Virus record (IMG/VR): IMGVR_UViG_3300013114_000583 | Span: 1 to 64,000 of that record | Length of the DNA: 64,000 nucleotides | Strand: one strand, 5' to 3' | DNA from: a virus | In this document: one piece after another, positions 1 through 64,000 of the stretch | Layout of the letters: the number at the start of each line of letters is the position of its first letter | How positions within the stretch are numbered: position 1 is the first letter of the stretch | The notes under the pieces: model-generated | What the model was told of the DNA's origin: nothing | Seen by the model: only the letters and a program-made list of their open reading frames with translations | Database searches by the model: none | Translations under genes and position numbers: made by a program

Positions 1-166
1 CAGTAGGACAGTGTATGTAATTACCTTTTTTTATTTTTCTTTCTTGATTTTTTAGAGTTAGAGGAACAGCACTGTAAACCCCTTTCTTCTCAAATACTTG
101 AGCTATATGATTGTCGTCCAAAAAGGGCGAAAAAGTAAAAAAAATCAAACCAAATATGTGTAGCAT
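1..166 (-). CDS. Partial hypothetical protein, N-terminus only
   Basis: An open frame runs off the left edge of the window; about 55 codons are visible. The ATG at 164-166 has a good Shine-Dalgarno (AAGGAGAC) four bases upstream, which sets the start. The N-terminus is hydrophobic and Phe-rich (MLHIFGLIFFTFSPF), like a signal peptide or membrane anchor, and a Lys-rich stretch follows. It diverges from the protease gene starting at 211, so both promoters must lie in or near the 44-base gap. Function not recognised. Confidence 0.55.
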   Translation of the reverse strand, partial: MLHIFGLIFFTFSPFLDDNHIAQVFEKKGVYSAVPLTLKNQERKIKKGNYIHCPT

Positions 167-210
167 ACTTGTCTCCTTAAATAAAAACGCTATTATCATA
201 TAATTACTAT

Positions 211-933
211 ATGAGACTGTTAATCTCTTTATTAATTGCAACATTCGCACCTTTAGGATGTAGTTCCCATATTACAACCATAGTAAATCCAATACCACAA
301 AAATCTTTTGTAAAAATATTAAAGAATGTAGAAATAAAAAAATGCCATAAAAAATCCAAAATTTGCAAACCAGGAGCCTTCGCTTCGACTGGTTCTGGCT
401 CTGTTGTTTTTAAAGATAAAAAATTTAGCTATATTTTAACAGCTGCGCATGTTTGCAACACCGATATAGTTAAGGAAGCCCTAAATGAAATTAAAGAATT
501 TGAAATATCAGTTTATATCGTGATTCATAATAAAAAAATCCACGAAGCGAAAATACTTCATAGCAATGATTTAAGCTCAGGAGCTGATTTGTGCCTACTT
601 ACAGTGGCACCCCTAGATATAACACCCCTGAAGCTTAGCATCAAAGAGCCCGTAATTGGAGCGAGACTGTTTTGTATGGCGGCGCCGATTGGCATCTACC
701 ACCCACCAACAGTTCCCATCTTCGATGGAATATACAGCGGTCTGATGCCGGATAATATTAATTTTTTATCTACAATACCGGCGGCGGGGGGCAGCTCTGG
801 AGCTCCTGTTTTAAATTATAAAATGGAATTAATAGGGGTTTTGTTTGCCACGCATCCTAATTTCAAACATGTTTCTATTTCCTCAAGTCACGAGTCAACC
901 AAAAATTTTCTTTTAAAGCACCTCAAGCTTTAA
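211..933 (+). CDS. Trypsin-like serine protease, predicted lipoprotein
   Basis: This is the only convincing plus-strand gene in the window. The N-terminus is a lipoprotein signal ending in LGC (Cys17), so the product should be exported and lipid-anchored. The chymotrypsin-fold triad is complete: His80 in TAAH, Asp126 in ADLCLL and Ser196 in GGSSGAP. The length (240 aa) fits a single S1-type protease domain. Family and active-site calls are secure; the substrate is unknown. A phage lipoprotein protease could act in the host envelope, for example in superinfection exclusion or degradation of periplasmic proteins, but that is inference. It may have been acquired independently of the surrounding minus-strand operons. 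Confidence 0.85.
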   Translation: MRLLISLLIATFAPLGCSSHITTIVNPIPQKSFVKILKNVEIKKCHKKSKICKPGAFASTGSGSVVFKDKKFSYILTAAHVCNTDIVKEALNEIKEFEISVYIVIHNKKIHEAKILHSNDLSSGADLCLLTVAPLDITPLKLSIKEPVIGARLFCMAAPIGIYHPPTVPIFDGIYSGLMPDNINFLSTIPAAGGSSGAPVLNYKMELIGVLFATHPNFKHVSISSSHESTKNFLLKHLKL

Positions 934-939
934 AAGAAA
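907..939. terminator. Inverted repeat between convergent genes
   Basis: A perfect 13-bp inverted repeat (arms 907-919 and 927-939, 7-nt loop) covers the end of the protease gene and abuts the stop of the convergent gene ending at 940. Its arms carry T- and A-runs, so it could terminate transcription from both sides. There is no long U-tract beyond the stem. Confidence 0.5.
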
Positions 940-1209
940 TCAGTTATAAACAATATAAATTTTATACCTAAGAGAAATAGGGTCTACGCCGGCGCCGGGT
1001 GGGGATACAGAAGGATGATAAAAAACTTCTTTTATTTCTGGCTCGTCCATAAGATCTACTAATAATTTTATAGACATTAAATCAGAAGTTATCCTAAAAC
1101 AATTTTTAATTTTTGAATATTTCTTATGATTATCCCAGTTTATTCCCAAGACCTCATCATTGGGCCCTATAACGTCTTGCAATATTTCTAGTGATTCTTT
1201 TTCTTTCAT
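940..1209 (-). CDS. Hypothetical protein, 89 aa
   Basis: No family recognised. It is a mixed-charge soluble protein with a helical first half rich in Lys and Glu and a Pro/Gly-rich C-terminus (HPSVSPPGAG). It is transcribed after tilS and tRNA(CAU) and would be the last gene of that short unit, ending against the convergent protease gene. The ATG is preceded by an AAAAGAT-type weak ribosome site. Confidence 0.6.
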   Translation of the reverse strand: MKEKESLEILQDVIGPNDEVLGINWDNHKKYSKIKNCFRITSDLMSIKLLVDLMDEPEIKEVFYHPSVSPPGAGVDPISLRYKIYIVYN

Positions 1210-1224
1210 ATCTTTTTAATCCAG

Positions 1225-1298
1225 TGGGCCTCCGCGGACTTGAACCGCGAACCTGCCGGTTATGAGCCGGATGCTCTAACCTATTGAGCTAGAGGCCC
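1225..1298 (-). tRNA. tRNA with anticodon CAU, probably tRNA-Ile2 (lysidine type)
   Basis: A full cloverleaf is visible: acceptor GGGCCTC/GAGGCCC, a T-arm with TTCAAGT, and an anticodon loop CTCATAA closed by a CCGG/CCGG stem. CCA is not encoded. CAU could mean Met or Ile2. The body resembles E. coli tRNA-Ile2 (GGGCC acceptor, TAGCTCA-type D arm), and the gene directly upstream in the same orientation encodes a TilS-like enzyme, which makes lysidine at C34 of tRNA-Ile2. The Ile2 assignment is therefore likely but inferred. Confidence 0.85.
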
Positions 1299-1312
1299 TT
1301 AATCTATTTATA

Positions 1313-1924
1313 TCAAGTTTCTTTATATTTTTCAAGTAATTTTTTACGAATTGTAGTTTTAATGCCGGGATTTACTTTTAACACTAATGGCATCATATTG
1401 TGTCGAATATGGTTTCTAATAAAATTAGTATTTGCGTTTGAAGGATCTTCTGACCACATTAAATTATTCTTTTTTGCAAAATTTAAAATTACTGATTTTT
1501 CTGTCATCAAGAAAGGGCGGTATATATTCGTCCCCTCTCTCCTATACGGAATTAGTTTTGGCTTTCCATGAAGAGCAGACATAACCCAAGTCTCAACCAC
1601 ATCATTCAGGTGGTGGCCAGTAATAATAAATTTTTCATTAAGAGATTGTAAAAAATTGTATCTCTCATCTCGCCAGAACTCCTCTAAAGACCTTTTACCA
1701 CGGTGACCAGTTGGGTGGCCAACTTTTAAGTTTAAATTATTCATTTCAGCATATTTCTCAACAAAATCTTGTGCAATTCGTGAAGTATTTGTGTCATGAT
1801 TGAAAAAAGCTAAATTAATTTTTCTCTTACCCTTTAAAAGAAATTCGGTGAATACAACTGAATCTATTCCGCCAGAGAAAGCAATTGTAACATTTCTTGG
1901 AATTTTTCTTATAATTCGAATCAT
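1313..1924 (-). CDS. tilS: TilS-like tRNA(Ile)-lysidine synthetase (PP-loop ATPase)
   Basis: The N-terminal PP-loop SGGIDS lies at residues 17-22, followed by an FNHDT strand motif, GHHLNDVVET and R-N-x-I-R near the C-terminus (IRNHIRH), all as in the TilS catalytic core. TilS uses ATP and lysine to convert C34 to lysidine so that tRNA-Ile(CAU) reads AUA. At 203 aa it has only the catalytic domain and lacks the C-terminal tRNA-binding domains of bacterial enzymes (usually 320-430 aa). The gene sits 14 bases upstream of the CAU tRNA, a strong functional pairing. Other PP-loop enzymes such as TtcA or QueC fit the motifs less well. Confidence 0.8.
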   Translation of the reverse strand: MIRIIRKIPRNVTIAFSGGIDSVVFTEFLLKGKRKINLAFFNHDTNTSRIAQDFVEKYAEMNNLNLKVGHPTGHRGKRSLEEFWRDERYNFLQSLNEKFIITGHHLNDVVETWVMSALHGKPKLIPYRREGTNIYRPFLMTEKSVILNFAKKNNLMWSEDPSNANTNFIRNHIRHNMMPLVLKVNPGIKTTIRKKLLEKYKET

Positions 1925-2000
1925 TTTTCATCTTTTATTGTACTGTTTTTTTTCTTGTTTGTCAATTACCTATACCAAACTTTATAGTGCCCAGTATAAA

Positions 2001-2165
2001 TCAAGGATTAATTTTATTTATTTTAACCACAAAAAACTCTATGGCTTTTATTTTCCTTACTACATCTGCTAGATGATCGCAACAAACATACTCTTTTTGA
2101 TCTGATTTTGGACCCCATTGTATAACAAATTCTGCTGGAGCTGGGCAATGCAAACAATACTTCAT
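2001..2165 (-). CDS. Small Cys-rich protein, possible zinc ribbon (54 aa)
   Basis: Starts with ATG just after the stop of the ParB-like gene at 2168. Cys4-x2-Cys7 near the N-terminus and a Cys-Cys-x-His cluster near residues 28-31 suggest one zinc site (CxxC...CCxH). A Val/Ile/Lys-rich tail follows. No homologue recognised. A longer overlapping frame in this stretch lacks the coupling to the upstream gene and is less convincing. Confidence 0.6.
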   Translation of the reverse strand: MKYCLHCPAPAEFVIQWGPKSDQKEYVCCDHLADVVRKIKAIEFFVVKINKINP

Positions 2166-2167
2166 AC

Positions 2168-2809
2168 CTATTCCGCTGTAGTCTCGCCGCCTGAATGGCG
2201 CTCGTAACCATGAGCATCGTTATAGGCATTGGCAACTTTCAATAGCTGTTTAATTGGCATCGCGATTTGTTGAATAGTTATCTTCTTAGGCTTCTCTGGG
2301 TGTCGTGAATTATAAATAATTGTGGCGGCCCAGCGGTGATGGCCATCTAATAAATAATTATCTTGTGAAACCAATATCTTTCCAAAATCTGGATACACCC
2401 CTTTTTCAACATTTTTTACTTTTTTCATTGAGTTGGAGATATAAATATCTTTCTGAGTTGGCTTTAATTCACTAGGATCAATCGAAATTTCTCTAACGTT
2501 AACTTGATCACCTTCTGGCCAGGGTCCTTCATCATCAGACGAATCTAAATATGCTGGCGTGGCTTTGCCAAAATCAGGGATTTTTTCCGGTTCATTCGTC
2601 TCTAAGCCTTGATTCGGCGGAGATTCTAACTCTGATTCGAAATCATCATTGTGTTTAATCTGGGGCATCTCTTTCCTCGATGTACCAAACACCTCTGAGC
2701 ATGCTTTTGGGAATTCGGTGCAAAAATCGTTACTTTTGTATTCTTCATGTTCTTCATGTTCTTCATGTTCTTTTATGAACCTCTTCCAGTTTTCCATTAT
2801 AAGTTTCAT
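2168..2809 (-). CDS. ParB/sulfiredoxin-like domain protein with capsid-targeting-like N-terminus
   Basis: Residues 1-14 carry the MKLIMENWKRFIKE signature shared with several other genes here. A low-complexity HEE repeat follows (three copies of a 9-bp unit near 2741-2770), then an acidic Pro-rich linker. The C-terminal half contains the strand pattern ILVSQDNYLLDGHHRWAA, the DGHHR hallmark of ParB/Srx-fold nuclease or NTPase domains. Members of this fold bind DNA or hydrolyse CTP/ATP. I infer an internal virion protein with a nucleotide- or DNA-acting domain. Confidence 0.7.
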   Translation of the reverse strand: MKLIMENWKRFIKEHEEHEEHEEYKSNDFCTEFPKACSEVFGTSRKEMPQIKHNDDFESELESPPNQGLETNEPEKIPDFGKATPAYLDSSDDEGPWPEGDQVNVREISIDPSELKPTQKDIYISNSMKKVKNVEKGVYPDFGKILVSQDNYLLDGHHRWAATIIYNSRHPEKPKKITIQQIAMPIKQLLKVANAYNDAHGYERHSGGETTAE

Positions 2810-2824
2810 TATAAATACCTCTTA

Positions 2825-3130
2825 TTATAAGTAGTCTTTAATAACAGAAAAATTGGTGGAGGTGACACGAGCTAAGGGCACCGTTTTCTTTATATGCTCT
2901 TCTCTTTGTTTTTCTCTTAGAACTCTAATATGCTTTTCTTCTTTTGTGAGCTGTTTAAATATGTTATCGGATAAAACAACAAAACCAAAATTTTGACCTG
3001 GTATTATGAAATAATATATGGTTGAGCTTATATCTTTTAATCTTCTACGAAATGTAAAAATTGTTCCTGGTGGGTAGAATCTACCTCGCGGTGATGTCCA
3101 AGGTTTTTTTAAAGTGGCCCTATAAACCAT
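2825..3130 (-). CDS. Hypothetical basic protein, 101 aa
   Basis: The N-terminal part (about residues 1-60) has short beta-strand-like segments with Arg/Lys and Pro-Gly turns (SPRGRFYPPGT), suggesting a small barrel. The rest is a helical Lys/Glu stretch (KEEKHIRVLREKQREEHIKK). The start ATG lies 5 bases after the iscA-like stop, so the two are likely cotranscribed. Family not recognised. Confidence 0.6.
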   Translation of the reverse strand: MVYRATLKKPWTSPRGRFYPPGTIFTFRRRLKDISSTIYYFIIPGQNFGFVVLSDNIFKQLTKEEKHIRVLREKQREEHIKKTVPLARVTSTNFSVIKDYL

Positions 3131-3135
3131 GAGAA

Positions 3136-3456
3136 TTAAACACTAAAGCTCTCTCCACAACCACAAGTTCTGCGTGCACTAGGGTTATTAAATTTAAAAC
3201 CTGCCCCCGTTAAGTCATCTCTAAAGTCCACCTCGGTGCCCATAAGATATAAATAACTTTTTGAGTCCACAACAAGCTTAACTCCATGACTTTCTAGCTC
3301 TCGATCCTGTCCGGTAACTTCTTCAGCAAACTCCAGAAAATATGTGAAACCGGAGCATCCACCGCCGCGTACGCCAACGCGTAACCCTAATTTGTCGGGC
3401 CTATCATCAAGTAGTGCGCTAACTTTCTTAGCGGCTATTTTGGTTAATGTAATCAT
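3136..3456 (-). CDS. A-type Fe-S cluster carrier (IscA/ErpA/SufA-like)
   Basis: At 106 aa it has the usual length. The three cluster-ligand cysteines are at the expected places: Cys34 in GGGCSG, and Cys98 and Cys100 in the C-terminal CGCGESF. The N-terminal LTKIAAKKV is typical. A-type carriers accept Fe-S clusters from IscU/SufB and pass them to apo-enzymes. In a phage this is an auxiliary gene, probably maintaining Fe-S enzymes during infection. Which subfamily (IscA, ErpA or SufA) cannot be told without a tree. Confidence 0.92.
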   Translation of the reverse strand: MITLTKIAAKKVSALLDDRPDKLGLRVGVRGGGCSGFTYFLEFAEEVTGQDRELESHGVKLVVDSKSYLYLMGTEVDFRDDLTGAGFKFNNPSARRTCGCGESFSV

Positions 3457-3495
3457 ATACTAAGTATATCAAAGTGGTCTCATGTTGTCAAATAT

Positions 3496-3801
<306 letters not shown>

Positions 3802-3807
3802 ATTTCT

Positions 3808-4332
3808 TTATTCTCCTATTGGCGGAGGTTGTTTTGCGTTTTGCCGAAAGCGTTCTAAACTATCCTCCATTTCGTCGGCGTCGACGTCTGGACCTTCATA
3901 ACTAGAGCTATCGGGAGGCGTACCAAGTTCGACCCCCAACTCTTTAAGCATTTGATCAAATTTTTGAAGGACGGCCGTACCACCGGGAATATTTAATTGC
4001 TTTCGAACCAAGTTCAGCACATCTACAACTGGAGTACCATCCTCCATCATGCCGTCTAAAAGCCCGGGATCCATGCCTGAGGCCTGTTCCATGCCCTGTT
4101 GAGCCAGTGCCCCTGCTCTTTCCATAGGATCGCTTGAAGCGTCAGGATCGGCCCAAGGCGGGCGTTCTGAATCCGGCCAATCACCAGCTACCGTCGTCCC
4201 GTCGGCTCGGCGGTCAGTATCTGTCAGCTCAGCTCTAGCGATGGCGTCCCCACGCTCGTCTTGATCTATTGTTTCGTCCAAGAAATATCTTGGGTCTATT
4301 CTCTTTTTGTTTTGTCCATAAAATTTTGGCAT
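3808..4332 (-). CDS. Hypothetical acidic protein, 174 aa
   Basis: Starts with basic MPKFYGQNKKRIDPRYF and continues as an acidic, Asp/Pro/Met-rich, probably disordered protein with short helices. It is cotranscribed with the MKLIMENW gene just upstream (gap 3 bases) and ends 6 bases before the tmRNA 5' end. Its composition resembles scaffold or internal virion proteins, but no family is recognised. Confidence 0.6.
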   Translation of the reverse strand: MPKFYGQNKKRIDPRYFLDETIDQDERGDAIARAELTDTDRRADGTTVAGDWPDSERPPWADPDASSDPMERAGALAQQGMEQASGMDPGLLDGMMEDGTPVVDVLNLVRKQLNIPGGTAVLQKFDQMLKELGVELGTPPDSSSYEGPDVDADEMEDSLERFRQNAKQPPPIGE

Positions 4333-4335
4333 TAT

Positions 4336-4860
4336 CTATCTCCTTGTTTTAAGATTTCTTAAGCTATTTTCCATATTATTCAATTCTTTATTTATATGAA
4401 AAAGATCTATGTCTACTGTGTCGGCCCGGGCCAATATCTCTTTGAACTCTTCCATCATTTCTCTTTGTCTATCAGCATCAAATTTTGATATAGTATTTGC
4501 TGCTTCCAACTTAGTTAACTCTCTATTTTGTACATTCATGCGCTGAATAAAATCTTCATCTGTCGGCATGTTGAAGTCTCTATCAGATTTTCTAAAATCT
4601 TGTATATTGCGATCTAACTTGTCCATAGACCAATCTGGGGGTGCACCGGCAGGATGATCTATTTGCAGCGCTGGGCGGTCTTTGATGGGGGCGCCCACAG
4701 GGTACTCATCTGGGGGCCTCAATGTAGGCACCGGCTTTTCAAGGCCACCGGCATGTATGTCACCAGTGGAGGGGTCGACAGGCACTAAGCCGTCGCCGGG
4801 TGTATCTTGATCATCTTTCAGGCCCAACCATTTTCTCCAATTCTCCATAATTAATTTCAT
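4336..4860 (-). CDS. Putative internal virion protein with MKLIMENWRKWL leader
   Basis: The first 12 residues match the shared MKLIMENWRK signature. The remainder is an Asp/Pro-rich linker (residues 15-60) and a Gln/Glu/Lys-rich helical region (about 75-174) likely to form coiled coils. The start ATG overlaps the stop of the membrane microprotein gene at 4857 (ATGA). The role is inferred only from the shared leader; the body is not recognised. Confidence 0.6.
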   Translation of the reverse strand: MKLIMENWRKWLGLKDDQDTPGDGLVPVDPSTGDIHAGGLEKPVPTLRPPDEYPVGAPIKDRPALQIDHPAGAPPDWSMDKLDRNIQDFRKSDRDFNMPTDEDFIQRMNVQNRELTKLEAANTISKFDADRQREMMEEFKEILARADTVDIDLFHINKELNNMENSLRNLKTRR

Positions 4861-4961
4861 TCTCGCTTTCTATCTCCAAACTTAGCTAATTTAAATATCA
4901 AAACCGGCATTATTATTAGAGGCATTAACATACTAATTGCGATTCCTAAAATAATTGTCAT
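4857..4961 (-). CDS. Membrane microprotein, 34 aa
   Basis: A single hydrophobic helix (about residues 2-24, ILGIAISMLMPLIIMPVLIF) is followed by a basic tail. The stop TGA overlaps the ATG of the next gene (4860), so translation is probably coupled. It is one of at least a dozen short one-helix ORFs in this window. Function unknown. Confidence 0.5.
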   Translation of the reverse strand: MTIILGIAISMLMPLIIMPVLIFKLAKFGDRKRE

Positions 4962-5004
4962 TACTAATTATTATCTCCTTTTACTTAATTACCATTATAA
5001 CAAA

Positions 5005-5032
5005 AGAAACCCCTTGAGATCAAGGGGTTTCT
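5005..5032 (-). terminator. Rho-independent terminator after the structural gene
   Basis: A perfect 12-bp stem (arms 5005-5016 and 5021-5032, AGAAACCCCTTG) with a 4-nt loop lies 22 bases after the stop of the structural gene at 5054. On the minus strand it is followed by TTTTGTT. The stem is symmetric, so it could also act on the plus strand. Confidence 0.9.
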
Positions 5033-5053
5033 TCAAAAAGGCCTATCTTTTTT

Positions 5054-6256
5054 TTATACCACGCGCCAGTGTATCATAACACCGCCGCCCATAACCACTG
5101 AACTTGCATCATCAGCGGCACGGTCGAAAGTGAGTTGAATCCCACCAAAAGCAGCGGCTCCTGCATGGGCATTTGCTGAAGGCAGAACACAAGTGCCAAG
5201 CGCAATATCAACGCCTGCTCCAGGATCTAATAATGCACGAGCAGCATTGCTCATAATGTTTGGAACACCTGAAGCAGTATACAAAGCTGCGCCGGCGTGG
5301 GCATCGAGAGCTACTGGGTTTGCGTGAGCGGCGTCAATTGATTTGACTGTAAGTAAGTCACCAGCACCAACATCGCTCACAATCTTAAAAACCATCCGCT
5401 TATACTGGGCTAGACCAGCCGGTGCAATATTCACAGTAAGAGCTGCGGCTGCGTCGTCTACACCATGGGCATATTTTGAAGCAGGTCCATTTTGTAACCA
5501 CAAAACACCTTCATCAGCAACAATATCAGCAGCATCACCGCCGTCAAGCTTTAGAAAATAATGCTTAACTTCATGTGATTTTTGGATTCCGGGAATATTC
5601 TGCACGTCTATCTCACCAGAATCGCCAGCTTCGCTAACAACATGACCAGCGCCACTACTTGTCTGGACATAAAGCACGTCAGCATCGGCATCGTCGGGAG
5701 TAAAAGTGATCTTACTTAATTCTGGATGTGTGGCAGCTGCAGCTGTGACGGCTGCAGTAAAAACTGCCCCCACTGCTCCATCGGCCGTGGCAACACCACC
5801 AGGATTAATCTGGACAAGGAAGCAACCATTAGCTGCGTCAGCAGGACAATTGATGTCGCCGGCGGCGATTGGATCGCCGTTATCACCATCGCCTTGGGTC
5901 GTAGTAAACATAAAATGAATACCATCAATTATTATAAGAGCGTGATCATCCGGCACTGTATTGCCGGCTGATACCTCCCACCTGGCAACACCAATCAAAT
6001 CTAAATCCGATGATTTAGTCACACCAGCTAAACCGGCATTAAGCAGATACTTATCAACGCGATCAGGATCCGGAGTTGTACCCGTAGTAAACAATGACGA
6101 CTTGCAGCTAGTGCCACCACCAAATTGATGATAGCGCAAAAGATTTGTTAAATATGCCGAATCTTCTAGTTTTGCTTTCACACCATCCGAAAGAGGTGCT
6201 GTTGGGCTAAGAGTTGCTGCGATTGCTCTCTTTAACCTTCTTTTTCTTGGACTTCC
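5054..6256 (-). CDS. Probable abundant virion structural protein (about 400 aa)
   Basis: I choose the ATG at 6256 (MGSPRKRRLKRAIAATL) because GGAGGAAATTATC, the strongest Shine-Dalgarno in the region, precedes it; the frame stays open 12 codons further. The protein has a short basic N-terminus, then an Ala/Gly/Asp-rich, strand-rich body with few Lys and a C-terminal GGVMIHWRVV. Composition, strong translation signals and a dedicated terminator suggest a high-copy capsid, decoration or fibre protein. No family is recognised, so the exact structural role is open. Confidence 0.65.
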   Translation of the reverse strand, partial: GSPRKRRLKRAIAATLSPTAPLSDGVKAKLEDSAYLTNLLRYHQFGGGTSCKSSLFTTGTTPDPDRVDKYLLNAGLAGVTKSSDLDLIGVARWEVSAGNTVPDDHALIIIDGIHFMFTTTQGDGDNGDPIAAGDINCPADAANGCFLVQINPGGVATADGAVGAVFTAAVTAAAATHPELSKITFTPDDADADVLYVQTSSGAGHVVSEAGDSGEIDVQNIPGIQKSHEVKHYFLKLDGGDAADIVADEGVLWLQNGPASKYAHGVDDAAAALTVNIAPAGLAQYKRMVFKIVSDVGAGDLLTVKSIDAAHANPVALDAHAGAALYTASGVPNIMSNAARALLDPGAGVDIALGTCVLPSANAHAGAAAFGGIQLTFDRAADDASSVVMGGGVMIHWRVV

Positions 6257-6292
6257 CATGATAATTTCCTCCATTAAGTCTATGGGTCCCAC

Positions 6293-7051
6293 TTAGGGCG
6301 AGAAATATTTATTTTTAAGTATCTCTAATGTGTCGAGAGGTCCCTTTACCGTATGATATGTTAAATTTTTGCATGAGTTGGCCTTTTTAACGATACTATA
6401 ATCATTACCACCGGGTTCAGTTCTATCTCCAAAAAATACAATACTCTGTATTTCTCCTGAATATAAATAGTTGTTTAAAAATTCTATTACCTGGGATTTG
6501 TCATTGCCTTTTGGAATTATATCAATTGAAATAGAGCCGCCGATGCATGCATCAAGATTTTTATATTTAGAATTTATAAAATTTGCTATAGATTTTCTTT
6601 CTTTGTTTATAGAGTCCCACTTGTTATATTCTTGTCTCTGGTTAGAATCCGCGTTTCTACCAATTATAGAAAAGTTGACCATTCCTGTTCTTCCCTCTAT
6701 ATGGTTTCCTGTTTTATATGGAAAAGTTGATTTCTCTATAAAGATTTTCAGCTCTTGCTTCAATGATTCTGGCAATTCGAAGTCTTTGCTATAGACAACA
6801 TGACCATTTGGTAATCTTAGTTCATTCCCCATACAGCAAAATATATAAATTGCGTTATCTAAAAATTTCTGTGTTAATTGTTCTTGAACTTTTTCAAAAT
6901 CACTCCCAGTAACCAAAATAACATTGTTGTTTTTGGCCCATTTTATAAATTTTTCTTCAAAAAGAATAGTCATAGGTTCGCGAGGGGCAGTTAAGGTGCC
7001 ATCGACGTCAAACAAGAACACATCTTTATTTGGCATTACTTTTATAGTCAC
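6293..7051 (-). CDS. HAD-superfamily phosphatase of eukaryotic phosphomannomutase (PMM) type
   Basis: DVDGTL near residues 15-20 supplies the nucleophile and acid aspartates (Asp15, Asp17) of HAD enzymes. The later motifs match the PMM branch of HAD-IIB: LVTGSDF, EGRTGMVNFSIIGRN, GGSISIDIIPKG, and FFGDRTEPGGNDY. PMM converts mannose-6-phosphate to mannose-1-phosphate for GDP-sugar synthesis. At about 250 aa the length fits. The start may be GTG at 7051 or ATG at 7036. A phage role in sugar modification of virion, DNA or host surface is inference; plain sugar phosphatase activity is an alternative. Confidence 0.8.
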   Translation of the reverse strand: MTIKVMPNKDVFLFDVDGTLTAPREPMTILFEEKFIKWAKNNNVILVTGSDFEKVQEQLTQKFLDNAIYIFCCMGNELRLPNGHVVYSKDFELPESLKQELKIFIEKSTFPYKTGNHIEGRTGMVNFSIIGRNADSNQRQEYNKWDSINKERKSIANFINSKYKNLDACIGGSISIDIIPKGNDKSQVIEFLNNYLYSGEIQSIVFFGDRTEPGGNDYSIVKKANSCKNLTYHTVKGPLDTLEILKNKYFSP

Positions 7052-7358
7052 TTTTCAATCCATATTTGAAAATAAAATTTTTAATTTGAGCAGGCCGCAC
7101 GTTCAATACGGCGGCGGCCTCACGAATAGAGTTAGTCCTATTTACAGCAAATTTTATAAATGAATCTTTTATAATATAGTCTAACTTTTTCCAGATTGGA
7201 AAACCAAAAAGTTTATTATTTAATTTTTTAGAAGAAATTTCTAGTTTTAAAGTTATTAAATCTTCTAAAGATAATTGACTAATTAAAATTTCTAAATTAT
7301 TAGTTAATATCTTTTTTTCTCTTAAATCATTAAGAATGGAATTCTTTTGTTCTTTCAT
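7026..7358 (-). CDS. Fis-like helix-turn-helix regulator
   Basis: The C-terminal 45 residues (KFAVNRTNSIREAAAVLNVRPAQIKNFIFKYGL) have the pattern of the Fis-family DNA-binding helix-turn-helix found in bacterial enhancer-binding proteins. The N-terminal two thirds are helical and Lys/Leu-rich. I prefer the ATG at 7358 (MKEQKNS); an upstream start at 7382 is possible. It overlaps the PMM-like gene by 26 bases. Probably a phage transcription factor or DNA-bending protein. Confidence 0.65.
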   Translation of the reverse strand: MKEQKNSILNDLREKKILTNNLEILISQLSLEDLITLKLEISSKKLNNKLFGFPIWKKLDYIIKDSFIKFAVNRTNSIREAAAVLNVRPAQIKNFIFKYGLKSDYKSNAK

Positions 7359-7409
7359 TGCCGCCGAACCCAACCACCTCAACTAAAATAACATATTCAA
7401 TAAAATTAA

Positions 7410-7781
7410 TCAAGTATTATTAACAACTTTTTTTACTGTTTTTCTTTTTCTCGTAGAAGAAGTTGATTTTATTGGGGTTTTTCTTGTACGAGAAGCCGGC
7501 TTTTTTGAACGAGGCTTTCTTTTTGGTTTTGTGGTAGAAACTGTGGTAGTTTCGTTGTCGGTGGATTCTTTTTTTAATTCTGGATCCTCTGCTAACTCTT
7601 CAACATTAAGCAACTCAGGCTCTGGTGTTTTTGAAGGCTCTTCTACATTTTTTTCCGATAGTAAAGAGAGCCCGGCCGGCAATTTAGATTTTGGGACCTC
7701 TTCTTGGGCATTTTCATTATTTAACTTCAATTCAGCCGCTATTCTTCTTAATCTTCTTTGTTTTCTCTTCTTGGGTGTCAT
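7410..7781 (-). CDS. Hypothetical low-complexity protein with basic ends
   Basis: Lys/Arg-rich at both ends (MTPKKRKQRRLRR and a Ser/Thr/Lys/Arg-rich C-terminal third) with an acidic Glu/Pro middle. The C-terminal SKKPASRTRKTPIK-type repeats resemble histone-like or nucleic-acid-binding tails. It is likely disordered and DNA-binding, perhaps packaged in the head. No homologue recognised. Only 3 bases separate it from the upstream acidic protein gene. Confidence 0.55.
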   Translation of the reverse strand: MTPKKRKQRRLRRIAAELKLNNENAQEEVPKSKLPAGLSLLSEKNVEEPSKTPEPELLNVEELAEDPELKKESTDNETTTVSTTKPKRKPRSKKPASRTRKTPIKSTSSTRKRKTVKKVVNNT

Positions 7782-7784
7782 AAA

Positions 7785-8651
7785 TTATACTCCTGGTGGT
7801 AATTCTGGTAGTTTTGGTGGAGGGCCCTCTGCTGGTGGCTCTTCTTCCTCTTCTGGGGCAGCCCCGGGTTCAGCCTCTGGTGCGATTCCCGCTTCGGCTT
7901 CATCACCCGGGGGCTCTCCTGTTGGTGCCGCTTTTGTTTCATCGTATTCCGGGCTGCTGGGTTCTTTAAGAGTTGGATCTAATTCTTTTTCCCATTTATC
8001 AAAATAAAGTTTTAAATTTGCCATCATCCATCTCTTGAAGATTTCCTGGTCATCAAGATCATCAAGCCCAGAAAAGTGATCCACAATGGAGGTTTCAATT
8101 ACAGAATAAACTTGTTCAGCCTTATTCCTTCCAGTTGTGTCTTGGTCTTCTAATTCACGAAACCCCTCTTCTTCGTCTTCACCTTCAATTGGCCTTTCTG
8201 CTTTATCTATAAACTCAGCTTCTTCATCTGATCCGTCATCAGCATTAATAAACTTTTCCTTATCTTCATCTGAAACAACGTCTATGTCTACTACTTCTTC
8301 TTTTAAAGTAGCTTTGTCTGTAGCCTGGATCGGTTCAAGGGTGTCCATTACCCAATTTAAGATATGAGCTCTAAATGACTTTCTCTGTTCTGGGGTTGTT
8401 GTTAAAGTTTTGTAAGATTGTCGTAGCGTTTTTAACATATTGGTGTTTTTAAAGAGTTCTCGTAAAACGTTGATTCCAGTGTACTCGTGTGGATCTGTTT
8501 CTACTTTTTCAGCAGCGACTTCTAATATCAAGTGACGTATTAAGTTTCGAAATTTAATTTCTTCGTTTAACTCAGCATTTTTACGCTTTTTTGCCATCTT
8601 AATAGCAGTTCGTACATGAGCTCTTAGTAATCTCTCTTCAGTTTTGTTCAT
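7785..8651 (-). CDS. Hypothetical acidic scaffold-like protein, 288 aa
   Basis: A basic helical N-terminus (about residues 1-50) is followed by a helical core and a long Glu/Asp/Pro/Ala-rich tail (from about 215) ending in PPPKLPELPPGV. The strong acidity resembles prohead core or scaffolding proteins and T4 internal proteins, but no motif is decisive. It overlaps the stop of the gene at 8648 by 4 bases, so it is translationally coupled. Confidence 0.6.
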   Translation of the reverse strand: MNKTEERLLRAHVRTAIKMAKKRKNAELNEEIKFRNLIRHLILEVAAEKVETDPHEYTGINVLRELFKNTNMLKTLRQSYKTLTTTPEQRKSFRAHILNWVMDTLEPIQATDKATLKEEVVDIDVVSDEDKEKFINADDGSDEEAEFIDKAERPIEGEDEEEGFRELEDQDTTGRNKAEQVYSVIETSIVDHFSGLDDLDDQEIFKRWMMANLKLYFDKWEKELDPTLKEPSSPEYDETKAAPTGEPPGDEAEAGIAPEAEPGAAPEEEEEPPAEGPPPKLPELPPGV

Positions 8652-9562
8652 TTTTGTTTTCTCTTTATTTTTTTCTTTTTCTTTTTGCTCGGAGTTTCTT
8701 CTTTTACATCAATCATGGGCCCAGCATATCCCGCAACAGCTCCTGATGCAACGGCGTTGCCTTCATTTGCTGCAAATGCATTTGAATATTTTTGCCTAGG
8801 TTGGTTCCATGGTTTTCCATATTTAACTAAATCTTTACGGCCACCGTCAAGTATGACTCTGTGTGCTTTTCTCAATCTAATTTTCATTCTTTTTTGAAAG
8901 CTGCTTTCTGTTATTACCTTATTCTTATTTTTTATTTCTTCAAATAAGTCAATGTCAGATATTATTTTTTTATAATCTATATTGCAAATATATTTTGACA
9001 AGTATTCCTCTAGTTTACCAGTAAAACCAGAACTAGTATCTGAATCGAAGAACATATTACGCAACACTGATGCTATATTAACTCCATCTATTTTAAGAGC
9101 TTGTGCTTCATCCGCAATAAATTTTGCAACGACATGCACCAATATATACTCAACTAAGGTTTGAGCAAGATCTGCGCCAAGTTGAGCACAAATTTCTTGA
9201 TTTGTACCTTTAATTAGTGTATAAATATCTGATAAATCTTGGTTACCTATAAAAGTTACTAGAACTCCGCGTAGATGCCCTTCTTTGAACCCAAGAGATT
9301 TTAAAATGTATCTTGCAAGTTTCTCTACTAAAGTAGATTTGATTCCCTCAAGGCCAATGCCGAGACCTTTCGCAGCTCCTGTAAAGAATTTCCCTATGCC
9401 GCCTAAAATACCTTCTTCATTTAATTCATTTAATTCATTTTCGAATTCAATGGCGTATTCTATTATAAATTCATTAATAAATTGCTCAGAGGCTCCTGCC
9501 TTTTTAAGCAAAATACACCTTTCTCTCAAAAATTCAATTGGTGTTCCGGGATTTGCGCTCAT
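8648..9562 (-). CDS. Hypothetical protein with amphipathic/hydrophobic centre
   Basis: The 304-aa protein has a Glu-rich helical N-terminus, a glycine-rich amphipathic segment (GGIGKFFTGAAKGLGIGLEG, about 51-70) and a hydrophobic central helix region. The C-terminus is strongly basic (SKKKKKKIKRKQK). The Gly/Ala amphipathic stretch could insert into membranes, as in phage ejection proteins. Family not recognised. Confidence 0.55.
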   Translation of the reverse strand: MSANPGTPIEFLRERCILLKKAGASEQFINEFIIEYAIEFENELNELNEEGILGGIGKFFTGAAKGLGIGLEGIKSTLVEKLARYILKSLGFKEGHLRGVLVTFIGNQDLSDIYTLIKGTNQEICAQLGADLAQTLVEYILVHVVAKFIADEAQALKIDGVNIASVLRNMFFDSDTSSGFTGKLEEYLSKYICNIDYKKIISDIDLFEEIKNKNKVITESSFQKRMKIRLRKAHRVILDGGRKDLVKYGKPWNQPRQKYSNAFAANEGNAVASGAVAGYAGPMIDVKEETPSKKKKKKIKRKQK

Positions 9563-9597
9563 AAATGATGCTCCTGTTACTTTAATAAATAGTTAAA

Positions 9598-11652
9598 TTA
9601 TTTTAAATAATCTTTTTTAACTATTGAATTTCTAAGTGAGAGTTTTTCTTCTTGTGACAAATGATCTGGCAAAAAATCAAGGAACCTATCATCGCCGCTA
9701 GCTAGCAACTCTCTCATGATAGAGCCTCTTACTGATCCGCCCTGTAAAGGTATTATTACTTGATCAGCATTTTCATAATTAGAAATTAAGGCCTTCCATC
9801 TTCCGTCCTCAGGTTCACACTCTTTCTCAGCGCATGCTCCTATTCCACAAAAGATTTTATCATTATCAAATTCACCATTTTCTAGCTTCTCATAAACCCA
9901 GCGAACCGGACTTCCACTTATTTTAATAATCACTGTTTCAAATCCGGCGTCAGGGGAAGACTCATAAAACTTTTTCCAAATAAGCTCCGCCTCTTCCGGG
10001 CCAATTGAAACGTTCCCATCCTCCGAAGTTCTAACGGTAGAGCCAACTAAAATATACAATTTTGATGCCTCTGATCTTTTAGCTAAATATTGAGAAGCTA
10101 AGAAGTGACCAACATGTGGTGGCTTGAACCCTCCGGAAAAAATTGCAATTCGTGACGATGGAAGACCTTGTTCTTCCCGAAGTAAACTTTCATAAGTGGC
10201 AGGAGAAGGCAATTCATTTATATCCCTTTTACCTGGCGCCCTCGCAAATCTTCCCAAGCCCATTATTTGATTTATCGGCGCGAATTGTCCAGTAATCTTA
10301 TACTCTTGCCCCTGATAAGAGAAAACCAAACCTTCAACATTTGAAGCAATTCTTTCATATACTCCTAATATGTTTTCATCAAAAAGAACCTCTTCCGCCG
10401 AAACATCTCCTTTGTGACTAATCATTTTTCTTATATTTCTTTTTAAGACTTCAAGATCCTTTTGTCCCTCCAGAGATTGAATTTTGGTGACTTGGTGACT
10501 AACTTTTTGCTGCAATCCTTTCAGAGCTTCTTCATCATTAAGAATATATAAACTTTTAACTCCCTTCAGATAATCAGATGCAAAATTATGTACAATATAT
10601 TCTATAGGTCGAATCGCTTCCCGAACTATCTCGGATAAGGCAGCTGGCGTTCGGAGAAACTCTTTAACAACCTGTTTTGTTTGCTCGTCCGAGATAAGAT
10701 CCAGTATTGGTTCCACTTCGTTTTTTAATCTTGGGGTTTTTCTTTCAGTTAGAAAAAACAAAACAGCTTCTGAAATCCTATCTGCAATAGAGCCATTGAC
10801 ACCTGGTAATTTAGACTCTATCGTTTCATCTAAAACCTTTTTTAGGTAATCTTTTATAGAGGAATTTTCATCTAAACCACTGGTAGCAGCAATATTGTCC
10901 AAAGCTTGTTCTGCCCGATGTAGTATTTCTTCATCAACAATAATATTATCAAAATCCCTCAAGGCATTAATTTTAACTTTAGGTATTTCTTCGTTTTCTT
11001 CATCAATAACAACCATGCTTAGATGTTTTTCTAGAAATCTAGAATAGAGTTGGCTTTCTTCATCATCCATATTTTGAAGCCTTTCAACATCGGGACAAAG
11101 CTTGGAGTGTTTGGTTCTATGAATTACTAAATCCTGTGTATCATAATCTACAATATTTCTTGATCTTGGGTCTACAACCTCGCCATTATAAAAGATTCGG
11201 CAACCATCTTCTGTTTTAAAAAACTCAGGAGGCATATCTTTCGCGGCTCTTTCAAATTCATACATGGCGTCGTAGAATGCGTCAGCGACATGTTGGATTC
11301 CGGCATCCTTGGAAGCTTCTTCTGCTTCTTCTGGGGTTTTTCCTTTGTTCAGTGCTATTTGCCTTGCTTTTTCTACTTTATCAAGTGTAAAAAATCTTCT
11401 TGTAGTTTCTTTATCAATACCGCCCATTGCAGTATGTTCTTTCATTCTTCGGATAATGCGCGCCTTCTGGGTTTCATGATCATAAGTTATTATTATATTT
11501 TGTCCGTCTAATTTTTCTGTGACTTCAATATCCGGAAACCCATCCACTATTAAACGAAACATCTCCTTTAATTTGCCAAATGTTAAAGAAATATTTTCAT
11601 ATGGGTGGGCCATATGACCAATAGGGCCCTCTAATAATAACTCTTGTTTCAT
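9598..11652 (-). CDS. Fusion of a ligase-like nucleotidyltransferase and an NMNAT-like adenylyltransferase
   Basis: The N-terminal domain has the covalent nucleotidyl-transfer motif KLDG at residues 47-50 (nucleophile Lys47), a FYNGEVVDPR strand, and a VEGLVF...YKITG pair near 436-450, matching motifs I, III, IV and V of RNA/DNA ligases and capping enzymes. The C-terminal domain (about 500-684) has FSGGFKPPHVGH, the G-x-F-x-P-x-H-x-G-H signature of NMNAT/cytidylyltransferases. Plausible activities are nucleic-acid repair ligation and NMN or FMN adenylylation. The N-terminus MKQELLLEGP ends in an L-x-E site. Folds are well supported; substrates are not. Confidence 0.8.
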   Translation of the reverse strand: MKQELLLEGPIGHMAHPYENISLTFGKLKEMFRLIVDGFPDIEVTEKLDGQNIIITYDHETQKARIIRRMKEHTAMGGIDKETTRRFFTLDKVEKARQIALNKGKTPEEAEEASKDAGIQHVADAFYDAMYEFERAAKDMPPEFFKTEDGCRIFYNGEVVDPRSRNIVDYDTQDLVIHRTKHSKLCPDVERLQNMDDEESQLYSRFLEKHLSMVVIDEENEEIPKVKINALRDFDNIIVDEEILHRAEQALDNIAATSGLDENSSIKDYLKKVLDETIESKLPGVNGSIADRISEAVLFFLTERKTPRLKNEVEPILDLISDEQTKQVVKEFLRTPAALSEIVREAIRPIEYIVHNFASDYLKGVKSLYILNDEEALKGLQQKVSHQVTKIQSLEGQKDLEVLKRNIRKMISHKGDVSAEEVLFDENILGVYERIASNVEGLVFSYQGQEYKITGQFAPINQIMGLGRFARAPGKRDINELPSPATYESLLREEQGLPSSRIAIFSGGFKPPHVGHFLASQYLAKRSEASKLYILVGSTVRTSEDGNVSIGPEEAELIWKKFYESSPDAGFETVIIKISGSPVRWVYEKLENGEFDNDKIFCGIGACAEKECEPEDGRWKALISNYENADQVIIPLQGGSVRGSIMRELLASGDDRFLDFLPDHLSQEEKLSLRNSIVKKDYLK

Positions 11653-11664
11653 ATTAAACCTCTA

Positions 11665-12810
11665 CTACTTTTTTATAAAGTTACTCATAAGTTTCGCGTT
11701 TAAAGCAACAAGCCTTGAGCCAAATAATCGACTGTGAAAAGATTTCTCCTGCTCAGGGGTTCTTATATAAGATTCTTCTAGTTCGTCTTCTATAACCATT
11801 GAAGATGCTCCTGGGGGTTCTTCTGTTTCTGGCCCTGTTGCACTTGGCATCGTTGCCCCGCCGGCTGCAGCCAAGGCTGCAACAGCTGCCATAGCCTTGG
11901 CAGCAAGGCCTTCGACGCCCGACTGCTCATGATCATGTGTGGGGTCACCGCACATTTCATCTATACACTCTTCGGTAATTGGTTCTGGCGCGTCTTCATC
12001 ATGAGGTGCATTCGCCTTTCTCAACGCTCGGATGATGGATCCATGCTGAGAGCCACGCTTGGGTTTTCCGGCCTGAACCCACGCGCGCGCATAACCCGTG
12101 ATCATTTCCGGATCTCTCTGCGCCGCAGCCGGGAATTTTTCTTGAAACTTCCTTATTATAGTGCCTAAATCGTGCACCATTCCCCCAGCGGCTTCCTCGA
12201 TAGCCTCTGCTGCGGGTTCTGGGGCCCCCGGTTGACCACCTCGCGGCGTCGACTCTTCCTCTTCGGGCTTACCTTTTGACTGGGAAGAGCCACCTCTTTT
12301 TTTGTTTAAAGCGTCAATTGCCGCTTGGGGCATCTTGCCCTCTAACAACTTAGACTCAACAAGAGCCTGTATTGCTTTTTTTAGATTTCTTTCAATCATA
12401 ACTGTTTCTCCTTGTTTCTTATATTTTAAGATATCTTCATAATCTCTAAAAGCTAAATTACCTTTTTCGTAAGCTTCTCTTTCCATTTCTCTCATATGTG
12501 AATTGTTTTGCGCATAACCAGGGCCTAATGTTTCTTGACTAAATAGCTCGCCTCTAGAATTCTGGTCGTGGTGAACAATTTCGTGTGCCAAAGATCTTAA
12601 AATATCTTTCGGGTGTCGACCGGTGATATAAACTACAATATTTTCATTTTGCGGATCATAGTAAGCTGTCTTGCCAAACAATTCGTGATAATTGTCTTTA
12701 TCTGACAAAAAAATTATATTCGGCTCTTTTTCAAAACCAAATCTTTCCTGGCAAAATTTCAATAATTTGTTGCCATGCGTCGCTAATATATCTTTATTTT
12801 TTACGCTCAT
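11665..12810 (-). CDS. Zinc metallopeptidase-like protein (HExxH)
   Basis: LAHEIVHHDQ near residues 77-86 is a gluzincin-type HExxH site, and the MEREAYEKGN helix about 30 residues later supplies the expected third ligand (Glu). The N-terminal 140 residues form the protease domain. The rest is Pro/Glu/Ala-rich with one compact segment (about 215-275, DLGTIIRKFQEKFPAAAQRD). It lies 12 bases upstream of the ligase fusion. Possibly packaged or involved in virion maturation; the substrate is unknown. Confidence 0.7.
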   Translation of the reverse strand: MSVKNKDILATHGNKLLKFCQERFGFEKEPNIIFLSDKDNYHELFGKTAYYDPQNENIVVYITGRHPKDILRSLAHEIVHHDQNSRGELFSQETLGPGYAQNNSHMREMEREAYEKGNLAFRDYEDILKYKKQGETVMIERNLKKAIQALVESKLLEGKMPQAAIDALNKKRGGSSQSKGKPEEEESTPRGGQPGAPEPAAEAIEEAAGGMVHDLGTIIRKFQEKFPAAAQRDPEMITGYARAWVQAGKPKRGSQHGSIIRALRKANAPHDEDAPEPITEECIDEMCGDPTHDHEQSGVEGLAAKAMAAVAALAAAGGATMPSATGPETEEPPGASSMVIEDELEESYIRTPEQEKSFHSRLFGSRLVALNAKLMSNFIKK

Positions 12811-12845
12811 GTAGTAAATAGTTGTTATTTCATAGAAGAAATAAC

Positions 12846-13451
12846 TTAAGTTAAAGTTATTTTATAAAACTGTTCAGCATCCTGGCCTCTTATATAAGGT
12901 GTTTGTCCTAGTATGACTCTTAAAGGGGGAGGTTTTATGGCTCCTGTGTTTGAGTCTGTCTCATAATTGTTTTCATACTGGGCGAGTTTATAATAATCAA
13001 AAATATAATTCTTGGCGATATCGCCCTTCGACTCTCTGGTGTGCTTCGGAGCCTCAGGAGGTACGGCTTGGTCTACTGGTGAATTGTATGAGCCTTTATA
13101 TGCAAGCCAAGTATTAGACCCGCCATTATGTGAAGTTCCATTACCAGTATCCCAAGTATAAATATTCGAATCATGAAACCCAGATTTCCAGATTGCGGTG
13201 TCTGCAACAAAAGCATCGCCTGCAGCCACGTTCGCGACGCTTATATCTTCAGTATGAAAAAGAATAGACTGCCTATCACCACTAAACCACTTCTGGGTAC
13301 CATTTGTTAAAGACTGAGCCTGCCAGGCAACCCAAGAATAGGTATTGGGATCATCAGAACCCCACTGATACACGTCCGGGCTCCAGCCTGTTTGTTTTCT
13401 TTCTAGATAGTATAAAGTACCACCAGAATTATTGGTAATAGCTGTGCTCAT
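12846..13451 (-). CDS. Putative virion surface/tail protein, 201 aa
   Basis: Rich in Trp, Tyr, Gly, Ser and Asn with repeated strand motifs (YTWDTGNG, TWLAYKGSYN) and no Cys. This composition is typical of beta-rich receptor-binding or decoration proteins. The C-terminus KPPPLRVILGQTPYIRGQDAEQFYK is distinctive. No family recognised. It lies between the metallopeptidase gene and the purA-like gene. Confidence 0.55.
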   Translation of the reverse strand: MSTAITNNSGGTLYYLERKQTGWSPDVYQWGSDDPNTYSWVAWQAQSLTNGTQKWFSGDRQSILFHTEDISVANVAAGDAFVADTAIWKSGFHDSNIYTWDTGNGTSHNGGSNTWLAYKGSYNSPVDQAVPPEAPKHTRESKGDIAKNYIFDYYKLAQYENNYETDSNTGAIKPPPLRVILGQTPYIRGQDAEQFYKITLT

Positions 13452-13470
13452 ATTTTAAGTCTCTAAATAA

Positions 13471-14463
13471 TTAGATATATTCTGGAGATCTTGAGAAGAA
13501 AATCTCTTTAGTACATGTTTCTTTTAACGAGTCCTCTATCCAAAATTGAATATCTTCGAAAGCTTCAAACTCATATAGCTGAGGTCCGTCAAAAAGTCTC
13601 CAAACCCCGATTTCTTCTAAGACATCCACTTTATTAACCACAAGTTTATTAACTCCGTTAATTCTAATGGCCATTTCCAGTAGATTCATGTCTAGCCAGT
13701 TAATTTGTCTTGGTCTTCCAGTCGTAGATCCAAATTCGTTTCCAACTTGTCTTATTCTTTCAAAAACCGGGTCTGCACCTTCAAAATCTTTAGCACCAAC
13801 GTAGGTTTCATAAATTTTAGCAACACCCCAAACATCTCTAACTGCTTGAGGGGGCACCCCATTTAATAAAGCTGATCCGACAGTGCAGTGAGAAGAGGTG
13901 ATATATGGATAGTCGCCCCAATCAATGTCTAGGCCGAAGCCTTGGGCACCTTCGAAGAGAATAACTGGATTTTCAGTATCTACATGAAGTTCATCGTAAA
14001 TATCTATTAGAAATTCTTCTAATTCAGGCATTTCTAGGGCCCTAATGCCCTTCCTACCGTATTTATCACGGTATGCGGGCCCGTTACCCCTCTTGGTAGT
14101 CCCAATGGCCGTATCGGTTGAATCCTCGGCTCTATGGAAATCTGTTATAATATGCGCATTTGCGGATATCTTGATAAGAGAAGTATCCAAACCTTTCTCT
14201 GCAAGTTCTTTTACTTCTTTTAGAAATTTCGAGGGGTCGACCACACATCCTGGGCCGATTATAGACTTTATCCCAAAGAAGACACCACACGGTATGTGGT
14301 GAGTAATAAATTTAACACCTTCGTGCCAAATCGTGTGGCCGGCATTACATCCCCCATTATACCTGATCACATGAGTGTAATCATTTTCCTTACACAAATG
14401 ATGTGCCACTTTTCCTTTGCCGCAATCACCATATTGTAAATCAACGACTATATCAGCGATCAT
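13471..14463 (-). CDS. Adenylosuccinate synthetase family protein (PurA or phage PurZ/PurZ0)
   Basis: The P-loop is GDCGKGK at 12-18 with catalytic Asp13 present, and catalytic His43 lies in NAGH. IGTTKRGNGPAY, FEGAQGFGLDIDWGDYPY, GSTTGRPRQ and NKVDVLE all align to the PurA core. The enzyme joins aspartate to a 6-oxopurine nucleotide using a nucleoside triphosphate. At 330 aa it is shorter than bacterial PurA (about 430) and close to archaeal and phage forms. True PurZ enzymes that make 2-aminoadenine DNA precursors usually lack this Asp, so PurA or the intermediate PurZ0 type is more likely. The NKxD motif favours GTP as donor. Confidence 0.88.
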   Translation of the reverse strand: MIADIVVDLQYGDCGKGKVAHHLCKENDYTHVIRYNGGCNAGHTIWHEGVKFITHHIPCGVFFGIKSIIGPGCVVDPSKFLKEVKELAEKGLDTSLIKISANAHIITDFHRAEDSTDTAIGTTKRGNGPAYRDKYGRKGIRALEMPELEEFLIDIYDELHVDTENPVILFEGAQGFGLDIDWGDYPYITSSHCTVGSALLNGVPPQAVRDVWGVAKIYETYVGAKDFEGADPVFERIRQVGNEFGSTTGRPRQINWLDMNLLEMAIRINGVNKLVVNKVDVLEEIGVWRLFDGPQLYEFEAFEDIQFWIEDSLKETCTKEIFFSRSPEYI

Positions 14464-14496
14464 GAATATTCCTTTCTGTAATATATTAAAATACTA

Positions 14497-14655
14497 TCAT
14501 TTATTTGATATTTTTTTAAGCTTTCGGCGCGCCAAAGAAGGGTTTCTAGCAATCAGCCTTATATTCGCCTCATTATCACGGGCTTTTCTTAAAACAATAG
14601 TTAGGAGAATACCTTGAATTGCGATTAATGAAAATAAAATACTGGTAATCACCAT
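14497..14655 (-). CDS. Membrane microprotein, 52 aa
   Basis: One N-terminal transmembrane helix (about residues 2-23) followed by a basic cytoplasmic tail (LRKARDNEANIRL, RRKLKK). The ATG overlaps the stop of the PcfJ-like gene (ATGGTGA), implying coupled translation. Not recognised. Confidence 0.5.
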   Translation of the reverse strand: MVITSILFSLIAIQGILLTIVLRKARDNEANIRLIARNPSLARRKLKKISNK

Positions 14656-16769
14656 TGGAAATCATCCGCATCTAAAATTTCATTCATCCAACCTTGAATT
14701 ACTTCCGCATCTTCTTCTAAAATATCTTCAATATTTCCCCATGGTCTGTTTTTCTTTTTAAGATACACATCGATATCTTCATTTAAATTCGTGTCCTGCC
14801 ATGGTGGCGATCCCGTCTGTGGGCCTTTCTTTGCAACCATAGAGGCTGTTTTTCTAAAAATTTCTAATGTTTCTATTTTCATTTTTTCATATTCCTTGTA
14901 ATCAGTATTTCTACCCGGTCCTCGACTATTTTGTTCACGAAAACGCTCTTGTGAGGCTTTTTCTATGGCTGCATTGAATAGGCCGGCATCAATCATCCAG
15001 TGGAGAAATTTTTCACTATAATTGCCATCATTCCACCCTCTACTTATAGATCTGTAAAGTGCACTCCCGTACACATTCATCCAGCCATCACTTTTGTTGT
15101 TAAATAATTTTTGAAGTATTCCATATTTATATTTTTCCGGCACCGCGGGGTTCTCCACTAGGGTGCGCTCTATGTGCCCGCCATAATCATCTTTTGTTTT
15201 TATCAACTTATCGATGATTTCATCACTTAAAGCATTGCTTTTTGCGAAGTATCTATCAATTCCAGCGGTACTTTCTCCAAAGGCCCATCTATTAAGTTCA
15301 GTTCCGCTTCTTGTTAAATTGTACATCCTTTGTATCGTTTTTTTATCATGGTCTCCTTTTTCCAAATAATTTCTGAGGGCGCCGCGGTAGAGCGCACCAG
15401 AAGCATCGATGCCTTCCCAATTTCCTGTCTCTTCCGCTTTATCATATTCTGTCTCGGCATTGTCTTCGATACGTTGCATAGCTTCATCGGAAAACAAGTC
15501 ATTCATTATTTCTTCTCTTAGTTCGCGATTTTTTGTATACTCCAAAATATAGCCCACAACCCAAGTAGAATGTTTTTTATGCCCGTACCTTTGGGAAAAT
15601 TCCCATGCGCGAGATATAAATTCTTCACCATCAAACTTTTTTCCCTCGTAAGATCGACTACTAGAACTAAATAGACTTTCAATTCCAGAACCAGCGAAAC
15701 CGTATATTAATTCCAAAACTACTAGCTTCTCAGCTTGCGACTGAGTTAATCTAGGATTTTTCATTAAAGCCGATAGTGCAGTCTGAGGCCCACCCCACTC
15801 TCGCTTCAAGTCTAGAAAATAATCAACTAATCTTTCATCGCCGGTTTTTTCAAGATGGCGCGTAACAAATGCTTTTTTAAGATTACCAGAAGTTATCAGC
15901 GGCAATATTTCACCTGTATCAAGTAAATTAATATAATCTTCTACACCGTCAGATTTCAAGTAAGCATCCGGTTCAAAATTATCTTGGATCCACTGCCTTA
16001 TCATGGGACGATATTTTTCCACGGGAGTGTCATTTCCTTTGCCTTTTATTTGAATAATCTGCTCCTCTCCTTGGACTTCGATTGTTACATGGGGTTCATT
16101 TTTCTTATCACGAAGAGAAAATATTGTTGTACTGCCACGGTCTACATACTCACAATAACCCCCAACACAATGACCCATTTTATCCCCTTCGGCTTCGAGG
16201 TCCTCTGATGGAACTTTGACCATCGTGAACCCGTTTCCAAAATCGTGAACCGTGTCTTTAGTTTCATAATCCCCAGTACTAACTTTCCCTTTAAACTCGT
16301 CATGCCAACTCTCGGCGGCATGCATCATTTGTGGAAAATTCAAATCCCACACTTCCTTGGCGACATTTTCTGCCCCATTTAAATAATCTACAATATATCT
16401 TATATCATTATTATAGACTGAGAGGTTTCCAAACTCGGGTCCTCTTACCCGATTACGCAGTCCCGAAGGTAGCACGCCGCTTTCGGTTTCTTCATGATAA
16501 ATTGCATTTCCAAGCCATTTGGCAAATATCTTTCTGCCATCTCTTGGAAAATATCTGTCATCAAGGCCTTCAATCCAATTAACTAACTCTATTGGAAATA
16601 TTGGTGGGTTTTCCCTCTCTAAATCTTGAAGTCTTGCAAAATAATCTCTGATTTCTTCATCGGGGCCCTTATCCACTTCTTTTTTTAAAAAATCTATATT
16701 AATATTTCGAAGAACTTTTGCATCTTTGGGGGTTTCGCTTAAGTATTTCTTTATTTCTTCATCAACCAT
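14649..16769 (-). CDS. Large PcfJ-like protein (706 aa)
   Basis: Residues about 190-260 contain MGHCVGGYCEYV, IFSLRDKKNEPHVTIEV and IIQIKGKGND, the conserved core of the PcfJ family (first seen on conjugative plasmids and common in phages; biochemical role unknown). The rest is helical and rich in charged residues, with many Arg-Asn repeats like HEAT or leucine-rich helical repeats. It precedes a 52-aa membrane ORF and follows the SNase gene. Confidence 0.65.
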   Translation of the reverse strand: MVDEEIKKYLSETPKDAKVLRNINIDFLKKEVDKGPDEEIRDYFARLQDLERENPPIFPIELVNWIEGLDDRYFPRDGRKIFAKWLGNAIYHEETESGVLPSGLRNRVRGPEFGNLSVYNNDIRYIVDYLNGAENVAKEVWDLNFPQMMHAAESWHDEFKGKVSTGDYETKDTVHDFGNGFTMVKVPSEDLEAEGDKMGHCVGGYCEYVDRGSTTIFSLRDKKNEPHVTIEVQGEEQIIQIKGKGNDTPVEKYRPMIRQWIQDNFEPDAYLKSDGVEDYINLLDTGEILPLITSGNLKKAFVTRHLEKTGDERLVDYFLDLKREWGGPQTALSALMKNPRLTQSQAEKLVVLELIYGFAGSGIESLFSSSSRSYEGKKFDGEEFISRAWEFSQRYGHKKHSTWVVGYILEYTKNRELREEIMNDLFSDEAMQRIEDNAETEYDKAEETGNWEGIDASGALYRGALRNYLEKGDHDKKTIQRMYNLTRSGTELNRWAFGESTAGIDRYFAKSNALSDEIIDKLIKTKDDYGGHIERTLVENPAVPEKYKYGILQKLFNNKSDGWMNVYGSALYRSISRGWNDGNYSEKFLHWMIDAGLFNAAIEKASQERFREQNSRGPGRNTDYKEYEKMKIETLEIFRKTASMVAKKGPQTGSPPWQDTNLNEDIDVYLKKKNRPWGNIEDILEEDAEVIQGWMNEILDADDFQW

Positions 16770-16789
16770 GTTAAATCTCTTATGATATT

Positions 16790-17125
16790 TTAATTATTAT
16801 ACTCCATTTTACTAACTAGTCCTTCTTGTAACAGGATCTCGCCAACATTTCCTGAATCTGTATGAACAACAGCCAGGCACCGACCATATTTATCAAATCC
16901 TTTTGATTCAATCATTAAATCTTTGGTTGGAAATAATTCTTCTAACCTTTTTTTCGCCAGAGCGGCCGCTTTTCGGGTCGACTCAACTTTGGAGCGGATT
17001 TCGGGAGCATTGATACCTATTATCCTTATCCTTTTCTTTATTGAGATATTAAATCCTAAAAAAATCGCCGCCTCAATCGTATCTCCATCAATGACTCTTA
17101 AAATTTTACCTTTATACTTTTGCAT
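16790..17125 (-). CDS. Staphylococcal-nuclease-like (thermonuclease) domain protein
   Basis: The SNase signatures are complete: VIDGDTIEA (11-19), RIRIIGINAPE (32-42, with Arg34 and Glu42 as catalytic candidates) and DKYGRCLAVV (78-87, Arg82). The 111 aa equal one OB-fold nuclease domain. It lacks a signal peptide, so it acts in the cytoplasm or is packaged. Likely role: Ca-dependent DNA/RNA cleavage, perhaps host DNA degradation. Confidence 0.88.
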   Translation of the reverse strand: MQKYKGKILRVIDGDTIEAAIFLGFNISIKKRIRIIGINAPEIRSKVESTRKAAALAKKRLEELFPTKDLMIESKGFDKYGRCLAVVHTDSGNVGEILLQEGLVSKMEYNN

Positions 17126-17136
17126 ATTTTATACTA

Positions 17137-17910
17137 TTATGAACTCCTAACTTTTACTAAGTTTGTGATTCCCATGAGTTTGTCATAAGAGCTTGTTTTT
17201 AAAAAGGTCAACAAAGAAAGTTTTTCGTTATTTCTCAAGACCTTAAAAGCCATATTTTCCACAGAATACACGCCATCGCCAGATAATCCTATAGACCTCA
17301 TATTCTTTATCTTCTTTTTTAGCGTTTTTGAGTATTCATATGCTTCTTTATATCTTTTTTCTACAAAGAGCTCTTGTATTCTGTCTATTTCTCGAATAAT
17401 AGAAACAGATTTAACTGATATGGCCGTTTTGTCATGTTTTTTGCTTGACATTTGAGGATTTTCATTCCATTCTCGTCGCAAAATGGAATAGGTACCTAGA
17501 GATTCATGTTTTTCGCTTATATTTTGAAAATAAATCTCCACTTCATGGCCGAAAATCATAATCTTATGATCTCTATTCCATTTCATACGTGTTAGATCCA
17601 ACATCCTTTTAACCAATTCGATATCGGATCCAACGGAACGAAAGTCAAACACGAAATGTAAATCAACATCAGACAAAGAGTGCCAATTATAACTAGCAAT
17701 AGATCCAGTAATGATTATATCTTCAATAACTTCTGATATATCCAACTGCTCCATTATATCATTCGCGAGTTTAGATAATTTTAATTGAACTGCTTTGTTT
17801 AACCTTGTTCCATTCCAGAAATCTGAATGTAGATTTTGTTTGGGAACAAGACTATTGATATTTAATTCATCTTCGTTAAGAAAGTTTCTGTATTTGTCAT
17901 AATCAATCAT
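17137..17910 (-). CDS. Nucleotidyltransferase-fold protein with leader-like N-terminus
   Basis: The pol-beta-like signature GS-x-A-...-DVDLHF is present (Gly-Ser near 69-70 and Asp-x-Asp near 81-83 of this start), followed by a helical C-terminal half. The start at ATG 17910 gives MIDYDKYRNFLNE, ending in F-L-x-E like the capsid-leader proteins; an earlier start at 17919 adds three residues. Substrate (nucleic acid, protein or antibiotic) unknown. Confidence 0.7.
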   Translation of the reverse strand: MIDYDKYRNFLNEDELNINSLVPKQNLHSDFWNGTRLNKAVQLKLSKLANDIMEQLDISEVIEDIIITGSIASYNWHSLSDVDLHFVFDFRSVGSDIELVKRMLDLTRMKWNRDHKIMIFGHEVEIYFQNISEKHESLGTYSILRREWNENPQMSSKKHDKTAISVKSVSIIREIDRIQELFVEKRYKEAYEYSKTLKKKIKNMRSIGLSGDGVYSVENMAFKVLRNNEKLSLLTFLKTSSYDKLMGITNLVKVRSS

Positions 17911-17934
17911 AAATAACACCAGGTTTAATTTTTC

Positions 17935-18090
17935 TCATATTTCTATAATAATGACCCGCTTTTCTTTTTTTCTTTCTTTTTTTCTTTCTTTCTCTTCTGG
18001 GTACGGCACATTAATTCGCAAAGGAAGCTGTTTAGGTCCATCATCAACTTTTTTCTCTTTTGGTGGAATCAATAATTCATCATTATTCAT
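17935..18090 (-). CDS. Hypothetical small basic protein, 51 aa
   Basis: An ATG frame starting MNNDELLIPPKEKK ends in a run of Lys/Glu/Arg (EKERKKERKKEKR) encoded by a purine-rich tract. It fills the gap between two genes with no other candidate. The homopurine tract makes the coding status less certain. Confidence 0.4.
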   Translation of the reverse strand: MNNDELLIPPKEKKVDDGPKQLPLRINVPYPEEKERKKERKKEKRVIIIEI

Positions 18091-18093
18091 ACA

Positions 18094-18411
18094 CTAATTA
18101 GTATCTTCGTCTATTGAGTCAGTAAGATATTTGCCATTACAAAAAATTAAGCAATAAGGACCATCCTCTTTGCAAAGCAAGTCAAACACAAATAAGGCAT
18201 CGGTAATCTTTTTAAAAGCCAAAGCTATAACTTGACTTTTATAGAGATTTTCTATTTTATTATTTAAATTTAATTTTACAAGCAAGTCCTTGTGTTTGTT
18301 CGGCTCATATACTACTATGGTGTGTTCCTCTTCTGGCATGTTCCCTACCCATGCGGAAATTAAATCAAAAGAAGATGCGGATTGTATATTAAATTTTATA
18401 GGATCGCTCAT
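18094..18411 (-). CDS. Hypothetical protein, 105 aa
   Basis: Soluble alpha/beta-looking protein with a strand near VVYE, a LYKSQVIALAFKKI helix and a C-terminal CNGKYL strand. The start overlaps the stop of the YkuK-like gene by four bases, so both are in one unit. Not recognised. Confidence 0.6.
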   Translation of the reverse strand: MSDPIKFNIQSASSFDLISAWVGNMPEEEHTIVVYEPNKHKDLLVKLNLNNKIENLYKSQVIALAFKKITDALFVFDLLCKEDGPYCLIFCNGKYLTDSIDEDTN

Positions 18412-18878
18412 TTAGAATGTTTATCGGCAACTGATTGAGAAGCCCAAGCATTGGGTTTCAATTTACAATCATATCCGACACCTTTAACCAGTCCCTTTAA
18501 CGAGTCAGAGAAAGTTGAAGTTTTAGTATTCTTGCCAAGAGGGGAAACATCCAGATGCAACTCTATTAGAGATTTATTAATATCAAGTTTAGAGCAAACC
18601 ATGTCAGCTGTCTCGACAGATAATCTTGCCTCTTCAGATATTCTAGAGAACAAGTCTGGGTATCTTTTAAAATGTTCTTTGTGTTTGGAGAAATAATAAA
18701 AGCCAGAAGTTTCGGGCCCATGGACACATATAGCTCTACAAAATGTTACTTTTTTTTTTGAAACATCGGAATCGGTCCCTATAAAAATTTTAGAATTATT
18801 TTTTAAAGCAAAAGTGATTTTTTCAAACATTTGATCGAGACTAATAGCGTTTCCGCTGCCAGTCACCCAATCATCCAT
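18408..18878 (-). CDS. RNase H-like YkuK/DUF458 family protein
   Basis: IFIGTDSDVSKKKV contains the first strand acidic motif of the YkuK RNase-H-like family, and LHLDVSP supplies a second acidic strand. At 156 aa the length is right. The fold suggests a nuclease or ribonucleoprotein role. It overlaps its neighbours on both sides by a few bases. Confidence 0.65.
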   Translation of the reverse strand: MDDWVTGSGNAISLDQMFEKITFALKNNSKIFIGTDSDVSKKKVTFCRAICVHGPETSGFYYFSKHKEHFKRYPDLFSRISEEARLSVETADMVCSKLDINKSLIELHLDVSPLGKNTKTSTFSDSLKGLVKGVGYDCKLKPNAWASQSVADKHSK

Positions 18879-19206
18879 TTTTCCGCTTTCTGTAATCCTC
18901 TATTGCCTTATATATTTCTTCTTGAACTTCTTCTTGTTCAGCGAGAGCCTCTAGCATAGCGCCCACTGTTTCTCTTTTTCTCGAAATAGCAGGCAAGAAA
19001 TAATCTTCTAGAAATCGACTGTGCTTATCATGAACGCAAGCATTGATTAATTCACCCCAGTTTTGAAATTTTATATTTTTGTCAATTAGTTCTTCCGAGT
19101 CTCTCCTATTGTCCATGCTGTGCTCAGGAGCCAACGGTTGTTGATAGTTCTCTTTAAGTTCTCCCATACACTCAGAGATTACTTTCTTTAGTTCGTTTAT
19201 ATTCAT
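18871..19206 (-). CDS. Hypothetical helical protein, 111 aa
   Basis: Begins MNINELKKVISECMGEL, an amphipathic helix comparable to the leader of other genes here. The rest is helical and charged (EEVQEEIYKAIEDYRKRKNG). Family not recognised; it may be another internal protein. Confidence 0.55.
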   Translation of the reverse strand: MNINELKKVISECMGELKENYQQPLAPEHSMDNRRDSEELIDKNIKFQNWGELINACVHDKHSRFLEDYFLPAISRKRETVGAMLEALAEQEEVQEEIYKAIEDYRKRKNG

Positions 19207-19216
19207 TAAGGGTTCC

Positions 19217-19390
19217 TCACTTTATTTCCCTAAAAGTAACTATACCAGAATGATAGTTTTGTCCTACTTTTATAGAAGCTTGATATTTCATTTCTCTATC
19301 TTTTTTACAACTAAACACCTTGTAAATAACAAAAGACAAAGAAGTAATTGCACTACCAGTTAATATTCCATATAAATAAAGCCAAGTCAT
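19217..19390 (-). CDS. Membrane microprotein, 57 aa
   Basis: An N-terminal transmembrane helix (about residues 2-25, YLYGILTGSAITSLSFVIY) precedes a soluble basic tail. It sits alone between the helical 111-aa protein and the cell-wall hydrolase gene. Function unknown. Confidence 0.5.
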   Translation of the reverse strand: MTWLYLYGILTGSAITSLSFVIYKVFSCKKDREMKYQASIKVGQNYHSGIVTFREIK

Positions 19391-19421
19391 AAATCAATAT
19401 TACCAAAATCAGTTAAAAATT

Positions 19422-20951
19422 TTAAGATATTTGTTTTTTTACCAATTTGTTTAAGTGTATTTGGCCTTGGCTATTTGGATGGATTCCATCGCTGGAGGAG
19501 ACCATGCGCCCGGTGCTATCTCCCATGGTTCTGGAAATGACGGCTCCAGATCCAGGAATCTTAACCCATGACTCCTTTGCTATCCAATCATTAACTGATT
19601 CTATGTTTTTTAATATGCTAGACTTTCCAACATTGTGGTTTTTTTCAAATCCTCGAAAAGAATAGCCTGCCGACGGCAGTAATTGTATTATCGATACCAA
19701 TACATCTGCTTTTTGAGCTACTTTCGCCATTTCTTCTAAATCTTTTCTTACTTCAAGAGGGTTTGATATATTATTAATACCAGCAAGAATAATTATTCGC
19801 TTCATATCCGGAATTATAGCGTTTCCAGTTTGCGGATCAAATAAAAATTTATAAAATATTTTATTTTTAATCGCCGTCGAACTCCACGCACCTCTAGCTA
19901 TTTTTTTAATGCCTAATCGATCTGCCCACGATCCCTGAGCTGCAGTTATACTATCTCCGATAGCAATAATGCTGGAATTTGAATTATTAGTTACGATTCC
20001 ATCCGATAATTTACTACTTTTAGTTTTTACAGGGTCTTTTGAGAAACTAGAGCTAAAACCACCAACTGTACCGTAAGATACAAGGGCTTTTCCATATAAC
20101 TTTGGTCTAGTTTTTGATTTCCCGCCCTGACTTACATGTATTGCCCATTTCGGCAAGCAGCGAACACCAGCTCCCAATTCAGAATAGTTTTTGTTAAAGT
20201 CATAGCACATTCTTGAAGGATTTTCTGGACAAGCTTGCCCGTGATCTCCCGGTTCGCAGCCTCGCCGCTCCTTCATACCCTTTGGGTGTAAAAAATGCGT
20301 TGTATCCCCTATGTTAACAGAAGCGTTTCCGCTAAAACACTTGATTATCGTTCTTTTGGCAGTTTCCCATCTTGGGTTTGTGTTCATTTGGGCTAATGCG
20401 TCATTGAACCTCTTCTTATAGATCGGCCCGTTGTTCCAATTTGCGGTTGTTGGTTTCACGACATCATAAACTTTTTTTCCTTTTTTTGCGGCCCTATTGA
20501 TTGCAACTTGTATGATAGCTTCGTGCTCTACTTCGTTTCTGGCCCAAGAAGTTTCTGCATATAGCATTTGCCCCATATGTATCACATCATCTTCCACAAA
20601 ATCCCCAAGGCCCCTATGAGGACCCTCTATGCGACGAGATGCCATGTCTGAATACTTTTGCTTATCGATCGCCCCACGTAGAGAGCGCGCTTGATTCCTA
20701 TCAAGAACTAGGTCTTCGAGCTTCTTTAATAACGCTGGAGTTAGATTATACCGTTTTCCTAAAGTATTGAGCGTATTCCCCATTTCAGGTACACTTTTCC
20801 CTTTCATTAAAGGGGCTAGTTTATCAGACGCTGTTACTAACGAATCTAATTTTTCCAAAGCCTTGGCTTTATCAAGGCCCTTGGAGAGATCCTGAAACTC
20901 GTTAATCTTCTCCTCTGTTGGGTCCTTCATATTTTTTTGGTTTTGTTTCAT
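19422..20951 (-). CDS. Cell-wall hydrolase (SleB-like) fused to an SGNH hydrolase
   Basis: Residues about 115-240 contain IHMGQMLYAETSWAR, IIQVAINRAAKKG and a later THFLHP, the pattern of SleB-type peptidoglycan hydrolases. Residues about 330-509 form an SGNH esterase: GDSIT (block I), GINN (block III Asn) and DGIHP (block V Asp/His). A peptidoglycan hydrolase joined to a deacetylase/esterase in one chain suits a tail or internal enzyme that opens an O-acetylated wall. The start may be ATG 20951 or 20930; the N-terminus overlaps the upstream gene by 50 bases. Confidence 0.75.
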   Translation of the reverse strand: MKQNQKNMKDPTEEKINEFQDLSKGLDKAKALEKLDSLVTASDKLAPLMKGKSVPEMGNTLNTLGKRYNLTPALLKKLEDLVLDRNQARSLRGAIDKQKYSDMASRRIEGPHRGLGDFVEDDVIHMGQMLYAETSWARNEVEHEAIIQVAINRAAKKGKKVYDVVKPTTANWNNGPIYKKRFNDALAQMNTNPRWETAKRTIIKCFSGNASVNIGDTTHFLHPKGMKERRGCEPGDHGQACPENPSRMCYDFNKNYSELGAGVRCLPKWAIHVSQGGKSKTRPKLYGKALVSYGTVGGFSSSFSKDPVKTKSSKLSDGIVTNNSNSSIIAIGDSITAAQGSWADRLGIKKIARGAWSSTAIKNKIFYKFLFDPQTGNAIIPDMKRIIILAGINNISNPLEVRKDLEEMAKVAQKADVLVSIIQLLPSAGYSFRGFEKNHNVGKSSILKNIESVNDWIAKESWVKIPGSGAVISRTMGDSTGRMVSSSDGIHPNSQGQIHLNKLVKKQIS

Positions 20952-21192
20952 ATCGATTTCTCACTGGTTCATGTTTGTGCTCTGCTGCTAATTGCATGGC
21001 AAAATCCTGTAGTTGCTTGATTATAGAGCCGATCTCATCTGCCGCCTCTGTATTCTCGCCATCTTCGACATGTTGTGAAGACTTTATTAGACTTTCTATG
21101 TTTCCAGGTCTAGCATTATAAACTTCTGGTCTATCTTGCATCTTCTTCAAAACTTCTTGAATTTTACTTTGTATTTTTGCTATATTTTCCAT
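20902..21192 (-). CDS. Hypothetical coiled-coil protein, 96 aa
   Basis: I choose the ATG at 21192 (MENIAKIQSKIQEVL) because it overlaps the stop of the giant protein gene (TAATG). The Gln/Lys/Leu heptads predict a coiled coil, followed by an acidic linker. It is likely a companion of the giant protein or the hydrolase. Not recognised. Confidence 0.55.
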   Translation of the reverse strand: MENIAKIQSKIQEVLKKMQDRPEVYNARPGNIESLIKSSQHVEDGENTEAADEIGSIIKQLQDFAMQLAAEHKHEPVRNRYETKPKKYEGPNRGED

Positions 21193-24100
21193 TATCGTCT
21201 TCCTTTTTTCCACTGTTTTTTGCCGGCGGTGAGCGCTTTTATATAATGCTTCCGCCAATTCGCCGTATCGATGGCTGCATTATTTGAGTTTCTGGCAGCC
21301 GTTTGTAAAATGTTACTAGCCTGCTCTTCGGTGAAGCCGAACTTCGGGTTCTGTAAAACCCTCATATATTTCGCTTTTTTTTCAACTTGCGGGTCCTTTC
21401 CGCCCTGCCCTGCCGTTCTTGGCCTCATGGCGCCGCGCTGTTGTGTTAGGTCCTCACCTCTAGGCCCTGTGGTAATCACATTCGAAGGTAGCGGCCCACC
21501 TGCGCCTCCCCCGGCTGCTGCAGGCGCCGCTGCACCACCGGCTTTCGCTGCAGCGTCATCCTTGGGTGCTTCGCCCTTAACAAAAGCAGGTATTTGACTG
21601 GCCAGGCAAAGGTTTTTGTTTCTAAGAGACTCCACCAAGGATTGTAAATATCCATTTTGCGAAAGTCTTCCGCCTATACCTGCAGATTCAGGTGTGATTT
21701 GCATTTTAATCAATTCCAGGTCCACAGTTCTATAAACCTGTTGTACATCAGCACCGAAAGCTTTATTAATCTCGTCAACAATCTTCTGTTGGCCAGTTCT
21801 GTTTCTTATGTTAAACCAGGCGCCCTGACCAGAAGAATCTTGAGATCGTTCTAAACCAACAGTACCATCTTCCAACATAGCCATAATTATGGCTGTATCA
21901 ACAGCTTGCCCTGTGGCAGCAGGCCTCATTCGGTAGAGCTGTTGTAAGCGACTTCGATAAAAGAAAGATTTTTGGGTTCTCACTGTATCTCCCGTAATCG
22001 GATTCTTTAATTCAGCCACAACAGAATAAGCTTGGGCTACCTGTTTTCCTGATGGCGATTTAGACGGCGCCGGAACTTTCTTTGCGTCGCCAATTGCTTG
22101 AGACGTTGAATAAAGACTCTTGTTTAAATCAGTAAGTTTCGATTCAAGGTCATCTATATCAGACCACCCCGGAAAGTTAGCCTTGATTCCGTCCTTAGTT
22201 GGGACAGCGACCGTTCCGATGGCGCTCACAACATTTTCTCTGCTTATTCCGCCATGATTCCACCCCTGACCGCCAACTTCATCATTCCCACCATCTGAAT
22301 AGAGGTAAAACCTCTGAATTTCATAGGCTTTACCTTCTAGAGCCTGTTTCCAGCTTGGATCTGCATCCATTATCTTATTGATTGCTTCTTGTTCCAATTG
22401 TTGTTTCTTGCTAGCTATAGCCGCAAGAGATGCTCTCCACGACTCGCCATCTTCTGGCTTTATCAGTATATCAAGAACCAGTTTAGGCTTTAAGTTCTTT
22501 TTTGCGCACTCAGTGCCATATTTGGCACCTTCAACTATTTTTCGGTTAGGATCAGTTGGCTTTGCTGGTACTTTTTCTTTTTCAACCTTCTTTTCTTCTT
22601 TTGGACGCTTTCCGCCTCCGCCACCACCGGCTCCTCCGCCACCACCGGCTCCTCCACCGAAAGAACACAAGGCAGTTCTAATTTTGCCACCCTTGTTCCA
22701 GAGTATTAATTGGATTCCTCGACCACCAATTTTCTTAGCATTGGCTGCATCACCCGGAGTCCAGTTGCCTTTGTCTAGGCGGATCCACTTGCATCCTCCC
22801 GCGCCTGTTGGTGTTGCACCGCCAGCACTTGGATCCGGTTTCGTATATCCCGGATCGTTGGTGTCTGCATCCATCGCTGCCTCTGATGATTCGCACGTTC
22901 TCATTGCGACATAATGATCATCTGTGTCCCATGCTGCTATCGCTTGGGCCTTTGACACGGGCGGCCCAGGCTCGGCGCCAGCGCCTTTTTGGATTGTAAA
23001 CTCCGAACCTTCAGGGGCACCCTTTATAGTTTTGAGCCCATCTGGGGCGCCCCTGAATTTATTGCCCTTAGTCGACCAGCCACTACACTTCTTCTCTGTC
23101 TTCTTCTTTGTCTTCTCTGTTTTTTTCTTCTTCTTACTGAAAAGTGTTTCTTCGCCTGGGGCTTCAAATAAAAGATTTTCAACTTTTCTCAAGATATCTT
23201 CTTTTACTGCACCGCTGGCCACATCGGCCATTTCTTTGCTCATTTTTGCAGCAGTTTCGCCATCAATAAGTCCAGAAGGAGGCAATCCAGCTGTTTTTTG
23301 GAATTCTTTGATTGCTTTTTGTGTGGCTCGCCCACATTTGCCATCAACACAGCGCTCCTTCACTTCGGTTTTGCCACCACCAGTGCCGTCTCCACCACCA
23401 TCTTTCTTTTCATCATCTCCACACTCACCTTTAAGCCAGCATATTGCCCAGCCTGTAAGAGCCAGTCCTGGAATCCACAGCCATTTCCAACCTAAATGAG
23501 GAACAAAGTACATCCACCACCCTTTCTCTTTTGGAACCGGCACAGGTTTCGGCATGGGTTTCGGCGGCTTTGGTTGCTTTCTTACTTTCTTGCCGACTCT
23601 TCCCATATTTTTGCCAGCCGCGGCTATGTCCCCCGTTGTTGCGCCTTTTGCAACAGCAACACCACCTCTGTTCGCAGCTGAAGCGCCCTTACCGGATGCA
23701 ATAGTAATATCGCCAATAGTAATAGTGCGTGCCAAACCACCATCTTTGAGAAGTTTGATAAGCTCGGCCACATCGCCGGCCCCTCCGCCGGCCTGCGCTC
23801 CGGTACCGACTTTAGCGAGAGGTGTTGCATCACCGCCGAAAAGGGTCCTCCTCCATCTCTGTGCCTGATTGCCGGCGGACTTCGACAACTTACCGGCATT
23901 CGTCGCGGCCTTGGAGGCTTGCTGCAGTGCAGCCCTCGCCCGCTGGCCCGCTGGGCCCATCCCTCCTGCCTTTTTTGCAAGCTTATCAACGGCCGTCTTC
24001 ATTTTTCCGGCAGCTGCCCCAATCTTGGCAGGATCGCCAGATCTTTGAGCCACTTGCATTGCTTTCGCGGCTGCGTCGACCGCCTCAATAAGCGGTTTTA

Positions 24101-26627
24101 GCGTCAGTTGTTGGGCCGCGGTCAGTTCTTTTATAATTTTTATACCTTGACCCCACCCCTTTGCAGCGGTCGCAATGGCCCTTGCGGTGGCGCCGGCAGA
24201 GCCGCCAACCCCCCTCACACTCTTGGCGAGAAGATTAAAGAAAACCGCAGCATTCTCATTTAAAAGTTGTTTTTTGCTGCCTAAAAGAGCACCATCGATC
24301 TCTTCATTAATTATTCCAATAATTTCATTTTCTATGTCAGTAAATTTCATGTTGTGTACTCCAATTGACTCTTTAATTATGTTTGACTTATGTAAAACCT
24401 CCGCAACAAAAAGTTTTGATGGTTCGATTTTATCAATACCTTGATATACCTCTTTGCCCCATTTGCTCGGGTGCTTTCCGGCCCACGTAGCCCTTTCCTT
24501 TGGCGTGAAGGGCCCTTTATTGCTAAATACAAACTCTCCAGCTGGATCTGAACCCATTGAAGCACGATTTCTTTCGTGGAAAAACTTCTGTATAGATTTT
24601 AGGACCGGCTTCGACCCTCGACGCTGCAACTTTTTAAAAATATTTTGTATGAAAGGTTGGTATATCGACATTCTGGATTTATTTTCGAGCATGTCATCAT
24701 CACCATCAAAAACGAACGCCAATCTTACTTTAGACTTTGGTAAAAGTTTATCGTGATCAATATACCATCGCCAACGAAAGGTTCCGACTGAAGTCGGTCC
24801 ATCGCCGAAATCATAGCTTATTTTCAAGCCATCAGGTATTGCTTCTTTGAGTTCTCTTCTCAAATGTTTTATGTTTTTTGACCCGGTATTTCTGTTATAC
24901 GGGACAAAATCGATAAATATATAATCATTTTCTGTAGTATTTCTGCTTCCGGCTGTGCGGACAACTCTAGGGTACCATTCGGGATAAGGAAAGCTACCAA
25001 ACTTTTTAGCTTCATCGACATCTCCTTCATCGAACATCACCATACTTGAGAGGTCCATTGTCTGGCCCATCCCAAGAAAACCCCCCTTCATGCCCATATG
25101 CCCGCCATGCTTTTTCATCATTTCTGCAGCTTCTTTTTTTCTGACGCGCGCCTCCATCCTTTTGGCTTTTTCTTTGTTCACACCACATAAAGTCCAGGCC
25201 ACTTCATAGCAGCTCGGCCCGGGCGCATCCATTTTTTGTCCTGTTATCGTCGTCACAAAAGGCTTTTGCAATCTTTTGAGGCCATGTTTTCTTTGAAATT
25301 CACCCCAGGCACCTTCTCCTTTACACCACGCACATTTTCGTTCATCATCCCAATGAGCCCAATCTTTGAACGTTCGAACATCAACATTTTCGAGTTGCTT
25401 CTTTTTTGCAAGGGCAATTCTTTTCTCTTCTGCTGAATCAAAGCTTTGGCCGGCAAAATCCATGCCTTGCGCAAAATTCTTATAACAGTCAGCCCAGTCA
25501 TCGAAAGCCCCACAAAGATCATTTATCAATAAACCGGCTTCAACAATCCACCCAATTGGCCCAAGGTATTTGATAAATGCTCTCCCAAGCAGACCTAAAC
25601 CCTTCCATCCTAAATTTAAACCATATTTTGCAGCCGTCTTCGCAAGTTCTTTTTCTATTATTTTTTGCGCAAGCTTTTCTGAAATCTTTACGCCGCCCTT
25701 TTCGGACAATTTCTTCATTGTATTTCTAGCAAATTCTTTGGCGCCTTCCTCCAGGACTTCTTTTGTAAGCGTAATTCCAGCTTTCTTGGCGGCTTCCCGA
25801 GCTGCTTTCCTGTAAGCAGATCTCAACTTAGAATCAACACCTCTGAGCGTACTGCGGCCTTTTAGCATACCTTTTGCTCCGGCGTGAGCTAAACCTTTAG
25901 CTGCAGCCTGGGCTCCTTGACGATATCGTTGAAATAAGACAGCATCATAAATACTAAGGGCAGACATTGCACTTCGCGCCCATCCTTCACGCGTCGCAAA
26001 CTTATATTCAATACCCATTGCTAGGCTGTCAGTTAACCCTCTTGATTTCATCCATCTTTTATCAAATTCTTTTTTAACTTCTGGTGATAATGTTGTAAGC
26101 CACACCATTTGTTGCGCAACCCAGGTCTCACCCATCGCTGCCATCACTGGGTGTAGATATTTTTCTTTAAGTGATGGGTCTTTTATGCCCATAGCAAGTT
26201 TATTTAAATCGATGGCTCCACCGGTGGCGTTTTTGACTTTTTTATTAGCTCGGATAAGGGGTAGGGCTACTCTTTTTCTATATTTTGAAATATTTTGAAT
26301 TGAAGCTTCAATTCTTTTTCTTATTTGCAAACAAGCTTCATGTGAGGGCCCTCCGACATCTGCTTTTGCAGTTTTGCAACCGCCAAGTCCAGAGTTCCAT
26401 GCTCTCGTTACACGTTCTTGTTTTTCGTCTACTTTCGCCCAACCACTGAGAAATTCTTTCGCTTCTTCTTCGTTGCCTTTTTTAAGTATTTTGTGTGGTT
26501 CTCTTCCTCGAAACCGCGCTATTTCTTGTTCTAATTCTTTTACTGCTTGAAGAATCGCACCTAGATCACCAGCTACTTTAGGTTCTTCATGAAGCGACAT
26601 TTCATTTAAAGGCACTTTTTTCGTCAT
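21192..26627 (-). CDS. Giant virion-associated protein with PG-binding repeat (1811 aa)
   Basis: Mostly Ala/Lys/Gly-rich helices. A PG_binding_1-type repeat (CVDGKCGRATQKAIKEF, about 1090-1110) and a transmembrane-like segment (about 1030-1055, Trp-rich) lie in the middle. Gly-rich linkers occur near 1320 and 1770. An internal Met at residue 760 opens a leader-like helix (MKFTDIENEIIGIINEE), so the gene may be a fusion of two ancestral proteins or contain an internal start. The N-terminus MTKKVPLNEMSLHE has L-x-E sites. Size and content suggest an ejected internal protein or tail-tape-measure-like protein; unproven. Confidence 0.6.
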   Translation of the reverse strand: MTKKVPLNEMSLHEEPKVAGDLGAILQAVKELEQEIARFRGREPHKILKKGNEEEAKEFLSGWAKVDEKQERVTRAWNSGLGGCKTAKADVGGPSHEACLQIRKRIEASIQNISKYRKRVALPLIRANKKVKNATGGAIDLNKLAMGIKDPSLKEKYLHPVMAAMGETWVAQQMVWLTTLSPEVKKEFDKRWMKSRGLTDSLAMGIEYKFATREGWARSAMSALSIYDAVLFQRYRQGAQAAAKGLAHAGAKGMLKGRSTLRGVDSKLRSAYRKAAREAAKKAGITLTKEVLEEGAKEFARNTMKKLSEKGGVKISEKLAQKIIEKELAKTAAKYGLNLGWKGLGLLGRAFIKYLGPIGWIVEAGLLINDLCGAFDDWADCYKNFAQGMDFAGQSFDSAEEKRIALAKKKQLENVDVRTFKDWAHWDDERKCAWCKGEGAWGEFQRKHGLKRLQKPFVTTITGQKMDAPGPSCYEVAWTLCGVNKEKAKRMEARVRKKEAAEMMKKHGGHMGMKGGFLGMGQTMDLSSMVMFDEGDVDEAKKFGSFPYPEWYPRVVRTAGSRNTTENDYIFIDFVPYNRNTGSKNIKHLRRELKEAIPDGLKISYDFGDGPTSVGTFRWRWYIDHDKLLPKSKVRLAFVFDGDDDMLENKSRMSIYQPFIQNIFKKLQRRGSKPVLKSIQKFFHERNRASMGSDPAGEFVFSNKGPFTPKERATWAGKHPSKWGKEVYQGIDKIEPSKLFVAEVLHKSNIIKESIGVHNMKFTDIENEIIGIINEEIDGALLGSKKQLLNENAAVFFNLLAKSVRGVGGSAGATARAIATAAKGWGQGIKIIKELTAAQQLTLKPLIEAVDAAAKAMQVAQRSGDPAKIGAAAGKMKTAVDKLAKKAGGMGPAGQRARAALQQASKAATNAGKLSKSAGNQAQRWRRTLFGGDATPLAKVGTGAQAGGGAGDVAELIKLLKDGGLARTITIGDITIASGKGASAANRGGVAVAKGATTGDIAAAGKNMGRVGKKVRKQPKPPKPMPKPVPVPKEKGWWMYFVPHLGWKWLWIPGLALTGWAICWLKGECGDDEKKDGGGDGTGGGKTEVKERCVDGKCGRATQKAIKEFQKTAGLPPSGLIDGETAAKMSKEMADVASGAVKEDILRKVENLLFEAPGEETLFSKKKKKTEKTKKKTEKKCSGWSTKGNKFRGAPDGLKTIKGAPEGSEFTIQKGAGAEPGPPVSKAQAIAAWDTDDHYVAMRTCESSEAAMDADTNDPGYTKPDPSAGGATPTGAGGCKWIRLDKGNWTPGDAANAKKIGGRGIQLILWNKGGKIRTALCSFGGGAGGGGGAGGGGGGKRPKEEKKVEKEKVPAKPTDPNRKIVEGAKYGTECAKKNLKPKLVLDILIKPEDGESWRASLAAIASKKQQLEQEAINKIMDADPSWKQALEGKAYEIQRFYLYSDGGNDEVGGQGWNHGGISRENVVSAIGTVAVPTKDGIKANFPGWSDIDDLESKLTDLNKSLYSTSQAIGDAKKVPAPSKSPSGKQVAQAYSVVAELKNPITGDTVRTQKSFFYRSRLQQLYRMRPAATGQAVDTAIIMAMLEDGTVGLERSQDSSGQGAWFNIRNRTGQQKIVDEINKAFGADVQQVYRTVDLELIKMQITPESAGIGGRLSQNGYLQSLVESLRNKNLCLASQIPAFVKGEAPKDDAAAKAGGAAAPAAAGGGAGGPLPSNVITTGPRGEDLTQQRGAMRPRTAGQGGKDPQVEKKAKYMRVLQNPKFGFTEEQASNILQTAARNSNNAAIDTANWRKHYIKALTAGKKQWKKGRR

Positions 26628-26635
26628 GGGTTTTC

Positions 26636-28342
26636 CTATGGGTTATCTATTATTTTCCCGGCTGCCTTTCCAGAGCTTCTAAAGTTCGGAGTCGCATGGC
26701 CCTGGGCACCGAATTCTTTGGCATTTTTATGAAATTTAGCAAGAGCCGGCTTCAGAGCTGCCCATGCAGCATCGCTCGCCTTCACGAATACCTGCGACGT
26801 CGCGCGGTTATTGATATCCCAATTTTGTAACTTGAAAACCTCTTCGGCAGCCGGCCAAAGGTATGAACGCACTGCTTTTTGAAATTTAGATGTAAAAGCT
26901 TCAAGAGTATTATACTTTGCATTGGTGAACAGCCACGAATCGCGACCTGCAGGCGCTTTCATTTTGTTAAATTTTCTAAATTTGTCTTTAATAATTTCAA
27001 CAAACTTCTTTTTCAACTGTTGAGAGATCATCTCAGCTCCGGACGCGTCAGAACCGCTCTTTAATGCGCTCATGTGGCCAGTATCATCTTCGGGTCTGGC
27101 GACCATCCCCATGCCAGGCTTCTCACCTGATATTTCTCCAGCGCCCTGTTTAACACCCAGGCCGGCAGACGCTTTTGCTGCCAAAACAGGAAAGGATGCC
27201 GAACCCAAAATGCCGTCATCAACAAGTTGTTTGCCATCGGCATCTTTGTGATCTCTTTGAAAAGCCTTTATGGCTTCTTTTGTTATGGGTCCACACTGTC
27301 CGTCGACGCCGCAATCCCCAGGGCCGCGGCCACCATTGCATATCCATGGATCTGGGACTTTTTTGTTCTTTCCTCGACTAAAATATCCCCCATCGAGCAA
27401 TTGCGCTTGGATCGCCGTCATGACTTTCTTTCTATCATCACTCCAACCAACTGCTGCTGCTGCTGATTCAGTATAACAATTAGAGGACCTCTTCTTTCGA
27501 ATTCTTGTTTTTTCTGGAGCGTCCGGTACGCCCAACGTAGCTGCCGTCGGTAATGTCGGTAAAGGTTGCCCTGCTAGGTCATGACCCATCCCACCGGCGC
27601 CATGTGTTTGCACGCCCATGGGATCGCCACCAATCGCTGGCCCCAATGCGCTCAGAGGCTCCTGTCGCTTTGTTGGCTTAAACCTATCAGCACTCTGATC
27701 ACCACCTGTGTCTCCTATCCCAAGTTTTCTTATTCGGCTTTGCAGATTTGTTGCCAGACTCTTACGTCCCTTCGTCACAATCCTCCCATTGGGCTTCTGA
27801 TATTGGGCCTGAGTCCGGACTCTCTCGGCCCTTACTTTCACCCAGTTTATTGAATTTGGACTACTTAAAGCTTCTTGAAGCCAGCCGGCCATATCGCGAT
27901 TGAATTTGCTTGCTCTAAACTTTCGTAAAGGGGAATATCTCTTGCTTGCTCCCGAGGCATCAGTACCACCTAAACTTAGCCAATATTCTCTTAAATCATC
28001 ATGTTTAAGTGGTAAAATTTTGTATAATTTTCCAGGGGCCTCCATGATTATCTGATAGCCCCATTTCACCCGACCAGAATCAGCGCTGACCACATGGCCT
28101 TCTTTTCCTGGCTCTGTTCTCCTGAATGAAAATTGTATAAAGGCAAGTTTTCCTCCCCAATCTTCTTGTTCTTCAAGGGCGCCTCTGATTGCACTCATCA
28201 TAACACCGCCGTCATCAATGGCTTCTTTTAATAATTTTTTGCTTTCCGATAAGATTCGAACTTTAATACCTCTTGGCTTGGTTGGGGTGCTTTTTTTGTT
28301 TTTAGATTCGGATATAACTCGAATTTTAACGTCTTTTGACAT
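26636..28342 (-). CDS. PG-binding-repeat virion protein (568 aa)
   Basis: A peptidoglycan-binding repeat (CGVDGQCGPITKEAIKAFQRD near 345-365) matches the one in the giant protein just downstream; both have a DGxCG calcium/turn motif. The N-terminus is a repeated Lys/Ser pattern (VRILSESKKLLKEAIDD), and the rest is helical. It precedes the 1811-aa gene by 8 bases, so the two are probably made together as wall-interacting structural proteins. Confidence 0.6.
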   Translation of the reverse strand: MSKDVKIRVISESKNKKSTPTKPRGIKVRILSESKKLLKEAIDDGGVMMSAIRGALEEQEDWGGKLAFIQFSFRRTEPGKEGHVVSADSGRVKWGYQIIMEAPGKLYKILPLKHDDLREYWLSLGGTDASGASKRYSPLRKFRASKFNRDMAGWLQEALSSPNSINWVKVRAERVRTQAQYQKPNGRIVTKGRKSLATNLQSRIRKLGIGDTGGDQSADRFKPTKRQEPLSALGPAIGGDPMGVQTHGAGGMGHDLAGQPLPTLPTAATLGVPDAPEKTRIRKKRSSNCYTESAAAAVGWSDDRKKVMTAIQAQLLDGGYFSRGKNKKVPDPWICNGGRGPGDCGVDGQCGPITKEAIKAFQRDHKDADGKQLVDDGILGSASFPVLAAKASAGLGVKQGAGEISGEKPGMGMVARPEDDTGHMSALKSGSDASGAEMISQQLKKKFVEIIKDKFRKFNKMKAPAGRDSWLFTNAKYNTLEAFTSKFQKAVRSYLWPAAEEVFKLQNWDINNRATSQVFVKASDAAWAALKPALAKFHKNAKEFGAQGHATPNFRSSGKAAGKIIDNP

Positions 28343-28495
28343 GATTTGGATACTCCTGTGGATGAAAAATAAATTTAAGACACAATAATTAGTTACTTTT
28401 TGGTCATTTATGCTGCTTTATGATGAAAATGTGCCTTTGTTGTGTTTAAAAAGATTTATTGATAAAATATTTACTACTATAACAAAAATAAGACT

Positions 28496-28912
28496 TTAAT
28501 TAAAAAAAACAGCCATATAAGTTGCAATTGCAGGCAATCCAATTATTTTTTTTGAATTTTCATCCTTTTTTTTGTCTAAAACAAAGAAAGTGGGTATGCT
28601 ATCGACCGACATTTTGCTTGCCATCTCATTAACCCACCCTTCTGCCACATTCAGCACTAAAACTTGTTTATCCCACCCTTCCTTCTTCATTATTCTAGCC
28701 AAACGGTCGCAGGATGGACAACCAGGCCCTGAAAAAAGTACATAAATTGGATTTGTGTCGTCTTTCAAAGCTAATTGACAATCTTCTGGGGTGGCCCACG
28801 GCATTTTTTGAATTCTTGTGGACTCTGTCTTGCAAACTTTGTTTCTTTCTACTCTTTGCAAGCTGCAGCCCCATAATAGAAGTGCGATACTCAAGCAAAT
28901 AAAATATTTCAC
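28496..28912 (-). CDS. Thioredoxin-fold lipoprotein (CPSC)
   Basis: The signal peptide ends in a lipobox (LLWGC, Cys16). The redox motif is GPGCPSCDRL (Cys65, Cys68), followed by the cis-Pro strand SIPTFFVL. The length fits one thioredoxin domain. It should act in the periplasm on disulphides, perhaps helping the window's Cys-rich exported proteins fold. The start is GTG and touches the stop of the membrane ORF at 28912. Confidence 0.8.
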   Translation of the reverse strand: MKYFICLSIALLLWGCSLQRVERNKVCKTESTRIQKMPWATPEDCQLALKDDTNPIYVLFSGPGCPSCDRLARIMKKEGWDKQVLVLNVAEGWVNEMASKMSVDSIPTFFVLDKKKDENSKKIIGLPAIATYMAVFFN

Positions 28913-29073
28913 TATTTTCTCCTTCCTTGTATGTTTTTTCGAGTTTTTTTCTCTAAAATTTTTACTTTTTTCTCCAAATTATCGACCCTATCTTCAAAAG
29001 TGTAGTATACTCCGGCTAATGACACTGCCAAAACGACTATAGTGATCACAGTTGAGAGGTCTAACTTGCTCAT
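28912..29073 (-). CDS. Membrane-anchored coiled-coil microprotein, 53 aa
   Basis: One transmembrane helix (about 8-25, TVITIVVLAVSLAGVYYTF) followed by a heptad region (VDNLEKKVKILEKKTRK). The stop TAG shares a base with the GTG of the thioredoxin gene, implying coupling. Resembles small phage anchoring or i-spanin-like proteins but is not assignable. Confidence 0.5.
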   Translation of the reverse strand: MSKLDLSTVITIVVLAVSLAGVYYTFEDRVDNLEKKVKILEKKTRKNIQGRRK

Positions 29074-29115
29074 TTGCTCCAAAGGTCCTAAAATAATTAG
29101 AAAAAAATTGATTTT

Positions 29116-29385
29116 TTATCTTAATGATGGATCCTTGGCTGTATTTTTTAAATTTGGAAGAAAACTTTTCTTTAATTTGAGCAAACGATCAAACTTTGCT
29201 CTTTGTTTGGGATCAATGTAAAGAATTTTAGGTTTCGTTATCTTTCCATCAATCAAAAGATCATCAAAATTATAAAATTTTGTTTTGTAGGGAGGGGTTG
29301 TTGGCGCTGCTAACACTTGAGTGGCGATTATTAAAAATATAGTAAGAAAAAAGCATGCTTTTTTTAATATTTTTTTATAAAACAC
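29116..29385 (-). CDS. Exported hypothetical protein, 89 aa
   Basis: A Lys-rich N-terminus and hydrophobic core ending VLAAP give a Sec signal peptide with a probable cleavage after VLA. The mature part (about 60 aa) is Lys/Asp/Leu-rich. The start is GTG, and it lies inside the 3' arm of a long inverted repeat (29379-29442). Function unknown. Confidence 0.55.
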   Translation of the reverse strand: MFYKKILKKACFFLTIFLIIATQVLAAPTTPPYKTKFYNFDDLLIDGKITKPKILYIDPKQRAKFDRLLKLKKSFLPNLKNTAKDPSLR

Positions 29386-29442
29386 GAATTTTAGCCTCTC
29401 AAAATAGTTTAACTCCTGTTTTAACTAGAAAATTCGTGTTTT
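29379..29442 (-). promoter_or_regulatory. Inverted repeat covering the start of the 29.4-kb gene
   Basis: Two perfect 14-bp arms (29379-29392 and 29429-29442, AAAACACGAATTTT) are separated by 36 bases. On the mRNA the downstream arm contains the GTG start of the gene at 29385, and GAGAGG, the probable Shine-Dalgarno, lies in the loop. A translation-control hairpin is possible; it could also be a weak terminator for the upstream gene. Confidence 0.4.
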
Positions 29443-29458
29443 TTTGTGTTTTATTTTT

Positions 29459-30826
29459 TTAAGACCAACTTATTCCGCCAGTTTTCCACTCAGAATGCCC
29501 AAACATATCATAACATTCTGTGTTACACGCTCTCCTTTCAGCGCTTCCTTTCTCAAGGCTACTACATTTCTTTAAACAGTCGTTAATTTTGTAGTTAAGG
29601 GCATCATAGTTTTGCAAATATTTGTTCATTTTTTCAATAAACCTATTTTTTATTTCTTCTGTTATTGCAAAGCTCGATATCGAGGAGCCCGCTTGGCGAT
29701 TTCGGGCCCGAATAGACTTTCTGGAGATCCTATATCTTTGGTTTTGTTTCCTATACTCGTCTTTTATAGCTTCTGGTGGGTATTTTTTGCCGATCTCTTG
29801 CCCAACTTGACCCAAAATACTATTGGGATGTGGGTATTTTGTGCGCAATTTTATAATCCAGCCGTTTTTATCGATGCCCATGAAAGGAAGCCACCAGCCG
29901 GCTGAAAATGACATTCCCGAGGTTGTATCACCAGTTGTTGAATAAAATGCAAAAGTTTCCGTCCGTCCGGTGGCAGATTTCCATGAAGCAACTGTCATCA
30001 GACGATCTTGGTCTGGGTATGCCAAGGGTGACATAAGAAGCTGAACAGATCCGACTTGGATATTGGTGCCTTGATAACGATCACTGAGACCATATTTATC
30101 TTCGTTACCTTCTTCTTTCCACTTCTCAACGGTAGAACGCCAATTTTCCACTATAAGCTTGTGCTCTTTCATGATTGAAAGTCGACCTTGATCATAATCA
30201 CTAGACAAAGAGATCTCTCCTTCTCCTGGTGCTGGATTTGCCATACTTAATCTGCCTGCGCCATTTATAATAATATCTTTTGCTTGCTCATAAGCTGCCT
30301 TAAATTCATCATAACTTTCCGGAGACAGGGCGCCCCTTAGCCACCAATGCTGGTATTCTTGATCAAAGTCGCGTGGATTGTCGCCTTTTCTGGGTGCTGG
30401 AGTTGGAACTTCTACGCCGATAGCTAATGATCCGCGGTGGCCAAATTGCGCAGGCAAGCCGCTGGCGGTGGCCTTCTCATTCGACGCTTTAACATTCGGA
30501 ATCTTGATTTCCTTCTCCAAGTCGACGATTATGCCACCACTCTTCGGAACACTCCTGGGGTATGATTTTCCGCTCCCTTTTCGCATGCCGGATAACATAT
30601 ATCCGGTATTGTCATCCAAAACCCCCCGTAACGTAATATGTCTGTTCCCAGGTGAAAACGTGGTTGATATTTCAAATGTATATATTCTGCCATGACCTGT
30701 TGTTCCACCATAGCGGTTAACCCATAAATTGCCATATCTAATACTCGGTTCCGGAGGTGGCTTCGGTTCTTCCTCTTCTTTGTCCTGGCTTAACCAGTCT
30801 CTCCAACCTTCTATTATAAGTTTCAT
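29459..30826 (-). CDS. Two-module protein with two capsid-leader-like motifs (455 aa)
   Basis: The N-terminus is MKLIIEGWRDWL, and a second copy (HKLIVENWRSTVEKW) follows an internal Met at residue 219. Each is followed by a beta-strand-rich region with repeated Gly/Thr strands (YTFEISTTFSPG and LMTVASWKSATGR). The C-terminus has a Cys pair cluster (CLKKCSS, CNTEC). This looks like a fusion of two related leader-bearing genes. Function not recognised. The stop of the M23 peptidase gene is 1 base upstream. Confidence 0.6.
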   Translation of the reverse strand: MKLIIEGWRDWLSQDKEEEEPKPPPEPSIRYGNLWVNRYGGTTGHGRIYTFEISTTFSPGNRHITLRGVLDDNTGYMLSGMRKGSGKSYPRSVPKSGGIIVDLEKEIKIPNVKASNEKATASGLPAQFGHRGSLAIGVEVPTPAPRKGDNPRDFDQEYQHWWLRGALSPESYDEFKAAYEQAKDIIINGAGRLSMANPAPGEGEISLSSDYDQGRLSIMKEHKLIVENWRSTVEKWKEEGNEDKYGLSDRYQGTNIQVGSVQLLMSPLAYPDQDRLMTVASWKSATGRTETFAFYSTTGDTTSGMSFSAGWWLPFMGIDKNGWIIKLRTKYPHPNSILGQVGQEIGKKYPPEAIKDEYRKQNQRYRISRKSIRARNRQAGSSISSFAITEEIKNRFIEKMNKYLQNYDALNYKINDCLKKCSSLEKGSAERRACNTECYDMFGHSEWKTGGISWS

Positions 30827-30827
30827 A

Positions 30828-31631
30828 TTACATACGCTTCCCTATAAATTTTCTAGGATCTATTAAAGATCCGCTAGCTTTGCCGGATATCCCCGCCGTA
30901 TTAGTACCTGTAAACATCTCTAAATGTAGATGAGGCTGGTTGCAGGCAACCCCAGAGCGCCCAACAGTGCCTATTACTGTATCTTTAGTTACCTTATCAC
31001 CAACCTCGACATTTAAATCATGTAAGTGTGCATACCATGCTGTTATCACCTCCCCTTCTTCTAAGAGGGGGGGATGTTCAATCATGACCCATATTCCACC
31101 CTCTTTCCACTTTTTAAAGCCACCTCCTTCGAATGCTTTTTGTACCCATCTATAAGATTTAAGCGGACAACCGGTTTGGCTTCCTTGGATTCTGTCATCG
31201 CGATAGTCAGTGAGTCTTACATCTTTGTTTATGAAATAGGGTACTTGACGTCCACTGGCTGTTGCTTTATCGATCGCAATTTGGGACTTTGTTGTGAACT
31301 CTGCCACACTCCGCACTGATACAACAGTGCCTTCCGCTAATGGATATACTTTGGTTCCCACTGGGGCGCTTATATCTTGCCCGTTGTGTGCAAACCTCCG
31401 TGAGGCTCGATCTCCCATGGGTGAACTAAATCGGCCAGCCCCTTTAAGAGGGTGTTGGGCCTCACCATCCGAAGAGTATTCTTGAGCGGCTCCCGAAGGG
31501 CCAATCCCGGCATCTTCACCTGAATCTTGCCCGGATAAAGCGTCTTGGGCCGCCTTCGCAAAAATACCGCCAAAACTGTCTTCTATTCCTTCTCGGAGGT
31601 ATTTTCTCCAATTTTCCATGATTAATTTCAT
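30828..31631 (-). CDS. M23 (LytM-like) peptidase with capsid-leader N-terminus
   Basis: Leader MKLIMENWRKYLRE comes first. The LytM core then gives H-N-G-Q-D (zinc ligands), YAHL, and GVACNQPHLHLEM with the H-x-H pair. A 45-residue insert separates the strands, as in phage M23 enzymes. The fold cuts peptidoglycan cross-bridges (glycyl or D-Ala links). Carrying a virion leader suggests it is packaged and enters with DNA, or acts in the tail. Catalytic residues appear intact. Confidence 0.82.
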   Translation of the reverse strand: MKLIMENWRKYLREGIEDSFGGIFAKAAQDALSGQDSGEDAGIGPSGAAQEYSSDGEAQHPLKGAGRFSSPMGDRASRRFAHNGQDISAPVGTKVYPLAEGTVVSVRSVAEFTTKSQIAIDKATASGRQVPYFINKDVRLTDYRDDRIQGSQTGCPLKSYRWVQKAFEGGGFKKWKEGGIWVMIEHPPLLEEGEVITAWYAHLHDLNVEVGDKVTKDTVIGTVGRSGVACNQPHLHLEMFTGTNTAGISGKASGSLIDPRKFIGKRM

Positions 31632-31699
31632 CTAGAATCCCCGTGCGCCGATTTTTTTTGCACGAATTTTTTTCGTAACAACATAAGATCTAATCCACC

Positions 31700-31900
31700 T
31701 TAATCGGCTTGAAGTTGCTTAGGATCAGGTAAACCTTCCAAATACTCGATAAGGGAGGCTCTGATTTTGCGATCCAAAACTTCTAAGTGGTCCTGGTCTT
31801 GCCCGAAAGTTATTAAAGTTTCTAACATCTCGGTTCGATTTCGGGAAGCTTCCCATGGGGTTAGCTTCTTATTATCTAGGTCAATGCAAATTAAACACAT
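31700..31900 (-). CDS. Hypothetical protein, 66 aa
   Basis: Acidic helical protein, MCLICIDLDNKKLTPW at the start then a Leu/Glu/Asp pattern ending DPKQLQAD. It starts three bases after the stop of the gene at 31904. Not recognised. The Cys3 and Cys6 pair may be a metal site or chance. Confidence 0.5.
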   Translation of the reverse strand: MCLICIDLDNKKLTPWEASRNRTEMLETLITFGQDQDHLEVLDRKIRASLIEYLEGLPDPKQLQAD

Positions 31901-31903
31901 ATG

Positions 31904-32515
31904 CTACTCTCCTCCCGCTTGGCCCAGGAGGCGTTGTGCAAGGCGCTCTATAGCAGCACGAATACCTTGCAACTCGCCGCTTCGTGTTCGATTACCAGCA
32001 GAGATACCAGCATTGATCAGCCCCAGTTGAGAAAGGACCTTTTGATCTAAAGTCATATTCTTGAGTTCGTTTTCAAGAGACCATCCGCCATCTCCCTCCG
32101 ACGAATCAGTTTCAACAGATTGAAGAGTCTCGGAACCGCTGATTGATTCATCCACACCTCCCCCGCGGTAAAGCTGTTCAAAAGGAACTTTAGCTATTTT
32201 AAAGGAAGCAGCAACTCGCCTTTGCAAATCATCTATACTGCTATATACTTCCTCAAGTCGGGATTTCAAATCATTTAGTTTGACCACCTTCGCCGCGTCT
32301 GGGTCTGGGCACATGTGTGTGGGTTGAGTTCCTGGCGGCGCCAACGACCCATCAGCCAAACAACCAGCGTGACCCTCATTTAAGACAATATTTAGCTCTT
32401 CTTGGATCATATTAATGACACTTTGCTTAATTCGTCGCGTCGGTTGGCGTTTTTGCTGTGATTCTTGGATTAGTTTTCGAGCTTCCTCCAAAATAACTTG
32501 TTTGATGTGTTGCAT
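31904..32515 (-). CDS. Hypothetical helical protein, 203 aa
   Basis: I choose the ATG at 32515 (MQHIKQVILEEARKLIQES) because the upstream part of the open frame is membrane-ORF shadow. The N-terminus is a Gln/Lys/Glu helix with an ILEE (I-x-E) site. The middle has CLADGSLAPPGTQPTHMCPD, a two-Cys segment, and the C-terminus is helical. Possibly an internal virion protein. Confidence 0.55.
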   Translation of the reverse strand: MQHIKQVILEEARKLIQESQQKRQPTRRIKQSVINMIQEELNIVLNEGHAGCLADGSLAPPGTQPTHMCPDPDAAKVVKLNDLKSRLEEVYSSIDDLQRRVAASFKIAKVPFEQLYRGGGVDESISGSETLQSVETDSSEGDGGWSLENELKNMTLDQKVLSQLGLINAGISAGNRTRSGELQGIRAAIERLAQRLLGQAGGE

Positions 32516-32576
32516 ATATTCACTCCTTGGGGATGCCTGAAAGTCCCAAAATTTTTTGGCGTTATAATAATTAGTG

Positions 32577-32765
32577 CTATTTTTTCTTTGGGAAACCGAA
32601 ATACAACAAATAAAGCACCATTTCTGCCGCAATTGCGACCAAAAGGTAGTCAATCCACTCACCAATCACGAATTGTTCTATGGAAACAAGAAGAATTTGA
32701 GTTGAAATCACCAGCAGGTACTGGAATTTCCTCATCTCGCACTTATCGTGGAGCTCTTTCTTCAT
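32577..32765 (-). CDS. Membrane protein, 62 aa
   Basis: A Lys-rich N-terminus is followed by two hydrophobic stretches (about 16-36 and 40-57) ending FGFPKKK, so two transmembrane helices are likely. It fills the gap between the helical protein and the 80-aa gene. Function unknown. Confidence 0.5.
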   Translation of the reverse strand: MKKELHDKCEMRKFQYLLVISTQILLVSIEQFVIGEWIDYLLVAIAAEMVLYLLYFGFPKKK

Positions 32766-32805
32766 ATGTTAATTAGTTGGTGATGTTATAACGATGTTAT
32801 AATGC

Positions 32806-33048
32806 CTACATGCGATCGCTTATATGGCCTTTCGTTTTCTTATTAATTTGGGTAATCTGTGTAAGAATGTCGTTCAAGAGTCGGACAATTTCAGTATTAC
32901 CGGTCTCTGCGGCTGGTTTTGGCGGTGGCTGCGTAAACATATGTATTTCTTCGGGCCCTTCTTGTTCCGGATCAGTGGGGCCTTCCATTTCAAGGACTTT
33001 TTTCACTTCTTCTGCGATGATTTGTTTAATTTCATTAAGATTTTTCAT
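32806..33048 (-). CDS. Small leader-type protein, 80 aa
   Basis: Starts MKNLNEIKQIIAEEVKKVL, a helix with an I-x-E site, and continues as a Pro/Glu linker and a helical C-terminus. The first 20 nt of the gene are nearly identical to the 5' end of the 33081-33677 gene, suggesting a recent exchange of leader sequence. Possible internal virion protein. Confidence 0.55.
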   Translation of the reverse strand: MKNLNEIKQIIAEEVKKVLEMEGPTDPEQEGPEEIHMFTQPPPKPAAETGNTEIVRLLNDILTQITQINKKTKGHISDRM

Positions 33049-33080
33049 TTTTATAATTCCCTTCCAATTTCCGTATTATA

Positions 33081-33677
33081 TTAAAAGTCATGTAACGGCG
33101 GAGGTGTTACGTCAATTGGCTTCCAAGGATCTTCATCAAACCCAACCCCGAAAACTGACTCCGGCCCATGTACCACTATTTTTAAACAAATTAGATAAGC
33201 GCCTAATACTTTTTTTACGTCTTCGGGTTCGATGGGACGTGTACCGACGGGATGAGCTCCCTTGCCGTAAGCATTCATCAACCATTTCTCCATTTTTTCG
33301 GCGCTGTATTCTTGGCTGCCAAAACACGTATCGCAAGAAAACTTCATGTTCAGTGCCTCAACTGCTTTACCTTTACCCCCAGAACATTGTTTTTGGAGCA
33401 CTCTGATGCTACTAGCTATTCTTTCAACCGGCATAAGCTTTACCGCATCAAAAGGACTGTGTTTAGTCGGATAGTCAACATCTTCACCGCTTTGAGTATA
33501 TTCTCCACCTACAGCGGTACTTACACCTGGGTTTGCCTCTCTGAAGGCTTTGGCCATATCGTTTAGTGTTTCTTCCCCCCAATCTCCTAATTTCTGCAGC
33601 TGAGCCTGGGCATCTTCTTTTATTACAAGCTTTCTCCAGTTCTCCATTATTAGTTTCATTTCATTAAGATTTTTCAT
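33081..33677 (-). CDS. Leader-type protein, 198 aa
   Basis: The frame starts MKNLNE and then MKLIMENWRKLVIKED, joining the leader of the 80-aa gene to the shared signature; the real start may be the second Met (33659). The body is a mix of helix and strand with an isolated CDTCFG pair. Function not recognised; it may be packaged. Confidence 0.6.
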   Translation of the reverse strand: MKNLNEMKLIMENWRKLVIKEDAQAQLQKLGDWGEETLNDMAKAFREANPGVSTAVGGEYTQSGEDVDYPTKHSPFDAVKLMPVERIASSIRVLQKQCSGGKGKAVEALNMKFSCDTCFGSQEYSAEKMEKWLMNAYGKGAHPVGTRPIEPEDVKKVLGAYLICLKIVVHGPESVFGVGFDEDPWKPIDVTPPPLHDF

Positions 33678-33690
33678 ATTGTTTATTCCT

Positions 33691-34296
33691 TTAAGTTGTT
33701 GGCCGATGGCCTGAACGGGTTTCCAAATATTGGAGCACTTTCTGAAGTTTCCTTATCGATTCCGCAACATTTGCAGGGACGTCCCAGTCTGCTTGCTGAG
33801 CATGCAAGAGTTGGCGATTCGCCCATCCATCGCGCGGCTCGCCAACCACTGGCCGGCCGGGTGCTGCATTGCGCCTAGGTTCTGCTTCGCGAGCTCGAAG
33901 CTTGGAGAGGTCCAATGGTTTGCCTCTTCTTTCCCGCCTGGCACTATCTTCAGCCGCATCCCACTCTTCTGCTTCTGTACCCGTCATTTGGGACCTTTGA
34001 CCTTCGGGAGTTTTAAGCCATTCAGCGTATTCTGCCTGCTCTCTCGCGGTCCGAGCGCGCTCTCCTTTCTGCCATTCGTGGTGTTCATCGTCTGGAATGG
34101 CCCAAGGCGGCAAACCCAGCCTTTTGGCCTCTGCCCACTGGCGTTCGCTGTATTCCACGTCATATCGTCCGGCTTGTTTATTCCATCGCTCCTCGTTTGA
34201 ACCCTCAAGATCGCCGAATTTATTTCTTCTTCGTCCGGGACTTTCTGATAAAAGCTTTCTCCAATTTTCTACTATTAGCTTCATTTCTTTATCCAT
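33691..34296 (-). CDS. Leader-type protein, 201 aa
   Basis: MDKEMKLIVENWRKLLSES ends in an L-S-E site. The ATG at 34296 has AAGGAG eight bases upstream. The body is very Arg/Glu/Trp-rich and low in strands (EYAEWLKTPEGQRS), likely a charged helical protein. It is the last gene of the left block before the repeat-rich non-coding region. Confidence 0.6.
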   Translation of the reverse strand: MDKEMKLIVENWRKLLSESPGRRRNKFGDLEGSNEERWNKQAGRYDVEYSERQWAEAKRLGLPPWAIPDDEHHEWQKGERARTAREQAEYAEWLKTPEGQRSQMTGTEAEEWDAAEDSARRERRGKPLDLSKLRAREAEPRRNAAPGRPVVGEPRDGWANRQLLHAQQADWDVPANVAESIRKLQKVLQYLETRSGHRPTT

Positions 34297-34415
34297 CTAA
34301 AATACTCCTTGAAAAGTCTCATTTTTTTGTGGTTGTTATAATTAGTTGCTATTTTCCTTTAAAATCTCAAAATTTTATCTGCGCATCGTGAATGTCCCTG
34401 CCCGCGCACATTTCA

Positions 34416-34590
34416 CTACATGTAGGTATGGTACTTACATTCGGGTACATAGGGGGGGAGGGGGGAGGGGGGCCTACATGTAGGTGCTCACACAGAAATG
34501 AATACATCCTCCTACACGTAAGTGCTTTGCCTACATGGTGGTACACTGGAGCACATATGTGTACAATGTGTTCTTATTGCATACACTGTG
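34416..34590. repeat. Iteron-like CTACATGTAG motif array
   Basis: Palindromic or near-palindromic CTACATGTAGGT occurs at 34416-34426 and 34473-34485. Variants follow with TACATGGTGGT (34530), GTACACTGGA (34541), GCACATATGTG (34551) and TACACTGTGG (about 34581). Spacing varies from about 10 to 60 bp. It may bind an initiator or repressor. The motif also appears near 34618, 34676, 34755 and 39850. Confidence 0.5.
34452..34472 (+). other. G-tract with G-quadruplex potential
   Basis: Three long runs of seven, six and six G separated by single A (34452-34458, 34460-34465, 34467-34472) lie between two CTACATGTAGGT copies. Such a tract can form a quadruplex and is unusual in this AT-rich sequence. 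Confidence 0.6.
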
Positions 34591-34667
34591 GTTTAATGTA
34601 TATATATTCTTACTCTCGACCACATGTGTGGGAGTGTAGGGCGATGTAGGTAAGGTAGGTAAAAAAA

Positions 34668-34706
34668 TACCCTTGACTACATGGTGGTTGGGTGTAGTCA
34701 AGGGTA
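34668..34706 (-). terminator. Rho-independent terminator
   Basis: A perfect 14-bp stem (arms 34668-34681 and 34693-34706, TACCCTTGACTACA) with an 11-nt loop is followed on the minus strand by seven T (34661-34667 on the plus strand as A). It lies 148 bases after the stop of the gene at 34854 and would end that transcript. Confidence 0.85.
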
Positions 34707-34853
34707 GGTTCCCCACGCACAATGTACGGTGGAGTAAGTGGGTGTGCGCTATGTCCTACATTGTCGGTCTAGCGCGTACACTGTGTGATATGGTGCGAAT
34801 CATCGTATAATGGGGCACATTTCCTTACGTGGCGGTAAAGGTAGGCGGTTTGC

Positions 34854-35090
34854 CTACCCTTCCTCACCTTGCGCTAGAACTTCCGTGAGAGCCGTTTGAA
34901 GGTCCAGCAGGGCCGCGCTGTCCAGATTGATAGCCGCGCTCTTACGTGCGCCGTTAAGGGTACGGAACGACACGCCCGCGCTGACACCGTTAACGATGCT
35001 TTGCGAGATTTGAACGCCTGCTTTGCCGTCCTCAGTCGATACGGAGAAGGCGATGTTAGTAATGTTGGACTGTTGTCTGCGGAGTGCCAT
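34854..35090 (-). CDS. Hypothetical protein, paralogue A of the 36.2-kb gene
   Basis: Choosing the ATG at 35090 (MALRRQQSNITNIAF) gives the same N-terminus length as its paralogue at 36201-36467; an upstream ATG at 35105 is possible, but the SD AAAGG fits 35090 better. Both share SNIxNxxF, IxQxxVNGxxAGV, RTxNGxxKSAA and a leucine-rich end. About 78 aa, no recognised family. A promoter-like motif lies at 35161. Confidence 0.65.
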   Translation of the reverse strand: MALRRQQSNITNIAFSVSTEDGKAGVQISQSIVNGVSAGVSFRTLNGARKSAAINLDSAALLDLQTALTEVLAQGEEG

Positions 35091-35105
35091 GATTTGGCCT
35101 TTCAT

Positions 35106-35454
35106 TTTCCGGCTGCGGTGCCGGGTTGTTGGTTTCGAGGGGTCAAAATTCCCTCATTTCGTATATATATTATCTCATAAAAAACGAAAAAAAACAATTA
35201 AATCGTAAAACCTCAATGATATCAAGGGCTTAAGATTTGGCTGTTCTCGGGCTTCCGTGCCCGTGAAAACAAAACATCATTTGTCCCACCTTTAACCACA
35301 TCGGCCCACAGGTAGGATACAGTGCGTTCCTATACGACATGTCGTCGCTCCCCCTACACTGTCCTACCTGTGGGCTAACTGCTTACATCAACCGACATCC
35401 CTTGCGTCAAGGGTTTGACGCGTCAAGATATTGGCGGCGATGTAGGTTCCGCGC
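35106..35454. other. Non-coding region with promoter motif and long hairpin
   Basis: No gene seen. It holds a promoter-like TATATATA motif (35161-35176), a long imperfect inverted repeat (35304-35324 and 35357-35375, GCCCACAGGTAGGA paired to its complement with one bulge) and a 12-bp palindrome TTGACGCGTCAA near 35411. Probably regulatory. Confidence 0.55.
35161..35176 (-). promoter_or_regulatory. Candidate phage promoter upstream of paralogue A
   Basis: On the minus strand GAGATAATATATATACG matches the TATATATACAC consensus seen at eight other sites. It lies about 70-85 bases upstream of the ATG at 35090. Confidence 0.5.
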
Positions 35455-35697
35455 CTACAGTTTAAAAATTAACGCTGACAATCTATCGGGTGTTACATTG
35501 TTAACGAGCCAATGCCACCGGTTCGCGAGTGCCTGAGCATCCGATAGATTATTTACGTTGCCGGACATCGAAACTTCGGCTTCAGTCCCGAAAACGTAAG
35601 TAAACGAACCATCTTCGACCTCTTTAATGATAAAAAGGTGTTCTAAAAGCTCGCCAACCCACATATCGGGCTCGTGGTGTTCCCAATCAATTAACAT
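35455..35697 (-). CDS. Hypothetical protein, 80 aa
   Basis: Short soluble protein, MLIDWEHHEPDMWVGELLEHLF at the start, then strand/helix segments ending SALIFKL. The C-terminal stretch contains LSDAQALANRWHWLVN, a helix. Not recognised. Codons are less A-rich than the left block. Confidence 0.55.
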   Translation of the reverse strand: MLIDWEHHEPDMWVGELLEHLFIIKEVEDGSFTYVFGTEAEVSMSGNVNNLSDAQALANRWHWLVNNVTPDRLSALIFKL

Positions 35698-35836
35698 ACC
35701 GTTAATATAATTACGTTGACAAAGGGAAATAAGTATGTATTAACGTCACACTACTTTAAATCCCCTTCAACCAACTCTTTTTAGCAAAGGCGACAGTTTT
35801 TTGACTATTAAACTGTGCTGTGTTAGTTTCCTAACA

Positions 35837-35899
35837 CTACTTTCGATTCTTCCTTTTTGTTGCAGCCCATGCTTTACTCACTGATGTACGCTTACTCAT
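35837..35899 (-). CDS. Tiny basic peptide, 20 aa
   Basis: MSKRTSVSKAWAATKRKNRK, overlapping the stop of the 36077 gene (ATGAGTAA). It is the end of a run of four genes in which each start overlaps the previous stop. Too short for homology; coding is suggested by the coupling only. Confidence 0.35.
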   Translation of the reverse strand: MSKRTSVSKAWAATKRKNRK

Positions 35900-36077
35900 A
35901 TTCGTGTGTCCCCTCGTTTCCGATGAGACGAATAGTCCCGGCAAGGTCAGCAGTTTGGACCCATCTCTGTGCGCCATTTTCCCATTGGACAAGGGTTTCA
36001 CGTGCGCCGCGTCGTTGTTCGATGGCAACGCCATTCTTTTGTTTAACGTGTGTAGTGATTTTTGATTGTACGAACAT
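35892..36077 (-). CDS. Hypothetical basic protein, 61 aa
   Basis: MFVQSKITTHVKQKNGVAIEQ, then a Gln/Trp/Arg-rich stretch (LVQWENGAQRW), which looks like a small beta barrel. The start overlaps the stop of the 40-aa ORF (TAATG). No family recognised. Confidence 0.5.
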   Translation of the reverse strand: MFVQSKITTHVKQKNGVAIEQRRGARETLVQWENGAQRWVQTADLAGTIRLIGNEGTHEYE

Positions 36078-36199
36078 TACTTGACCACCTCAGAAAGCCT
36101 GATAGGGCGATTTGGAAGGCAGCCTCGGGGCCTGCGACGACGACCGGCGATGTATGACCAATCGCGTGACCGGTAGAGTCGTGGTGTGGAAAAAAGCAT
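36077..36199 (-). CDS. Hypothetical Arg-rich microprotein, 40 aa
   Basis: MLFSTPRLYRSRDWSY then an Arg cluster (GRRRRPRG). Its ATG lies 2 bases past the paralogue B stop and its TAA overlaps the next ATG, so it is likely translated in series. Not recognised. Confidence 0.4.
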   Translation of the reverse strand: MLFSTPRLYRSRDWSYIAGRRRRPRGCLPNRPIRLSEVVK

Positions 36200-36200
36200 A

Positions 36201-36467
36201 TTAGTTGACCTCGGATTCAGCACCAACGGCAAGAACTTCATTGACCGCGGTGAGCAGGTCAGTAAGGGCTTCGTGGTCGAGGCCAATGGCTGCGGACTTC
36301 TGGCCACCGTTAATGGTGCGGACTGTTACGCCTGCATTAGCACCATTGACAACAGCTTGATTGATTTCAATCCCCTGTTGCTTGAGCTTGCGGCCCTTGC
36401 TATCTTCACCGGCTTGGTTAAGGATAGTGAATCCTACGTTAACGATATTAGATTGTACTCGCTTCAT
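36201..36467 (-). CDS. Hypothetical protein, paralogue B of the 34.9-kb gene
   Basis: MKRVQSNIVNVGF starts the same pattern as paralogue A: INQAVVNGANAGVTVRTINGGQKSAA then LTDLLTAVNEVLA. Upstream is a promoter motif and a possible 8-codon leader (ATGTCTTTG) overlapping the start. Function unknown. The shared core suggests an oligomeric beta-rich fold. Confidence 0.65.
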   Translation of the reverse strand: MKRVQSNIVNVGFTILNQAGEDSKGRKLKQQGIEINQAVVNGANAGVTVRTINGGQKSAAIGLDHEALTDLLTAVNEVLAVGAESEVN

Positions 36468-36524
36468 TTGGGTTGTCCTTTCAAAGACATATTGTGAGGG
36501 GGACTGGAAATAGGCCCTTCTCGA

Positions 36525-36546
36525 TTGTGTTTATATAGTAACACGG
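36525..36546 (-). promoter_or_regulatory. Candidate phage promoter
   Basis: Minus-strand CCGTGTTACTATATAAACACAA matches the CGTGnTA-TATATA-ACA pattern of other sites here and is 58 bases upstream of paralogue B. Confidence 0.5.
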
Positions 36547-36607
36547 TTCATTGATTGGGTCAAGAAAAAAGTGACCCTCTTTGTAATTTTATTATTTATA
36601 GTCTCGA

Positions 36608-36868
36608 CTAATTGTAAAGGTTGTAGTAAGCCTGTGAATCGAAGAAATAACCATCCTCATCACGTCTGCCGACCTCGGGTTGCTCTTCGCGGTCATCGAA
36701 AGCGCACCCATCTTGCATCATTGCAGTTGACAAAAGGTCGTTCGCTAAGACATCATAACCCATTGTCCAAGCGCGGTTGGCTTTAGCAAGTGTGATTGCC
36801 CGGTCTGAGCCCTCGACACACATATAATAAGCACCCTTGAATGGCACTGAAACATAATTAATACTCAT
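36608..36868 (-). CDS. Hypothetical protein, 86 aa
   Basis: MSINYVSVPFKGAYYM begins a Tyr/Asp-rich soluble protein; the C-terminal half is acidic and aromatic (DEDGYFFDSQAYYNLYN). Not recognised. Confidence 0.55.
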   Translation of the reverse strand: MSINYVSVPFKGAYYMCVEGSDRAITLAKANRAWTMGYDVLANDLLSTAMMQDGCAFDDREEQPEVGRRDEDGYFFDSQAYYNLYN

Positions 36869-36883
36869 TTAATTCACCCTCTC

Positions 36884-37219
36884 TTAAAAAATAATCGACT
36901 TCGGTCGAATGAAAAATTCAAATGGCCCCACATGCAATATACTATAAGGCGTCGTGGTGTCTTCACTCAATACCAACGAATAACGCTTGTAGCTTAGGCC
37001 CCAGCGTCGAATATCAAACGCGGAAAACACAGTTAAATTGCCGATGTGATCGAAGCGCGGATAAGTGATAGCCGTGTTGCCCTTTGCAGTCTTCCAAACT
37101 TTCATAACAAATGAATCCCAATCCATAGTGCAAGTGCAGTCCATGGGATTGCAACCAAGCCCAAAAGAATCCAATGATTCAACTTCATTAACAATACCCC
37201 ATTGGTTCACCGGCATCAT
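36884..37219 (-). CDS. Hypothetical protein, 111 aa
   Basis: A mixed alpha/beta protein with a CNPMDCTC Cys cluster near residue 23 and a C-terminal FIRPKSIIF. It overlaps the stop of the zinc-like protein at 37188 by 32 bases. The start could be later (GTG). Not recognised. Confidence 0.5.
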   Translation of the reverse strand: MMPVNQWGIVNEVESLDSFGLGCNPMDCTCTMDWDSFVMKVWKTAKGNTAITYPRFDHIGNLTVFSAFDIRRWGLSYKRYSLVLSEDTTTPYSILHVGPFEFFIRPKSIIF

Positions 37220-37439
37220 TATAGATTATTGAATCGCGCATGTTATGGTATTCTTCCCAATCGTCCTGTTTGCCACAGTGGGCCATATCTTCGAAGTTGG
37301 CCGCCTCAACATCATCACAGCGGGCTTCGTAATCATCCTCGCCCCTATCGTGACCATTTTCATCATGTGAACACGACGGGCACCACTCGGCATCGAAGAT
37401 AATAACCGCACAATCATCATTAATACATTTAATAGCCAT
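37188..37439 (-). CDS. Possible zinc-binding protein, 83 aa
   Basis: Cys pairs CINDDC and CPSC near residues 4-22, a Cys/His tail with many Asp, and MGYC at the end make a small zinc ribbon plausible. No catalytic motif. Overlaps the next gene. Confidence 0.5.
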   Translation of the reverse strand: MAIKCINDDCAVIIFDAEWCPSCSHDENGHDRGEDDYEARCDDVEAANFEDMAHCGKQDDWEEYHNMRDSIIYNDAGEPMGYC

Positions 37440-37448
37440 TGTGTCCCC

Positions 37449-37796
37449 TTATGCCAAACCGAACTTCTTGAGCATATCCTGAACATCGTCCATACTCAAG
37501 GGGACATCGTGCACCGATACATCAACCTTGCGCTTATCCGATGGCGCGGGTGCTAGTTTCGTTGTTTCGGCGCGGATTTCGTCCTCTGTCCACTCGCCGC
37601 TTTCGAGGTCATGGTCCGTCAAAACCAAGGTGCGGGCAGGGAGGCGTTTGACGCGCAAGGTCTTTGCAACTTCGGCGCGGGCTTCGGCCTTCGTGACCTT
37701 GCGCCATACGGTAACGCCGCCGGTCCACAAAGCGTGATCATTGTTAGCGTCATCGGCTAGCCGATAGTGAATTCGAGTAGGTTTGGGGGTCCTCAT
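37449..37796 (-). CDS. Hypothetical protein, 115 aa
   Basis: Basic N-terminus and a helical C-terminus ending VPLSMDDVQDMLKKFGLA, which resembles an amphipathic interaction helix. It has its own promoter motif (37815). Not recognised. Confidence 0.5.
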   Translation of the reverse strand: MRTPKPTRIHYRLADDANNDHALWTGGVTVWRKVTKAEARAEVAKTLRVKRLPARTLVLTDHDLESGEWTEDEIRAETTKLAPAPSDKRKVDVSVHDVPLSMDDVQDMLKKFGLA

Positions 37797-37814
37797 AAAT
37801 AAGAGCCTTTCTCA

Positions 37815-37840
37815 TTGTGTGTATATATATACTAACACGG
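37815..37840 (-). promoter_or_regulatory. Candidate phage promoter
   Basis: Minus-strand CCGTGTTAGTATATATATACACACAA is the fullest match to the consensus and is followed by AATGAGAAAGG. It lies about 20 bases upstream of the 37796 ATG. Confidence 0.55.
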
Positions 37841-37926
37841 ATCAGCGTTTCAAGCAAGAAAAATCGTACCTAAAATAGTAAAAACTTTCGATACAATCAA
37901 CCATGGATTGTTCTGAACTCTTGAAC

Positions 37927-38136
37927 TCACATCGGATCGGCACTGTAAGCGATTGGTGTTGAAATTACCAATAACTCTAAATCACCCTCATCGAACCATC
38001 GGTCACCATGCGACTGGTGCATAGTATGCCATCGCACGTAAACATTGCTCGCCCGATGAGGAAAATCGCGCACCGATTGAACCAAGCCAACCACATTGCG
38101 ACCATGACGAAGTCTAACCAGATCGCCAACTTTCAT
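37927..38136 (-). CDS. MKVGDLV-family small protein, isolated copy
   Basis: MKVGDLVRLRHG...VGLVQSV...WFDEGDLELL carries the family N-terminus and the G-L-V strand, followed by a different tail (STPIAYSADPM). It lies 4 kb from the main array, next to the palindrome at 38171. Confidence 0.75.
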   Translation of the reverse strand: MKVGDLVRLRHGRNVVGLVQSVRDFPHRASNVYVRWHTMHQSHGDRWFDEGDLELLVISTPIAYSADPM

Positions 38137-38170
38137 AAAACTAAACTCTCGGTTTATGTTTGTGTTCCAA

Positions 38171-38188
38171 GTGAAGCGTTCGCTTCAC
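38171..38188. repeat. 18-bp perfect palindrome
   Basis: GTGAAGCGTTCGCTTCAC is fully self-complementary and lies just upstream (on the minus strand) of the isolated family member at 38136. Possible operator or attenuator. Confidence 0.55.
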
Positions 38189-38336
38189 ACGAAAAATGCC
38201 AAGGGTTCCCAGCTTCCCTTGACTAGATGTGACCTAACGCTTACGCAACGATCCAACCGTTCTGCACTCTATAGAGCGGCTTACGATGCTCCGAAAAGCA
38301 GCTGGTCCCGTTCACATCCCCCACAATGGCATACAG

Positions 38337-38410
38337 CCTACTAGCTCGTCCCGCCTACTAGCTCGTCCCGCGCATATGCGCTCGGTGCAATTCGGCTCGG
38401 TGCAATTCGG
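38337..38410. repeat. Adjacent tandem repeats with a palindrome
   Basis: Two exact 17-bp copies of CCTACTAGCTCGTCCCG (38337-38353, 38354-38370), a 10-bp palindrome CGCATATGCG (38371-38380), then two exact 15-bp copies of CTCGGTGCAATTCGG (38381-38410). Origin, binding-site or slippage product unknown. Confidence 0.6.
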
Positions 38411-38488
38411 CTGCATACCAAAATAAATCTAATGCCAAGCGTCGGAACACCCATGTCCGATCAAGGGCTTGTCTAGCCATGTTTTCCT

Positions 38489-38686
38489 TCACACTGGTAG
38501 CAACTCCAGTGTGACATTAAGCTCGAAGGTCTGCAATAAGATGCTGCGTTTAGTCACGCAATGCAGCCACTCGACATCAGAATCATTAAATCTAAACAGC
38601 ACTTGAGCTTGTGGAAGGTTTGCCGGCGTGCACAACGACTCACCTCGCAACCCAAGTCCAGACCCCATTGGCTTGTCGGCCTTCAT
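38489..38686 (-). CDS. Hypothetical protein, 65 aa
   Basis: I choose the ATG at 38686 (MKADKPMGSGLGL), preceded by AGGGGG. The C-terminal strands (VLFRFNDSDVEWL, FELNVTLELLPV) suggest a small beta domain. Not recognised. A longer frame starting at GTG 38716 extends into the tRNA-like sequence. Confidence 0.45.
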   Translation of the reverse strand: MKADKPMGSGLGLRGESLCTPANLPQAQVLFRFNDSDVEWLHCVTKRSILLQTFELNVTLELLPV

Positions 38687-38702
38687 GGCACCCCCTACGT
38701 TC

Positions 38703-38760
38703 TCGGGAGTGGGCACGATTCGAACATGCCTCTTGGTTTTACTGCTCTACACTGTTATCC
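38703..38760 (-). pseudogene. Possible tRNA remnant
   Basis: A perfect T-arm (GCATG-TTCGAAT-CGTGC, 38713-38729) and CCACTCC-like acceptor 3' strand are present with a TAGAGCAG D-arm trace, but the anticodon arm does not close and the 5' acceptor strand is missing. Probably a decayed tRNA gene; low certainty. Confidence 0.3.
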
Positions 38761-38830
38761 ATGACAAGTGATCAATCTTGCAGCACGGACAACACTCAAA
38801 TGCTGATTACGTTCAACGATCCTCAATTGT

Positions 38831-38850
38831 TTATGTGTATATTATACAGG
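38831..38850 (-). promoter_or_regulatory. Candidate phage promoter
   Basis: Minus-strand CCTGTATAATATACACATAA carries the TATAnTATACAC core with a -10-like TATAAT. It has no consensus CGTG upstream, so confidence is lower. Confidence 0.4.
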
Positions 38851-38927
38851 AGCTTTCTGCTTTTGTCAACAGGAAAGCGACTTTTATTGTAATTCTTTTT
38901 CTTATATTCTCGACAGATTGTGTCGTA

Positions 38928-39164
38928 TTAGTGAAGTTCGATGCTTGCGGCTGGTGTCATAACAAACTTGATTTCCTGTAAGATTTCCGTGAGCAACTCC
39001 AATTTAGCCTTGTTTGCGTACTTGACCCACGGAATATGGCTCTGTTGAGCAGCAAGGTCGGCAGCTTTAGTATTAAGCAAGGCCACGATATAATCAGTGT
39101 TTGCCAGCGACATCGACAATTCACCTGAGAAAAACTCTCTAATTAATTCTTCGTTCTCAAACAT
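38928..39164 (-). CDS. Hypothetical helical protein, 78 aa
   Basis: ATG at 39164 (MFENEELIREFF) overlaps the stop of the next gene. Leu/Ala-rich helices (NTDYIVALLNTKAADLAAQ) suggest a helical bundle. Not recognised. Confidence 0.55.
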   Translation of the reverse strand: MFENEELIREFFSGELSMSLANTDYIVALLNTKAADLAAQQSHIPWVKYANKAKLELLTEILQEIKFVMTPAASIELH

Positions 39165-39369
39165 CTTCACTTCCCACTTCTGGTTTGTCCTCAAAGTACG
39201 GCCTCAAAGCCACTTCGACTTGATTGTGCAATATGCTCGTTAACAATATCGCTTCTTCTTCGGTGATTTCCAGCTCAAAAGGTAGTCTCACTTCAACCTT
39301 TATAGAGTCAGAATGAATCTCTGTATCGAAATAAGCACCTGGTGTTAGGCATTTGGTCTTGAGAGCCAT
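39157..39369 (-). CDS. Hypothetical protein, 70 aa
   Basis: ATG at 39369 (MALKTKCLTPGAYF); strands IKVEVRLPFELEI and a helix EEEAILLTSILHNQVEVAL. Upstream residues of the open frame are unlikely to be translated. Overlaps the 39164 gene. Not recognised. Confidence 0.55.
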   Translation of the reverse strand: MALKTKCLTPGAYFDTEIHSDSIKVEVRLPFELEITEEEAILLTSILHNQVEVALRPYFEDKPEVGSEDV

Positions 39370-39478
39370 GAAAAATTTCCCGCGAAAAGAAAAAAAATGC
39401 GGCGATTGGGCAACGGGCACGAGGCCGATTAATAGTTGATCCCCTTGGCGCGGGCCCAATCGCACGCGGCTGAGTCCT

Positions 39479-39742
39479 CTATTTCTTAAAGGTCAGCGAA
39501 CCACGATTGTTCTCAATGAAATTTGCCATTTCTCCGGATTGAATCAACTCCTGATCAATTCGTTCCCACTGGGCCGCATAAAGCGTAACTGGAAAGCGAC
39601 CCATACCATAAACGCTTACTGCACCCTTTTGGGAAACCTTCATTTTTAGACCATTAAGTTTGGCCTGTGCCTTGAGATTTGCATTTTCTGCCTCAACAAC
39701 ATTGAGGCGTTCAAGTAATTCCTGGGCTTGCTCTGGTGACAT
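39479..39742 (-). CDS. Conserved hypothetical phage protein, 87 aa
   Basis: A leucine/Ala-rich helix (residues 1-30) precedes KVSQKGAVSVYGMGRFPVTLYAAQWERI, a motif found in many phage and bacterial small proteins of unknown function. It carries a clear promoter at 39763. Confidence 0.7.
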   Translation of the reverse strand: MSPEQAQELLERLNVVEAENANLKAQAKLNGLKMKVSQKGAVSVYGMGRFPVTLYAAQWERIDQELIQSGEMANFIENNRGSLTFKK

Positions 39743-39762
39743 ATTGAAAATGTCCTTTCTTT

Positions 39763-39787
39763 ATTGTGTATATATATACTATCACGA
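39763..39787 (-). promoter_or_regulatory. Candidate phage promoter
   Basis: Minus-strand TCGTGATAGTATATATATACACAAT followed by AAAGAAAGG lies about 25 bases upstream of the 39742 ATG and is one of the best matches to the consensus. Confidence 0.55.
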
Positions 39788-39809
39788 CTTACTGACAAAT
39801 GCAAGAAAA

Positions 39810-39856
39810 AAATGTAGGCAGATGCAAGTTTATTTTACCCACACCTACCTACATTT
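39810..39856 (-). terminator. Possible terminator after hsp20
   Basis: Arms AAATGTAGG (39848-39856 on the minus strand) and CCTACATTT (39810-39818) enclose 29 bases and are followed by TTTTT. It lies 9 bases after the hsp20 stop. The arms share the CCTACAT motif of the 34.4-kb region. Confidence 0.5.
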
Positions 39857-39864
39857 ACCTACAT

Positions 39865-40311
39865 TTACTCGTTACCACAATTAATGTCAATTGATAGCGG
39901 TTGCGCTTCGGGGCGTGGCGGGACCCGAACAGTCAATAAACCATTCTCAAATGATGCAACAGTTCCGGAAAGATCCAGATTATCATCATAATTTACATAA
40001 GTGCGCTTAAAGGCGCGTTGGGCAATGCGTCGGTTTGGCCGTTCTGTAGGGTGATGAATAGCATCAGCTGAAACTGTAATACTTCGTTTGGCTGGCAAGA
40101 CATCGACGGTCAAATCCTCCTTGGTGAACCCTGCAAGAGCAAATTCAAGCACGGTATGATCATCCTCATCACGATAAATGTCAGCCACTGGATAGCCAGA
40201 TGTTGACGCTTCGAGATGACGTGGAAAATCGCTAAACAAGTTTTCAAACACATTGGCGAGCGTGGTGTTGCCCAATAAACCTGGGCGAGTGGATAGTGTA
40301 ATTGCATTCAT
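39865..40311 (-). CDS. Small heat-shock protein Hsp20
   Basis: I take the ATG at 40311 (MNAITLSTRPGLLGNTTLANVFENLF), preceded by GGAGGAATAATT. The alpha-crystallin core is seen as YPVADIYRDEDDHTVLEFALAGFTKEDLTVDV and a C-terminal strand VASFENGLLTVRVPP. The C-terminal tail is short. Hsp20 is a frequent T4-like marine-phage gene, thought to protect virion proteins or host proteins from aggregation. Confidence 0.93.
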   Translation of the reverse strand: MNAITLSTRPGLLGNTTLANVFENLFSDFPRHLEASTSGYPVADIYRDEDDHTVLEFALAGFTKEDLTVDVLPAKRSITVSADAIHHPTERPNRRIAQRAFKRTYVNYDDNLDLSGTVASFENGLLTVRVPPRPEAQPLSIDINCGNE

Positions 40312-40409
40312 AATTATTCCTCCTTCATTAAGCAAGTTACAATTTTGTGACCGAAACCCTTACGGCGTTTAAAGTCACAAATAATAACGTAAACACATTT
40401 TTTTGTGTG

Positions 40410-40547
40410 TCAACGCTTTCCTGAGAGTTTTCTACTCTCTAGAATCTTTCTCTGCACCTTCAAAAATTGTGTGCGTGTCAATGGAATGTAATTACCAGTG
40501 CGATTATCCTTTACGAAAAATCGCGATGACCTATTTATGCCTCGCAA
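40410..40547 (-). CDS. Hypothetical basic protein, 45 aa
   Basis: A TTG start at 40547 is supported by a strong SD (GGGAGGGAG) six bases upstream. The Arg/Lys-rich protein (RGINRSSRFFVKD, RKILESRKLSGKR) overlaps the SAP-like gene. Not recognised. Confidence 0.45.
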   Translation of the reverse strand: MRGINRSSRFFVKDNRTGNYIPLTRTQFLKVQRKILESRKLSGKR

Positions 40548-40728
40548 GTATTTCTCCCTCCCAATCTTCGATGGCAGCTTGACGCAGCAGCTCCGTACTC
40601 TCATCATCATAGACCGCACAGCCCCGAGTTTCAAGGTGAAGCTGCAATTCCGCTCTGGACATCTGCTGTATCTCTATCAAACTTGTATTTGCAAACGTCC
40701 ATCCGACCCGTTCCATTCTAATCTTCAT
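40531..40728 (-). CDS. Possible SAP-domain protein, 65 aa
   Basis: MSRAELQLHLETRGCAVYDDESTELLRQAAIEDW resembles the SAP helix-extended-helix DNA-binding motif. No more can be said. Confidence 0.5.
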   Translation of the reverse strand: MKIRMERVGWTFANTSLIEIQQMSRAELQLHLETRGCAVYDDESTELLRQAAIEDWEGEILARHK

Positions 40729-40832
40729 TCTTCTGGCCCCACAACCGAATCAACCCACTTTAGGACTGGCAAACCCATAACCAACGACAGGTACACGCCA
40801 AAAATAAACCCACATATTTCAATAAAATCCAT
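40725..40832 (-). CDS. Membrane microprotein, 35 aa
   Basis: One hydrophobic segment (about 3-25). The stop overlaps the ATG of the 40728 gene (ATGA). It is in a chain of coupled microproteins. Confidence 0.45.
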   Translation of the reverse strand: MDFIEICGFIFGVYLSLVMGLPVLKWVDSVVGPEE

Positions 40833-40834
40833 GT

Positions 40835-40948
40835 TTAACCGAAGAGGCCCGCTATTTTACGGCCAATCTCACACAAGCCGTCTACACCGACAGCATCACC
40901 GAGAAGGAAAGCCGTCACAAAAATTATCAGATATTCAAAAAACTTCAT
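40835..40948 (-). CDS. Membrane microprotein, 37 aa
   Basis: MKFFEYLIIFVTAFLL is a short signal-like or transmembrane helix followed by a Gly/Ile tail. The stop TAA is 3 bases before the next ATG. Confidence 0.45.
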   Translation of the reverse strand: MKFFEYLIIFVTAFLLGDAVGVDGLCEIGRKIAGLFG

Positions 40949-40950
40949 CA

Positions 40951-41205
40951 CTAAGCCACAATGTCAGCCACTCGTCGAGCTAATCCGACATGGCAAGAAG
41001 TAGTTTGTGAGTGATACTCCCAATTACCCGGCGAAGTGTAATCGCGGACAATCTTTTTACCAGTAACCTTGCAAGTATCACCTATCTGAAGCCTATAAGA
41101 GAACAATTTCATCCCATCAGTTGTTAGTGAACCGCGGTGGTTTTCGGCGGGTGGGCCTGATACGGACCAGTTGAGGACCACTTGATCATTTCTTACTCTT
41201 TTCAC
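40951..41205 (-). CDS. Hypothetical protein, 84 aa
   Basis: GTG start (41205) overlaps the stop of the 33-aa membrane ORF. Strand-rich with many Ser/Thr and a Cys/His pair at the end (TTSCHVGL). Not recognised. Confidence 0.5.
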   Translation of the reverse strand: MKRVRNDQVVLNWSVSGPPAENHRGSLTTDGMKLFSYRLQIGDTCKVTGKKIVRDYTSPGNWEYHSQTTSCHVGLARRVADIVA

Positions 41206-41303
41206 TTTTTTTCCTTAATTATCCAGGGTAAAACGTAGACCAAGGCAACCAGGCCCAGACCTGCGATCAAGCAACCTGCTTCGATTATCTTGCGGCGAAT
41301 CAT
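41202..41303 (-). CDS. Possible membrane microprotein, 33 aa
   Basis: MIRRKIIEAGCLIAGLGLVALVYVL with a Lys-rich end; SD GAGG lies 8 bases upstream. It overlaps the C-terminus of the 41215-41436 gene in another frame, so one of them may be spurious. Confidence 0.4.
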   Translation of the reverse strand: MIRRKIIEAGCLIAGLGLVALVYVLPWIIKEKK

Positions 41304-41436
41304 CTTTAATCCTCTTAATTTCCTCGAATACTCTAATTCTATCATCACTCGGGATAGAAGTCAAGATTTTTGAACGACGTGGGTCAGGGAATCTCATCAA
41401 ATGGCGAGCGAGCCTTCTAACCTGTGCATTTGTCAT
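41215..41436 (-). CDS. Hypothetical basic helical protein, 73 aa
   Basis: ATG at 41436 (MTNAQVRRLARHLMRF) overlaps the stop of the upstream gene. Arg/Lys-rich helices with SKILTSIPSDDRIRVFEEI. The C-terminus overlaps the 33-aa membrane ORF. Not recognised. Confidence 0.45.
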   Translation of the reverse strand: MTNAQVRRLARHLMRFPDPRRSKILTSIPSDDRIRVFEEIKRIKDDSPQDNRSRLLDRRSGPGCLGLRFTLDN

Positions 41437-41593
41437 CTGATATAACACTCTTGATTCTCCAATCAAAGCCCTTTTCAACTCGAATTTTATATGCTTCTCT
41501 CGCGGCCTCCGCGAAAGTGTGAGCATTAAAAGTTGCGCGGTGAAAAATACTGTTTGTTTTTACATTTTCTAAAATTATATAATAACTTCTCAT
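41417..41593 (-). CDS. Hypothetical protein, 58 aa
   Basis: MRSYYIILENVKTN begins a mixed strand/helix protein ending SDDKCTG. Its TAG lies inside the start region of the 41436 gene, implying coupling. Not recognised. Confidence 0.5.
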   Translation of the reverse strand: MRSYYIILENVKTNSIFHRATFNAHTFAEAAREAYKIRVEKGFDWRIKSVISDDKCTG

Positions 41594-41599
41594 CTTCCT

Positions 41600-41860
41600 T
41601 TATCCATTATTATGGTGACCAGGATACATCGGAAAAGGCACAGAATAACAATCCTTGACATCAACACGGATTGGATAACGCTTCCCGTTGTCCACCAGCT
41701 TCAGGTTAGCATAAACCTTTGAATTTTTAATGTCTAATTCTAAACCTACTACGCGGGCTTGGTATTTATATCCAAGAGAAACTGTCACCCTATCTCCTGA
41801 TCTAATGTTATTCGGATTATATTTGTCATACAACCTCTCTATTTCTCTGTTTGAAATCAT
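41600..41860 (-). CDS. MKVGDLV-related small barrel protein, 86 aa
   Basis: RSGDRVTVSLGYKYQARVVGLELDI follows the G-D-x-V and G-x strand pattern of the family, but with a 20-residue helical N-terminus (MISNREIERLYDKYN). It is a probable distant relative. It precedes the tRNA-Leu/Lys pair. Confidence 0.5.
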   Translation of the reverse strand: MISNREIERLYDKYNPNNIRSGDRVTVSLGYKYQARVVGLELDIKNSKVYANLKLVDNGKRYPIRVDVKDCYSVPFPMYPGHHNNG

Positions 41861-41878
41861 TATTTATCCTCTGGTCCT

Positions 41879-41965
41879 TGGTAGCTAGGGCGGGACTCGA
41901 ACCCGCAAAGTCAAATGACCGGCAGATTTTAAGTCTGCTGTGTATGCCAGTTCCACCACCTAGCC
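41879..41965 (-). tRNA. tRNA-Leu (UAA)
   Basis: Full cloverleaf with acceptor GGCTAGG, long variable arm, anticodon loop CTTAAAA (anticodon TAA) and T-arm GGGTTCGAGTCCC. CCA is encoded (41879-41881). Confidence 0.93.
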
Positions 41966-41969
41966 TCAG

Positions 41970-42042
41970 TGGGGCATCCGAGGCTCGAACTCGGAACCAG
42001 CGGATTAAAAGTCCGATGCGCTACCAATTGCGCCAATGCCCC
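41970..42042 (-). tRNA. tRNA-Lys (UUU)
   Basis: Acceptor GGGGCAT/ATGCCCC, anticodon loop CTTTTAA (anticodon TTT), T-arm with TTCGAGC. CCA is not encoded. It is five bases from tRNA-Leu. Confidence 0.93.
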
Positions 42043-42077
42043 ATTATTTATAATAATAGCATGATTTATGGCGGTTG

Positions 42078-42239
42078 TCAAGCTCTTTCTATTCGAGAAA
42101 ATTTGATCTTATCACCATACTCTTCAAGGAGTTTTTGCTTCTTTTTCTCACAAATACTCTTGAGTGCGTAAATGTGTTGGCTTTCTCCTCTGGAGACCCT
42201 ATACGTCAAACGATAAATCACTTCTTCTTTTTTTGGCAT
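42078..42239 (-). CDS. Hypothetical basic protein, 53 aa
   Basis: MPKKEEVIYRLTYRVSR begins a Lys/Tyr/Arg-rich protein overlapping the preceding array-end gene (TGA inside ATG CCA AAA). Not recognised. Confidence 0.5.
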   Translation of the reverse strand: MPKKEEVIYRLTYRVSRGESQHIYALKSICEKKKQKLLEEYGDKIKFSRIERA

Positions 42240-42397
42240 CTCTTCACCATCTCTAAATGAATAGGACTAACAATCCATTCATTTCCTGTTTCTGTTCTAA
42301 TTACGGCATCCATCGTGTAGGCGTAAAATCCAACTACCTCGCCCTCAATGTTGCCCTTGTTTGTGATCTTAACTCGATCACCCCTTTTAAAGCTCAT
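42218..42397 (-). CDS. MKVGDLV-related small protein at the array end (59 aa)
   Basis: MSFKRGDRVKITNKGNIEGEVVGFY...WIVSPIHLEMV keeps the G-D-x-V start, a V-G strand and a C-terminal LEMV, so it is a divergent family member. It overlaps the last canonical gene by ATGA. Confidence 0.6.
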   Translation of the reverse strand: MSFKRGDRVKITNKGNIEGEVVGFYAYTMDAVIRTETGNEWIVSPIHLEMVKRCQKKKK

Positions 42398-42612
42398 TTT
42401 ACCTCCACCTTATGTAAATATCTAACTGCGCAATTCCCCGTATGGGGGATGGCCCATTCTCGTTTTCCACCACGAGTACCAGACCAATAGACGCGGGCCC
42501 GCATTGGCTCCCCCAAGCTATTCTTCAGGGTAATCTCTGTTACGACACCCAAGCCATACAACTCAGGTGGAGCACAGAAATTATCCATAGTCACCAGATC
42601 ACCTACTTTCAC
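42394..42612 (-). CDS. MKVGDLV-family array gene (72 aa)
   Basis: GTG start in the junction. Unique middle with CAPPELYGLGVV and a WAIPHTGNC turn; ends YLHKVEVK rather than SESR. ATGA overlap with the next gene. Confidence 0.8.
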   Translation of the reverse strand: MKVGDLVTMDNFCAPPELYGLGVVTEITLKNSLGEPMRARVYWSGTRGGKREWAIPHTGNCAVRYLHKVEVK

Positions 42613-42787
42613 TGACTAGCTCCACGAAATTAGCACCAAACTTAGTATAATGCGAACCAACCATGACTCGTAAAGTTCGTTGAGACGAAGGTCGATGATG
42701 ATCACCGATCCCTACTACGATTCCGACCTTCCCGCCCCACCAGTAATAGCTATCCTCTGGCAATCTGACCAAATCACCGACTTTCAC
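42599..42787 (-). CDS. MKVGDLV-family array gene (62 aa)
   Basis: MKVGDLVRLPEDSYYWWGGKVGIVVGI; Trp-rich loop. Ends FVELVSESR, whose last four codons plus stop overlap the next GTG by 14 bp. Confidence 0.85.
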   Translation of the reverse strand: MKVGDLVRLPEDSYYWWGGKVGIVVGIGDHHRPSSQRTLRVMVGSHYTKFGANFVELVSESR

Positions 42788-42959
42788 TTAACACCTCAAA
42801 ATCTGTGTCATAGCTTAACACCTCATAGTCACCATCGAAGTAAAGACACATCATGAACGCAGGCTGATCGCCGGTTGTCGCGACAACCTCCGTTATGATT
42901 CCAACCGGATGGACGCCGGGCGAGACTATATTCACTTTTATCAAATCACCGACTTTCAC
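42774..42959 (-). CDS. MKVGDLV-family array gene (61 aa)
   Basis: MKVGDLIKVNIVSPGVHPVGIITEVVATTG; Met-rich core. Ends FEVLSESR overlapping the next start. Confidence 0.85.
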   Translation of the reverse strand: MKVGDLIKVNIVSPGVHPVGIITEVVATTGDQPAFMMCLYFDGDYEVLSYDTDFEVLSESR

Positions 42960-43134
42960 TAATAACCTCTATATCTCTGATGTCTGACCAGAATGTACCA
43001 TAGTCACCGTCCCAACGTACCCTGTACGACATATGGTCACGGTCAACGGCAGCAAAACGGGCTTCAATGATTAGGCCCACGAACACCCTGCCTCTGGGTC
43101 GACCCCGCTTCTGAACCAAGTCACCGACTTTCAC
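42946..43134 (-). CDS. MKVGDLV-family array gene (62 aa)
   Basis: Arg-rich loop (QKRGRPRGRVF) then VGLIIEARFAAVDRDH. Ends IEVISESR, giving the model junction. Confidence 0.85.
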   Translation of the reverse strand: MKVGDLVQKRGRPRGRVFVGLIIEARFAAVDRDHMSYRVRWDGDYGTFWSDIRDIEVISESR

Positions 43135-43309
43135 TTACAACCTCCAAGCTTGGGGTGATAGTAGTAAACAACTGACCCGTTACCACCGATCGGATCTTAA
43201 GCGGAAAACCATGATGCTCAACTATAATACACAAACGATGACCCTCTGGTAAGTGTCTTAGATCCATCGGCGGAAGGCCAGTCCATCGCACCAAGTCACC
43301 GACCTTCAT
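43121..43309 (-). CDS. MKVGDLV-family array gene (62 aa)
   Basis: The start is ATG (43309) with a second ATG two codons upstream (MEMKVGDLV, 43315), because the previous gene is unrelated. Loop PPMDLRHLPEGHR and strand CIIVEHHG. Ends LEVVSESR. Confidence 0.8.
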   Translation of the reverse strand: MKVGDLVRWTGLPPMDLRHLPEGHRLCIIVEHHGFPLKIRSVVTGQLFTTITPSLEVVSESR

Positions 43310-43536
43310 TTCCATAGTGTCACGATATGGCCGAACTCTCTATCAAATACCTTAACCAAGCCCTCGTAATCACCCATCATCATCACTTTGCAGATGGCAG
43401 CAATTCGGCTTTCTGAATATCCCAGCTTTCGACCGATGGTTCGAGCAGCGGAACATAAAGCAAAGGCGTTCCCCTCTGCCCCGGTTAGATCAATTTCAAT
43501 AGACCCTATGGGTTTATCCTTTTTTGAGCGAATCAT
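43306..43536 (-). CDS. Conserved phage protein inserted in the array (76 aa)
   Basis: Not of the family: KPIGSIEIDLTGAEGNAFALCSAARTIGRKLG...MGDYEGLVKVFDREFG is a common phage protein motif (IDLTG..GNAF..GDYE..FD..FG) of unknown function. It overlaps the next family gene's start. Confidence 0.75.
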   Translation of the reverse strand: MIRSKKDKPIGSIEIDLTGAEGNAFALCSAARTIGRKLGYSESRIAAICKVMMMGDYEGLVKVFDREFGHIVTLWK

Positions 43537-43736
43537 TGAGCGGTACTTCTCACGATGAATTCGTTTTTTCTGTAGTACCGCACAGGCTCGCCAGGATATA
43601 AAACCTTTATTGAGTATCCGTCGAAGGCAGGATTAACCGTGGCGTGGACATGGTTGCCGATGTAGACACCGACCGTACCTTGTTCGTGAGGTTCAATCCT
43701 GCCCCAACGCTTCTGTACCAAATCACCGACTTTCAC
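43533..43736 (-). CDS. MKVGDLV-family array gene (67 aa)
   Basis: MKVGDLVQKRWGRIEPHEQGTVGVYIGNHV. It ends FIVRSTAQ, not SESR, and overlaps the inserted gene by ATGA. Confidence 0.8.
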   Translation of the reverse strand: MKVGDLVQKRWGRIEPHEQGTVGVYIGNHVHATVNPAFDGYSIKVLYPGEPVRYYRKNEFIVRSTAQ

Positions 43737-43890
43737 TGATAACCTCGTATTCGCTCATCCACTCCCAATAAATGCTGCTCTCCGTATCAAGAATCAAAAT
43801 ATGCGGGACGGTATGCCGTTGATTCTTGATCTCAAGAACAATTCCTGAGCAGCCTGCGCTTTTGTTCCTCACCAAGTCACCGACCTTCAT
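43723..43890 (-). CDS. MKVGDLV-family array gene (55 aa)
   Basis: Short frame below common length cutoffs: MKVGDLVRNKSAGCSGIVLEIKNQ...YWEWMSEYEVISESR. ATG start and TGA stop both lie in junction sequences, so it is clearly a full member. Confidence 0.8.
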   Translation of the reverse strand: MKVGDLVRNKSAGCSGIVLEIKNQRHTVPHILILDTESSIYWEWMSEYEVISESR

Positions 43891-44077
43891 TTAGCACCAC
43901 CAACATATCAGCACGAATCATCTTTGATCCCGAAGACACCAGTGCTACCTTATACCAAAGATGATTTGAGATCCCGTAGTCCACCCCAGACTCAGTAGAA
44001 ACAACAATACCAACTTCACCATACCAAGGTGGCCTAAGTGTGCCGCCTTCCATTTTTACTAAATCACCTGCGCGCAT
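43877..44077 (-). CDS. MKVGDLV-family array gene (66 aa)
   Basis: I use the ATG at 44077 (MRAGDLVKMEGGTL); the longer frame is artefact. VGIVVSTESG then LVVLNEGR; the junction base changed (NEGR). Confidence 0.8.
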   Translation of the reverse strand: MRAGDLVKMEGGTLRPPWYGEVGIVVSTESGVDYGISNHLWYKVALVSSGSKMIRADMLVVLNEGR

Positions 44078-44279
44078 ATTTAAGTTCCAACCTTGAGTGT
44101 GCAGGAGGGAATCGGTCGCTACGATTGGAATCAGCCTTTGTCCATTGAACATAATAAGGATAATTTCGACCAGGGAGTACCTTGGTTATTAGCCCCACCT
44201 GGTCTTCGCGTGCTAACCAAAGGTTGTAGTCGCGATCTTTGCCGTATGCGGACAACCTCACTAGATCACCGACCTTCAC
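44064..44279 (-). CDS. MKVGDLV-family array gene (71 aa)
   Basis: MKVGDLVRLSAYGKDRDYN, closely similar to the 48.8-kb copy (KLSAYGRKRKRAEW, W at DDIGLIT/DQVGLIT). Ends KYARR. Confidence 0.82.
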   Translation of the reverse strand: MKVGDLVRLSAYGKDRDYNLWLAREDQVGLITKVLPGRNYPYYVQWTKADSNRSDRFPPAHSRLELKYARR

Positions 44280-44469
44280 TTACCACCTTCAAATCATAGT
44301 CCCACACATTGTTCCCAACGGTACCGTTCCACCACAAGACCTTGAACACCTTATTGGTGCAACCCAGACCCTTGTTGTGTCCGATATTCTCAACGATCAC
44401 ACCAATCTTGTTCGGCACAATCCGGAACCTGCTTGGATGGTTGTCTTTCACTAAGTCACCGACTTTCAC
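44266..44469 (-). CDS. MKVGDLV-family array gene (67 aa)
   Basis: MKVGDLVKDNHPSRFRIVPNKIGVIVENIG with a Cys and WWNGTVGNN strand. Ends KVVSEGR. Confidence 0.82.
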   Translation of the reverse strand: MKVGDLVKDNHPSRFRIVPNKIGVIVENIGHNKGLGCTNKVFKVLWWNGTVGNNVWDYDLKVVSEGR

Positions 44470-44690
44470 TTTGTCAACCTCGTGAAATAATCACAATGAA
44501 CTGTCTTTTTGCTACCATCATGGTGCAAAAGGTCAGCCCAGCCCTCCTCTAGCGAATTATTGCCAGTCCAGCCCAGAAAAATCAGCGGTGATGCGCGGGC
44601 GACCGATTGTGCAAACCACTCAGAAGGCTTAACATGCTCTAGCTCCGGTACCGAACCCCAGTTAAGAAAAACCAAATCACCAACCTTCAT
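44466..44690 (-). CDS. MKVGDLV-family array gene (74 aa)
   Basis: MKVGDLVFLNWGSVPELEHVKPSEW has a longer helical insert and a Cys/Tyr end (VHCDYFTRLTK). Four-base GTGA overlap. Confidence 0.75.
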   Translation of the reverse strand: MKVGDLVFLNWGSVPELEHVKPSEWFAQSVARASPLIFLGWTGNNSLEEGWADLLHHDGSKKTVHCDYFTRLTK

Positions 44691-44869
44691 AATTTAATCA
44701 GCTCCTCCTCTGAATACCAATCCCTCTCCGAAATACAGTGGTCCACCCATCGTACCCTGTACGGAACTCTTCCAGCTTTCGCCCGGTTTGATTCTATCCC
44801 TATAACGAGACCAACCTCTATGCGGCGGTGGCCATGATGGCGGTACCGAACCAAATCACCGACTTTCAT
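44687..44869 (-). CDS. MKVGDLV-family array gene (60 aa)
   Basis: MKVGDLVRYRHHGHRRIEVGLVIGIE, His-rich loop, then WVDHCISERDW. Ends EEELIKL with ATGA overlap. Confidence 0.82.
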   Translation of the reverse strand: MKVGDLVRYRHHGHRRIEVGLVIGIESNRAKAGRVPYRVRWVDHCISERDWYSEEELIKL

Positions 44870-45047
44870 TGATTACTTCCAAGTCTTCTCTCTTGGTGAG
44901 GGTTCTTACATTATTGTCTTTATTCCACATTACGGCCTTCCTTTCATCTGTTCCAGGGATGCACCGAATAATGAGACCACACCAGTCTTTCCAATAGTTT
45001 ATAACAACCCCGTTTGGTGTGTATCTTACCAAGTCACCGACTTTCAC
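44856..45047 (-). CDS. MKVGDLV-family array gene (63 aa)
   Basis: MKVGDLVRYTPNGVVINYWKDWCGLIIRCI, then VMWNKDNN. Ends LEVINESR. Confidence 0.85.
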   Translation of the reverse strand: MKVGDLVRYTPNGVVINYWKDWCGLIIRCIPGTDERKAVMWNKDNNVRTLTKREDLEVINESR

Positions 45048-45231
45048 TGACTAACTCCAAGTGAACCGGATCAACCTGGCTCATACCACAATCGCAACAA
45101 ATGATAAAACTGTGGGCACGTTGGGCGTAGGGCATTTGGTACGCCGTGACCACAATCGCTGTCGCACATCTTACATCGCCCGCTTGACCCGAACAGCAAA
45201 GTATCGGTCTTACCAGGTCACCGACCTTCAT
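45034..45231 (-). CDS. MKVGDLV-family array gene (65 aa), Cys-rich
   Basis: MKVGDLVRPILCCSGQAGDVRCATAIVV and CCDCGM give five Cys, possibly metal-binding. Ends LELVSESR. ATGA overlap with the previous gene. Confidence 0.8.
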   Translation of the reverse strand: MKVGDLVRPILCCSGQAGDVRCATAIVVTAYQMPYAQRAHSFIICCDCGMSQVDPVHLELVSESR

Positions 45232-45500
45232 GGAATCTGCACCCCGTTCCTAATAACCTCAAATTCGCTTCTAAGGTTGTGGATGTTTGTGCCAGCATAA
45301 CCATGAGCGCGGTTGTACATTTGCGGGATCTCTCCCTGCCATGCAACAAACACGTTGTTTTGGTGCCCCCACTTATCCTTACGAATCTCGTATACAACTC
45401 CAGTATATACCCGGCCTTGATAACCGCTGCTCCAGCGGACGCGGTCGTCAGGAGTGACGACGAGCAAGTCACCAAGTTTTGGATGCCTACTTTGCCTCAC
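45228..45500 (-). CDS. MKVGDLV-related array gene with altered start (90 aa)
   Basis: Begins MRQSRHPKLGDLLVV, an insertion into the usual start, then TGVVYEIRKD and EFEVIRNGVQIP. Family membership comes from LGDLL and G-V-V; longer than its neighbours. Confidence 0.65.
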   Translation of the reverse strand: MRQSRHPKLGDLLVVTPDDRVRWSSGYQGRVYTGVVYEIRKDKWGHQNNVFVAWQGEIPQMYNRAHGYAGTNIHNLRSEFEVIRNGVQIP

Positions 45501-45672
45501 TGATTAGCTCACAATCATTTTCAATGTACTCCCTGGGAAACCAAGCTACGTTGGGGACGCCCCTAACCACGTCTGCTACCTTATACGTAATAACATCAGA
45601 TTTACTGTCCTTGTCCACTATCAATCCTATCTCGGGATAACCTTTTTCTCTCACCAAATCACCGACTTTCAC
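45487..45672 (-). CDS. MKVGDLV-family array gene (61 aa)
   Basis: MKVGDLVREKGYPEIGLIVDKD, short loop. Ends CELISEAK, where the junction lost its TGA and reads on to TAG. Confidence 0.82.
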   Translation of the reverse strand: MKVGDLVREKGYPEIGLIVDKDSKSDVITYKVADVVRGVPNVAWFPREYIENDCELISEAK

Positions 45673-45865
45673 TGATTACATCCACATACTGCTCGTTCCA
45701 CCGCTCTTTGTGTCCTAGATTTGTTAACACCCAAATATCAGGATGTAGACACGGACTTTGGTCAATGTGTGTAAGTTCCCCGTCGTACCCAACCGCAAGA
45801 ATGAAACCAGTGGAATTCCAGCTTATATATTCAGACTTGTATTTTACTATGTCACCGACCTTCAC
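45659..45865 (-). CDS. MKVGDLV-family array gene (68 aa)
   Basis: MKVGDIVKYKSEYISWNSTGFILAVGYDG with a Trp/Tyr-rich loop and a Cys. Ends VDVISESR. Confidence 0.85.
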   Translation of the reverse strand: MKVGDIVKYKSEYISWNSTGFILAVGYDGELTHIDQSPCLHPDIWVLTNLGHKERWNEQYVDVISESR

Positions 45866-46055
45866 TGATTAACTCCAGGTCTTCCTCAAAACAACTATCA
45901 AATTCACCGCTCTGTATCAGTACGTCAACAAGATAATAACATTCATATGGATAAGCCTCTCCACCCGGCTTGCAATCTTCGGAAAGCCTAGGCTTAGACA
46001 TAACAATACCTACTTCATCACAGTGTACTACGAAGACCAAATCACCGGGTTTCAT
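45852..46055 (-). CDS. MKVGDLV-family array gene (67 aa)
   Basis: MKPGDLVFVVHCDEVGIVMSKPRLSEDC has MKPGD and several Cys. Ends LELISEGR. Confidence 0.82.
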   Translation of the reverse strand: MKPGDLVFVVHCDEVGIVMSKPRLSEDCKPGGEAYPYECYYLVDVLIQSGEFDSCFEEDLELISEGR

Positions 46056-46230
46056 TTTTTATTGCTTGCACATCTTCAGAAGACTCCCAAACCGTATCAA
46101 TTATTGACGGCCTGCACCACCTAACTTTAGCCATTTTCGATTCAACGCAAAGAACCAAACCAACATCATTAAGGACTTTTTCAGTCATCCACTCATTCGG
46201 TTTGTATTTGACCAAATCACCGGGTTTCAT
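46042..46230 (-). CDS. MKVGDLV-family array gene (62 aa)
   Basis: MKPGDLVKYKPNEWMTEKVLNDVGLVLCVE. The C-terminus AIKNETR is a diverged junction. The next gene upstream is the membrane hybrid. Confidence 0.8.
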   Translation of the reverse strand: MKPGDLVKYKPNEWMTEKVLNDVGLVLCVESKMAKVRWCRPSIIDTVWESSEDVQAIKNETR

Positions 46231-46414
46231 CTACTTCGCCCCAAGCGCACTCCATAACCGCCGCAGAACACTCGTCCAAAGCTATCTTTAGTTTAGATTC
46301 TTCTAGGGAATTACACGATGTCTCTGGTTCGCCAGGTGACGAACTTTTGTGGGTAGCATACGCAAATACCATGAGCAAAATTCCTAATGCTATAACTAGC
46401 TCGCCAATTTTCAT
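46217..46414 (-). CDS. Hybrid: family start joined to a membrane helix (65 aa)
   Basis: MKIGELV is followed not by the barrel but by a transmembrane segment (IALGILLMVFAYAT) and an acidic Cys-rich tail (CNSLEESK, CSAAVMEC). The end GEVDETR still carries the junction. It looks like a cassette whose body was replaced while both junctions stayed. Confidence 0.7.
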   Translation of the reverse strand: MKIGELVIALGILLMVFAYATHKSSSPGEPETSCNSLEESKLKIALDECSAAVMECAWGEVDETR

Positions 46415-46725
46415 CTTTCAGTCCAAGGGCCTTTAACAACATTTCCCAGCTCAAACCCAGCTTGGAGTGCAGCGTCTCGGGCTGCCTCTATCTGTGCAGA
46501 ATATTCAGAAGTCAGTGACCACTTAATAGTCGCAGAGGCGTCATCGAGAACGCCCTGTACCTTACCCTCGCAAATACAAGCGAGCAAGGTACAAAACATG
46601 GCTGATGCGCGAGGATCGTCAAAAACTCCGGTTTCATAAGCATGAGCAATATCGTGTAATATCTTCGTACCTTGACGGTTCACGTTTTTCTTTGCAGACA
46701 AGAAGGATTCATACAACTCGGACAT
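46411..46725 (-). CDS. Hypothetical helical protein preceding the array (104 aa)
   Basis: I use the ATG at 46725 (MSELYESFLSAKKNVN), supported by GGAGACTTTT. Ala-rich helices and a Cys pair (FCTLLACIC). Not of the family. It probably opens this transcript, with a promoter at 46745. Confidence 0.55.
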   Translation of the reverse strand: MSELYESFLSAKKNVNRQGTKILHDIAHAYETGVFDDPRASAMFCTLLACICEGKVQGVLDDASATIKWSLTSEYSAQIEAARDAALQAGFELGNVVKGPWTER

Positions 46726-46744
46726 AAAAGTCTCCATAGATTTC

Positions 46745-46767
46745 TAGTGTATATATATAATATCATG
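46745..46767 (-). promoter_or_regulatory. Candidate phage promoter for the 46.7-42.2 kb array
   Basis: Minus-strand CATGATATTATATATATACACTA matches the consensus, about 25 bases upstream of the start at 46725. It could drive the whole downstream chain. Confidence 0.5.
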
Positions 46768-46806
46768 GCCAGAACAACAAGTCAAGGACATAGTTCATTT
46801 ATTTAT

Positions 46807-46822
46807 GAGACATCGATGTCTC
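46807..46822. repeat. 16-bp perfect palindrome
   Basis: GAGACATCGATGTCTC lies just past the end of the 27-aa microprotein. Possible operator for the array promoter or a terminator without U-tract. Confidence 0.5.
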
Positions 46823-46823
46823 A

Positions 46824-46907
46824 CTATTTACGCCACCAATCAATAGCAAGTTGACCAACAAATAGACCAATAGCAATCGCGAACACTGTCGCAATAAAAC
46901 TTGACAT
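46824..46907 (-). CDS. Membrane microprotein, 27 aa
   Basis: MSSFIATVFAIAIGLFVGQLA is one helix with a WWRK end. ATG follows directly after the MazG stop. Very short, but fits the pattern of other microproteins. Confidence 0.45.
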   Translation of the reverse strand: MSSFIATVFAIAIGLFVGQLAIDWWRK

Positions 46908-47228
46908 TTACCCCCCCTTTCGTAAAACCTCATCCAGTACAATTCCGCGATCGAACGAACCCTTAGTTTCTCGTTTTATAGAAGCCGTCCTCTTAACATC
47001 ATTCAAAGACAGTTTCCAGTTTTTTACCAAAGATAAAAAAACCTCATAAATATCCGCTGCTTCATCGAGACATGGAGTCTCTGAAAATTCAAGTAGTTCC
47101 TCCCTCATCTTCTCGATGAGAAGGGCGTCAAATTCTGCGCTGTCAGCAACGTGGGCGCGCAGCTCTTGGCCGGATTCTCTTATGATTCCTGGTATCTTAT
47201 CTCTTACCAGTTTTGGTAAACGCGCCAT
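46908..47228 (-). CDS. MazG-like NTP pyrophosphohydrolase
   Basis: LVRDKIPGIIRESG then REELLEFSE and DEAADIYEVFLSL, the E-x2-E and D-x2-A-D metal motifs of the all-alpha NTP-PPase fold. Removes pyrophosphate from (d)NTPs. A relative, MazZ, supplies dGMP in 2-aminoadenine phages, so its presence with a PurA/PurZ protein deserves comparison, but this subgroup is widespread. Confidence 0.82.
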   Translation of the reverse strand: MARLPKLVRDKIPGIIRESGQELRAHVADSAEFDALLIEKMREELLEFSETPCLDEAADIYEVFLSLVKNWKLSLNDVKRTASIKRETKGSFDRGIVLDEVLRKGG

Positions 47229-47230
47229 TC

Positions 47231-47713
47231 CTAAGTATCTTCGTCGGTATCTTCGTCGGTATCTTCGTCGGTATCTTCGTCGGTCTGAATTTCGACTAAC
47301 TCAATCTTAAAATTCAAATCCTTACCCGCCATCGGATGATTAAAATCAATAGTGACATTCTCTTCTGATTCGTTCAATATAGTGCCCATAACAGGGCCGC
47401 CTGCAGGGTTTGTTCCATGAACCACGGATCCTTTTACAAACGGAAAATCCGGCGGAAACTGTTCCTTTGGTACCTCTTGAATCGCCTCTGGGTGATGTGG
47501 GCCATATGCCTGATCGGAAGTTAACGTAATCTCTTTCGTTTCCCCCACAGTCATTCCTAGAACATTCTCTTCAAATCCGGGGATCATCATACCTGCTCCA
47601 AGCGTGAAACTAATTGGCTCCCCTCTGTCAAATGAACTGTCAAACTGTTCGCCGTCAGGGAACGTGCCCCTGTAGTGTACCTGTACCGTGTTTCCATTCT
47701 CTACTTTACTCAT
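47231..47713 (-). CDS. FKBP/SlyD-type peptidyl-prolyl isomerase
   Basis: VQVHYRGTFPDGEQFDSS, GAGMMIPGFEENVLGM and YGPHHPEAIQEV are FKBP/SlyD motifs; an insert of the IF type follows (GSVVHGT..GPVMGTIL..). The C-terminus is a four-fold DEDT tail encoded by four copies of a 12-bp repeat (47236-47285). It folds or holds proteins, and may help virion assembly. The repeat could vary in length by slippage. Confidence 0.9.
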   Translation of the reverse strand: MSKVENGNTVQVHYRGTFPDGEQFDSSFDRGEPISFTLGAGMMIPGFEENVLGMTVGETKEITLTSDQAYGPHHPEAIQEVPKEQFPPDFPFVKGSVVHGTNPAGGPVMGTILNESEENVTIDFNHPMAGKDLNFKIELVEIQTDEDTDEDTDEDTDEDT

Positions 47714-47792
47714 TTTTTCTCCTTTATCTGAGCATACACAAATTATACCTTATCTAAATATAAATGTAAACCTTTTTCTTACTTATTTTATA

Positions 47793-47865
47793 AGCTGACG
47801 GTGAGACTCGAACTCACAACCTGCTGCTTACAAGGCAGCTGCTCTGCCGGTTGAGCTACGTCAGC
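47793..47865 (-). tRNA. tRNA-Thr (UGU)
   Basis: Cloverleaf with acceptor GCTGACG/CGTCAGC, anticodon loop CCTTGTAAG (TGT) and T-arm GAGTTCGAGTCTC. The stop codon of the upstream array gene lies within its first ten bases. Confidence 0.92.
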
Positions 47866-48089
47866 ACATCCTGTAGTTGGTGTCTGGTCAACGGTTTGGT
47901 GACCAATGCTAATTCGTCTGGGCCGCTCCACCTCCGAAAAAACCGATTGCCTGTTTTAAACCAACAAACTTTAAACTGCGGGATCGCCTTGCACCCATTC
48001 TCTGCTATGATATAACCAACTGGCATTTTCTGGAAAGCATAGTCTACGCGAAAATTCTTCTTCATTTTAACAATGTCACCGACCTTCAC
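47856..48089 (-). CDS. MKVGDLV-family array gene abutting tRNA-Thr (77 aa)
   Basis: MKVGDIVKMKKNFRVDYAFQKMPVGYIIAENG; a longer C-terminus (TKPLTRHQLQDVLT) ends at TAG inside the tRNA acceptor/D region (10-bp overlap). Confidence 0.8.
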   Translation of the reverse strand: MKVGDIVKMKKNFRVDYAFQKMPVGYIIAENGCKAIPQFKVCWFKTGNRFFRRWSGPDELALVTKPLTRHQLQDVLT

Positions 48090-48255
48090 TAATAACTCCT
48101 ATACTTGGATGCCCCGGACAAAACCATCCGTCGCCGTCTCCGGTTTGCCACCTAATGAAAACGTGAGTAAGCGTAACTTGATGTACGATACCGATGTCTG
48201 TCGTAACGCAATCACTATACTCGGTATACCACTGGACTAAATCACCGACTTTCAC
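48076..48255 (-). CDS. MKVGDLV-family array gene (59 aa)
   Basis: I use the GTG at 48255 rather than a longer frame. It reads VKVGDLVQWYTEYSDCVTTDIGIVHQV, then W-rich strands. Ends IGVISEGR. Confidence 0.8.
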   Translation of the reverse strand: MKVGDLVQWYTEYSDCVTTDIGIVHQVTLTHVFIRWQTGDGDGWFCPGHPSIGVISEGR

Positions 48256-48451
48256 TGACAGCCTCGCAACAACTTGTGACAAACCATTTGATCCCCTTGT
48301 CGGCTGTCAACACTTTTAGTGTGCCGCCTTCCTCATTATCATACAGAACAATACCAACTTGATCGACTGGCTTTTCATATTTGATACGAGCGGCGTAGTT
48401 GGGGTGGTTACGTGGCGCATAATTGTAAACCACCAAATCACCGACTTTCAT
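48242..48451 (-). CDS. MKVGDLV-family array gene (69 aa)
   Basis: MKVGDLVVYNYAPRNHPNYAAR with VGIVLYDNEEGG. Ends CCEAVSESR. Confidence 0.82.
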   Translation of the reverse strand: MKVGDLVVYNYAPRNHPNYAARIKYEKPVDQVGIVLYDNEEGGTLKVLTADKGIKWFVTSCCEAVSESR

Positions 48452-48626
48452 TGATGACCTCCAGGTGTACTCTGCAAGCTGCCCAAGCCCTCCCGCGGGT
48501 GTCCAAGATACTTACCATATCTAAAGTCGGCAGAAACCTTGTGATGAGGTATACACCGCCGGGAAAGTCAGAGCGCGCAAAACCGAGCTTACGCGGAACA
48601 TGTTGTACTAAATCGCCAACCTTCAC
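48438..48626 (-). CDS. MKVGDLV-family array gene (62 aa)
   Basis: MKVGDLVQHVPRKLGFARSDFPGGVYLITRF, two-Arg C-terminal strand. Ends LEVINESR. Confidence 0.83.
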   Translation of the reverse strand: MKVGDLVQHVPRKLGFARSDFPGGVYLITRFLPTLDMVSILDTRGRAWAACRVHLEVINESR

Positions 48627-48819
48627 TTACAACCTCCAAGTCTTCTTCGTTATAGTCTTCAACGCCACAGCTAGGATCATCATACCACTCGACTCTAAAC
48701 AAATCATAGCACTGGTACCCACCGCAAATTTTCTTCGGCATGTACCCAATGATCATGCCAAGCGTATCATACTGGGTTTCTTTGCAGTCAATGAAATGAA
48801 CAAGGTCGCCAGGGATCAT
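48589..48819 (-). CDS. MKVGDLV-family array gene with read-through end (76 aa)
   Basis: MIPGDLVHFIDCKETQYDTLGMIIGY. The junction is mutated from the usual stop, so the C-terminus reads SEGWRFSTTCSA and overlaps the next start by 38 bp. Confidence 0.75.
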   Translation of the reverse strand: MIPGDLVHFIDCKETQYDTLGMIIGYMPKKICGGYQCYDLFRVEWYDDPSCGVEDYNEEDLEVVSEGWRFSTTCSA

Positions 48820-48835
48820 AACTTAATAACCCCCC

Positions 48836-49063
48836 TCACTTAACATACATCAGGTCTTTTCTGGTGTTGGAGCGTTCGTAAGACCAGCTCCGGCGGGGAT
48901 GGGTCCAGCTGCTCCGCATCCACTGGACTATGTAATCATCGGCCCACGGTTGTGAATACTCAACCACTCTGGTGATCAGACCAATGTCATCGTGGTCGAT
49001 CCATTCTGCACGTTTTCTTTTCCGGCCATACGCCGATAGCTTCACTAAATCACCGCACTTCAT
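48836..49063 (-). CDS. MKVGDLV-family array gene (75 aa)
   Basis: ATG at 49063 (MKCGDLVKLSAYGRKRKRAEW). Close sister of the 44.1-kb copy, with DDIGLITRVV. Ends RKDLMYVK. Confidence 0.82.
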   Translation of the reverse strand: MKCGDLVKLSAYGRKRKRAEWIDHDDIGLITRVVEYSQPWADDYIVQWMRSSWTHPRRSWSYERSNTRKDLMYVK

Positions 49064-49220
49064 AAACACGCTCCAGTTCTCTCTTTGGCCACCACTCAGA
49101 ATGGCCCTTATCCGTAAACGTAACCTTGACGAGGTGTCCGTCGAGGCCAAGAATTATCCCAACAACGGGCTTCTTGTCTGCCCAATCATCAACATGATAA
49201 ACCAAATCGCCACACTTCAC
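49050..49220 (-). CDS. MKVGDLV-family array gene (56 aa)
   Basis: Short frame from GTG 49220: MKCGDLVYHVDDWADKKPVVGIILGLDG, then W-W-P-K and a C-terminal YEVR. Junction overlaps both sides (GTGA after a membrane ORF, 14 bp before the next). Confidence 0.8.
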   Translation of the reverse strand: MKCGDLVYHVDDWADKKPVVGIILGLDGHLVKVTFTDKGHSEWWPKRELERVYEVR

Positions 49221-49390
49221 TCTTCGTCCCTACCATATAACTCATCAATACGTTTTTGTCGAAGATATTCTTTTATTAACTCGCGGCGGAACTCTTCCGC
49301 TTGCGAGGTGTGGCGCGCATAGGACGCCATGCGTGACAAAACATAAACACCCGCCACCAACACCACTAAAATAGCTATTCCTCCATCCAT
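49217..49390 (-). CDS. Membrane microprotein, 57 aa
   Basis: One N-terminal helix (about 5-19, IAILVVLVAGVYVLS) and a charged helix. It sits between the array and the 49.4-kb family relative. Overlaps both. Confidence 0.5.
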   Translation of the reverse strand: MDGGIAILVVLVAGVYVLSRMASYARHTSQAEEFRRELIKEYLRQKRIDELYGRDEE

Positions 49391-49641
49391 ACCACTTCCT
49401 CTCCTCTCATAACCCTTCTCACATATGATTCAAATGGCGTTTTATCAGGCAATTGCCATAAGGCCTCTTCAGCACACCAAACAAAAGTAACAGATTTTTG
49501 TATATTGTCTTGAAACCGCACAGAGAATATGCTTCGATCTGGATATGTTTCTGAAGACACATCGCTTGCCTTAAAAATTACGCCGACTTGTTCTTTGTCA
49601 CCACGCAAAGCGACAACACAATCCCCTATTTGAAATTTCAA
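49375..49641 (-). CDS. MKVGDLV-related protein, 88 aa
   Basis: MKFQIGDCVVALRGDKEQVGVIFKASD carries G-D-C-V, V-G-V and an extra C-terminal region (PFESYVRRVMRG). A family relative, outside the tight junction chain. Confidence 0.6.
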   Translation of the reverse strand: MKFQIGDCVVALRGDKEQVGVIFKASDVSSETYPDRSIFSVRFQDNIQKSVTFVWCAEEALWQLPDKTPFESYVRRVMRGEEVVWMEE

Positions 49642-49985
49642 AATGCAATGCTCCTGCTAATGTACATATCCGATTCCCAGAAACACCCTCTAGACTCGTT
49701 GTCATCGCTGTCGTCCCCGATTCGAAGAAAGTAATAGTCATCTTCAGAAATATTATTCATAAAAGTTTCCACCATATCTATTTCGTTATAGCCTTCATAC
49801 CACTTAACATGTGACCAGAGAAACTTAGTCGTGCACCCACCAAGAACCTCTTCAGGTTCCCATCCGCGCGATTCATCGGCATTATCAAAAAACTCTTTTA
49901 GCTCGGTATTATGCTCGCAAAGCTCTTTTAAGAGTATCGCGGCATCTGTGACCAAAGCAAGTGCTACTTCTGAGCGGTAACCCAT
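49638..49985 (-). CDS. Conserved phage protein MGYRSEV-type, 115 aa
   Basis: ATG 49985 (MGYRSEVALALVTDAAILLKELC) is a conserved start in many phage proteins of unknown function. Trp-rich and acidic C-terminus. Not further assignable. Confidence 0.7.
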   Translation of the reverse strand: MGYRSEVALALVTDAAILLKELCEHNTELKEFFDNADESRGWEPEEVLGGCTTKFLWSHVKWYEGYNEIDMVETFMNNISEDDYYFLRIGDDSDDNESRGCFWESDMYISRSIAF

Positions 49986-49986
49986 G

Positions 49987-50244
49987 TCAATTACTCGTAA
50001 GAATTGGGAAATGGCCAATACTTCCCAAATATCCAATTAAAAGCATCGTACTTAAAAACGTAACCATGCGACCAGTAGCTAGAGCTATCGTCGAAACAGT
50101 CAATACAGCCAAAATTGCAAGAATGTCATGTGTAGACGGAACAAATAAAACAACCGACATGCAAAATAGCATTGTCACTAAATATAAATAAGATTCATAT
50201 ACTGCTTTTCCCGAACCCTTTAGAAAATCGAAAAAACTCTCCAC
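49987..50244 (-). CDS. Membrane protein, 85 aa
   Basis: Two hydrophobic helices (about 20-40 and 44-77). Its stop is two bases from the MGYRSEV gene start. Unknown function. Confidence 0.5.
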   Translation of the reverse strand: MESFFDFLKGSGKAVYESYLYLVTMLFCMSVVLFVPSTHDILAILAVLTVSTIALATGRMVTFLSTMLLIGYLGSIGHFPILTSN

Positions 50245-50273
50245 TTAATTCACCTTCTTTTCAATAAGTTATG

Positions 50274-50483
50274 TTAATTTTTCTTCAAATTGTTGGAGTT
50301 ATCTTCCTCTCGAATGACTCTCCATCTTTTCGACGGCCACCATCGTGCATATCCAGCGTTATCCAAGACAAAAAGATCCTCAATTTCGTTAATATCCAAA
50401 ACCAAGCCCCAACTCATTAGGCTTTCGTATTCATCAGAGTTTATGATGTAACAAGCCACAAGGTCACCTTTTTTGATGTGCAT
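50274..50483 (-). CDS. MKVGDLV-related protein, 69 aa
   Basis: MHIKKGDLVACYIINSDEYESLMSWGLVLDINEI follows the family pattern (KGDLV, W-G-L-V) but has a Lys/Asn-rich end. Isolated copy. Confidence 0.65.
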   Translation of the reverse strand: MHIKKGDLVACYIINSDEYESLMSWGLVLDINEIEDLFVLDNAGYARWWPSKRWRVIREEDNSNNLKKN

Positions 50484-50490
50484 GAAATAA

Positions 50491-50916
50491 TTAGTCCCTG
50501 GTTAGCCATTTAACCCTTGTGCCCATTATGTGATCCATCAGCGGACACAACACACACCAGTTGGCATTCTGGTTCCTGCCCATGTGGTGCTCATAATGCC
50601 AAGGCATCCACTTCTTAAAGAAAGCTACGTGTTGATGAGTTTTGCGATGCAATACCATATAAGCGAACGCATAGATTATTACAGTTGTCGTAAACGGTAT
50701 CGAAACTAAAAATAGAGGCAGGTGTAGCACAATCGCAGCTAGAGTAATCCAAGTTTCATTGTGAAATATTTTTGTTTTATAATCTGAATCATGATTTTTA
50801 TTAGCTCTGGAGATCTTGTGGTGCTTCCAATGAAATTTGAATCGCGACTTACCCTTTGGTTTATGCAATAATATGTGGGCAGCCCAATCAATAAAATTGG
50901 CATACAGGAAGCCCAA
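50491..50916 (-). CDS. Fatty-acid hydroxylase/sterol desaturase-like membrane protein
   Basis: Four histidine clusters (HILLH, HWKHHK, HRKTHQH, HYEHH) in the 8-histidine pattern of the fatty-acid hydroxylase superfamily, between hydrophobic helices. At 141 aa it is short and starts with TTG or an unresolved codon; the N-terminus may be incomplete. Role in lipid or wax modification of the host membrane is inferred. Confidence 0.75.
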   Translation of the reverse strand: MGFLYANFIDWAAHILLHKPKGKSRFKFHWKHHKISRANKNHDSDYKTKIFHNETWITLAAIVLHLPLFLVSIPFTTTVIIYAFAYMVLHRKTHQHVAFFKKWMPWHYEHHMGRNQNANWCVLCPLMDHIMGTRVKWLTRD

Positions 50917-50992
50917 GACTATTGCGGTCGTTACCCCAAGCTAGTACCCTCTGTTGGTGGAAAGTGTGTAAGATTTCACACACCTATATTAA

Positions 50993-51085
50993 CTACTCAT
51001 CGACGACCAAAATTACCATTAAAAACACAAAAATAATAAACAAGGCTGTGATGCCTTTCCATATCGTTACCCAATCCATCAACAT
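50993..51085 (-). CDS. Membrane microprotein, 30 aa
   Basis: MLMDWVTIWKGITALFIIFVFLMVILVV is a single helix. It is the only frame of note in the 433-bp gap between 50917 and 51350. Confidence 0.4.
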   Translation of the reverse strand: MLMDWVTIWKGITALFIIFVFLMVILVVDE

Positions 51086-51271
51086 CTTTTATTCCTATCA
51101 GGGTTCTTGGGGCAGGCTGTCCTCGCCGCCTATGCCTCTCGCCAGCCTATGTCTAATTTTGTCCTTCTTTCTCAAATGCTCGACGTAGCAGCCCAGCAAA
51201 TGAACGTTGAACGCGGTTATAGGCAATCGCGCTATATTTCTAATATATATATCCAAGAACCCGCCGGGGAA

Positions 51272-51311
51272 CACAACATAACCTCATATATTAAACTCTA
51301 GTTATGTTGTG
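51272..51311. repeat. 11-bp inverted repeat
   Basis: CACAACATAAC (51272-51282) and GTTATGTTGTG (51301-51311) enclose 18 bases, 40 bases after the stop of the VWA gene (51351). It may be a terminator without a U-tract. A TATATATA stretch near 51241 is a possible promoter for the microprotein. Confidence 0.4.
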
Positions 51312-51350
51312 GTATTGACCAACCGACACCACGCTCAACACATGGTTTTC

Positions 51351-52625
51351 TCAATCAATGGCAACAACTCTTTCGTTAGTGGTGAAATACGGACGTCGTG
51401 CATGTTCAAGCGTAGTCATCCACATTCGTTGGCACTTACTTGGTTTTGGTTTCGGAGCACACAGGTCAGTCAATACAATATGACCATCAAACTTGCCAGC
51501 ATTGTTAACATACTCAGTAGGAGCATTAAAATCAGTGCCTCCGCACATAACTCTCTCCTTTTCAACTTTTTTGCCTTTCTTCCAGGTCCAGATCAAATCC
51601 TCTTCAACTCGGGTATCGAACGGAATCACAGTAAACTCCGCGATTTCTGCTAACTTATTAAGTTCAGCAAAAAACTTACCAAGCATTTCATTGGAAACCG
51701 AACCAGACTGATCAATCGAAATAGCCACTTTAGCTACTCGATTGGACTTTTTGCCGGGATGAATATAGGCATAACGACGATTGATACGCTTAATCGAAGA
51801 AGACCTATTAGCCTTCTGACTCGCCTTGACAAAATACCGAAGAACTTTTTTCCAATCAATCTTTGTTTCAAGCACCTTCATAATCTTTTGGCGTGTATTC
51901 GCAGGAATGGAGCCCCAACTATTATTCGCCGCACATTCGTCAGACGCTTTTTTAATAATTTCCTTCAAACGCTCTTTCGCCATTTCTTTCACTTCCTGGT
52001 CGCACTTACCCCAGCCGCTATGATCATCAAGACTATCAGGAATACTCCCTTGGTCTTGGCCAGGGTCTCCACTAGAGTCCCCAGGTGGTTCTTGACCAGA
52101 GCCACCGGGTGCACTATCATCACCTTTACCGCTGCCACCACCCTGGGGGTTCTTTTGAAAATCCGGCAAGTTAGCAAGATACCACTCAGCGGATTGGCCG
52201 CGAGGCAAATTCTCAAAAGGAGAGCCCTTCTCGCCGGGAATCAACCCACCAGGAGGCAAGTGGTGAAGATGCGAATTGATAGCAAGATCAGTTGCCACGT
52301 TCCAAAGTTTCATCTTAACGCCGACAGGGAGACGATCAGTGACATGAAGAAAAAGAATGTGATAGTATTCATGTTTAAGGACGTCTCTGCGCTGCTCGTC
52401 AGTTAACCCAGCAAAAAACTCGGGATTATACAACATTTCAAATTGTGCTGTTTCTGGATTTACCATAACACCAGCAGTAGGCAAAGCATAAGATGCCCTT
52501 TTATCAATACGTCGAGAAATGGCCGCAAAGAACGGCTCATCCATCAAAAGACGAGCAGTGTGAATATTTAAATCAAACTCCTCGCGAGGAACTTTAGAAC
52601 CATTAAACATATCGCGGTCAGCCAT
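51351..52625 (-). CDS. VWA/metallopeptidase-like partner of the MoxR ATPase
   Basis: LKHEYYHILFLH (His85, Glu86, His89) is a HExxH-type zinc motif, followed by a Gly/Asp linker (about 155-195) and a VWA-like domain with MIDAS AISIDQSGSVS and T-D-L. This is the usual partner of MoxR ATPases, forming a metal-dependent activator or chaperone pair. The genes are 3 bases apart. Confidence 0.8.
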   Translation of the reverse strand: MADRDMFNGSKVPREEFDLNIHTARLLMDEPFFAAISRRIDKRASYALPTAGVMVNPETAQFEMLYNPEFFAGLTDEQRRDVLKHEYYHILFLHVTDRLPVGVKMKLWNVATDLAINSHLHHLPPGGLIPGEKGSPFENLPRGQSAEWYLANLPDFQKNPQGGGSGKGDDSAPGGSGQEPPGDSSGDPGQDQGSIPDSLDDHSGWGKCDQEVKEMAKERLKEIIKKASDECAANNSWGSIPANTRQKIMKVLETKIDWKKVLRYFVKASQKANRSSSIKRINRRYAYIHPGKKSNRVAKVAISIDQSGSVSNEMLGKFFAELNKLAEIAEFTVIPFDTRVEEDLIWTWKKGKKVEKERVMCGGTDFNAPTEYVNNAGKFDGHIVLTDLCAPKPKPSKCQRMWMTTLEHARRPYFTTNERVVAID

Positions 52626-52627
52626 CG

Positions 52628-53704
52628 TTATTCACCAGACTCCTGGTCACCGGCGAGAATTCGCACAAGATAATCAGAAACTGAGTTGCCATCAACTTCA
52701 GACTGGTGCAATTTAATAGTGTTATTGAGAGCACCATTTCCCAGCACAGACCACAACTTCATTGCAACCTCTGAAGGGAGCATTATAAAATAACGAGCAA
52801 GGTTGTCAACATTTGCTTGTTCCAGCTCTTCTTTAAAAGACTCAGCGGCTTCAAACTTTTCAATTAGAGCGGTGTGATCATTGATCCCAAAATCAGCAAC
52901 CTTATCAAACTTACCGTGAACAAGAATATCTTCAACAGTAACTTGACGATCATAGTTTCCGATAAAATCGTTAAAAGCAACAGCGGCTTCAAAACCAACA
53001 AATGAACCTGCCAAGTGATATAACGTCGGACTAGACTCTAAACTTTCACCCAGCAAACCAGCAGAAGCCAAACAAGAATCAAGACGCTCCCAAGAACGGC
53101 GTGATGGATAAACTTTATTTGGCTCAAAGTCATCAGAGTGCTCAAGGTGCGCACGGTTTTGATTGATAAAATCCCAAGTTACATCAGTGATCTGGTTATC
53201 TTTTGCCCAAGATAACCAGTCTTCAGTAGAAGGCTCAACATCAAATACCGTCCAGCGATCCAACTCGGCGGGATCCATTTCGCCAACCTGATATTGCGCA
53301 CCATGATCACCACCATTAACAGCAGCAAAAATAAGAGTACCGGCATGTAGGCTATGGCCGTTCAATTTACGAGAATCTGTCAACTCAAAAATTCCTTGAC
53401 GGACTTCGAGAGTAGCTCGATCAATCTCGTCGAGAAATAAGATAACAGGCTCGTCGCAAGCTCGTTTGTACCAGTCCGGTGGATTGAATGAAGTGCTGTT
53501 ACCTTTAATAACAGGCAGCCCAACCAAATCACCCTCAGTCATCTGAGAGGCGCGCCTCTCTACCACAGGTAAGTCAATCTTTTTAGCATATTGGTAAACC
53601 ACCGTAGACTTACCAATACCGTGACGACCACGAAGCAAAACAGGTTTACGAACATCAGTAACATGATGAACGATTGCGGAAAATGTCTTGAAATCAACTG
53701 CCAT
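52628..53704 (-). CDS. MoxR-type AAA+ ATPase
   Basis: Walker A GRHGIGKST (26-34) and Walker B VILFLDEIDRA (87-97) with a sensor-1-like LIFAAVNGGDH. MoxR proteins drive folding or metal insertion into partner proteins, and the VWA partner follows. Its own promoter motif lies at 53747. Confidence 0.9.
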   Translation of the reverse strand: MAVDFKTFSAIVHHVTDVRKPVLLRGRHGIGKSTVVYQYAKKIDLPVVERRASQMTEGDLVGLPVIKGNSTSFNPPDWYKRACDEPVILFLDEIDRATLEVRQGIFELTDSRKLNGHSLHAGTLIFAAVNGGDHGAQYQVGEMDPAELDRWTVFDVEPSTEDWLSWAKDNQITDVTWDFINQNRAHLEHSDDFEPNKVYPSRRSWERLDSCLASAGLLGESLESSPTLYHLAGSFVGFEAAVAFNDFIGNYDRQVTVEDILVHGKFDKVADFGINDHTALIEKFEAAESFKEELEQANVDNLARYFIMLPSEVAMKLWSVLGNGALNNTIKLHQSEVDGNSVSDYLVRILAGDQESGE

Positions 53705-53746
53705 TGAAAATATCTCCTTTTAACGTGAGCAGTTCTTGTCAACCTC

Positions 53747-53772
53747 TACTGTATATAAATAGTATGCCACGG
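53747..53772 (-). promoter_or_regulatory. Candidate phage promoter for moxR
   Basis: Minus-strand CCGTGGCATACTATTTATATACAGTA has the CGTG and the TATATACA block. About 45 bases from the MoxR start. Confidence 0.5.
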
Positions 53773-53808
53773 ATTGCTCTCGATGTCAATACTTATTTTT
53801 AATAATTT

Positions 53809-54411
53809 TTATGAAAGTTCTACTATTTTTGCAAAGCCCAGCCTCTGAACAGAATCAAGCCCACATTGCGACAATTTAATTGCTAAAGGAAGATCAAGGT
53901 TCGGGTGTTTCGCCATGTTCTCAAGCTGATATCTAGGGTGGCTACCATAATAATAATTATTGTTTTTATTCGCGTCCATGGAAAATTTTCTTGGATCGTA
54001 GCGATCATCATAAATTTTGTTCAACAAATCAGACGGCGTAGCAGAGTTTTGGCGTTGATGGCGATACCAGTAACCGCCAAAAAAAGCCTGCGACATACGC
54101 CAGCCTGATCGTGACCACGCGCCGGGGTATTTTTCATACAATTCCCAATACTTTTCTGGTTCATTTATGAAGTGACCTTGTTGAATCATTGTAGTTTTGA
54201 GCGTATAACCTTTGTTACACTCGTCGGACCACAAATAGTCTCTTACTTGTTCGGTCAACCCATCATTCTGCGCAAGATAACAATGAGCGCGAGTGTAATG
54301 CCACTTTGCAATGGCCATCTGCACACTTCCTGGGAGCCAGCGATTCTTTGCAAGACCGATGATCTCATCGTTTCGCATCTTGTGAATATTATCTATTAAT
54401 TGTCTAGACAT
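53809..54411 (-). CDS. Hypothetical protein, 200 aa
   Basis: MSRQLIDNIHKMRNDEI then Trp/Tyr-rich helices and a HEAT-like C-terminal stretch (NLDLPLAIKLSQCGLDSVQRLGFAKIVEL). Overlaps the next gene by 16 bases. Not recognised. Confidence 0.55.
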   Translation of the reverse strand: MSRQLIDNIHKMRNDEIIGLAKNRWLPGSVQMAIAKWHYTRAHCYLAQNDGLTEQVRDYLWSDECNKGYTLKTTMIQQGHFINEPEKYWELYEKYPGAWSRSGWRMSQAFFGGYWYRHQRQNSATPSDLLNKIYDDRYDPRKFSMDANKNNNYYYGSHPRYQLENMAKHPNLDLPLAIKLSQCGLDSVQRLGFAKIVELS

Positions 54412-54614
54412 TTTTGTTCCAATGTAATAATCAATCCTTGAAGAATTGACGTGATATGATGCTTGTTATAGCCCCAACAAGGGGCTGGTTCCACCCTAAT
54501 ATGAACAATCGCATCGGTAATGGCATCTCGGACATGCCGCAAAGTTATGGCACCATCTAATTTTTTATCAGGCGGTGGCTGATCCGGGTGTGTTTCAAAC
54601 GGATTAATTTTCAT
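54396..54614 (-). CDS. Hypothetical protein, 72 aa
   Basis: ATG at 54614 (MKINPFETHPDQPPPDKKLDG) overlaps the stop of the zinc-knuckle gene. Helical C-terminal half with HHITSILQGLIITLEQK. Not recognised. Confidence 0.5.
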   Translation of the reverse strand: MKINPFETHPDQPPPDKKLDGAITLRHVRDAITDAIVHIRVEPAPCWGYNKHHITSILQGLIITLEQKCLDN

Positions 54615-55455
54615 TTTGTTGCCAAGAAGAATGAAAATCATTATATTCTTCTTTTCTTATAACACTCCATTCCTCGTGAGAGAGGGAGCGTCTTTCCTTC
54701 TCAAAGTCGCTGGCGCGCGGTCCTGGGTTGAGATTAAACCTGTCTTTCAGATGATTTGAAATCGTCTCCAGAAGAGAAGGAGGGCCCTCAACACTCCCGA
54801 CAGGACCAACAAGCTCGTAAGCAGTGACTTGATCTGAGCTTAAATCAAGGTCTTCATTAAAGACTGGTTGCAAAATTTGATGAAGGCCGATGGCAGTTAA
54901 AGACTTTACCTCATTGAAAGATGGGGGGCCATAGTAGCGACCGGGCTCATCATCATAACCAAAAGAAGATACAACCCTCGCTGTTGCAAGAGCGCGCTCG
55001 CGGTTACGCCAATCCTTCGCTATGTTTGTATCCTTTAGGAGAAAATCTACATTTGGCCAATCAATCTTGGTCACCATAGCGACCCAGCCCTTGGACCAGG
55101 GACCGCCCTGGTCACTGCGTGAACCGGTGGGGACCTTCACAAGCGCGCCTGGGCCAAAACCAGCAGAGCTTGTCACCTGATGGAATTCATGGCGATACTC
55201 CTCTTGCCTCTTAGTGATGAGCTTCCGGTCTTCTTTTAGCAAAGCGCAGCCCCTTCGGTTATGTTTTGGTTCTTTGCAATAAGAGCAGACGCGGCTTTCG
55301 ATCTGCCTTTTGCGCTCTTCTTGTTCTCTGTGCCAAGCGCGGCCGATGTACCCATCAGGGTTTTCAAGGGCAATTTTGCGCCTATCGGGACAGCCAAGGC
55401 GATTATGGCCAGGCTGGTAGCAATGGCCGCAGCGTACAGTTCCATTCCAACTCAT
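54604..55455 (-). CDS. Double zinc-knuckle protein with a VGDLV-like domain
   Basis: Two CCHC knuckles: Cys9-Cys12-His17-Cys22 and Cys57-Cys60-His65-Cys70 (C-x2-C-x4-H-x4-C), the same spacing as retroviral nucleocapsid knuckles. Residues about 100-150 read FGPGALVKVP...KGWVAMVTKIDW, the family's barrel-like core. The rest is charged. It probably binds RNA or ssDNA. Unusual in a phage and linked here to the expanded family. Confidence 0.75.
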   Translation of the reverse strand: MSWNGTVRCGHCYQPGHNRLGCPDRRKIALENPDGYIGRAWHREQEERKRQIESRVCSYCKEPKHNRRGCALLKEDRKLITKRQEEYRHEFHQVTSSAGFGPGALVKVPTGSRSDQGGPWSKGWVAMVTKIDWPNVDFLLKDTNIAKDWRNRERALATARVVSSFGYDDEPGRYYGPPSFNEVKSLTAIGLHQILQPVFNEDLDLSSDQVTAYELVGPVGSVEGPPSLLETISNHLKDRFNLNPGPRASDFEKERRSLSHEEWSVIRKEEYNDFHSSWQQNEN

Positions 55456-55472
55456 TGAAAAAGTTCCTTTCT

Positions 55473-55496
55473 TTATTGTATTTATATAATATCAGA
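55473..55496 (-). promoter_or_regulatory. Candidate phage promoter for the zinc-knuckle gene
   Basis: Minus-strand TCTGATATTATATAAATACAATAA contains both TATAAATA, a T4-late-like core, and the family consensus, followed by AGAAAGG. It lies about 25 bases from the start. Confidence 0.5.
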
Positions 55497-55519
55497 TATA
55501 GCTCTGTAAGTCAATGAAA

Positions 55520-55747
55520 TTATTCATTTATTTTTGATAAGTGGGAGAGCCATTTTGCCCTCACCCATTTCACTTCAGAAGTTGTAATAAATTTTACTTT
55601 GCATTTGTATTCATCTGTATGCCACGGTGTTCTCTCGGGATAACTTACGTTCTTGTTGATTGGCTCAGTTTCGATCACAATACCACGTGCACCTGGGTTT
55701 TGATATTTCACTTCTACCAAATCGCCTACATCAAATTTTTGTCTCAT
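55520..55747 (-). CDS. MKVGDLV-related protein (75 aa)
   Basis: I use the ATG at 55747 (MRQKFDVGDLVEVKYQNPGARGIVIETEP). VGDLV and G-I-V match; the tail WVRAKWLSHLSKINE is new. Confidence 0.7.
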   Translation of the reverse strand: MRQKFDVGDLVEVKYQNPGARGIVIETEPINKNVSYPERTPWHTDEYKCKVKFITTSEVKWVRAKWLSHLSKINE

Positions 55748-55819
55748 GCCATGATAATAGCACATCATTGGACAAAAATTAAACACTTTGAGGAGGCTTT
55801 TTAATTCGTCGTCACTCAC

Positions 55820-56041
55820 TCACACCCTCTCTAAAGACCCACTAGAAAATAAACAAAGTCTTCCAGTTTCTTGGATATGAACCTCAACAAGATTTTCACC
55901 GAGGGCATCAGTATGGGAAGAAATACCCACAACAATTCCTATCTTGCCTTCCCAATCATAGATGCCAAGACCAAATGATGCACCGTGTCGAGATAGTGTC
56001 GGACGTAACTTAAGTGCCCTAACAAGAACGCCGGCGCGCAT
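55820..56041 (-). CDS. MKVGDLV-related protein (73 aa)
   Basis: MRAGVLVRALKLRPTLSRHGASF lacks the GD but has the later KIGIVVGIS strand and QETGRLCLF. Likely relative. Confidence 0.6.
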   Translation of the reverse strand: MRAGVLVRALKLRPTLSRHGASFGLGIYDWEGKIGIVVGISSHTDALGENLVEVHIQETGRLCLFSSGSLERV

Positions 56042-56246
56042 AGTGTACCAATTCCCCTTTTTCTATCGCATTGGAAAGTTTAAGTGCTTCAGCTTCAAAT
56101 TCATTAACGAGGTGATATGCTGGATGGTTGCGTCGAGGGCTGCGCAAAACATATTTCCAGAAAATTATGCCTTCGCGCTTAAAACTTTTGATGAGAATAC
56201 CAGTAGCATTGTGAGGTTCATAATATACCATATCACCTACTCTCAT
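56019..56246 (-). CDS. MKVGDLV-related protein (75 aa)
   Basis: ATG at 56246 (MRVGDMVYYEPHNATGILIKSF) directly after the tRNA; the upstream frame reads through the tRNA and is not real. Long charged C-terminus. Confidence 0.7.
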   Translation of the reverse strand: MRVGDMVYYEPHNATGILIKSFKREGIIFWKYVLRSPRRNHPAYHLVNEFEAEALKLSNAIEKGELVHYARRRSC

Positions 56247-56254
56247 AGTGGTAG

Positions 56255-56328
56255 CACCCTGGGCAGGGCTCGAACCTGCGGCATTTTGATTAGAAGTCAA
56301 ACGCTCTATCCAACTGAGCTACCAGGGC
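56255..56328 (-). tRNA. tRNA-Arg (UCU)
   Basis: Acceptor GCCCTGG/CCAGGGT, anticodon loop CTTCTAA (TCT), T-arm with GGTTCGAGCC. The gene at 56306 ends inside its 5' half. Confidence 0.92.
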
Positions 56329-56521
56329 TAAACATTCTGTACTCAGGGCCGAGTGAATCGACTAACTCAAGAGTTTCCTCGAAATCGTCAAACCAATAGA
56401 CACGCATCAAATGGTCACGCTCGGAGTGGTAACCCAACACCAAACCCATAATCCAGTCTGGTTCGGTGTCACAACCTTCGCACAAATTAAACTGAATTAG
56501 GTCGCCTCTTTTAAGACGCAC
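56306..56521 (-). CDS. MKVGDLV-related protein ending in tRNA-Arg (71 aa)
   Basis: MRLKRGDLIQFNLCEGCDTEPDWIMGLVLGYHSERDH fits the pattern; it ends SPGSSVG with TAG inside the tRNA 5' half (23-bp overlap). Confidence 0.7.
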   Translation of the reverse strand: MRLKRGDLIQFNLCEGCDTEPDWIMGLVLGYHSERDHLMRVYWFDDFEETLELVDSLGPEYRMFSPGSSVG

Positions 56522-56711
56522 TTATAACCTCCAAGTCACTGGAACAGTTGGCGACGCACTCTCCGTTTTCCCAAAATACGAAGAAATATCTTGTGTTTCT
56601 ATCAAGGATGATGCCGCGCTGGCGTACATCGACGAGGCCAACAGTATCATAATTCACTGTGTGCCAAATTTCGTTTATTTCGTTCCATTTAACGAGATCG
56701 CCTATCTTCAT
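56511..56711 (-). CDS. MKVGDLV-family protein (66 aa)
   Basis: MKIGDLVKWNEINEIWHTVNYDTVGLVDV; ends LEVISAS, a diverged junction. Overlaps its neighbours. Confidence 0.78.
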   Translation of the reverse strand: MKIGDLVKWNEINEIWHTVNYDTVGLVDVRQRGIILDRNTRYFFVFWENGECVANCSSDLEVISAS

Positions 56712-56911
56712 TCTTTTTTTATCTTCTTTAACATATGAACGGGGAGATCAACTATTTTTGTTTTATCCGACCAAGACATGTGAACGCGCCACCAACCGTC
56801 CGGAATTTCTTGTACAAGAATAGCTTTTGTTGCAATTTTCTCGTTTCTAACAAAGTGAGATGCGCCAGCGACGATCCACACCAGATCGCCCGGCTTAAAA
56901 GCCCCAGTCAT
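56708..56911 (-). CDS. MKVGDLV-related protein (67 aa)
   Basis: ATG at 56911 (MTGAFKPGDLVWIVAGASHFVRNEK); the longer frame is unlikely. Ends HMLKKIKKE. Overlaps the stop of the next-upstream gene. Confidence 0.65.
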   Translation of the reverse strand: MTGAFKPGDLVWIVAGASHFVRNEKIATKAILVQEIPDGWWRVHMSWSDKTKIVDLPVHMLKKIKKE

Positions 56912-57308
56912 CATCCATCCAATCAAAGGCCGGCTGATCATAATCCCGTGAACTTCGATGAAGGTCGGCCCGGGACTTTTTTGAAACAATAAATTGCGAA
57001 TCATGCTTACGCAAAAGACCATCGGCCATGGCTGGTAAATACGTCGGGTCGCCACCTTGAAAGATTCTTAGTTTTTCCCCACTTATAGTCGTTATAACAG
57101 GGTCTCCATTTTTTATTTCTCTTAGCTTTATTACTTCCTGGGCTGAAAGTTCTTTGTAAATGGTTTTTCCACCACTAGACAGCGGTACCCGAAATTTGCC
57201 AGATGCGTTTGACTTAATTATTACTCTTTCGTTTTTATACAAAAAAGAGATGTATTTAATTTTCGACAAGGGTCTTCCTCTTCGCTTTGATGTCAGACTC
57301 GTGAACAT
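56895..57308 (-). CDS. Hypothetical basic protein (137 aa)
   Basis: ATG at 57308 (MFTSLTSKRRGRPLSK). A Ser/Lys-rich strand region then an acidic aromatic end (DYDQPAFDWMDDDWGF), overlapping both neighbours. Not recognised. Confidence 0.5.
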   Translation of the reverse strand: MFTSLTSKRRGRPLSKIKYISFLYKNERVIIKSNASGKFRVPLSSGGKTIYKELSAQEVIKLREIKNGDPVITTISGEKLRIFQGGDPTYLPAMADGLLRKHDSQFIVSKKSRADLHRSSRDYDQPAFDWMDDDWGF

Positions 57309-57900
57309 AAATCGGTGATGATGCGCCAGCAAGCAACAACTGATAAATTCTAGCTCCTTTGGCGGCGCGGGTTACAGGCTTCGCATCAACTCGCACGATG
57401 AAGCCGACCTTATCGCCGTCTTGAGACTTTGGTCCATACTTATTATAATTAGCTATGCCAATCTTATTTGTCTTACGGATCTGAACGCAGTCTCCCACCT
57501 GAAATTTCCGGCTTGAATCATATTCCTTTCGAATTTTCTTGGCATATTTGTTTTCGCAAAACGTATCCCACTCTTTCTTTGAGAGAGTGAACTTCTCAGG
57601 ATTCGCGAGAATCTTCATAACATAATTCGAATAATAAGGAGGGTTCGCCTCATAATAATAAGCCACGCGTTTGGCTGTTGTTCTGTGGGCATCAGACCAA
57701 TTTGCGTCCCACTTTTGACTTTCTAGAATAACCTCCTCAGAATATTTCTCTGAGATGGAATCCAACCAACTTTGTTGATTGTCAGATAAATAATGCCGAG
57801 ACACAAGGAAAGTTTTAGCAGATTGCATAAAGTTATATTCTTTTTCCGAACAGTGATTTTTTGTTCTGTGAATTAATTCTTCAAGCTGAATAATATTCAT
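57256..57900 (-). CDS. Helical protein with C-terminal VGD-type module (214 aa)
   Basis: The first 125 residues are helical (Lys/Glu/Asn/Trp). From about 130, FQVGDCVQIRKTNK...KVGFIVRVDAK...IYVHESDIK repeats the family barrel pattern, so the module is fused to an unknown domain. Confidence 0.65.
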   Translation of the reverse strand: MNIIQLEELIHRTKNHCSEKEYNFMQSAKTFLVSRHYLSDNQQSWLDSISEKYSEEVILESQKWDANWSDAHRTTAKRVAYYYEANPPYYSNYVMKILANPEKFTLSKKEWDTFCENKYAKKIRKEYDSSRKFQVGDCVQIRKTNKIGIANYNKYGPKSQDGDKVGFIVRVDAKPVTRAAKGARIYQLLLAGASSPIYVHESDIKAKRKTLVEN

Positions 57901-58073
57901 GCGTTTACTTTTTTAACTTCCCACGCCATAAGCTCAAACTTCTTGTCTTCAGTAAGTACGGTTAAAAGTAAATTAGACTCGCCGCCCTCAAAAATAGAAC
58001 TATTGATAACCGCCAACACCACACCGGGAAGGCCCGAGGGACAAACTACTAGATCTCCAACTTTTAGAGTCAT
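57897..58073 (-). CDS. MKVGDLV-family protein (58 aa)
   Basis: Short gene from ATG 58073: MTLKVGDLVVCPSGLPGVVLAVINSS. The stop overlaps the ATG of the 57900 gene (ATGA). It has a promoter motif upstream. Confidence 0.75.
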   Translation of the reverse strand: MTLKVGDLVVCPSGLPGVVLAVINSSIFEGGESNLLLTVLTEDKKFELMAWEVKKVNA

Positions 58074-58092
58074 AAGAAAACCTTTTTAATTT

Positions 58093-58114
58093 TATGTACT
58101 TATATATTACAACA
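58093..58114 (-). promoter_or_regulatory. Candidate phage promoter
   Basis: Minus-strand TGTTGTAATATATAAGTACATA, a weaker match; about 25 bases from the 58073 start. Confidence 0.4.
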
Positions 58115-58289
58115 TTTTATTCTCATTGTCAACAAAATTTTCTTCTAATTCTTGACAATGTAGCCATATACCAGGATGTTTAACAAAGATCATAAAGGCC
58201 ATGAACCCCATCACTTTAAGGCATTGACCATAGCATTTATATCTTTTAGAATATAACATCTTGTGTACCTTGAGTTTTTCAGCCTTCAC
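58107..58289 (-). CDS. Hypothetical protein, 60 aa
   Basis: GTG start overlapping the next gene. A Lys/Cys/Met-rich hydrophobic protein (GQCLKVMGFMAFMIFVKH). Possibly membrane-associated. Not recognised. Confidence 0.45.
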   Translation of the reverse strand: MKAEKLKVHKMLYSKRYKCYGQCLKVMGFMAFMIFVKHPGIWLHCQELEENFVDNENKML

Positions 58290-58519
58290 AGTTCTTCTAT
58301 TCTGTCAACAAATTTTTGATTTTCGTCCGGTACAAGGCCCGGAGAAGATCTTGTAACCTGCTCTGGAAGCAATTCTGCCCACTCTTGATTTATTGGAAAA
58401 TATATCAAATATTTTCCAGTCGAACCTGTTTTTAAATAAATTCCTCGGCACTCTCGAACATTGAGGTCGAACAAATCGTAATCTACCAAAACCATGACAT
58501 CTTCGCCTTTGGTTATCAT
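58286..58519 (-). CDS. Hypothetical barrel-like protein, 77 aa
   Basis: MITKGEDVMVLVDYDLFDLNVRECRGIYLKTG...KYLIYF...WAELLPEQV follows the small-barrel rhythm without the MKVGDLV start. Distant relative or analogue. Overlaps the next gene by 4 bases. Confidence 0.5.
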   Translation of the reverse strand: MITKGEDVMVLVDYDLFDLNVRECRGIYLKTGSTGKYLIYFPINQEWAELLPEQVTRSSPGLVPDENQKFVDRIEEL

Positions 58520-58812
58520 TTGTCACTTTCCCGCAAAATGGCACCTGAGTAGAGTCGGTCTGCAACTACTTGGCAAATCTGCAATCTCTCCTCCTCAACA
58601 TCCATACAATAGCTTTCATTTTGCTCAAGAACATCGCGTATATATATAAAAACTTTTTCATACACGTTTTGCGCCTGCGTAATCGTCTTTGAGTTTAAGT
58701 TATCCACTGTAAACCCGCTAACCGTTCTTAACCCATGGTCTGTCTCATGGGTGTCAGACCAGTGATATCCCTTTCCTTTTCTCACATTAGCCAATTCCAC
58801 TCTCCAAATCAT
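58516..58812 (-). CDS. Hypothetical protein, 98 aa
   Basis: MIWRVELANVRKGKGYHW then an acidic helical C-terminus with CMDVEEERLQICQVVAD. Overlaps neighbours. Not recognised. Confidence 0.5.
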   Translation of the reverse strand: MIWRVELANVRKGKGYHWSDTHETDHGLRTVSGFTVDNLNSKTITQAQNVYEKVFIYIRDVLEQNESYCMDVEEERLQICQVVADRLYSGAILRESDK

Positions 58813-58978
58813 TAGCCATTAACAAAATGGCATTTGCTAAATCAAATGCCGAGTCTAAATCTAAATCTATCCGTGTTTCCCCAAAAATAATCATAACACG
58901 CTTTTTTTCTCTAAAAACCTCAACTAAGGTAACGTCGCCAGAGGGCGTACTAACATACACTTCTTCCCTGTCGAACAA
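58787..58978 (-). CDS. Hypothetical protein, 63 aa
   Basis: MFDREEVYVSTPSGDVTLVEVF then RVMIIFGETRIDLDLDSAFDLANAILLMAND. Looks like a small alpha/beta protein. Not recognised. Confidence 0.5.
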   Translation of the reverse strand: MFDREEVYVSTPSGDVTLVEVFREKKRVMIIFGETRIDLDLDSAFDLANAILLMANDLESGIG

Positions 58979-59002
58979 GGTGCTCTTCCTTTCTAAATTT
59001 CA

Positions 59003-59212
59003 CTAAGATATCAAATCATTCGTTGGTCGAGTCAACGAAAAAAGGTTCCAATATTTGTACTTTTTTATCTGGCCTTCCAAAATTCCGGACACCATCAAAA
59101 CATTATAATAGTCATCAGGCAAAACCCCAACTATTCTCCCCTTCACATTTAGGGGACGACCAAAAGGATAATCTAAAATAAAAACTTCTTCATCTTTTTC
59201 ATAATCTGCCAT
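59003..59212 (-). CDS. Barrel-like hypothetical protein, 69 aa
   Basis: EKDEEVFILDYPFGRPLNVKGRIVGVLPDDYYNVLMV shows the same strand-turn-strand order as the MKVGDLV family (G-R-I-V) but lacks the start motif. Confidence 0.5.
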   Translation of the reverse strand: MADYEKDEEVFILDYPFGRPLNVKGRIVGVLPDDYYNVLMVSGILEGQIKKYKYWNLFSLTRPTNDLIS

Positions 59213-59224
59213 AACTTTATTCTA

Positions 59225-59803
59225 TCACAAGCTATTCATATCTTTAACAGCTTTCAAATTTTTATAAAGTTTGGAAGAAGCACGATTAGTATATAAGATT
59301 TCAATATAGAAGCCCTCATCATCGCCTATGAGTCTGGAGTTTATTATAAATAATTTGTTTCGCCACACATTTCTTACAGAGTATAAGCCTAGTTTCACTG
59401 GGTAACAAGCCGCGGCATAGATCAGCTCGTCGATCACTGGATCTTTTTCTATCTCTTTGTATACAAACAATCCATATTTTTTATTCAGCATCCTAACAAC
59501 TTGCTTATATTTGATGACACAGTTGTGCTCGTCGATGCCTTCAGGGCCCAGAATAAGCAGAGCTGTTGCAATTCGTTTTCTTGCGAAATTAACCTGAAGC
59601 TCTGGTTGCATACCTGCAATATCTTTAGTCCCAACAAAAACCCACTGCCCCCATGACAAAGAGCCCATGTAATACTTATATCCCTTCGGAACTTCCAGCA
59701 CCTCGTACTCTTTGTCCCATTTTAAGTTAAGTGGTGTCGCGGTGGCAAAAGACACACAAAACATAAATAAGATGAGGAACATGGCACGGAGGTATTTAAT
59801 CAT
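59225..59803 (-). CDS. Exported hypothetical protein, 192 aa
   Basis: A signal peptide (about 1-22, ending ATA) precedes a Tyr/Lys/Val-rich beta protein with several Cys. It lies next to the endolysin gene, suggesting envelope action; not recognised. Confidence 0.6.
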   Translation of the reverse strand: MIKYLRAMFLILFMFCVSFATATPLNLKWDKEYEVLEVPKGYKYYMGSLSWGQWVFVGTKDIAGMQPELQVNFARKRIATALLILGPEGIDEHNCVIKYKQVVRMLNKKYGLFVYKEIEKDPVIDELIYAAACYPVKLGLYSVRNVWRNKLFIINSRLIGDDEGFYIEILYTNRASSKLYKNLKAVKDMNSL

Positions 59804-59840
59804 TTTTTACAACAGTGAAGGCCCTAATTTTTTAAAACAA

Positions 59841-60239
59841 TTAACTGTCATCCTTAACACCCTTGCCCAGCCAACGAGCATTACGACCGCGAATATCGTA
59901 ATGAGTAAAAGTTGTGTATAAACCGATGCCGCCTGAATCCATGTGGCCGCTCTTTATTAAAGAAACAATTATGTCCTTTACCGTACTAGGCTGAAGTCCT
60001 GGAATTTTAATGTCGGCTGCCTTAGCAAGCAAATGTTGGCTGCGACGTGCGCCTTTGATTTTTGTGTTGTACTTTTTTGTTCTATAGCCGCTTATCACGA
60101 TAATGGGCCTTTGAACATAGTTTCTCAAAACTTGAAGATTTTTTGCTAATTTTTTAACATTTTCTATTAAATAATCCGGCACTGGCGTCCCATCCCTACA
60201 CATGAACTCCTTCAAATGAAAATTTTCTTCTAACTTCAT
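59841..60239 (-). CDS. Endolysin-like M15 peptidase
   Basis: VISGYRTKKYNTKIKGA, RSQHLLAKAADI and FTHYDIRGRNARW are the conserved metal and catalytic motifs of M15 L,D/D,D-peptidases (His in SQH, Asp in AAD, His in THYD). At 132 aa it is a single domain, typical of phage endolysins that cut peptidoglycan stems. No signal peptide, so a holin or SAR export is needed. Confidence 0.88.
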   Translation of the reverse strand: MKLEENFHLKEFMCRDGTPVPDYLIENVKKLAKNLQVLRNYVQRPIIVISGYRTKKYNTKIKGARRSQHLLAKAADIKIPGLQPSTVKDIIVSLIKSGHMDSGGIGLYTTFTHYDIRGRNARWLGKGVKDDS

Positions 60240-60514
60240 TTGTCTCCGGCCTCCAGCAGCGGGCAGCTCTTAACTTGCCATTCCAGTTGTCGATTGCCGG
60301 TGCAGTCTTCAGAAGTCAAAAGCCAACAATATTTGTGTGGCGCGCCGGGGGCAAAACACTCGTCTGAGCAGACTTTTCCATGATGTGAAGAGTGTGGGTT
60401 ATGGCACACCCAAACCTCGCTTAGAGGCTCGTTTAAGCCCTCGTGAGAGAGACCCTCTTCTGTAAACGGTTGACAACCAACCAAAATAAATGACAACACC
60501 AATAGATACTTCAT
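60236..60514 (-). CDS. Cys-rich lipoprotein, possible o-spanin
   Basis: MKYLLVLSFILVGC is a lipobox signal (Cys14). The mature part has seven further Cys (CHNPH, CSDEC, CWLL and more) and His. Its place next to the endolysin suggests an Rz1-like outer-membrane spanin; Cys richness is unusual, so this is tentative. Confidence 0.6.
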   Translation of the reverse strand: MKYLLVLSFILVGCQPFTEEGLSHEGLNEPLSEVWVCHNPHSSHHGKVCSDECFAPGAPHKYCWLLTSEDCTGNRQLEWQVKSCPLLEAGDK

Positions 60515-60696
60515 TCAAATGAATCCTGAGTCGAATACGGGATCATATAAAATTTTCCTGACAAAGCGTCCAAGATCCCATCTATTAAATTTTCTATGGC
60601 CGCGGCAGAATTTAAATTTATTTGTACATCTTTTGCTTTTGAAAATTCTTTTCTCAAAACTCCTCTGGCCTCCTCTTTAAACTCTTTTTTTAGCAT
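60511..60696 (-). CDS. Hypothetical protein, 61 aa
   Basis: MLKKEFKEEARGVLRKEFSK, a helical Lys/Glu segment then INLNSAAAIENLIDGILDALSG. Overlaps the lipoprotein gene by 4 bases. Perhaps part of the lysis unit. Confidence 0.5.
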   Translation of the reverse strand: MLKKEFKEEARGVLRKEFSKAKDVQINLNSAAAIENLIDGILDALSGKFYMIPYSTQDSFE

Positions 60697-60705
60697 AACA
60701 CAGCT

Positions 60706-61017
60706 TTAAAGCATCTTTTTCAAAAAATGCTTGTTCTTTCCTTTCTCTAAACCAACAAAATAATTTTTTGGGAAGACTGAACGGAGAGTCTTCTCCAGCA
60801 AATAGCGCGGTTTGCGGTACTTTTGGGCTGCTATCTGCGTAGCTGAGCCGATCCCATAACCCTTTACTATAATATACCATATAGCGCGGTTACATGCAAG
60901 TTTATTTTTTCCCTCAATTTTCACTTCTTTATTTTTGTATTTAATGGCACTTGGAAGTGAATCTTGTAGGGCTCTCAGCAATATTTCAATTTTGTCTTTA
61001 TCATTAATCTCAATCAC
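60706..61017 (-). CDS. Hypothetical protein, 103 aa
   Basis: MIEINDKDKIEILLRALQDS then LACNRAIWYIIVKGYGIGSATQIAAQKYRKPRYLLEKTL. Basic helix-rich. Overlaps the next gene by 4 bases. Not recognised. Confidence 0.5.
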   Translation of the reverse strand: MIEINDKDKIEILLRALQDSLPSAIKYKNKEVKIEGKNKLACNRAIWYIIVKGYGIGSATQIAAQKYRKPRYLLEKTLRSVFPKNYFVGLEKGKNKHFLKKML

Positions 61018-61643
61018 AACAACTCTCTTTCGTCTACTAAAGTATATGTAAAATTATTTCCCCAGCGCGCTGCTGCTTCGGTGCAAGTTTCCATAAAATG
61101 ATAAAAATCCAAACTAGACTGAAAAACCTGACAACCGGCGGAAACTCCGTTTGTGTATTCGCGGTCATCGGGGCCCCACTGACGATGTATGTTGATGCCA
61201 AAGAATCCCGTCTCCACTAAGCCTTCGTAATCTGGGGACCTATCTCTATTATTATCTCTCCAAACTGAAACGGGCGCGCCACGTTGAACCAGTGCTCGAT
61301 ACTTGCGCCTACCGCCATGAGTGCCAATCCGATATGCTGAGCGGTATTGGTTCGGAACAAGTATAGCCGTGCCCTTATGTGCAACCGACGCCAAGGGGCG
61401 ACGGAGGATATTTGGGCCAGGCTCCGTGGTTATAAAGTATATATCAACAATCCAATCACCCTCTTCTTTGTAAAAAACATTTAATTTATCATCAAAATGA
61501 TCTGCTAAGCCCGAATCGTTCCTAACTCCAACAATGTTTAAATTAAAATCCCCATTTTTAAAAAAAGCATAACCCAAGTCATCAAAGGCGTCTTTATACA
61601 GCTCCTTCATCTCAAGAGCGTCTTCTCCCGTTAAAGTTATCAT
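61014..61643 (-). CDS. Predicted L,D-transpeptidase/YkuD-like cell-wall enzyme
   Basis: IYFITTEPGPN, GTHGGRRKYRALVQRGAPVSVWRDNNRD, FFGINIHRQWG and NGVSAGCQVFQSSLDFYHFM match a common phage family, often annotated as YkuD-like, with a conserved His-x-...-Ser-x-Gly-Cys core (Cys172). Probably peptidoglycan-directed. 209 aa, near the endolysin. Confidence 0.7.
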   Translation of the reverse strand: MITLTGEDALEMKELYKDAFDDLGYAFFKNGDFNLNIVGVRNDSGLADHFDDKLNVFYKEEGDWIVDIYFITTEPGPNILRRPLASVAHKGTAILVPNQYRSAYRIGTHGGRRKYRALVQRGAPVSVWRDNNRDRSPDYEGLVETGFFGINIHRQWGPDDREYTNGVSAGCQVFQSSLDFYHFMETCTEAAARWGNNFTYTLVDERELL

Positions 61644-62065
61644 AATGGCAACTCCGATACTACTATCTCTCCATAATTAGAAACAGACGGCCTTGAATGC
61701 CATTTATATTCTTCAACAACTTGTCGGACCAATCGTGACATCACGGGAGAGTCACCGGTAATTATAGTGCAGGGTAGATCTACAAAATTTAAAAAAACCC
61801 TCACTTTTTCATCCACATCTGCGTGTTTTGTTCCATGTAAATCTAGAACCCTATCTTTTCTTTGCTTCTTTCTCATTCCCTTCGCTTCCTGAATTTTTAT
61901 CAAACCAGTGTCAATATTTCTCCAGGCGCGACGCTTTGAAATTCTCCGCTCTCCGCCTGCCATAAAATAATACCAATATTTTTTTGTTTGTTTTAACAAA
62001 AGAGCCTGCTTTTTTAAAGAATCAACAACCAGCAAATCTCCCACTTTGATATTTTTTATTCGCAT
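61640..62065 (-). CDS. VGDL-type module fused to an Smr domain
   Basis: MRIKNIKVGDLLVVDSLKKQALLLKQ is the family barrel start. From about 73, VLDLHGTKHADVDEKVRVFL...IITGDSPVMSRLVRQVVEEY is an Smr domain (LDLHG; G-D in place of the usual H-G-x-G). Smr domains nick DNA or act on RNA/ribosomes. This fusion links the family to nucleic acids. Confidence 0.75.
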   Translation of the reverse strand: MRIKNIKVGDLLVVDSLKKQALLLKQTKKYWYYFMAGGERRISKRRAWRNIDTGLIKIQEAKGMRKKQRKDRVLDLHGTKHADVDEKVRVFLNFVDLPCTIITGDSPVMSRLVRQVVEEYKWHSRPSVSNYGEIVVSELPL

Positions 62066-62331
62066 TTCTTAATCATCGGATATACCCATTTCACTGATAC
62101 ATAACCTAATGTATCACTTATCGCTGATTTTGTCAAATAGTTTTTTTTAAAATAACTTTCATATTTAGTGCCAGGGAGCATATGAATCAAAGCTAGGTGA
62201 CAAGGAGAAGTAAGGCCTTTTTTTACTTCCTTCGAACCCAATAAGATTCCCCTCCAATCTTTGCCATAAAGAAGATGAAACACGAGATCACCGACGATCA
62301 ATCCTTTGCTGTTCAATGTCTCGATCAACAT
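62056..62331 (-). CDS. VGDLV-type protein, 91 aa
   Basis: MLIETLNSKGLIVGDLVFHLLYGKDWRGILLGS with the family motif at residues 12-17 and R-G-I-L. The CGTCGGTGA junction is also the stop of an overlapping membrane ORF. Confidence 0.68.
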   Translation of the reverse strand: MLIETLNSKGLIVGDLVFHLLYGKDWRGILLGSKEVKKGLTSPCHLALIHMLPGTKYESYFKKNYLTKSAISDTLGYVSVKWVYPMIKKCE

Positions 62332-62413
62332 ACTCGTTTACAACCCCTAAAATAATTAAGGACAATAACCACAGAATTATCATAAAATTTAAAGTTTTAT
62401 CATTAAAAAACAT
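62288..62413 (-). CDS. Membrane microprotein, 41 aa
   Basis: MFFNDKTLNFMIILWLLSLIILGVV is one helix, ending QQRIDRR with TGA inside the family junction (CGGTGA). Another case of a membrane ORF coupled to a family gene. Confidence 0.45.
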   Translation of the reverse strand: MFFNDKTLNFMIILWLLSLIILGVVNEYVDRDIEQQRIDRR

Positions 62414-62495
62414 CAGATCCCTTAGCTAACACCAAAAATACAGCAAATATTAAAGCAATTATCTTATAAGCTAAATTTTCAACACAAAAATTCAT
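62403..62495 (-). CDS. Membrane microprotein, 30 aa
   Basis: MNFCVENLAYKIIALIFAVFLVLA is one helix. Overlaps the next microprotein by 11 bases. Confidence 0.4.
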   Translation of the reverse strand: MNFCVENLAYKIIALIFAVFLVLAKGSDVF

Positions 62496-63051
62496 AAGAA
62501 ACCATCTTCGTAAGTTTTGACATTTTATAAGAACAAGAAGCAACAATATCAGCTCTATTCCTCAACTCTGCATCTAAAGCGCACTTCCTCAATAACAAAA
62601 AACATTTTTCACAATTTATATAAAACTCAAAAACCTTCAATAGATTTTCATATGCCGAGCCAACAATGGAATCAGACACATCTGAGAATGAAATGTTATT
62701 TTTGTTAACACAGAATTCCAACACCACATTGGAGGCCGCGGCGGTGCCCAGATGATCGTTAAATTTCATTGCAATAGAGAAATTTCTCAACTTTATTTGC
62801 CTTAAGCTGCAAAATTCCTCTGAGTAGTGCCCAAGCAAACCTTCACAAATGGCGTCAACAAAACCATGACCAAAAGCGGAGACCTCCTTTAAAGTGTCGT
62901 TCTCAAAAAACGTAAAAGTGGCACCTGTTGTTATTTCATCAGAGGATTCATATATAGATATGTTCTTTTTTTTTAAAATAATCTTCCCATCTTTTAAAAT
63001 CTCCGAGGTCAAGGCATCTATATTCTGTCTCATGACATCGTGAATTAACAT
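62479..63051 (-). CDS. Hypothetical protein, 190 aa
   Basis: MLIHDVMRQNIDALTSEILK then Glu/Asn/Phe-rich strand and helix segments, and a Cys-rich C-terminal third (INCEKCFLLLRKCALDAE). No family recognised. Its stop region lies in the microprotein ORF. Confidence 0.55.
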   Translation of the reverse strand: MLIHDVMRQNIDALTSEILKDGKIILKKKNISIYESSDEITTGATFTFFENDTLKEVSAFGHGFVDAICEGLLGHYSEEFCSLRQIKLRNFSIAMKFNDHLGTAAASNVVLEFCVNKNNISFSDVSDSIVGSAYENLLKVFEFYINCEKCFLLLRKCALDAELRNRADIVASCSYKMSKLTKMVSYEFLC

Positions 63052-63056
63052 GGGCT

Positions 63057-63428
63057 CTATTCCACCCTTTCTAGACCTGGGCTTACTCTATAAATTCTAT
63101 TTACATTTTTTACTTTTCTTATGTTTCTGAGAATTTGCGTTTTTACTTCCTCCGGTATCGAAAATTCCCCAGGGACCGAGGAGACATATTTAAGAGACAT
63201 CCCTGCAACATAGTTTCGTTCCGATATATTCTCGTTCCCTTTGATCACTGATACAATCGTGACATTCGGTATAGACCGAATGTCAGTCGCTATATCATCC
63301 AAGCCTCTCTGTTGTTGGCCTGTGTCGATAGTGTAACCAATCATAAACAAAAATTTGTAAATCCCCCTTTGGCGGGAACGGCCTCGCTCTTCTTCGAGGT
63401 AATTGTTCCATTTTTTTTGAAAGTTCAC
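63057..63428 (-). CDS. Leader-like protein MNFQKKWNNYLEEE-type, 123 aa
   Basis: The N-terminus MNFQKKWNNYLEEE parallels the MKLIMENWRKYLxE leaders (W-x2-Y-L-x-E). The body has FLFMIGYTIDTGQQQRGLDDIATDIRSIPNV, a conserved phage structural-protein motif. Possibly a virion or internal protein, the only such copy in the right block. Confidence 0.6.
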   Translation of the reverse strand: MNFQKKWNNYLEEERGRSRQRGIYKFLFMIGYTIDTGQQQRGLDDIATDIRSIPNVTIVSVIKGNENISERNYVAGMSLKYVSSVPGEFSIPEEVKTQILRNIRKVKNVNRIYRVSPGLERVE

Positions 63429-63454
63429 TAAATTGCCCCCTTATTTATAAATAG

Positions 63455-63793
63455 TTAATAATAAATTTGAATGAACAGAATCATCAAAGATAAGCCGACA
63501 CACGACATGGTTTTAAAAGTAAACATAGATTCACCTAACAAAAACCACGTCAACAGCGGAAAAACTATAAAACCAGTGCAAGACCCTATAAAGCGCGCAG
63601 TCCAAACTGACATAGTCTCTTCTGACACTAGCTTCCAAGCATACCAAAAAAGAATGCTAGTTGGGATGCCGAAGGTGAGAGCGGCAGTGATGGGCCTGTT
63701 CTCCCATCCAACATTTAATTTTTGGGTATTCAACTGGAACCACCCAAAAATTTGGCCGGCGAAAAATAATACTATACCGAAAGCGAGATTCAC
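63455..63793 (-). CDS. Four-helix membrane protein, 112 aa
   Basis: Four hydrophobic helices (about 4-21, 34-54, 65-85, 91-111) with short loops; resembles half of a DMT/EamA-type transporter but no motif is decisive. Confidence 0.6.
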   Translation of the reverse strand: MNLAFGIVLFFAGQIFGWFQLNTQKLNVGWENRPITAALTFGIPTSILFWYAWKLVSEETMSVWTARFIGSCTGFIVFPLLTWFLLGESMFTFKTMSCVGLSLMILFIQIYY

Positions 63794-63794
63794 T

Positions 63795-63977
63795 TTAATG
63801 AGAGTCCATGCTTATGCTATAAGAAGATAACTCTCTTTTTAACATTCTAATACTTTGATAACATGATTTGAGAGACATAAGGCTAATTGGATCAGCTCGA
63901 TATATATTTTCTTCTACCTGGTTATTCTCTTCAAATATAATTCTTAGTGTTGTTTCTGCGAGCTTTAAAGAAGACAC
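63795..63977 (-). CDS. Hypothetical protein, partial or 60 aa
   Basis: GTG at 63977 gives MSSLKLAETTLRIIFEENNQ, but the frame stays open to the window edge, so the gene may start further right. Helical, Ser/Leu/Glu-rich. Not recognised. Confidence 0.45.
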   Translation of the reverse strand: MSSLKLAETTLRIIFEENNQVEENIYRADPISLMSLKSCYQSIRMLKRELSSYSISMDSH

Positions 63978-64000
63978 AAGCTCGCATGTGATATTAATTG

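Follow-up and report, generated by a model that had tools for sequence, protein, structure and literature searches.

A probable exchangeable cassette array of small SH3-like barrel genes in a marine T4-type phage

Organization of the array

The window analyzed here is a 64,000-nt stretch of a 139.8-kb IMG/VR record, assigned to the T4-type phages by its TerL, MCP, UvsX, and gp32 markers. On its minus strand, a profile search identified 24 genes of one family between 42394 and 49220. Divergent copies (44466-44690, 45228-45500, and 42218-42397) bring the total to 26-27, confirming the tandem array of about 26 genes described in an earlier note. Transcription of the main array runs from high to low coordinate. 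By profile search, six satellite units, also on the minus strand, lie outside 42218-49220, and the remaining 76 kb of the genome outside the window contains no family members.

42394..49220, minus strand: main array, 24 profile-matching SH3-like units (26-27 including divergent copies)
37927-38136, minus strand: isolated satellite unit, matching the family profile
55520-55747, 56019-56246, 56306-56521, 56511-56711, and 56708-56911, minus strand: five satellite units, matching the family profile
46217..46414, minus strand: membrane-protein gene, a non-family passenger that starts MKIGELV and ends in a -14 junction
43306-43536, minus strand: non-family gene within the array (phrog_1933, function unknown)

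The array is broken at two places. The interruption at 46230-47856 comprises the membrane-protein gene, a gene for a 108-aa protein, a MazG-like gene, an FKBP gene, and tRNA-Thr. The other is the gene at 43306-43536, whose 3' half, together with the next junction, is common to two loci from other viruses (L048 and L092). An Rfam scan of the array region returned tRNAs only.

Junctions between units

Nineteen adjacent gene pairs in the window overlap by exactly 14 nt, a feature absent from the earlier note. At each such junction, GTG/ATG-AAA-GTC-GGT-GAT encodes the MKVGD of the downstream gene and contains the TGA stop of the upstream gene. With the stop of each gene placed within the start of the next, a unit has no stop of its own. 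The ribosome site GGAGGT sits in the codons immediately ahead of the junction start. The near-constant DNA opening each cassette is (A/G)TGAAAGTCGGTGATTTGGT, and the consensus of 527 junctions is TgGAGgT.aTcAgTGAAAGTCGGTGATtTgGTa.

42768..42793, minus strand: example junction; the start of unit 42599-42787 (GTGAAAGTCGGTGATTTGGT) overlaps the stop of unit 42774-42959 by 14 nt
46757..46785, minus strand: promoter-like site (TTGACT-17-TATTAT with TG, extended -10) upstream of the lower sub-array, a consensus match only

A 21-mer from the junction, allowing up to 3 mismatches, has 15 matches in the window versus 0.00 expected. Across viruses, the -14 overlap is exact in 491 of 746 neighboring pairs, a share biased by the fetching of loci with the junction pattern, and a ribosome-site-like sequence lies upstream of 452 of 527 linked starts. 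Of 549 units followed by a junction, 380 carry a C-terminal [SN]E[SGN]R tail, compared with 6 of 594 units lacking a junction downstream. The junction, and not a protein motif, therefore accounts for the tail, and we rejected C-terminal SESR as a protein signal. A further 79 genes from outside the family likewise end in the junction, so cassettes are not restricted to the SH3-like family.

The site at 46757..46785 may be the promoter of the lower sub-array. In general, promoter-like sites (sigma-70-type only) were no commoner than chance (17 found versus 17.5 expected), as were terminator-like sites (5 versus 7.7), and neither type was found at each junction. The units are probably translated by termination-reinitiation from one polycistronic message.

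A large family of small barrels

The same junction occurs in about 100 IMG/VR contigs, which encode at least 1,158 distinct proteins, nearly all of one SH3-like family. One barrel profile accounts for 1,093 of 1,133 units. Those 1,133 units fall into 811 types, most seen once (Chao1 estimate, about 2,700). Two ideas of the earlier note are supported: that the units form one homologous family, and that they make up a diverse repertoire, which is kept in many viruses.

42946..43134, minus strand: canonical unit, 62 aa, modeled as a five-strand SH3-like barrel (pLDDT 91.0, pTM 0.76)
45659..45865, minus strand: divergent unit, 68 aa, with the same fold as the canonical unit and orthologues in L048 (80% nucleotide identity), L092, L105, and L098

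AlphaFold2 modeling of two members (pLDDT 91.0 and 82.4) gave the same five-strand SH3 order, in which a short 3-10 turn precedes the last strand. Fold searches matched PWWP, Tudor, and KOW domains (best E 0.035, TM 0.60-0.70), in keeping with the SH3/KOW-like small barrel first proposed. PDB entries 4ld6, 5dma, and 7okx chain Z, which represent the PWWP/Tudor/KOW barrels, share the roughly 60-residue five-strand barrel, with TM-scores of 0.63-0.68 to the query unit. However, sequence matches to these barrels are not significant and Pfam matches fall below cut-offs. Their binding partners are not transferable to the array units.

Annotation resources made no assignment for the family (Pfam, PHROGs, NCBIfam, and PADLOC): no Pfam or NCBIfam entry scored above cut-off, Pfam KOW did not match, and PADLOC, whose models cover defense and not anti-defense proteins, returned 0 families for 60 members. 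Domain fusions sought as a hint of function were almost absent, with a single two-domain ORF. A tblastn search with two units gave no credible match, comparison of array DNA with 50,697 phage records gave tRNA matches only, and the family is absent from three cultured or deposited T4-type relatives. A literature search, within the libraries covered, found no earlier description of such an array.

The products may be small adaptors that bind varied host proteins or nucleic acids, for takeover or counter-defense. The earlier note raised a related possibility, a multi-target host-binding or anti-defense repertoire. If their targets are that varied, the whole set, and not any one member, would be adapted to local hosts. 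An alternative is that KOW/Tudor-like barrels bind RNA polymerase, the ribosome, or nucleic acid so as to redirect transcription or translation in the host; their variety would then mirror differing sites and not defense. A weak match of family profile A1 to the KOW domain of NusG (chain 2xhc, E 0.014) and fold matches to the UvrD Tudor domain, Spt5 KOW, PWWP, and ribosomal proteins fit such a regulator set. We consider it somewhat unlikely: none of the matches reaches significance by sequence, barrels of the SH3-like type have a wide range of partners, and the pool is larger than a fixed regulatory role requires.

Selection on the units

Orthologous units are under purifying selection, with dN/dS of about 0.2. 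Diversification of the loops, which had been suggested from the window, is not borne out and was rejected: strands and loops have much the same dN/dS, about 0.16-0.17, and in no orthologous pair does the ratio exceed 1. These values also bear on the possibility that the units are selfish cassettes, whose ends allow harmless insertion between genes and whose proteins do little for the phage. The plug-in anatomy, the hundreds of types mostly seen once, and the junctions on non-family genes would all suit such elements, as would the absence of arrays from about half of related records; in a terminase-based sample, arrays of 6-16 copies were present in only 5-6 of 12 such records, many of them fragments. 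Nevertheless, low dN/dS in both strands and loops indicates that the proteins are maintained, and nearly all units belong to one barrel profile, which makes the selfish explanation improbable.

Exchange of units between viruses

For many of the units in the window, specific orthologues occur in other viruses, where their order is scrambled. The closest relatives of most window units are in other viruses and not within the window. All contigs compared are metagenomic assemblies.

48242..48451, minus strand: unit with an orthologue in L048 (78% nucleotide identity over 223 nt)
48076..48255, minus strand: unit with orthologues in L092, L034, and L064
44266..44469, minus strand: unit with an orthologue in L016 (82% nucleotide identity), the most widely shared window unit, with 13 matches in other loci

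In L048, the orthologues of 48242..48451 and 45659..45865 adjoin, whereas in the window the two units are well apart. None of 21 neighboring orthologous pairs are neighbors in the window. Two other loci, L034 and L064, have seven single units in common at 75-95% nucleotide identity (six at 84-95%). These units are permuted, and their flanks match at about 70%. Some order does persist: of 42 neighboring pairs counted across all pairs of viruses, 19 keep their order versus 2.4 expected if shuffled, and retained order is found mostly in close relatives.

Junctions bound the homology blocks between viruses. For contigs that match at 90% identity or more, junctions coincide with 78% of the points where blocks start and 89% of those where they end, versus 16% and 21% expected. 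Gain or loss is precise to the unit: L012 and L014, which are 99.5% identical, differ by exactly one unit, with the 20-nt repeat ATGAAAGTCGGTGATTTGGT on its flanks.

It is exchange of whole units that provides the variety, and the units are mostly not local duplicates. Had the row arisen mainly by copying one gene in place, through tandem duplication, unequal crossing-over, and divergence, the overlap would be merely gene packing. Head-to-tail order, a single family, and a few similar or adjacent pairs within arrays are compatible with that origin, and some local duplication is indicated by similar pairs being about 1.8 times as frequent within one array (0.32%) as between viruses (0.18%), five of them adjacent. 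However, the within-array rate is near the between-virus rate, a tandem-family test found array members not clearly more similar to each other than to members in other viruses, most window units have their best relatives elsewhere, and order is scrambled. An origin mainly by duplication in place, as the earlier note implied, is not borne out; it is strongly disfavored as the main recent process, and we give it little credence. It is highly improbable that the arrays and their permutations are artifacts of short-read assembly, with unrelated units fused where the junction repeats. The data are metagenomic contigs with a 20-35 nt repeat, but that repeat is below usual assembly word lengths, identical anatomy occurs in about 100 contigs from many samples plus MAGs, and mis-joining could not give rise to the 5-25% sequence differences seen between permuted units.

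A cassette model

We conclude that the region is probably an exchangeable cassette array, in which SH3-like barrel genes are shuffled at junctions within a marine T4-type clade. Each cassette is one stand-alone gene of 55-90 codons encoding a single barrel, with near-constant start DNA, a ribosome-binding site at its end, and no stop codon. It provides its own start, a stop for its in-frame predecessor, and a ribosome site for its successor, so that cassettes could stand in any order without losing translation in their own frames. Recombination would take place in the 20-35 constant nt at each junction, where phages of the clade acquire, drop, reorder, and trade entire cassettes. The pool that they draw on probably comprises thousands of types. 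Exchange is probably carried out during co-infection by the phage's own UvsX/gp32 recombination; the genome encodes UvsX and gp32-like genes, and UvsX was identified in 26 of 30 large array-bearing records.

Among the closest known systems is promoter-stem-loop (PeSL) mediated modular shuffling, reportedly described in T4-type phages by Arbiol et al. in 2010 and Comeau et al. in 2014. Both involve T4-type phages and a short repeat between small variable genes as the place of module exchange, and the PeSL-like feature present here is a repeated sequence with exchange breakpoints at junctions. The PeSL repeat is reportedly a non-coding promoter-terminator element separating unrelated genes. The array repeat, in contrast, codes in two frames simultaneously, and its modules nearly all belong to a single protein family. 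A PeSL-type promoter and stem-loop at module borders was not found at the junctions (sigma-70-type promoters only).

Lambdoid phage mosaicism is attributed to homologous recombination at short conserved gene boundaries, as discussed in PMC3029335 (Clark 2001; Susskind and Botstein 1978). The likeness to the array lies in short conserved boundaries that serve as recombination places and yield mosaics. Lambdoid boundary sequences are generally each particular to one gene pair, whereas one junction is reused here many times per genome and clade-wide.

Like integron gene cassettes, the units are promoterless single genes in arrays, exchanged singly from a very large pool. In contrast to integrons, a tyrosine recombinase (IntI) was not found: PF00589 is absent from the 139.8-kb record, in which controls matched. 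The junction is a coding overlap and not an attC, one fold family is involved, and with 14-nt coding overlaps as spacers there would be no room for a typical attC. As with diversity-generating retroelements, a phage holds many variants of a small binding scaffold, but no reverse transcriptase (PF00078) was found in the genome, and loops of orthologues are under purifying selection.

More tentatively, the arrays may form a clade-wide combinatorial repertoire of stop-less, self-punctuating cassettes, in which the 14-nt dual-coding overlap is at once start, stop, and recombination-site core, and thousands of SH3-like effectors are reshuffled gene by gene against changing hosts or defenses.

The array offers a concrete, testable mechanism for the fast turnover of small uncharacterized genes in virulent phages, an open question of phage mosaicism, with an exchange site that can be read straight from the sequence. 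A large protein family without annotation, which probably acts on marine bacterial hosts, also comes to light. The junction is a compact natural design: a single short overlap holds the start, the stop, and the ribosome site, and coding units can be joined in whatever order.

Family members and predicted fold

The earlier note counted about 26 copies in the main array. That count was right, as three divergent copies raise the 24 members found with the family profile to 26-27. Each copy, or unit, is one small gene for a predicted SH3-like barrel in a head-to-tail row. The virus record comprises 139,834 bases, of which the window covers 1-64000; a profile search of the other 76 kb detected no family member.

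42394-49220, minus strand, 24 profile members of the main array
42218, 44466 and 45228, minus strand, three further divergent copies
46230-47856 and 43306-43536, breaks in the chain
37.9 kb and 55.5-56.9 kb, minus strand, six satellites outside the main array, found with the family profile

A single 62-position profile aligns 1,093 of 1,133 units; family counts and E-values depend on the use of one profile. Unit 42946-43134 is modelled with confidence (pLDDT 91.0; strands 6-9, 19-27, 35-41, 47-51 and 55-59), and a divergent unit is predicted to have the same topology (pLDDT 82.4). Folds matched include PWWP, Tudor, SAWADEE and KOW domains (TM 0.60-0.70, E 0.035 and up). Sequence libraries (Pfam, PHROGs, NCBIfam, PADLOC) gave no family assignment. 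The top viral models in a BFVD fold search are unnamed small proteins, and many of the best matches have near-consecutive UniProt accessions (A0A516M7xx, A0A516MBxx), suggesting that they derive from one deposited environmental phage genome, or a few, with the same array.

Anatomy of the junction

Units meet at a near-constant junction, where the start of one overlaps the stop of the preceding gene. The overlap is exactly 14 nt at 19 neighboring gene pairs in the window, 18 of them in the GGTGA form, and a junction 21-mer has 15 matches there (0.00 expected). On the coding strand it reads GTGAAAGTCGGTGA (or ATGAAA...), encoding M-K-V-G-D of the next gene in one frame and ...E-S-R-stop of the previous gene in the other. 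The E-[VL]-[IV]-S codons ahead of it read GGAGGT-x-AT-x-A and are the source of the ribosome-binding site. The consensus over 527 linked starts is TgGAGgT.aTcAgTGAAAGTCGGTGATtTgGTa, and 452 of them have a ribosome-site-like string.

Of 549 units that lead into a junction, 380 have the C-terminal tail [SN]E[SGN]R; of 594 that do not, 6 have it. The tail thus arises as a side effect of the junction and is no feature of the protein. At 79 of 522 linked starts the preceding gene lacks a profile match and carries the same tail, which shows the junction to be a plug-in: a unit start can provide the stop for whatever gene precedes it in the right frame, and passengers from outside the family can be fitted to the junction. 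By eye, passengers include ClpP-like, thymidine-kinase-like, GIY-YIG-like, MazG-like, SWIM-zinc-like and Smr-like genes and small membrane proteins. Examples from environmental loci are:

L100, 9993-10613
L037, 5861-6406
L063, L072, L091, L013 and L113

Distribution among viruses

Scanning IMG/VR for the junction gave at least 119 stretches; these loci were retrieved by the junction itself, and all contigs are metagenomic assemblies. The stretches listed and the window hold at least 1,244 family genes (at least 1,158 distinct; median 65 aa), among which a spacing of -14 is commonest (491 of 746), followed by -4 (85). All 30 large records tested carry family copies (4-29 each), 24 have a terminase 51-72% identical to that of this phage, and 26 have a UvsX homologue; those lacking either are mostly shorter. 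When 12 records were picked by terminase, not junction, five to six had arrays of 6-16 copies. No arrays were found in the cultured relatives Microcystis phage Mel-JY01 and Flavobacterium phage immuto, or in metagenomic phage LR756508. Nine stretches lie within MAG contigs, several with marine titles. Cassette junctions occur in the 2.8-Mb chromosome record of a candidate division WOR-3 MAG (CP070664.1; L209 and L212); they belong either to a provirus or to phage DNA that the MAG assembly took in.

Exchange of whole units

Units are gained and lost precisely, permuted, and shared between viruses. The closest relatives of window units are specific units in other viruses (best E 1e-36), with hardly any in their own array, and 19 of 30 window units have a relative in other loci at E below 1e-8. 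In other loci, 21 pairs of neighboring units have window matches for both members, and in no case do those matches lie side by side in the window. Across all virus pairs, some order is retained (19 of 42 adjacent pairs versus 2.4 expected), mostly in close relatives.

Homology blocks begin near a unit start (20 nt before to 10 nt after it) and stop 0-29 nt inside the following unit. Blocks with an identity of 90% or more start at junctions in 78% of cases and end there in 89%; positions drawn at random from these arrays would give 16% and 21%. A single unit separates loci L012 and L014 (99.5% identical), and both of its flanks share ATGAAAGTCGGTGATTTGGT. L034 and L064 have seven single units in common, arranged in a different order; nucleotide identity is 84-95% for six of these units and 75% for the other, and the flanking genes of the two loci are ~70% identical. 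L076 and L119 differ by replacement at the unit level. Units L119 4128-4334 and L076 1248-1442 have C-terminal halves in common (AWTPSQCIEVV) and unlike N-terminal halves, suggesting that recombination also happens within units.

In co-infected cells, the phage UvsX/gp32 system, which this phage encodes, would recombine units at the repeated junction. Searches of its genome for an integrase and a reverse transcriptase found neither. The array would form one operon driven by a promoter-like site at 46785, with units probably translated via reinitiation.

Pool size and selection

Similar unit pairs make up 0.32% within arrays versus 0.18% between viruses. An array thus comes near to a random sample of a common pool, plus some local duplication. 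At 50% interior identity, the 1,133 units from the stretches listed and the window represent 811 types (640 singletons), and the Chao1 lower estimate is about 2,700 types. Purifying selection acts on the units: dN/dS of orthologues is 0.20 and exceeds 1 in 0 of 257 pairs. A separate comparison gave 0.156 in strands and 0.174 in loops.

Other genes of the phage

A near-identical N-terminal peptide, MKLIMENWRK(x)L, occurs on at least six otherwise unrelated proteins, with a seventh copy internal; the peptide could serve as a signal for head targeting or for the prohead protease. The phage's set of protein-folding and rescue genes is unusually large.

2806, 4857, 30823, 30160, 31628, 33656 and 34281, minus strand, MKLIMENWRK(x)L copies
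64994-66580 (G000, beyond the window), GroEL
72385-75810 (G000), DNA polymerase with a DnaE-like N-terminus
3496-3801, tmRNA
47231-47713, FKBP
39865-40335, HSP20

Relation to known systems and possible function

In T4-type phages, modular shuffling is mediated by promoter-stem-loop elements. Such elements are named as mediators of T4-type shuffling in titles in PMC4503421. The present array works in like manner, but its exchange site codes for protein in two frames, recurs about 20 times within one genome, and joins members of a single protein family. There is a fair chance that the array merits a kind of its own beside the known systems.

The ligands of SH3-like barrels in this size range are peptides, proteins, or nucleic acids. 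A large pool of constrained, mutually unlike members, reshuffled among related phages, fits barrels that may serve as adaptors to varied host targets, counter-defence included. A set of regulators of transcription or translation would fit almost equally well.
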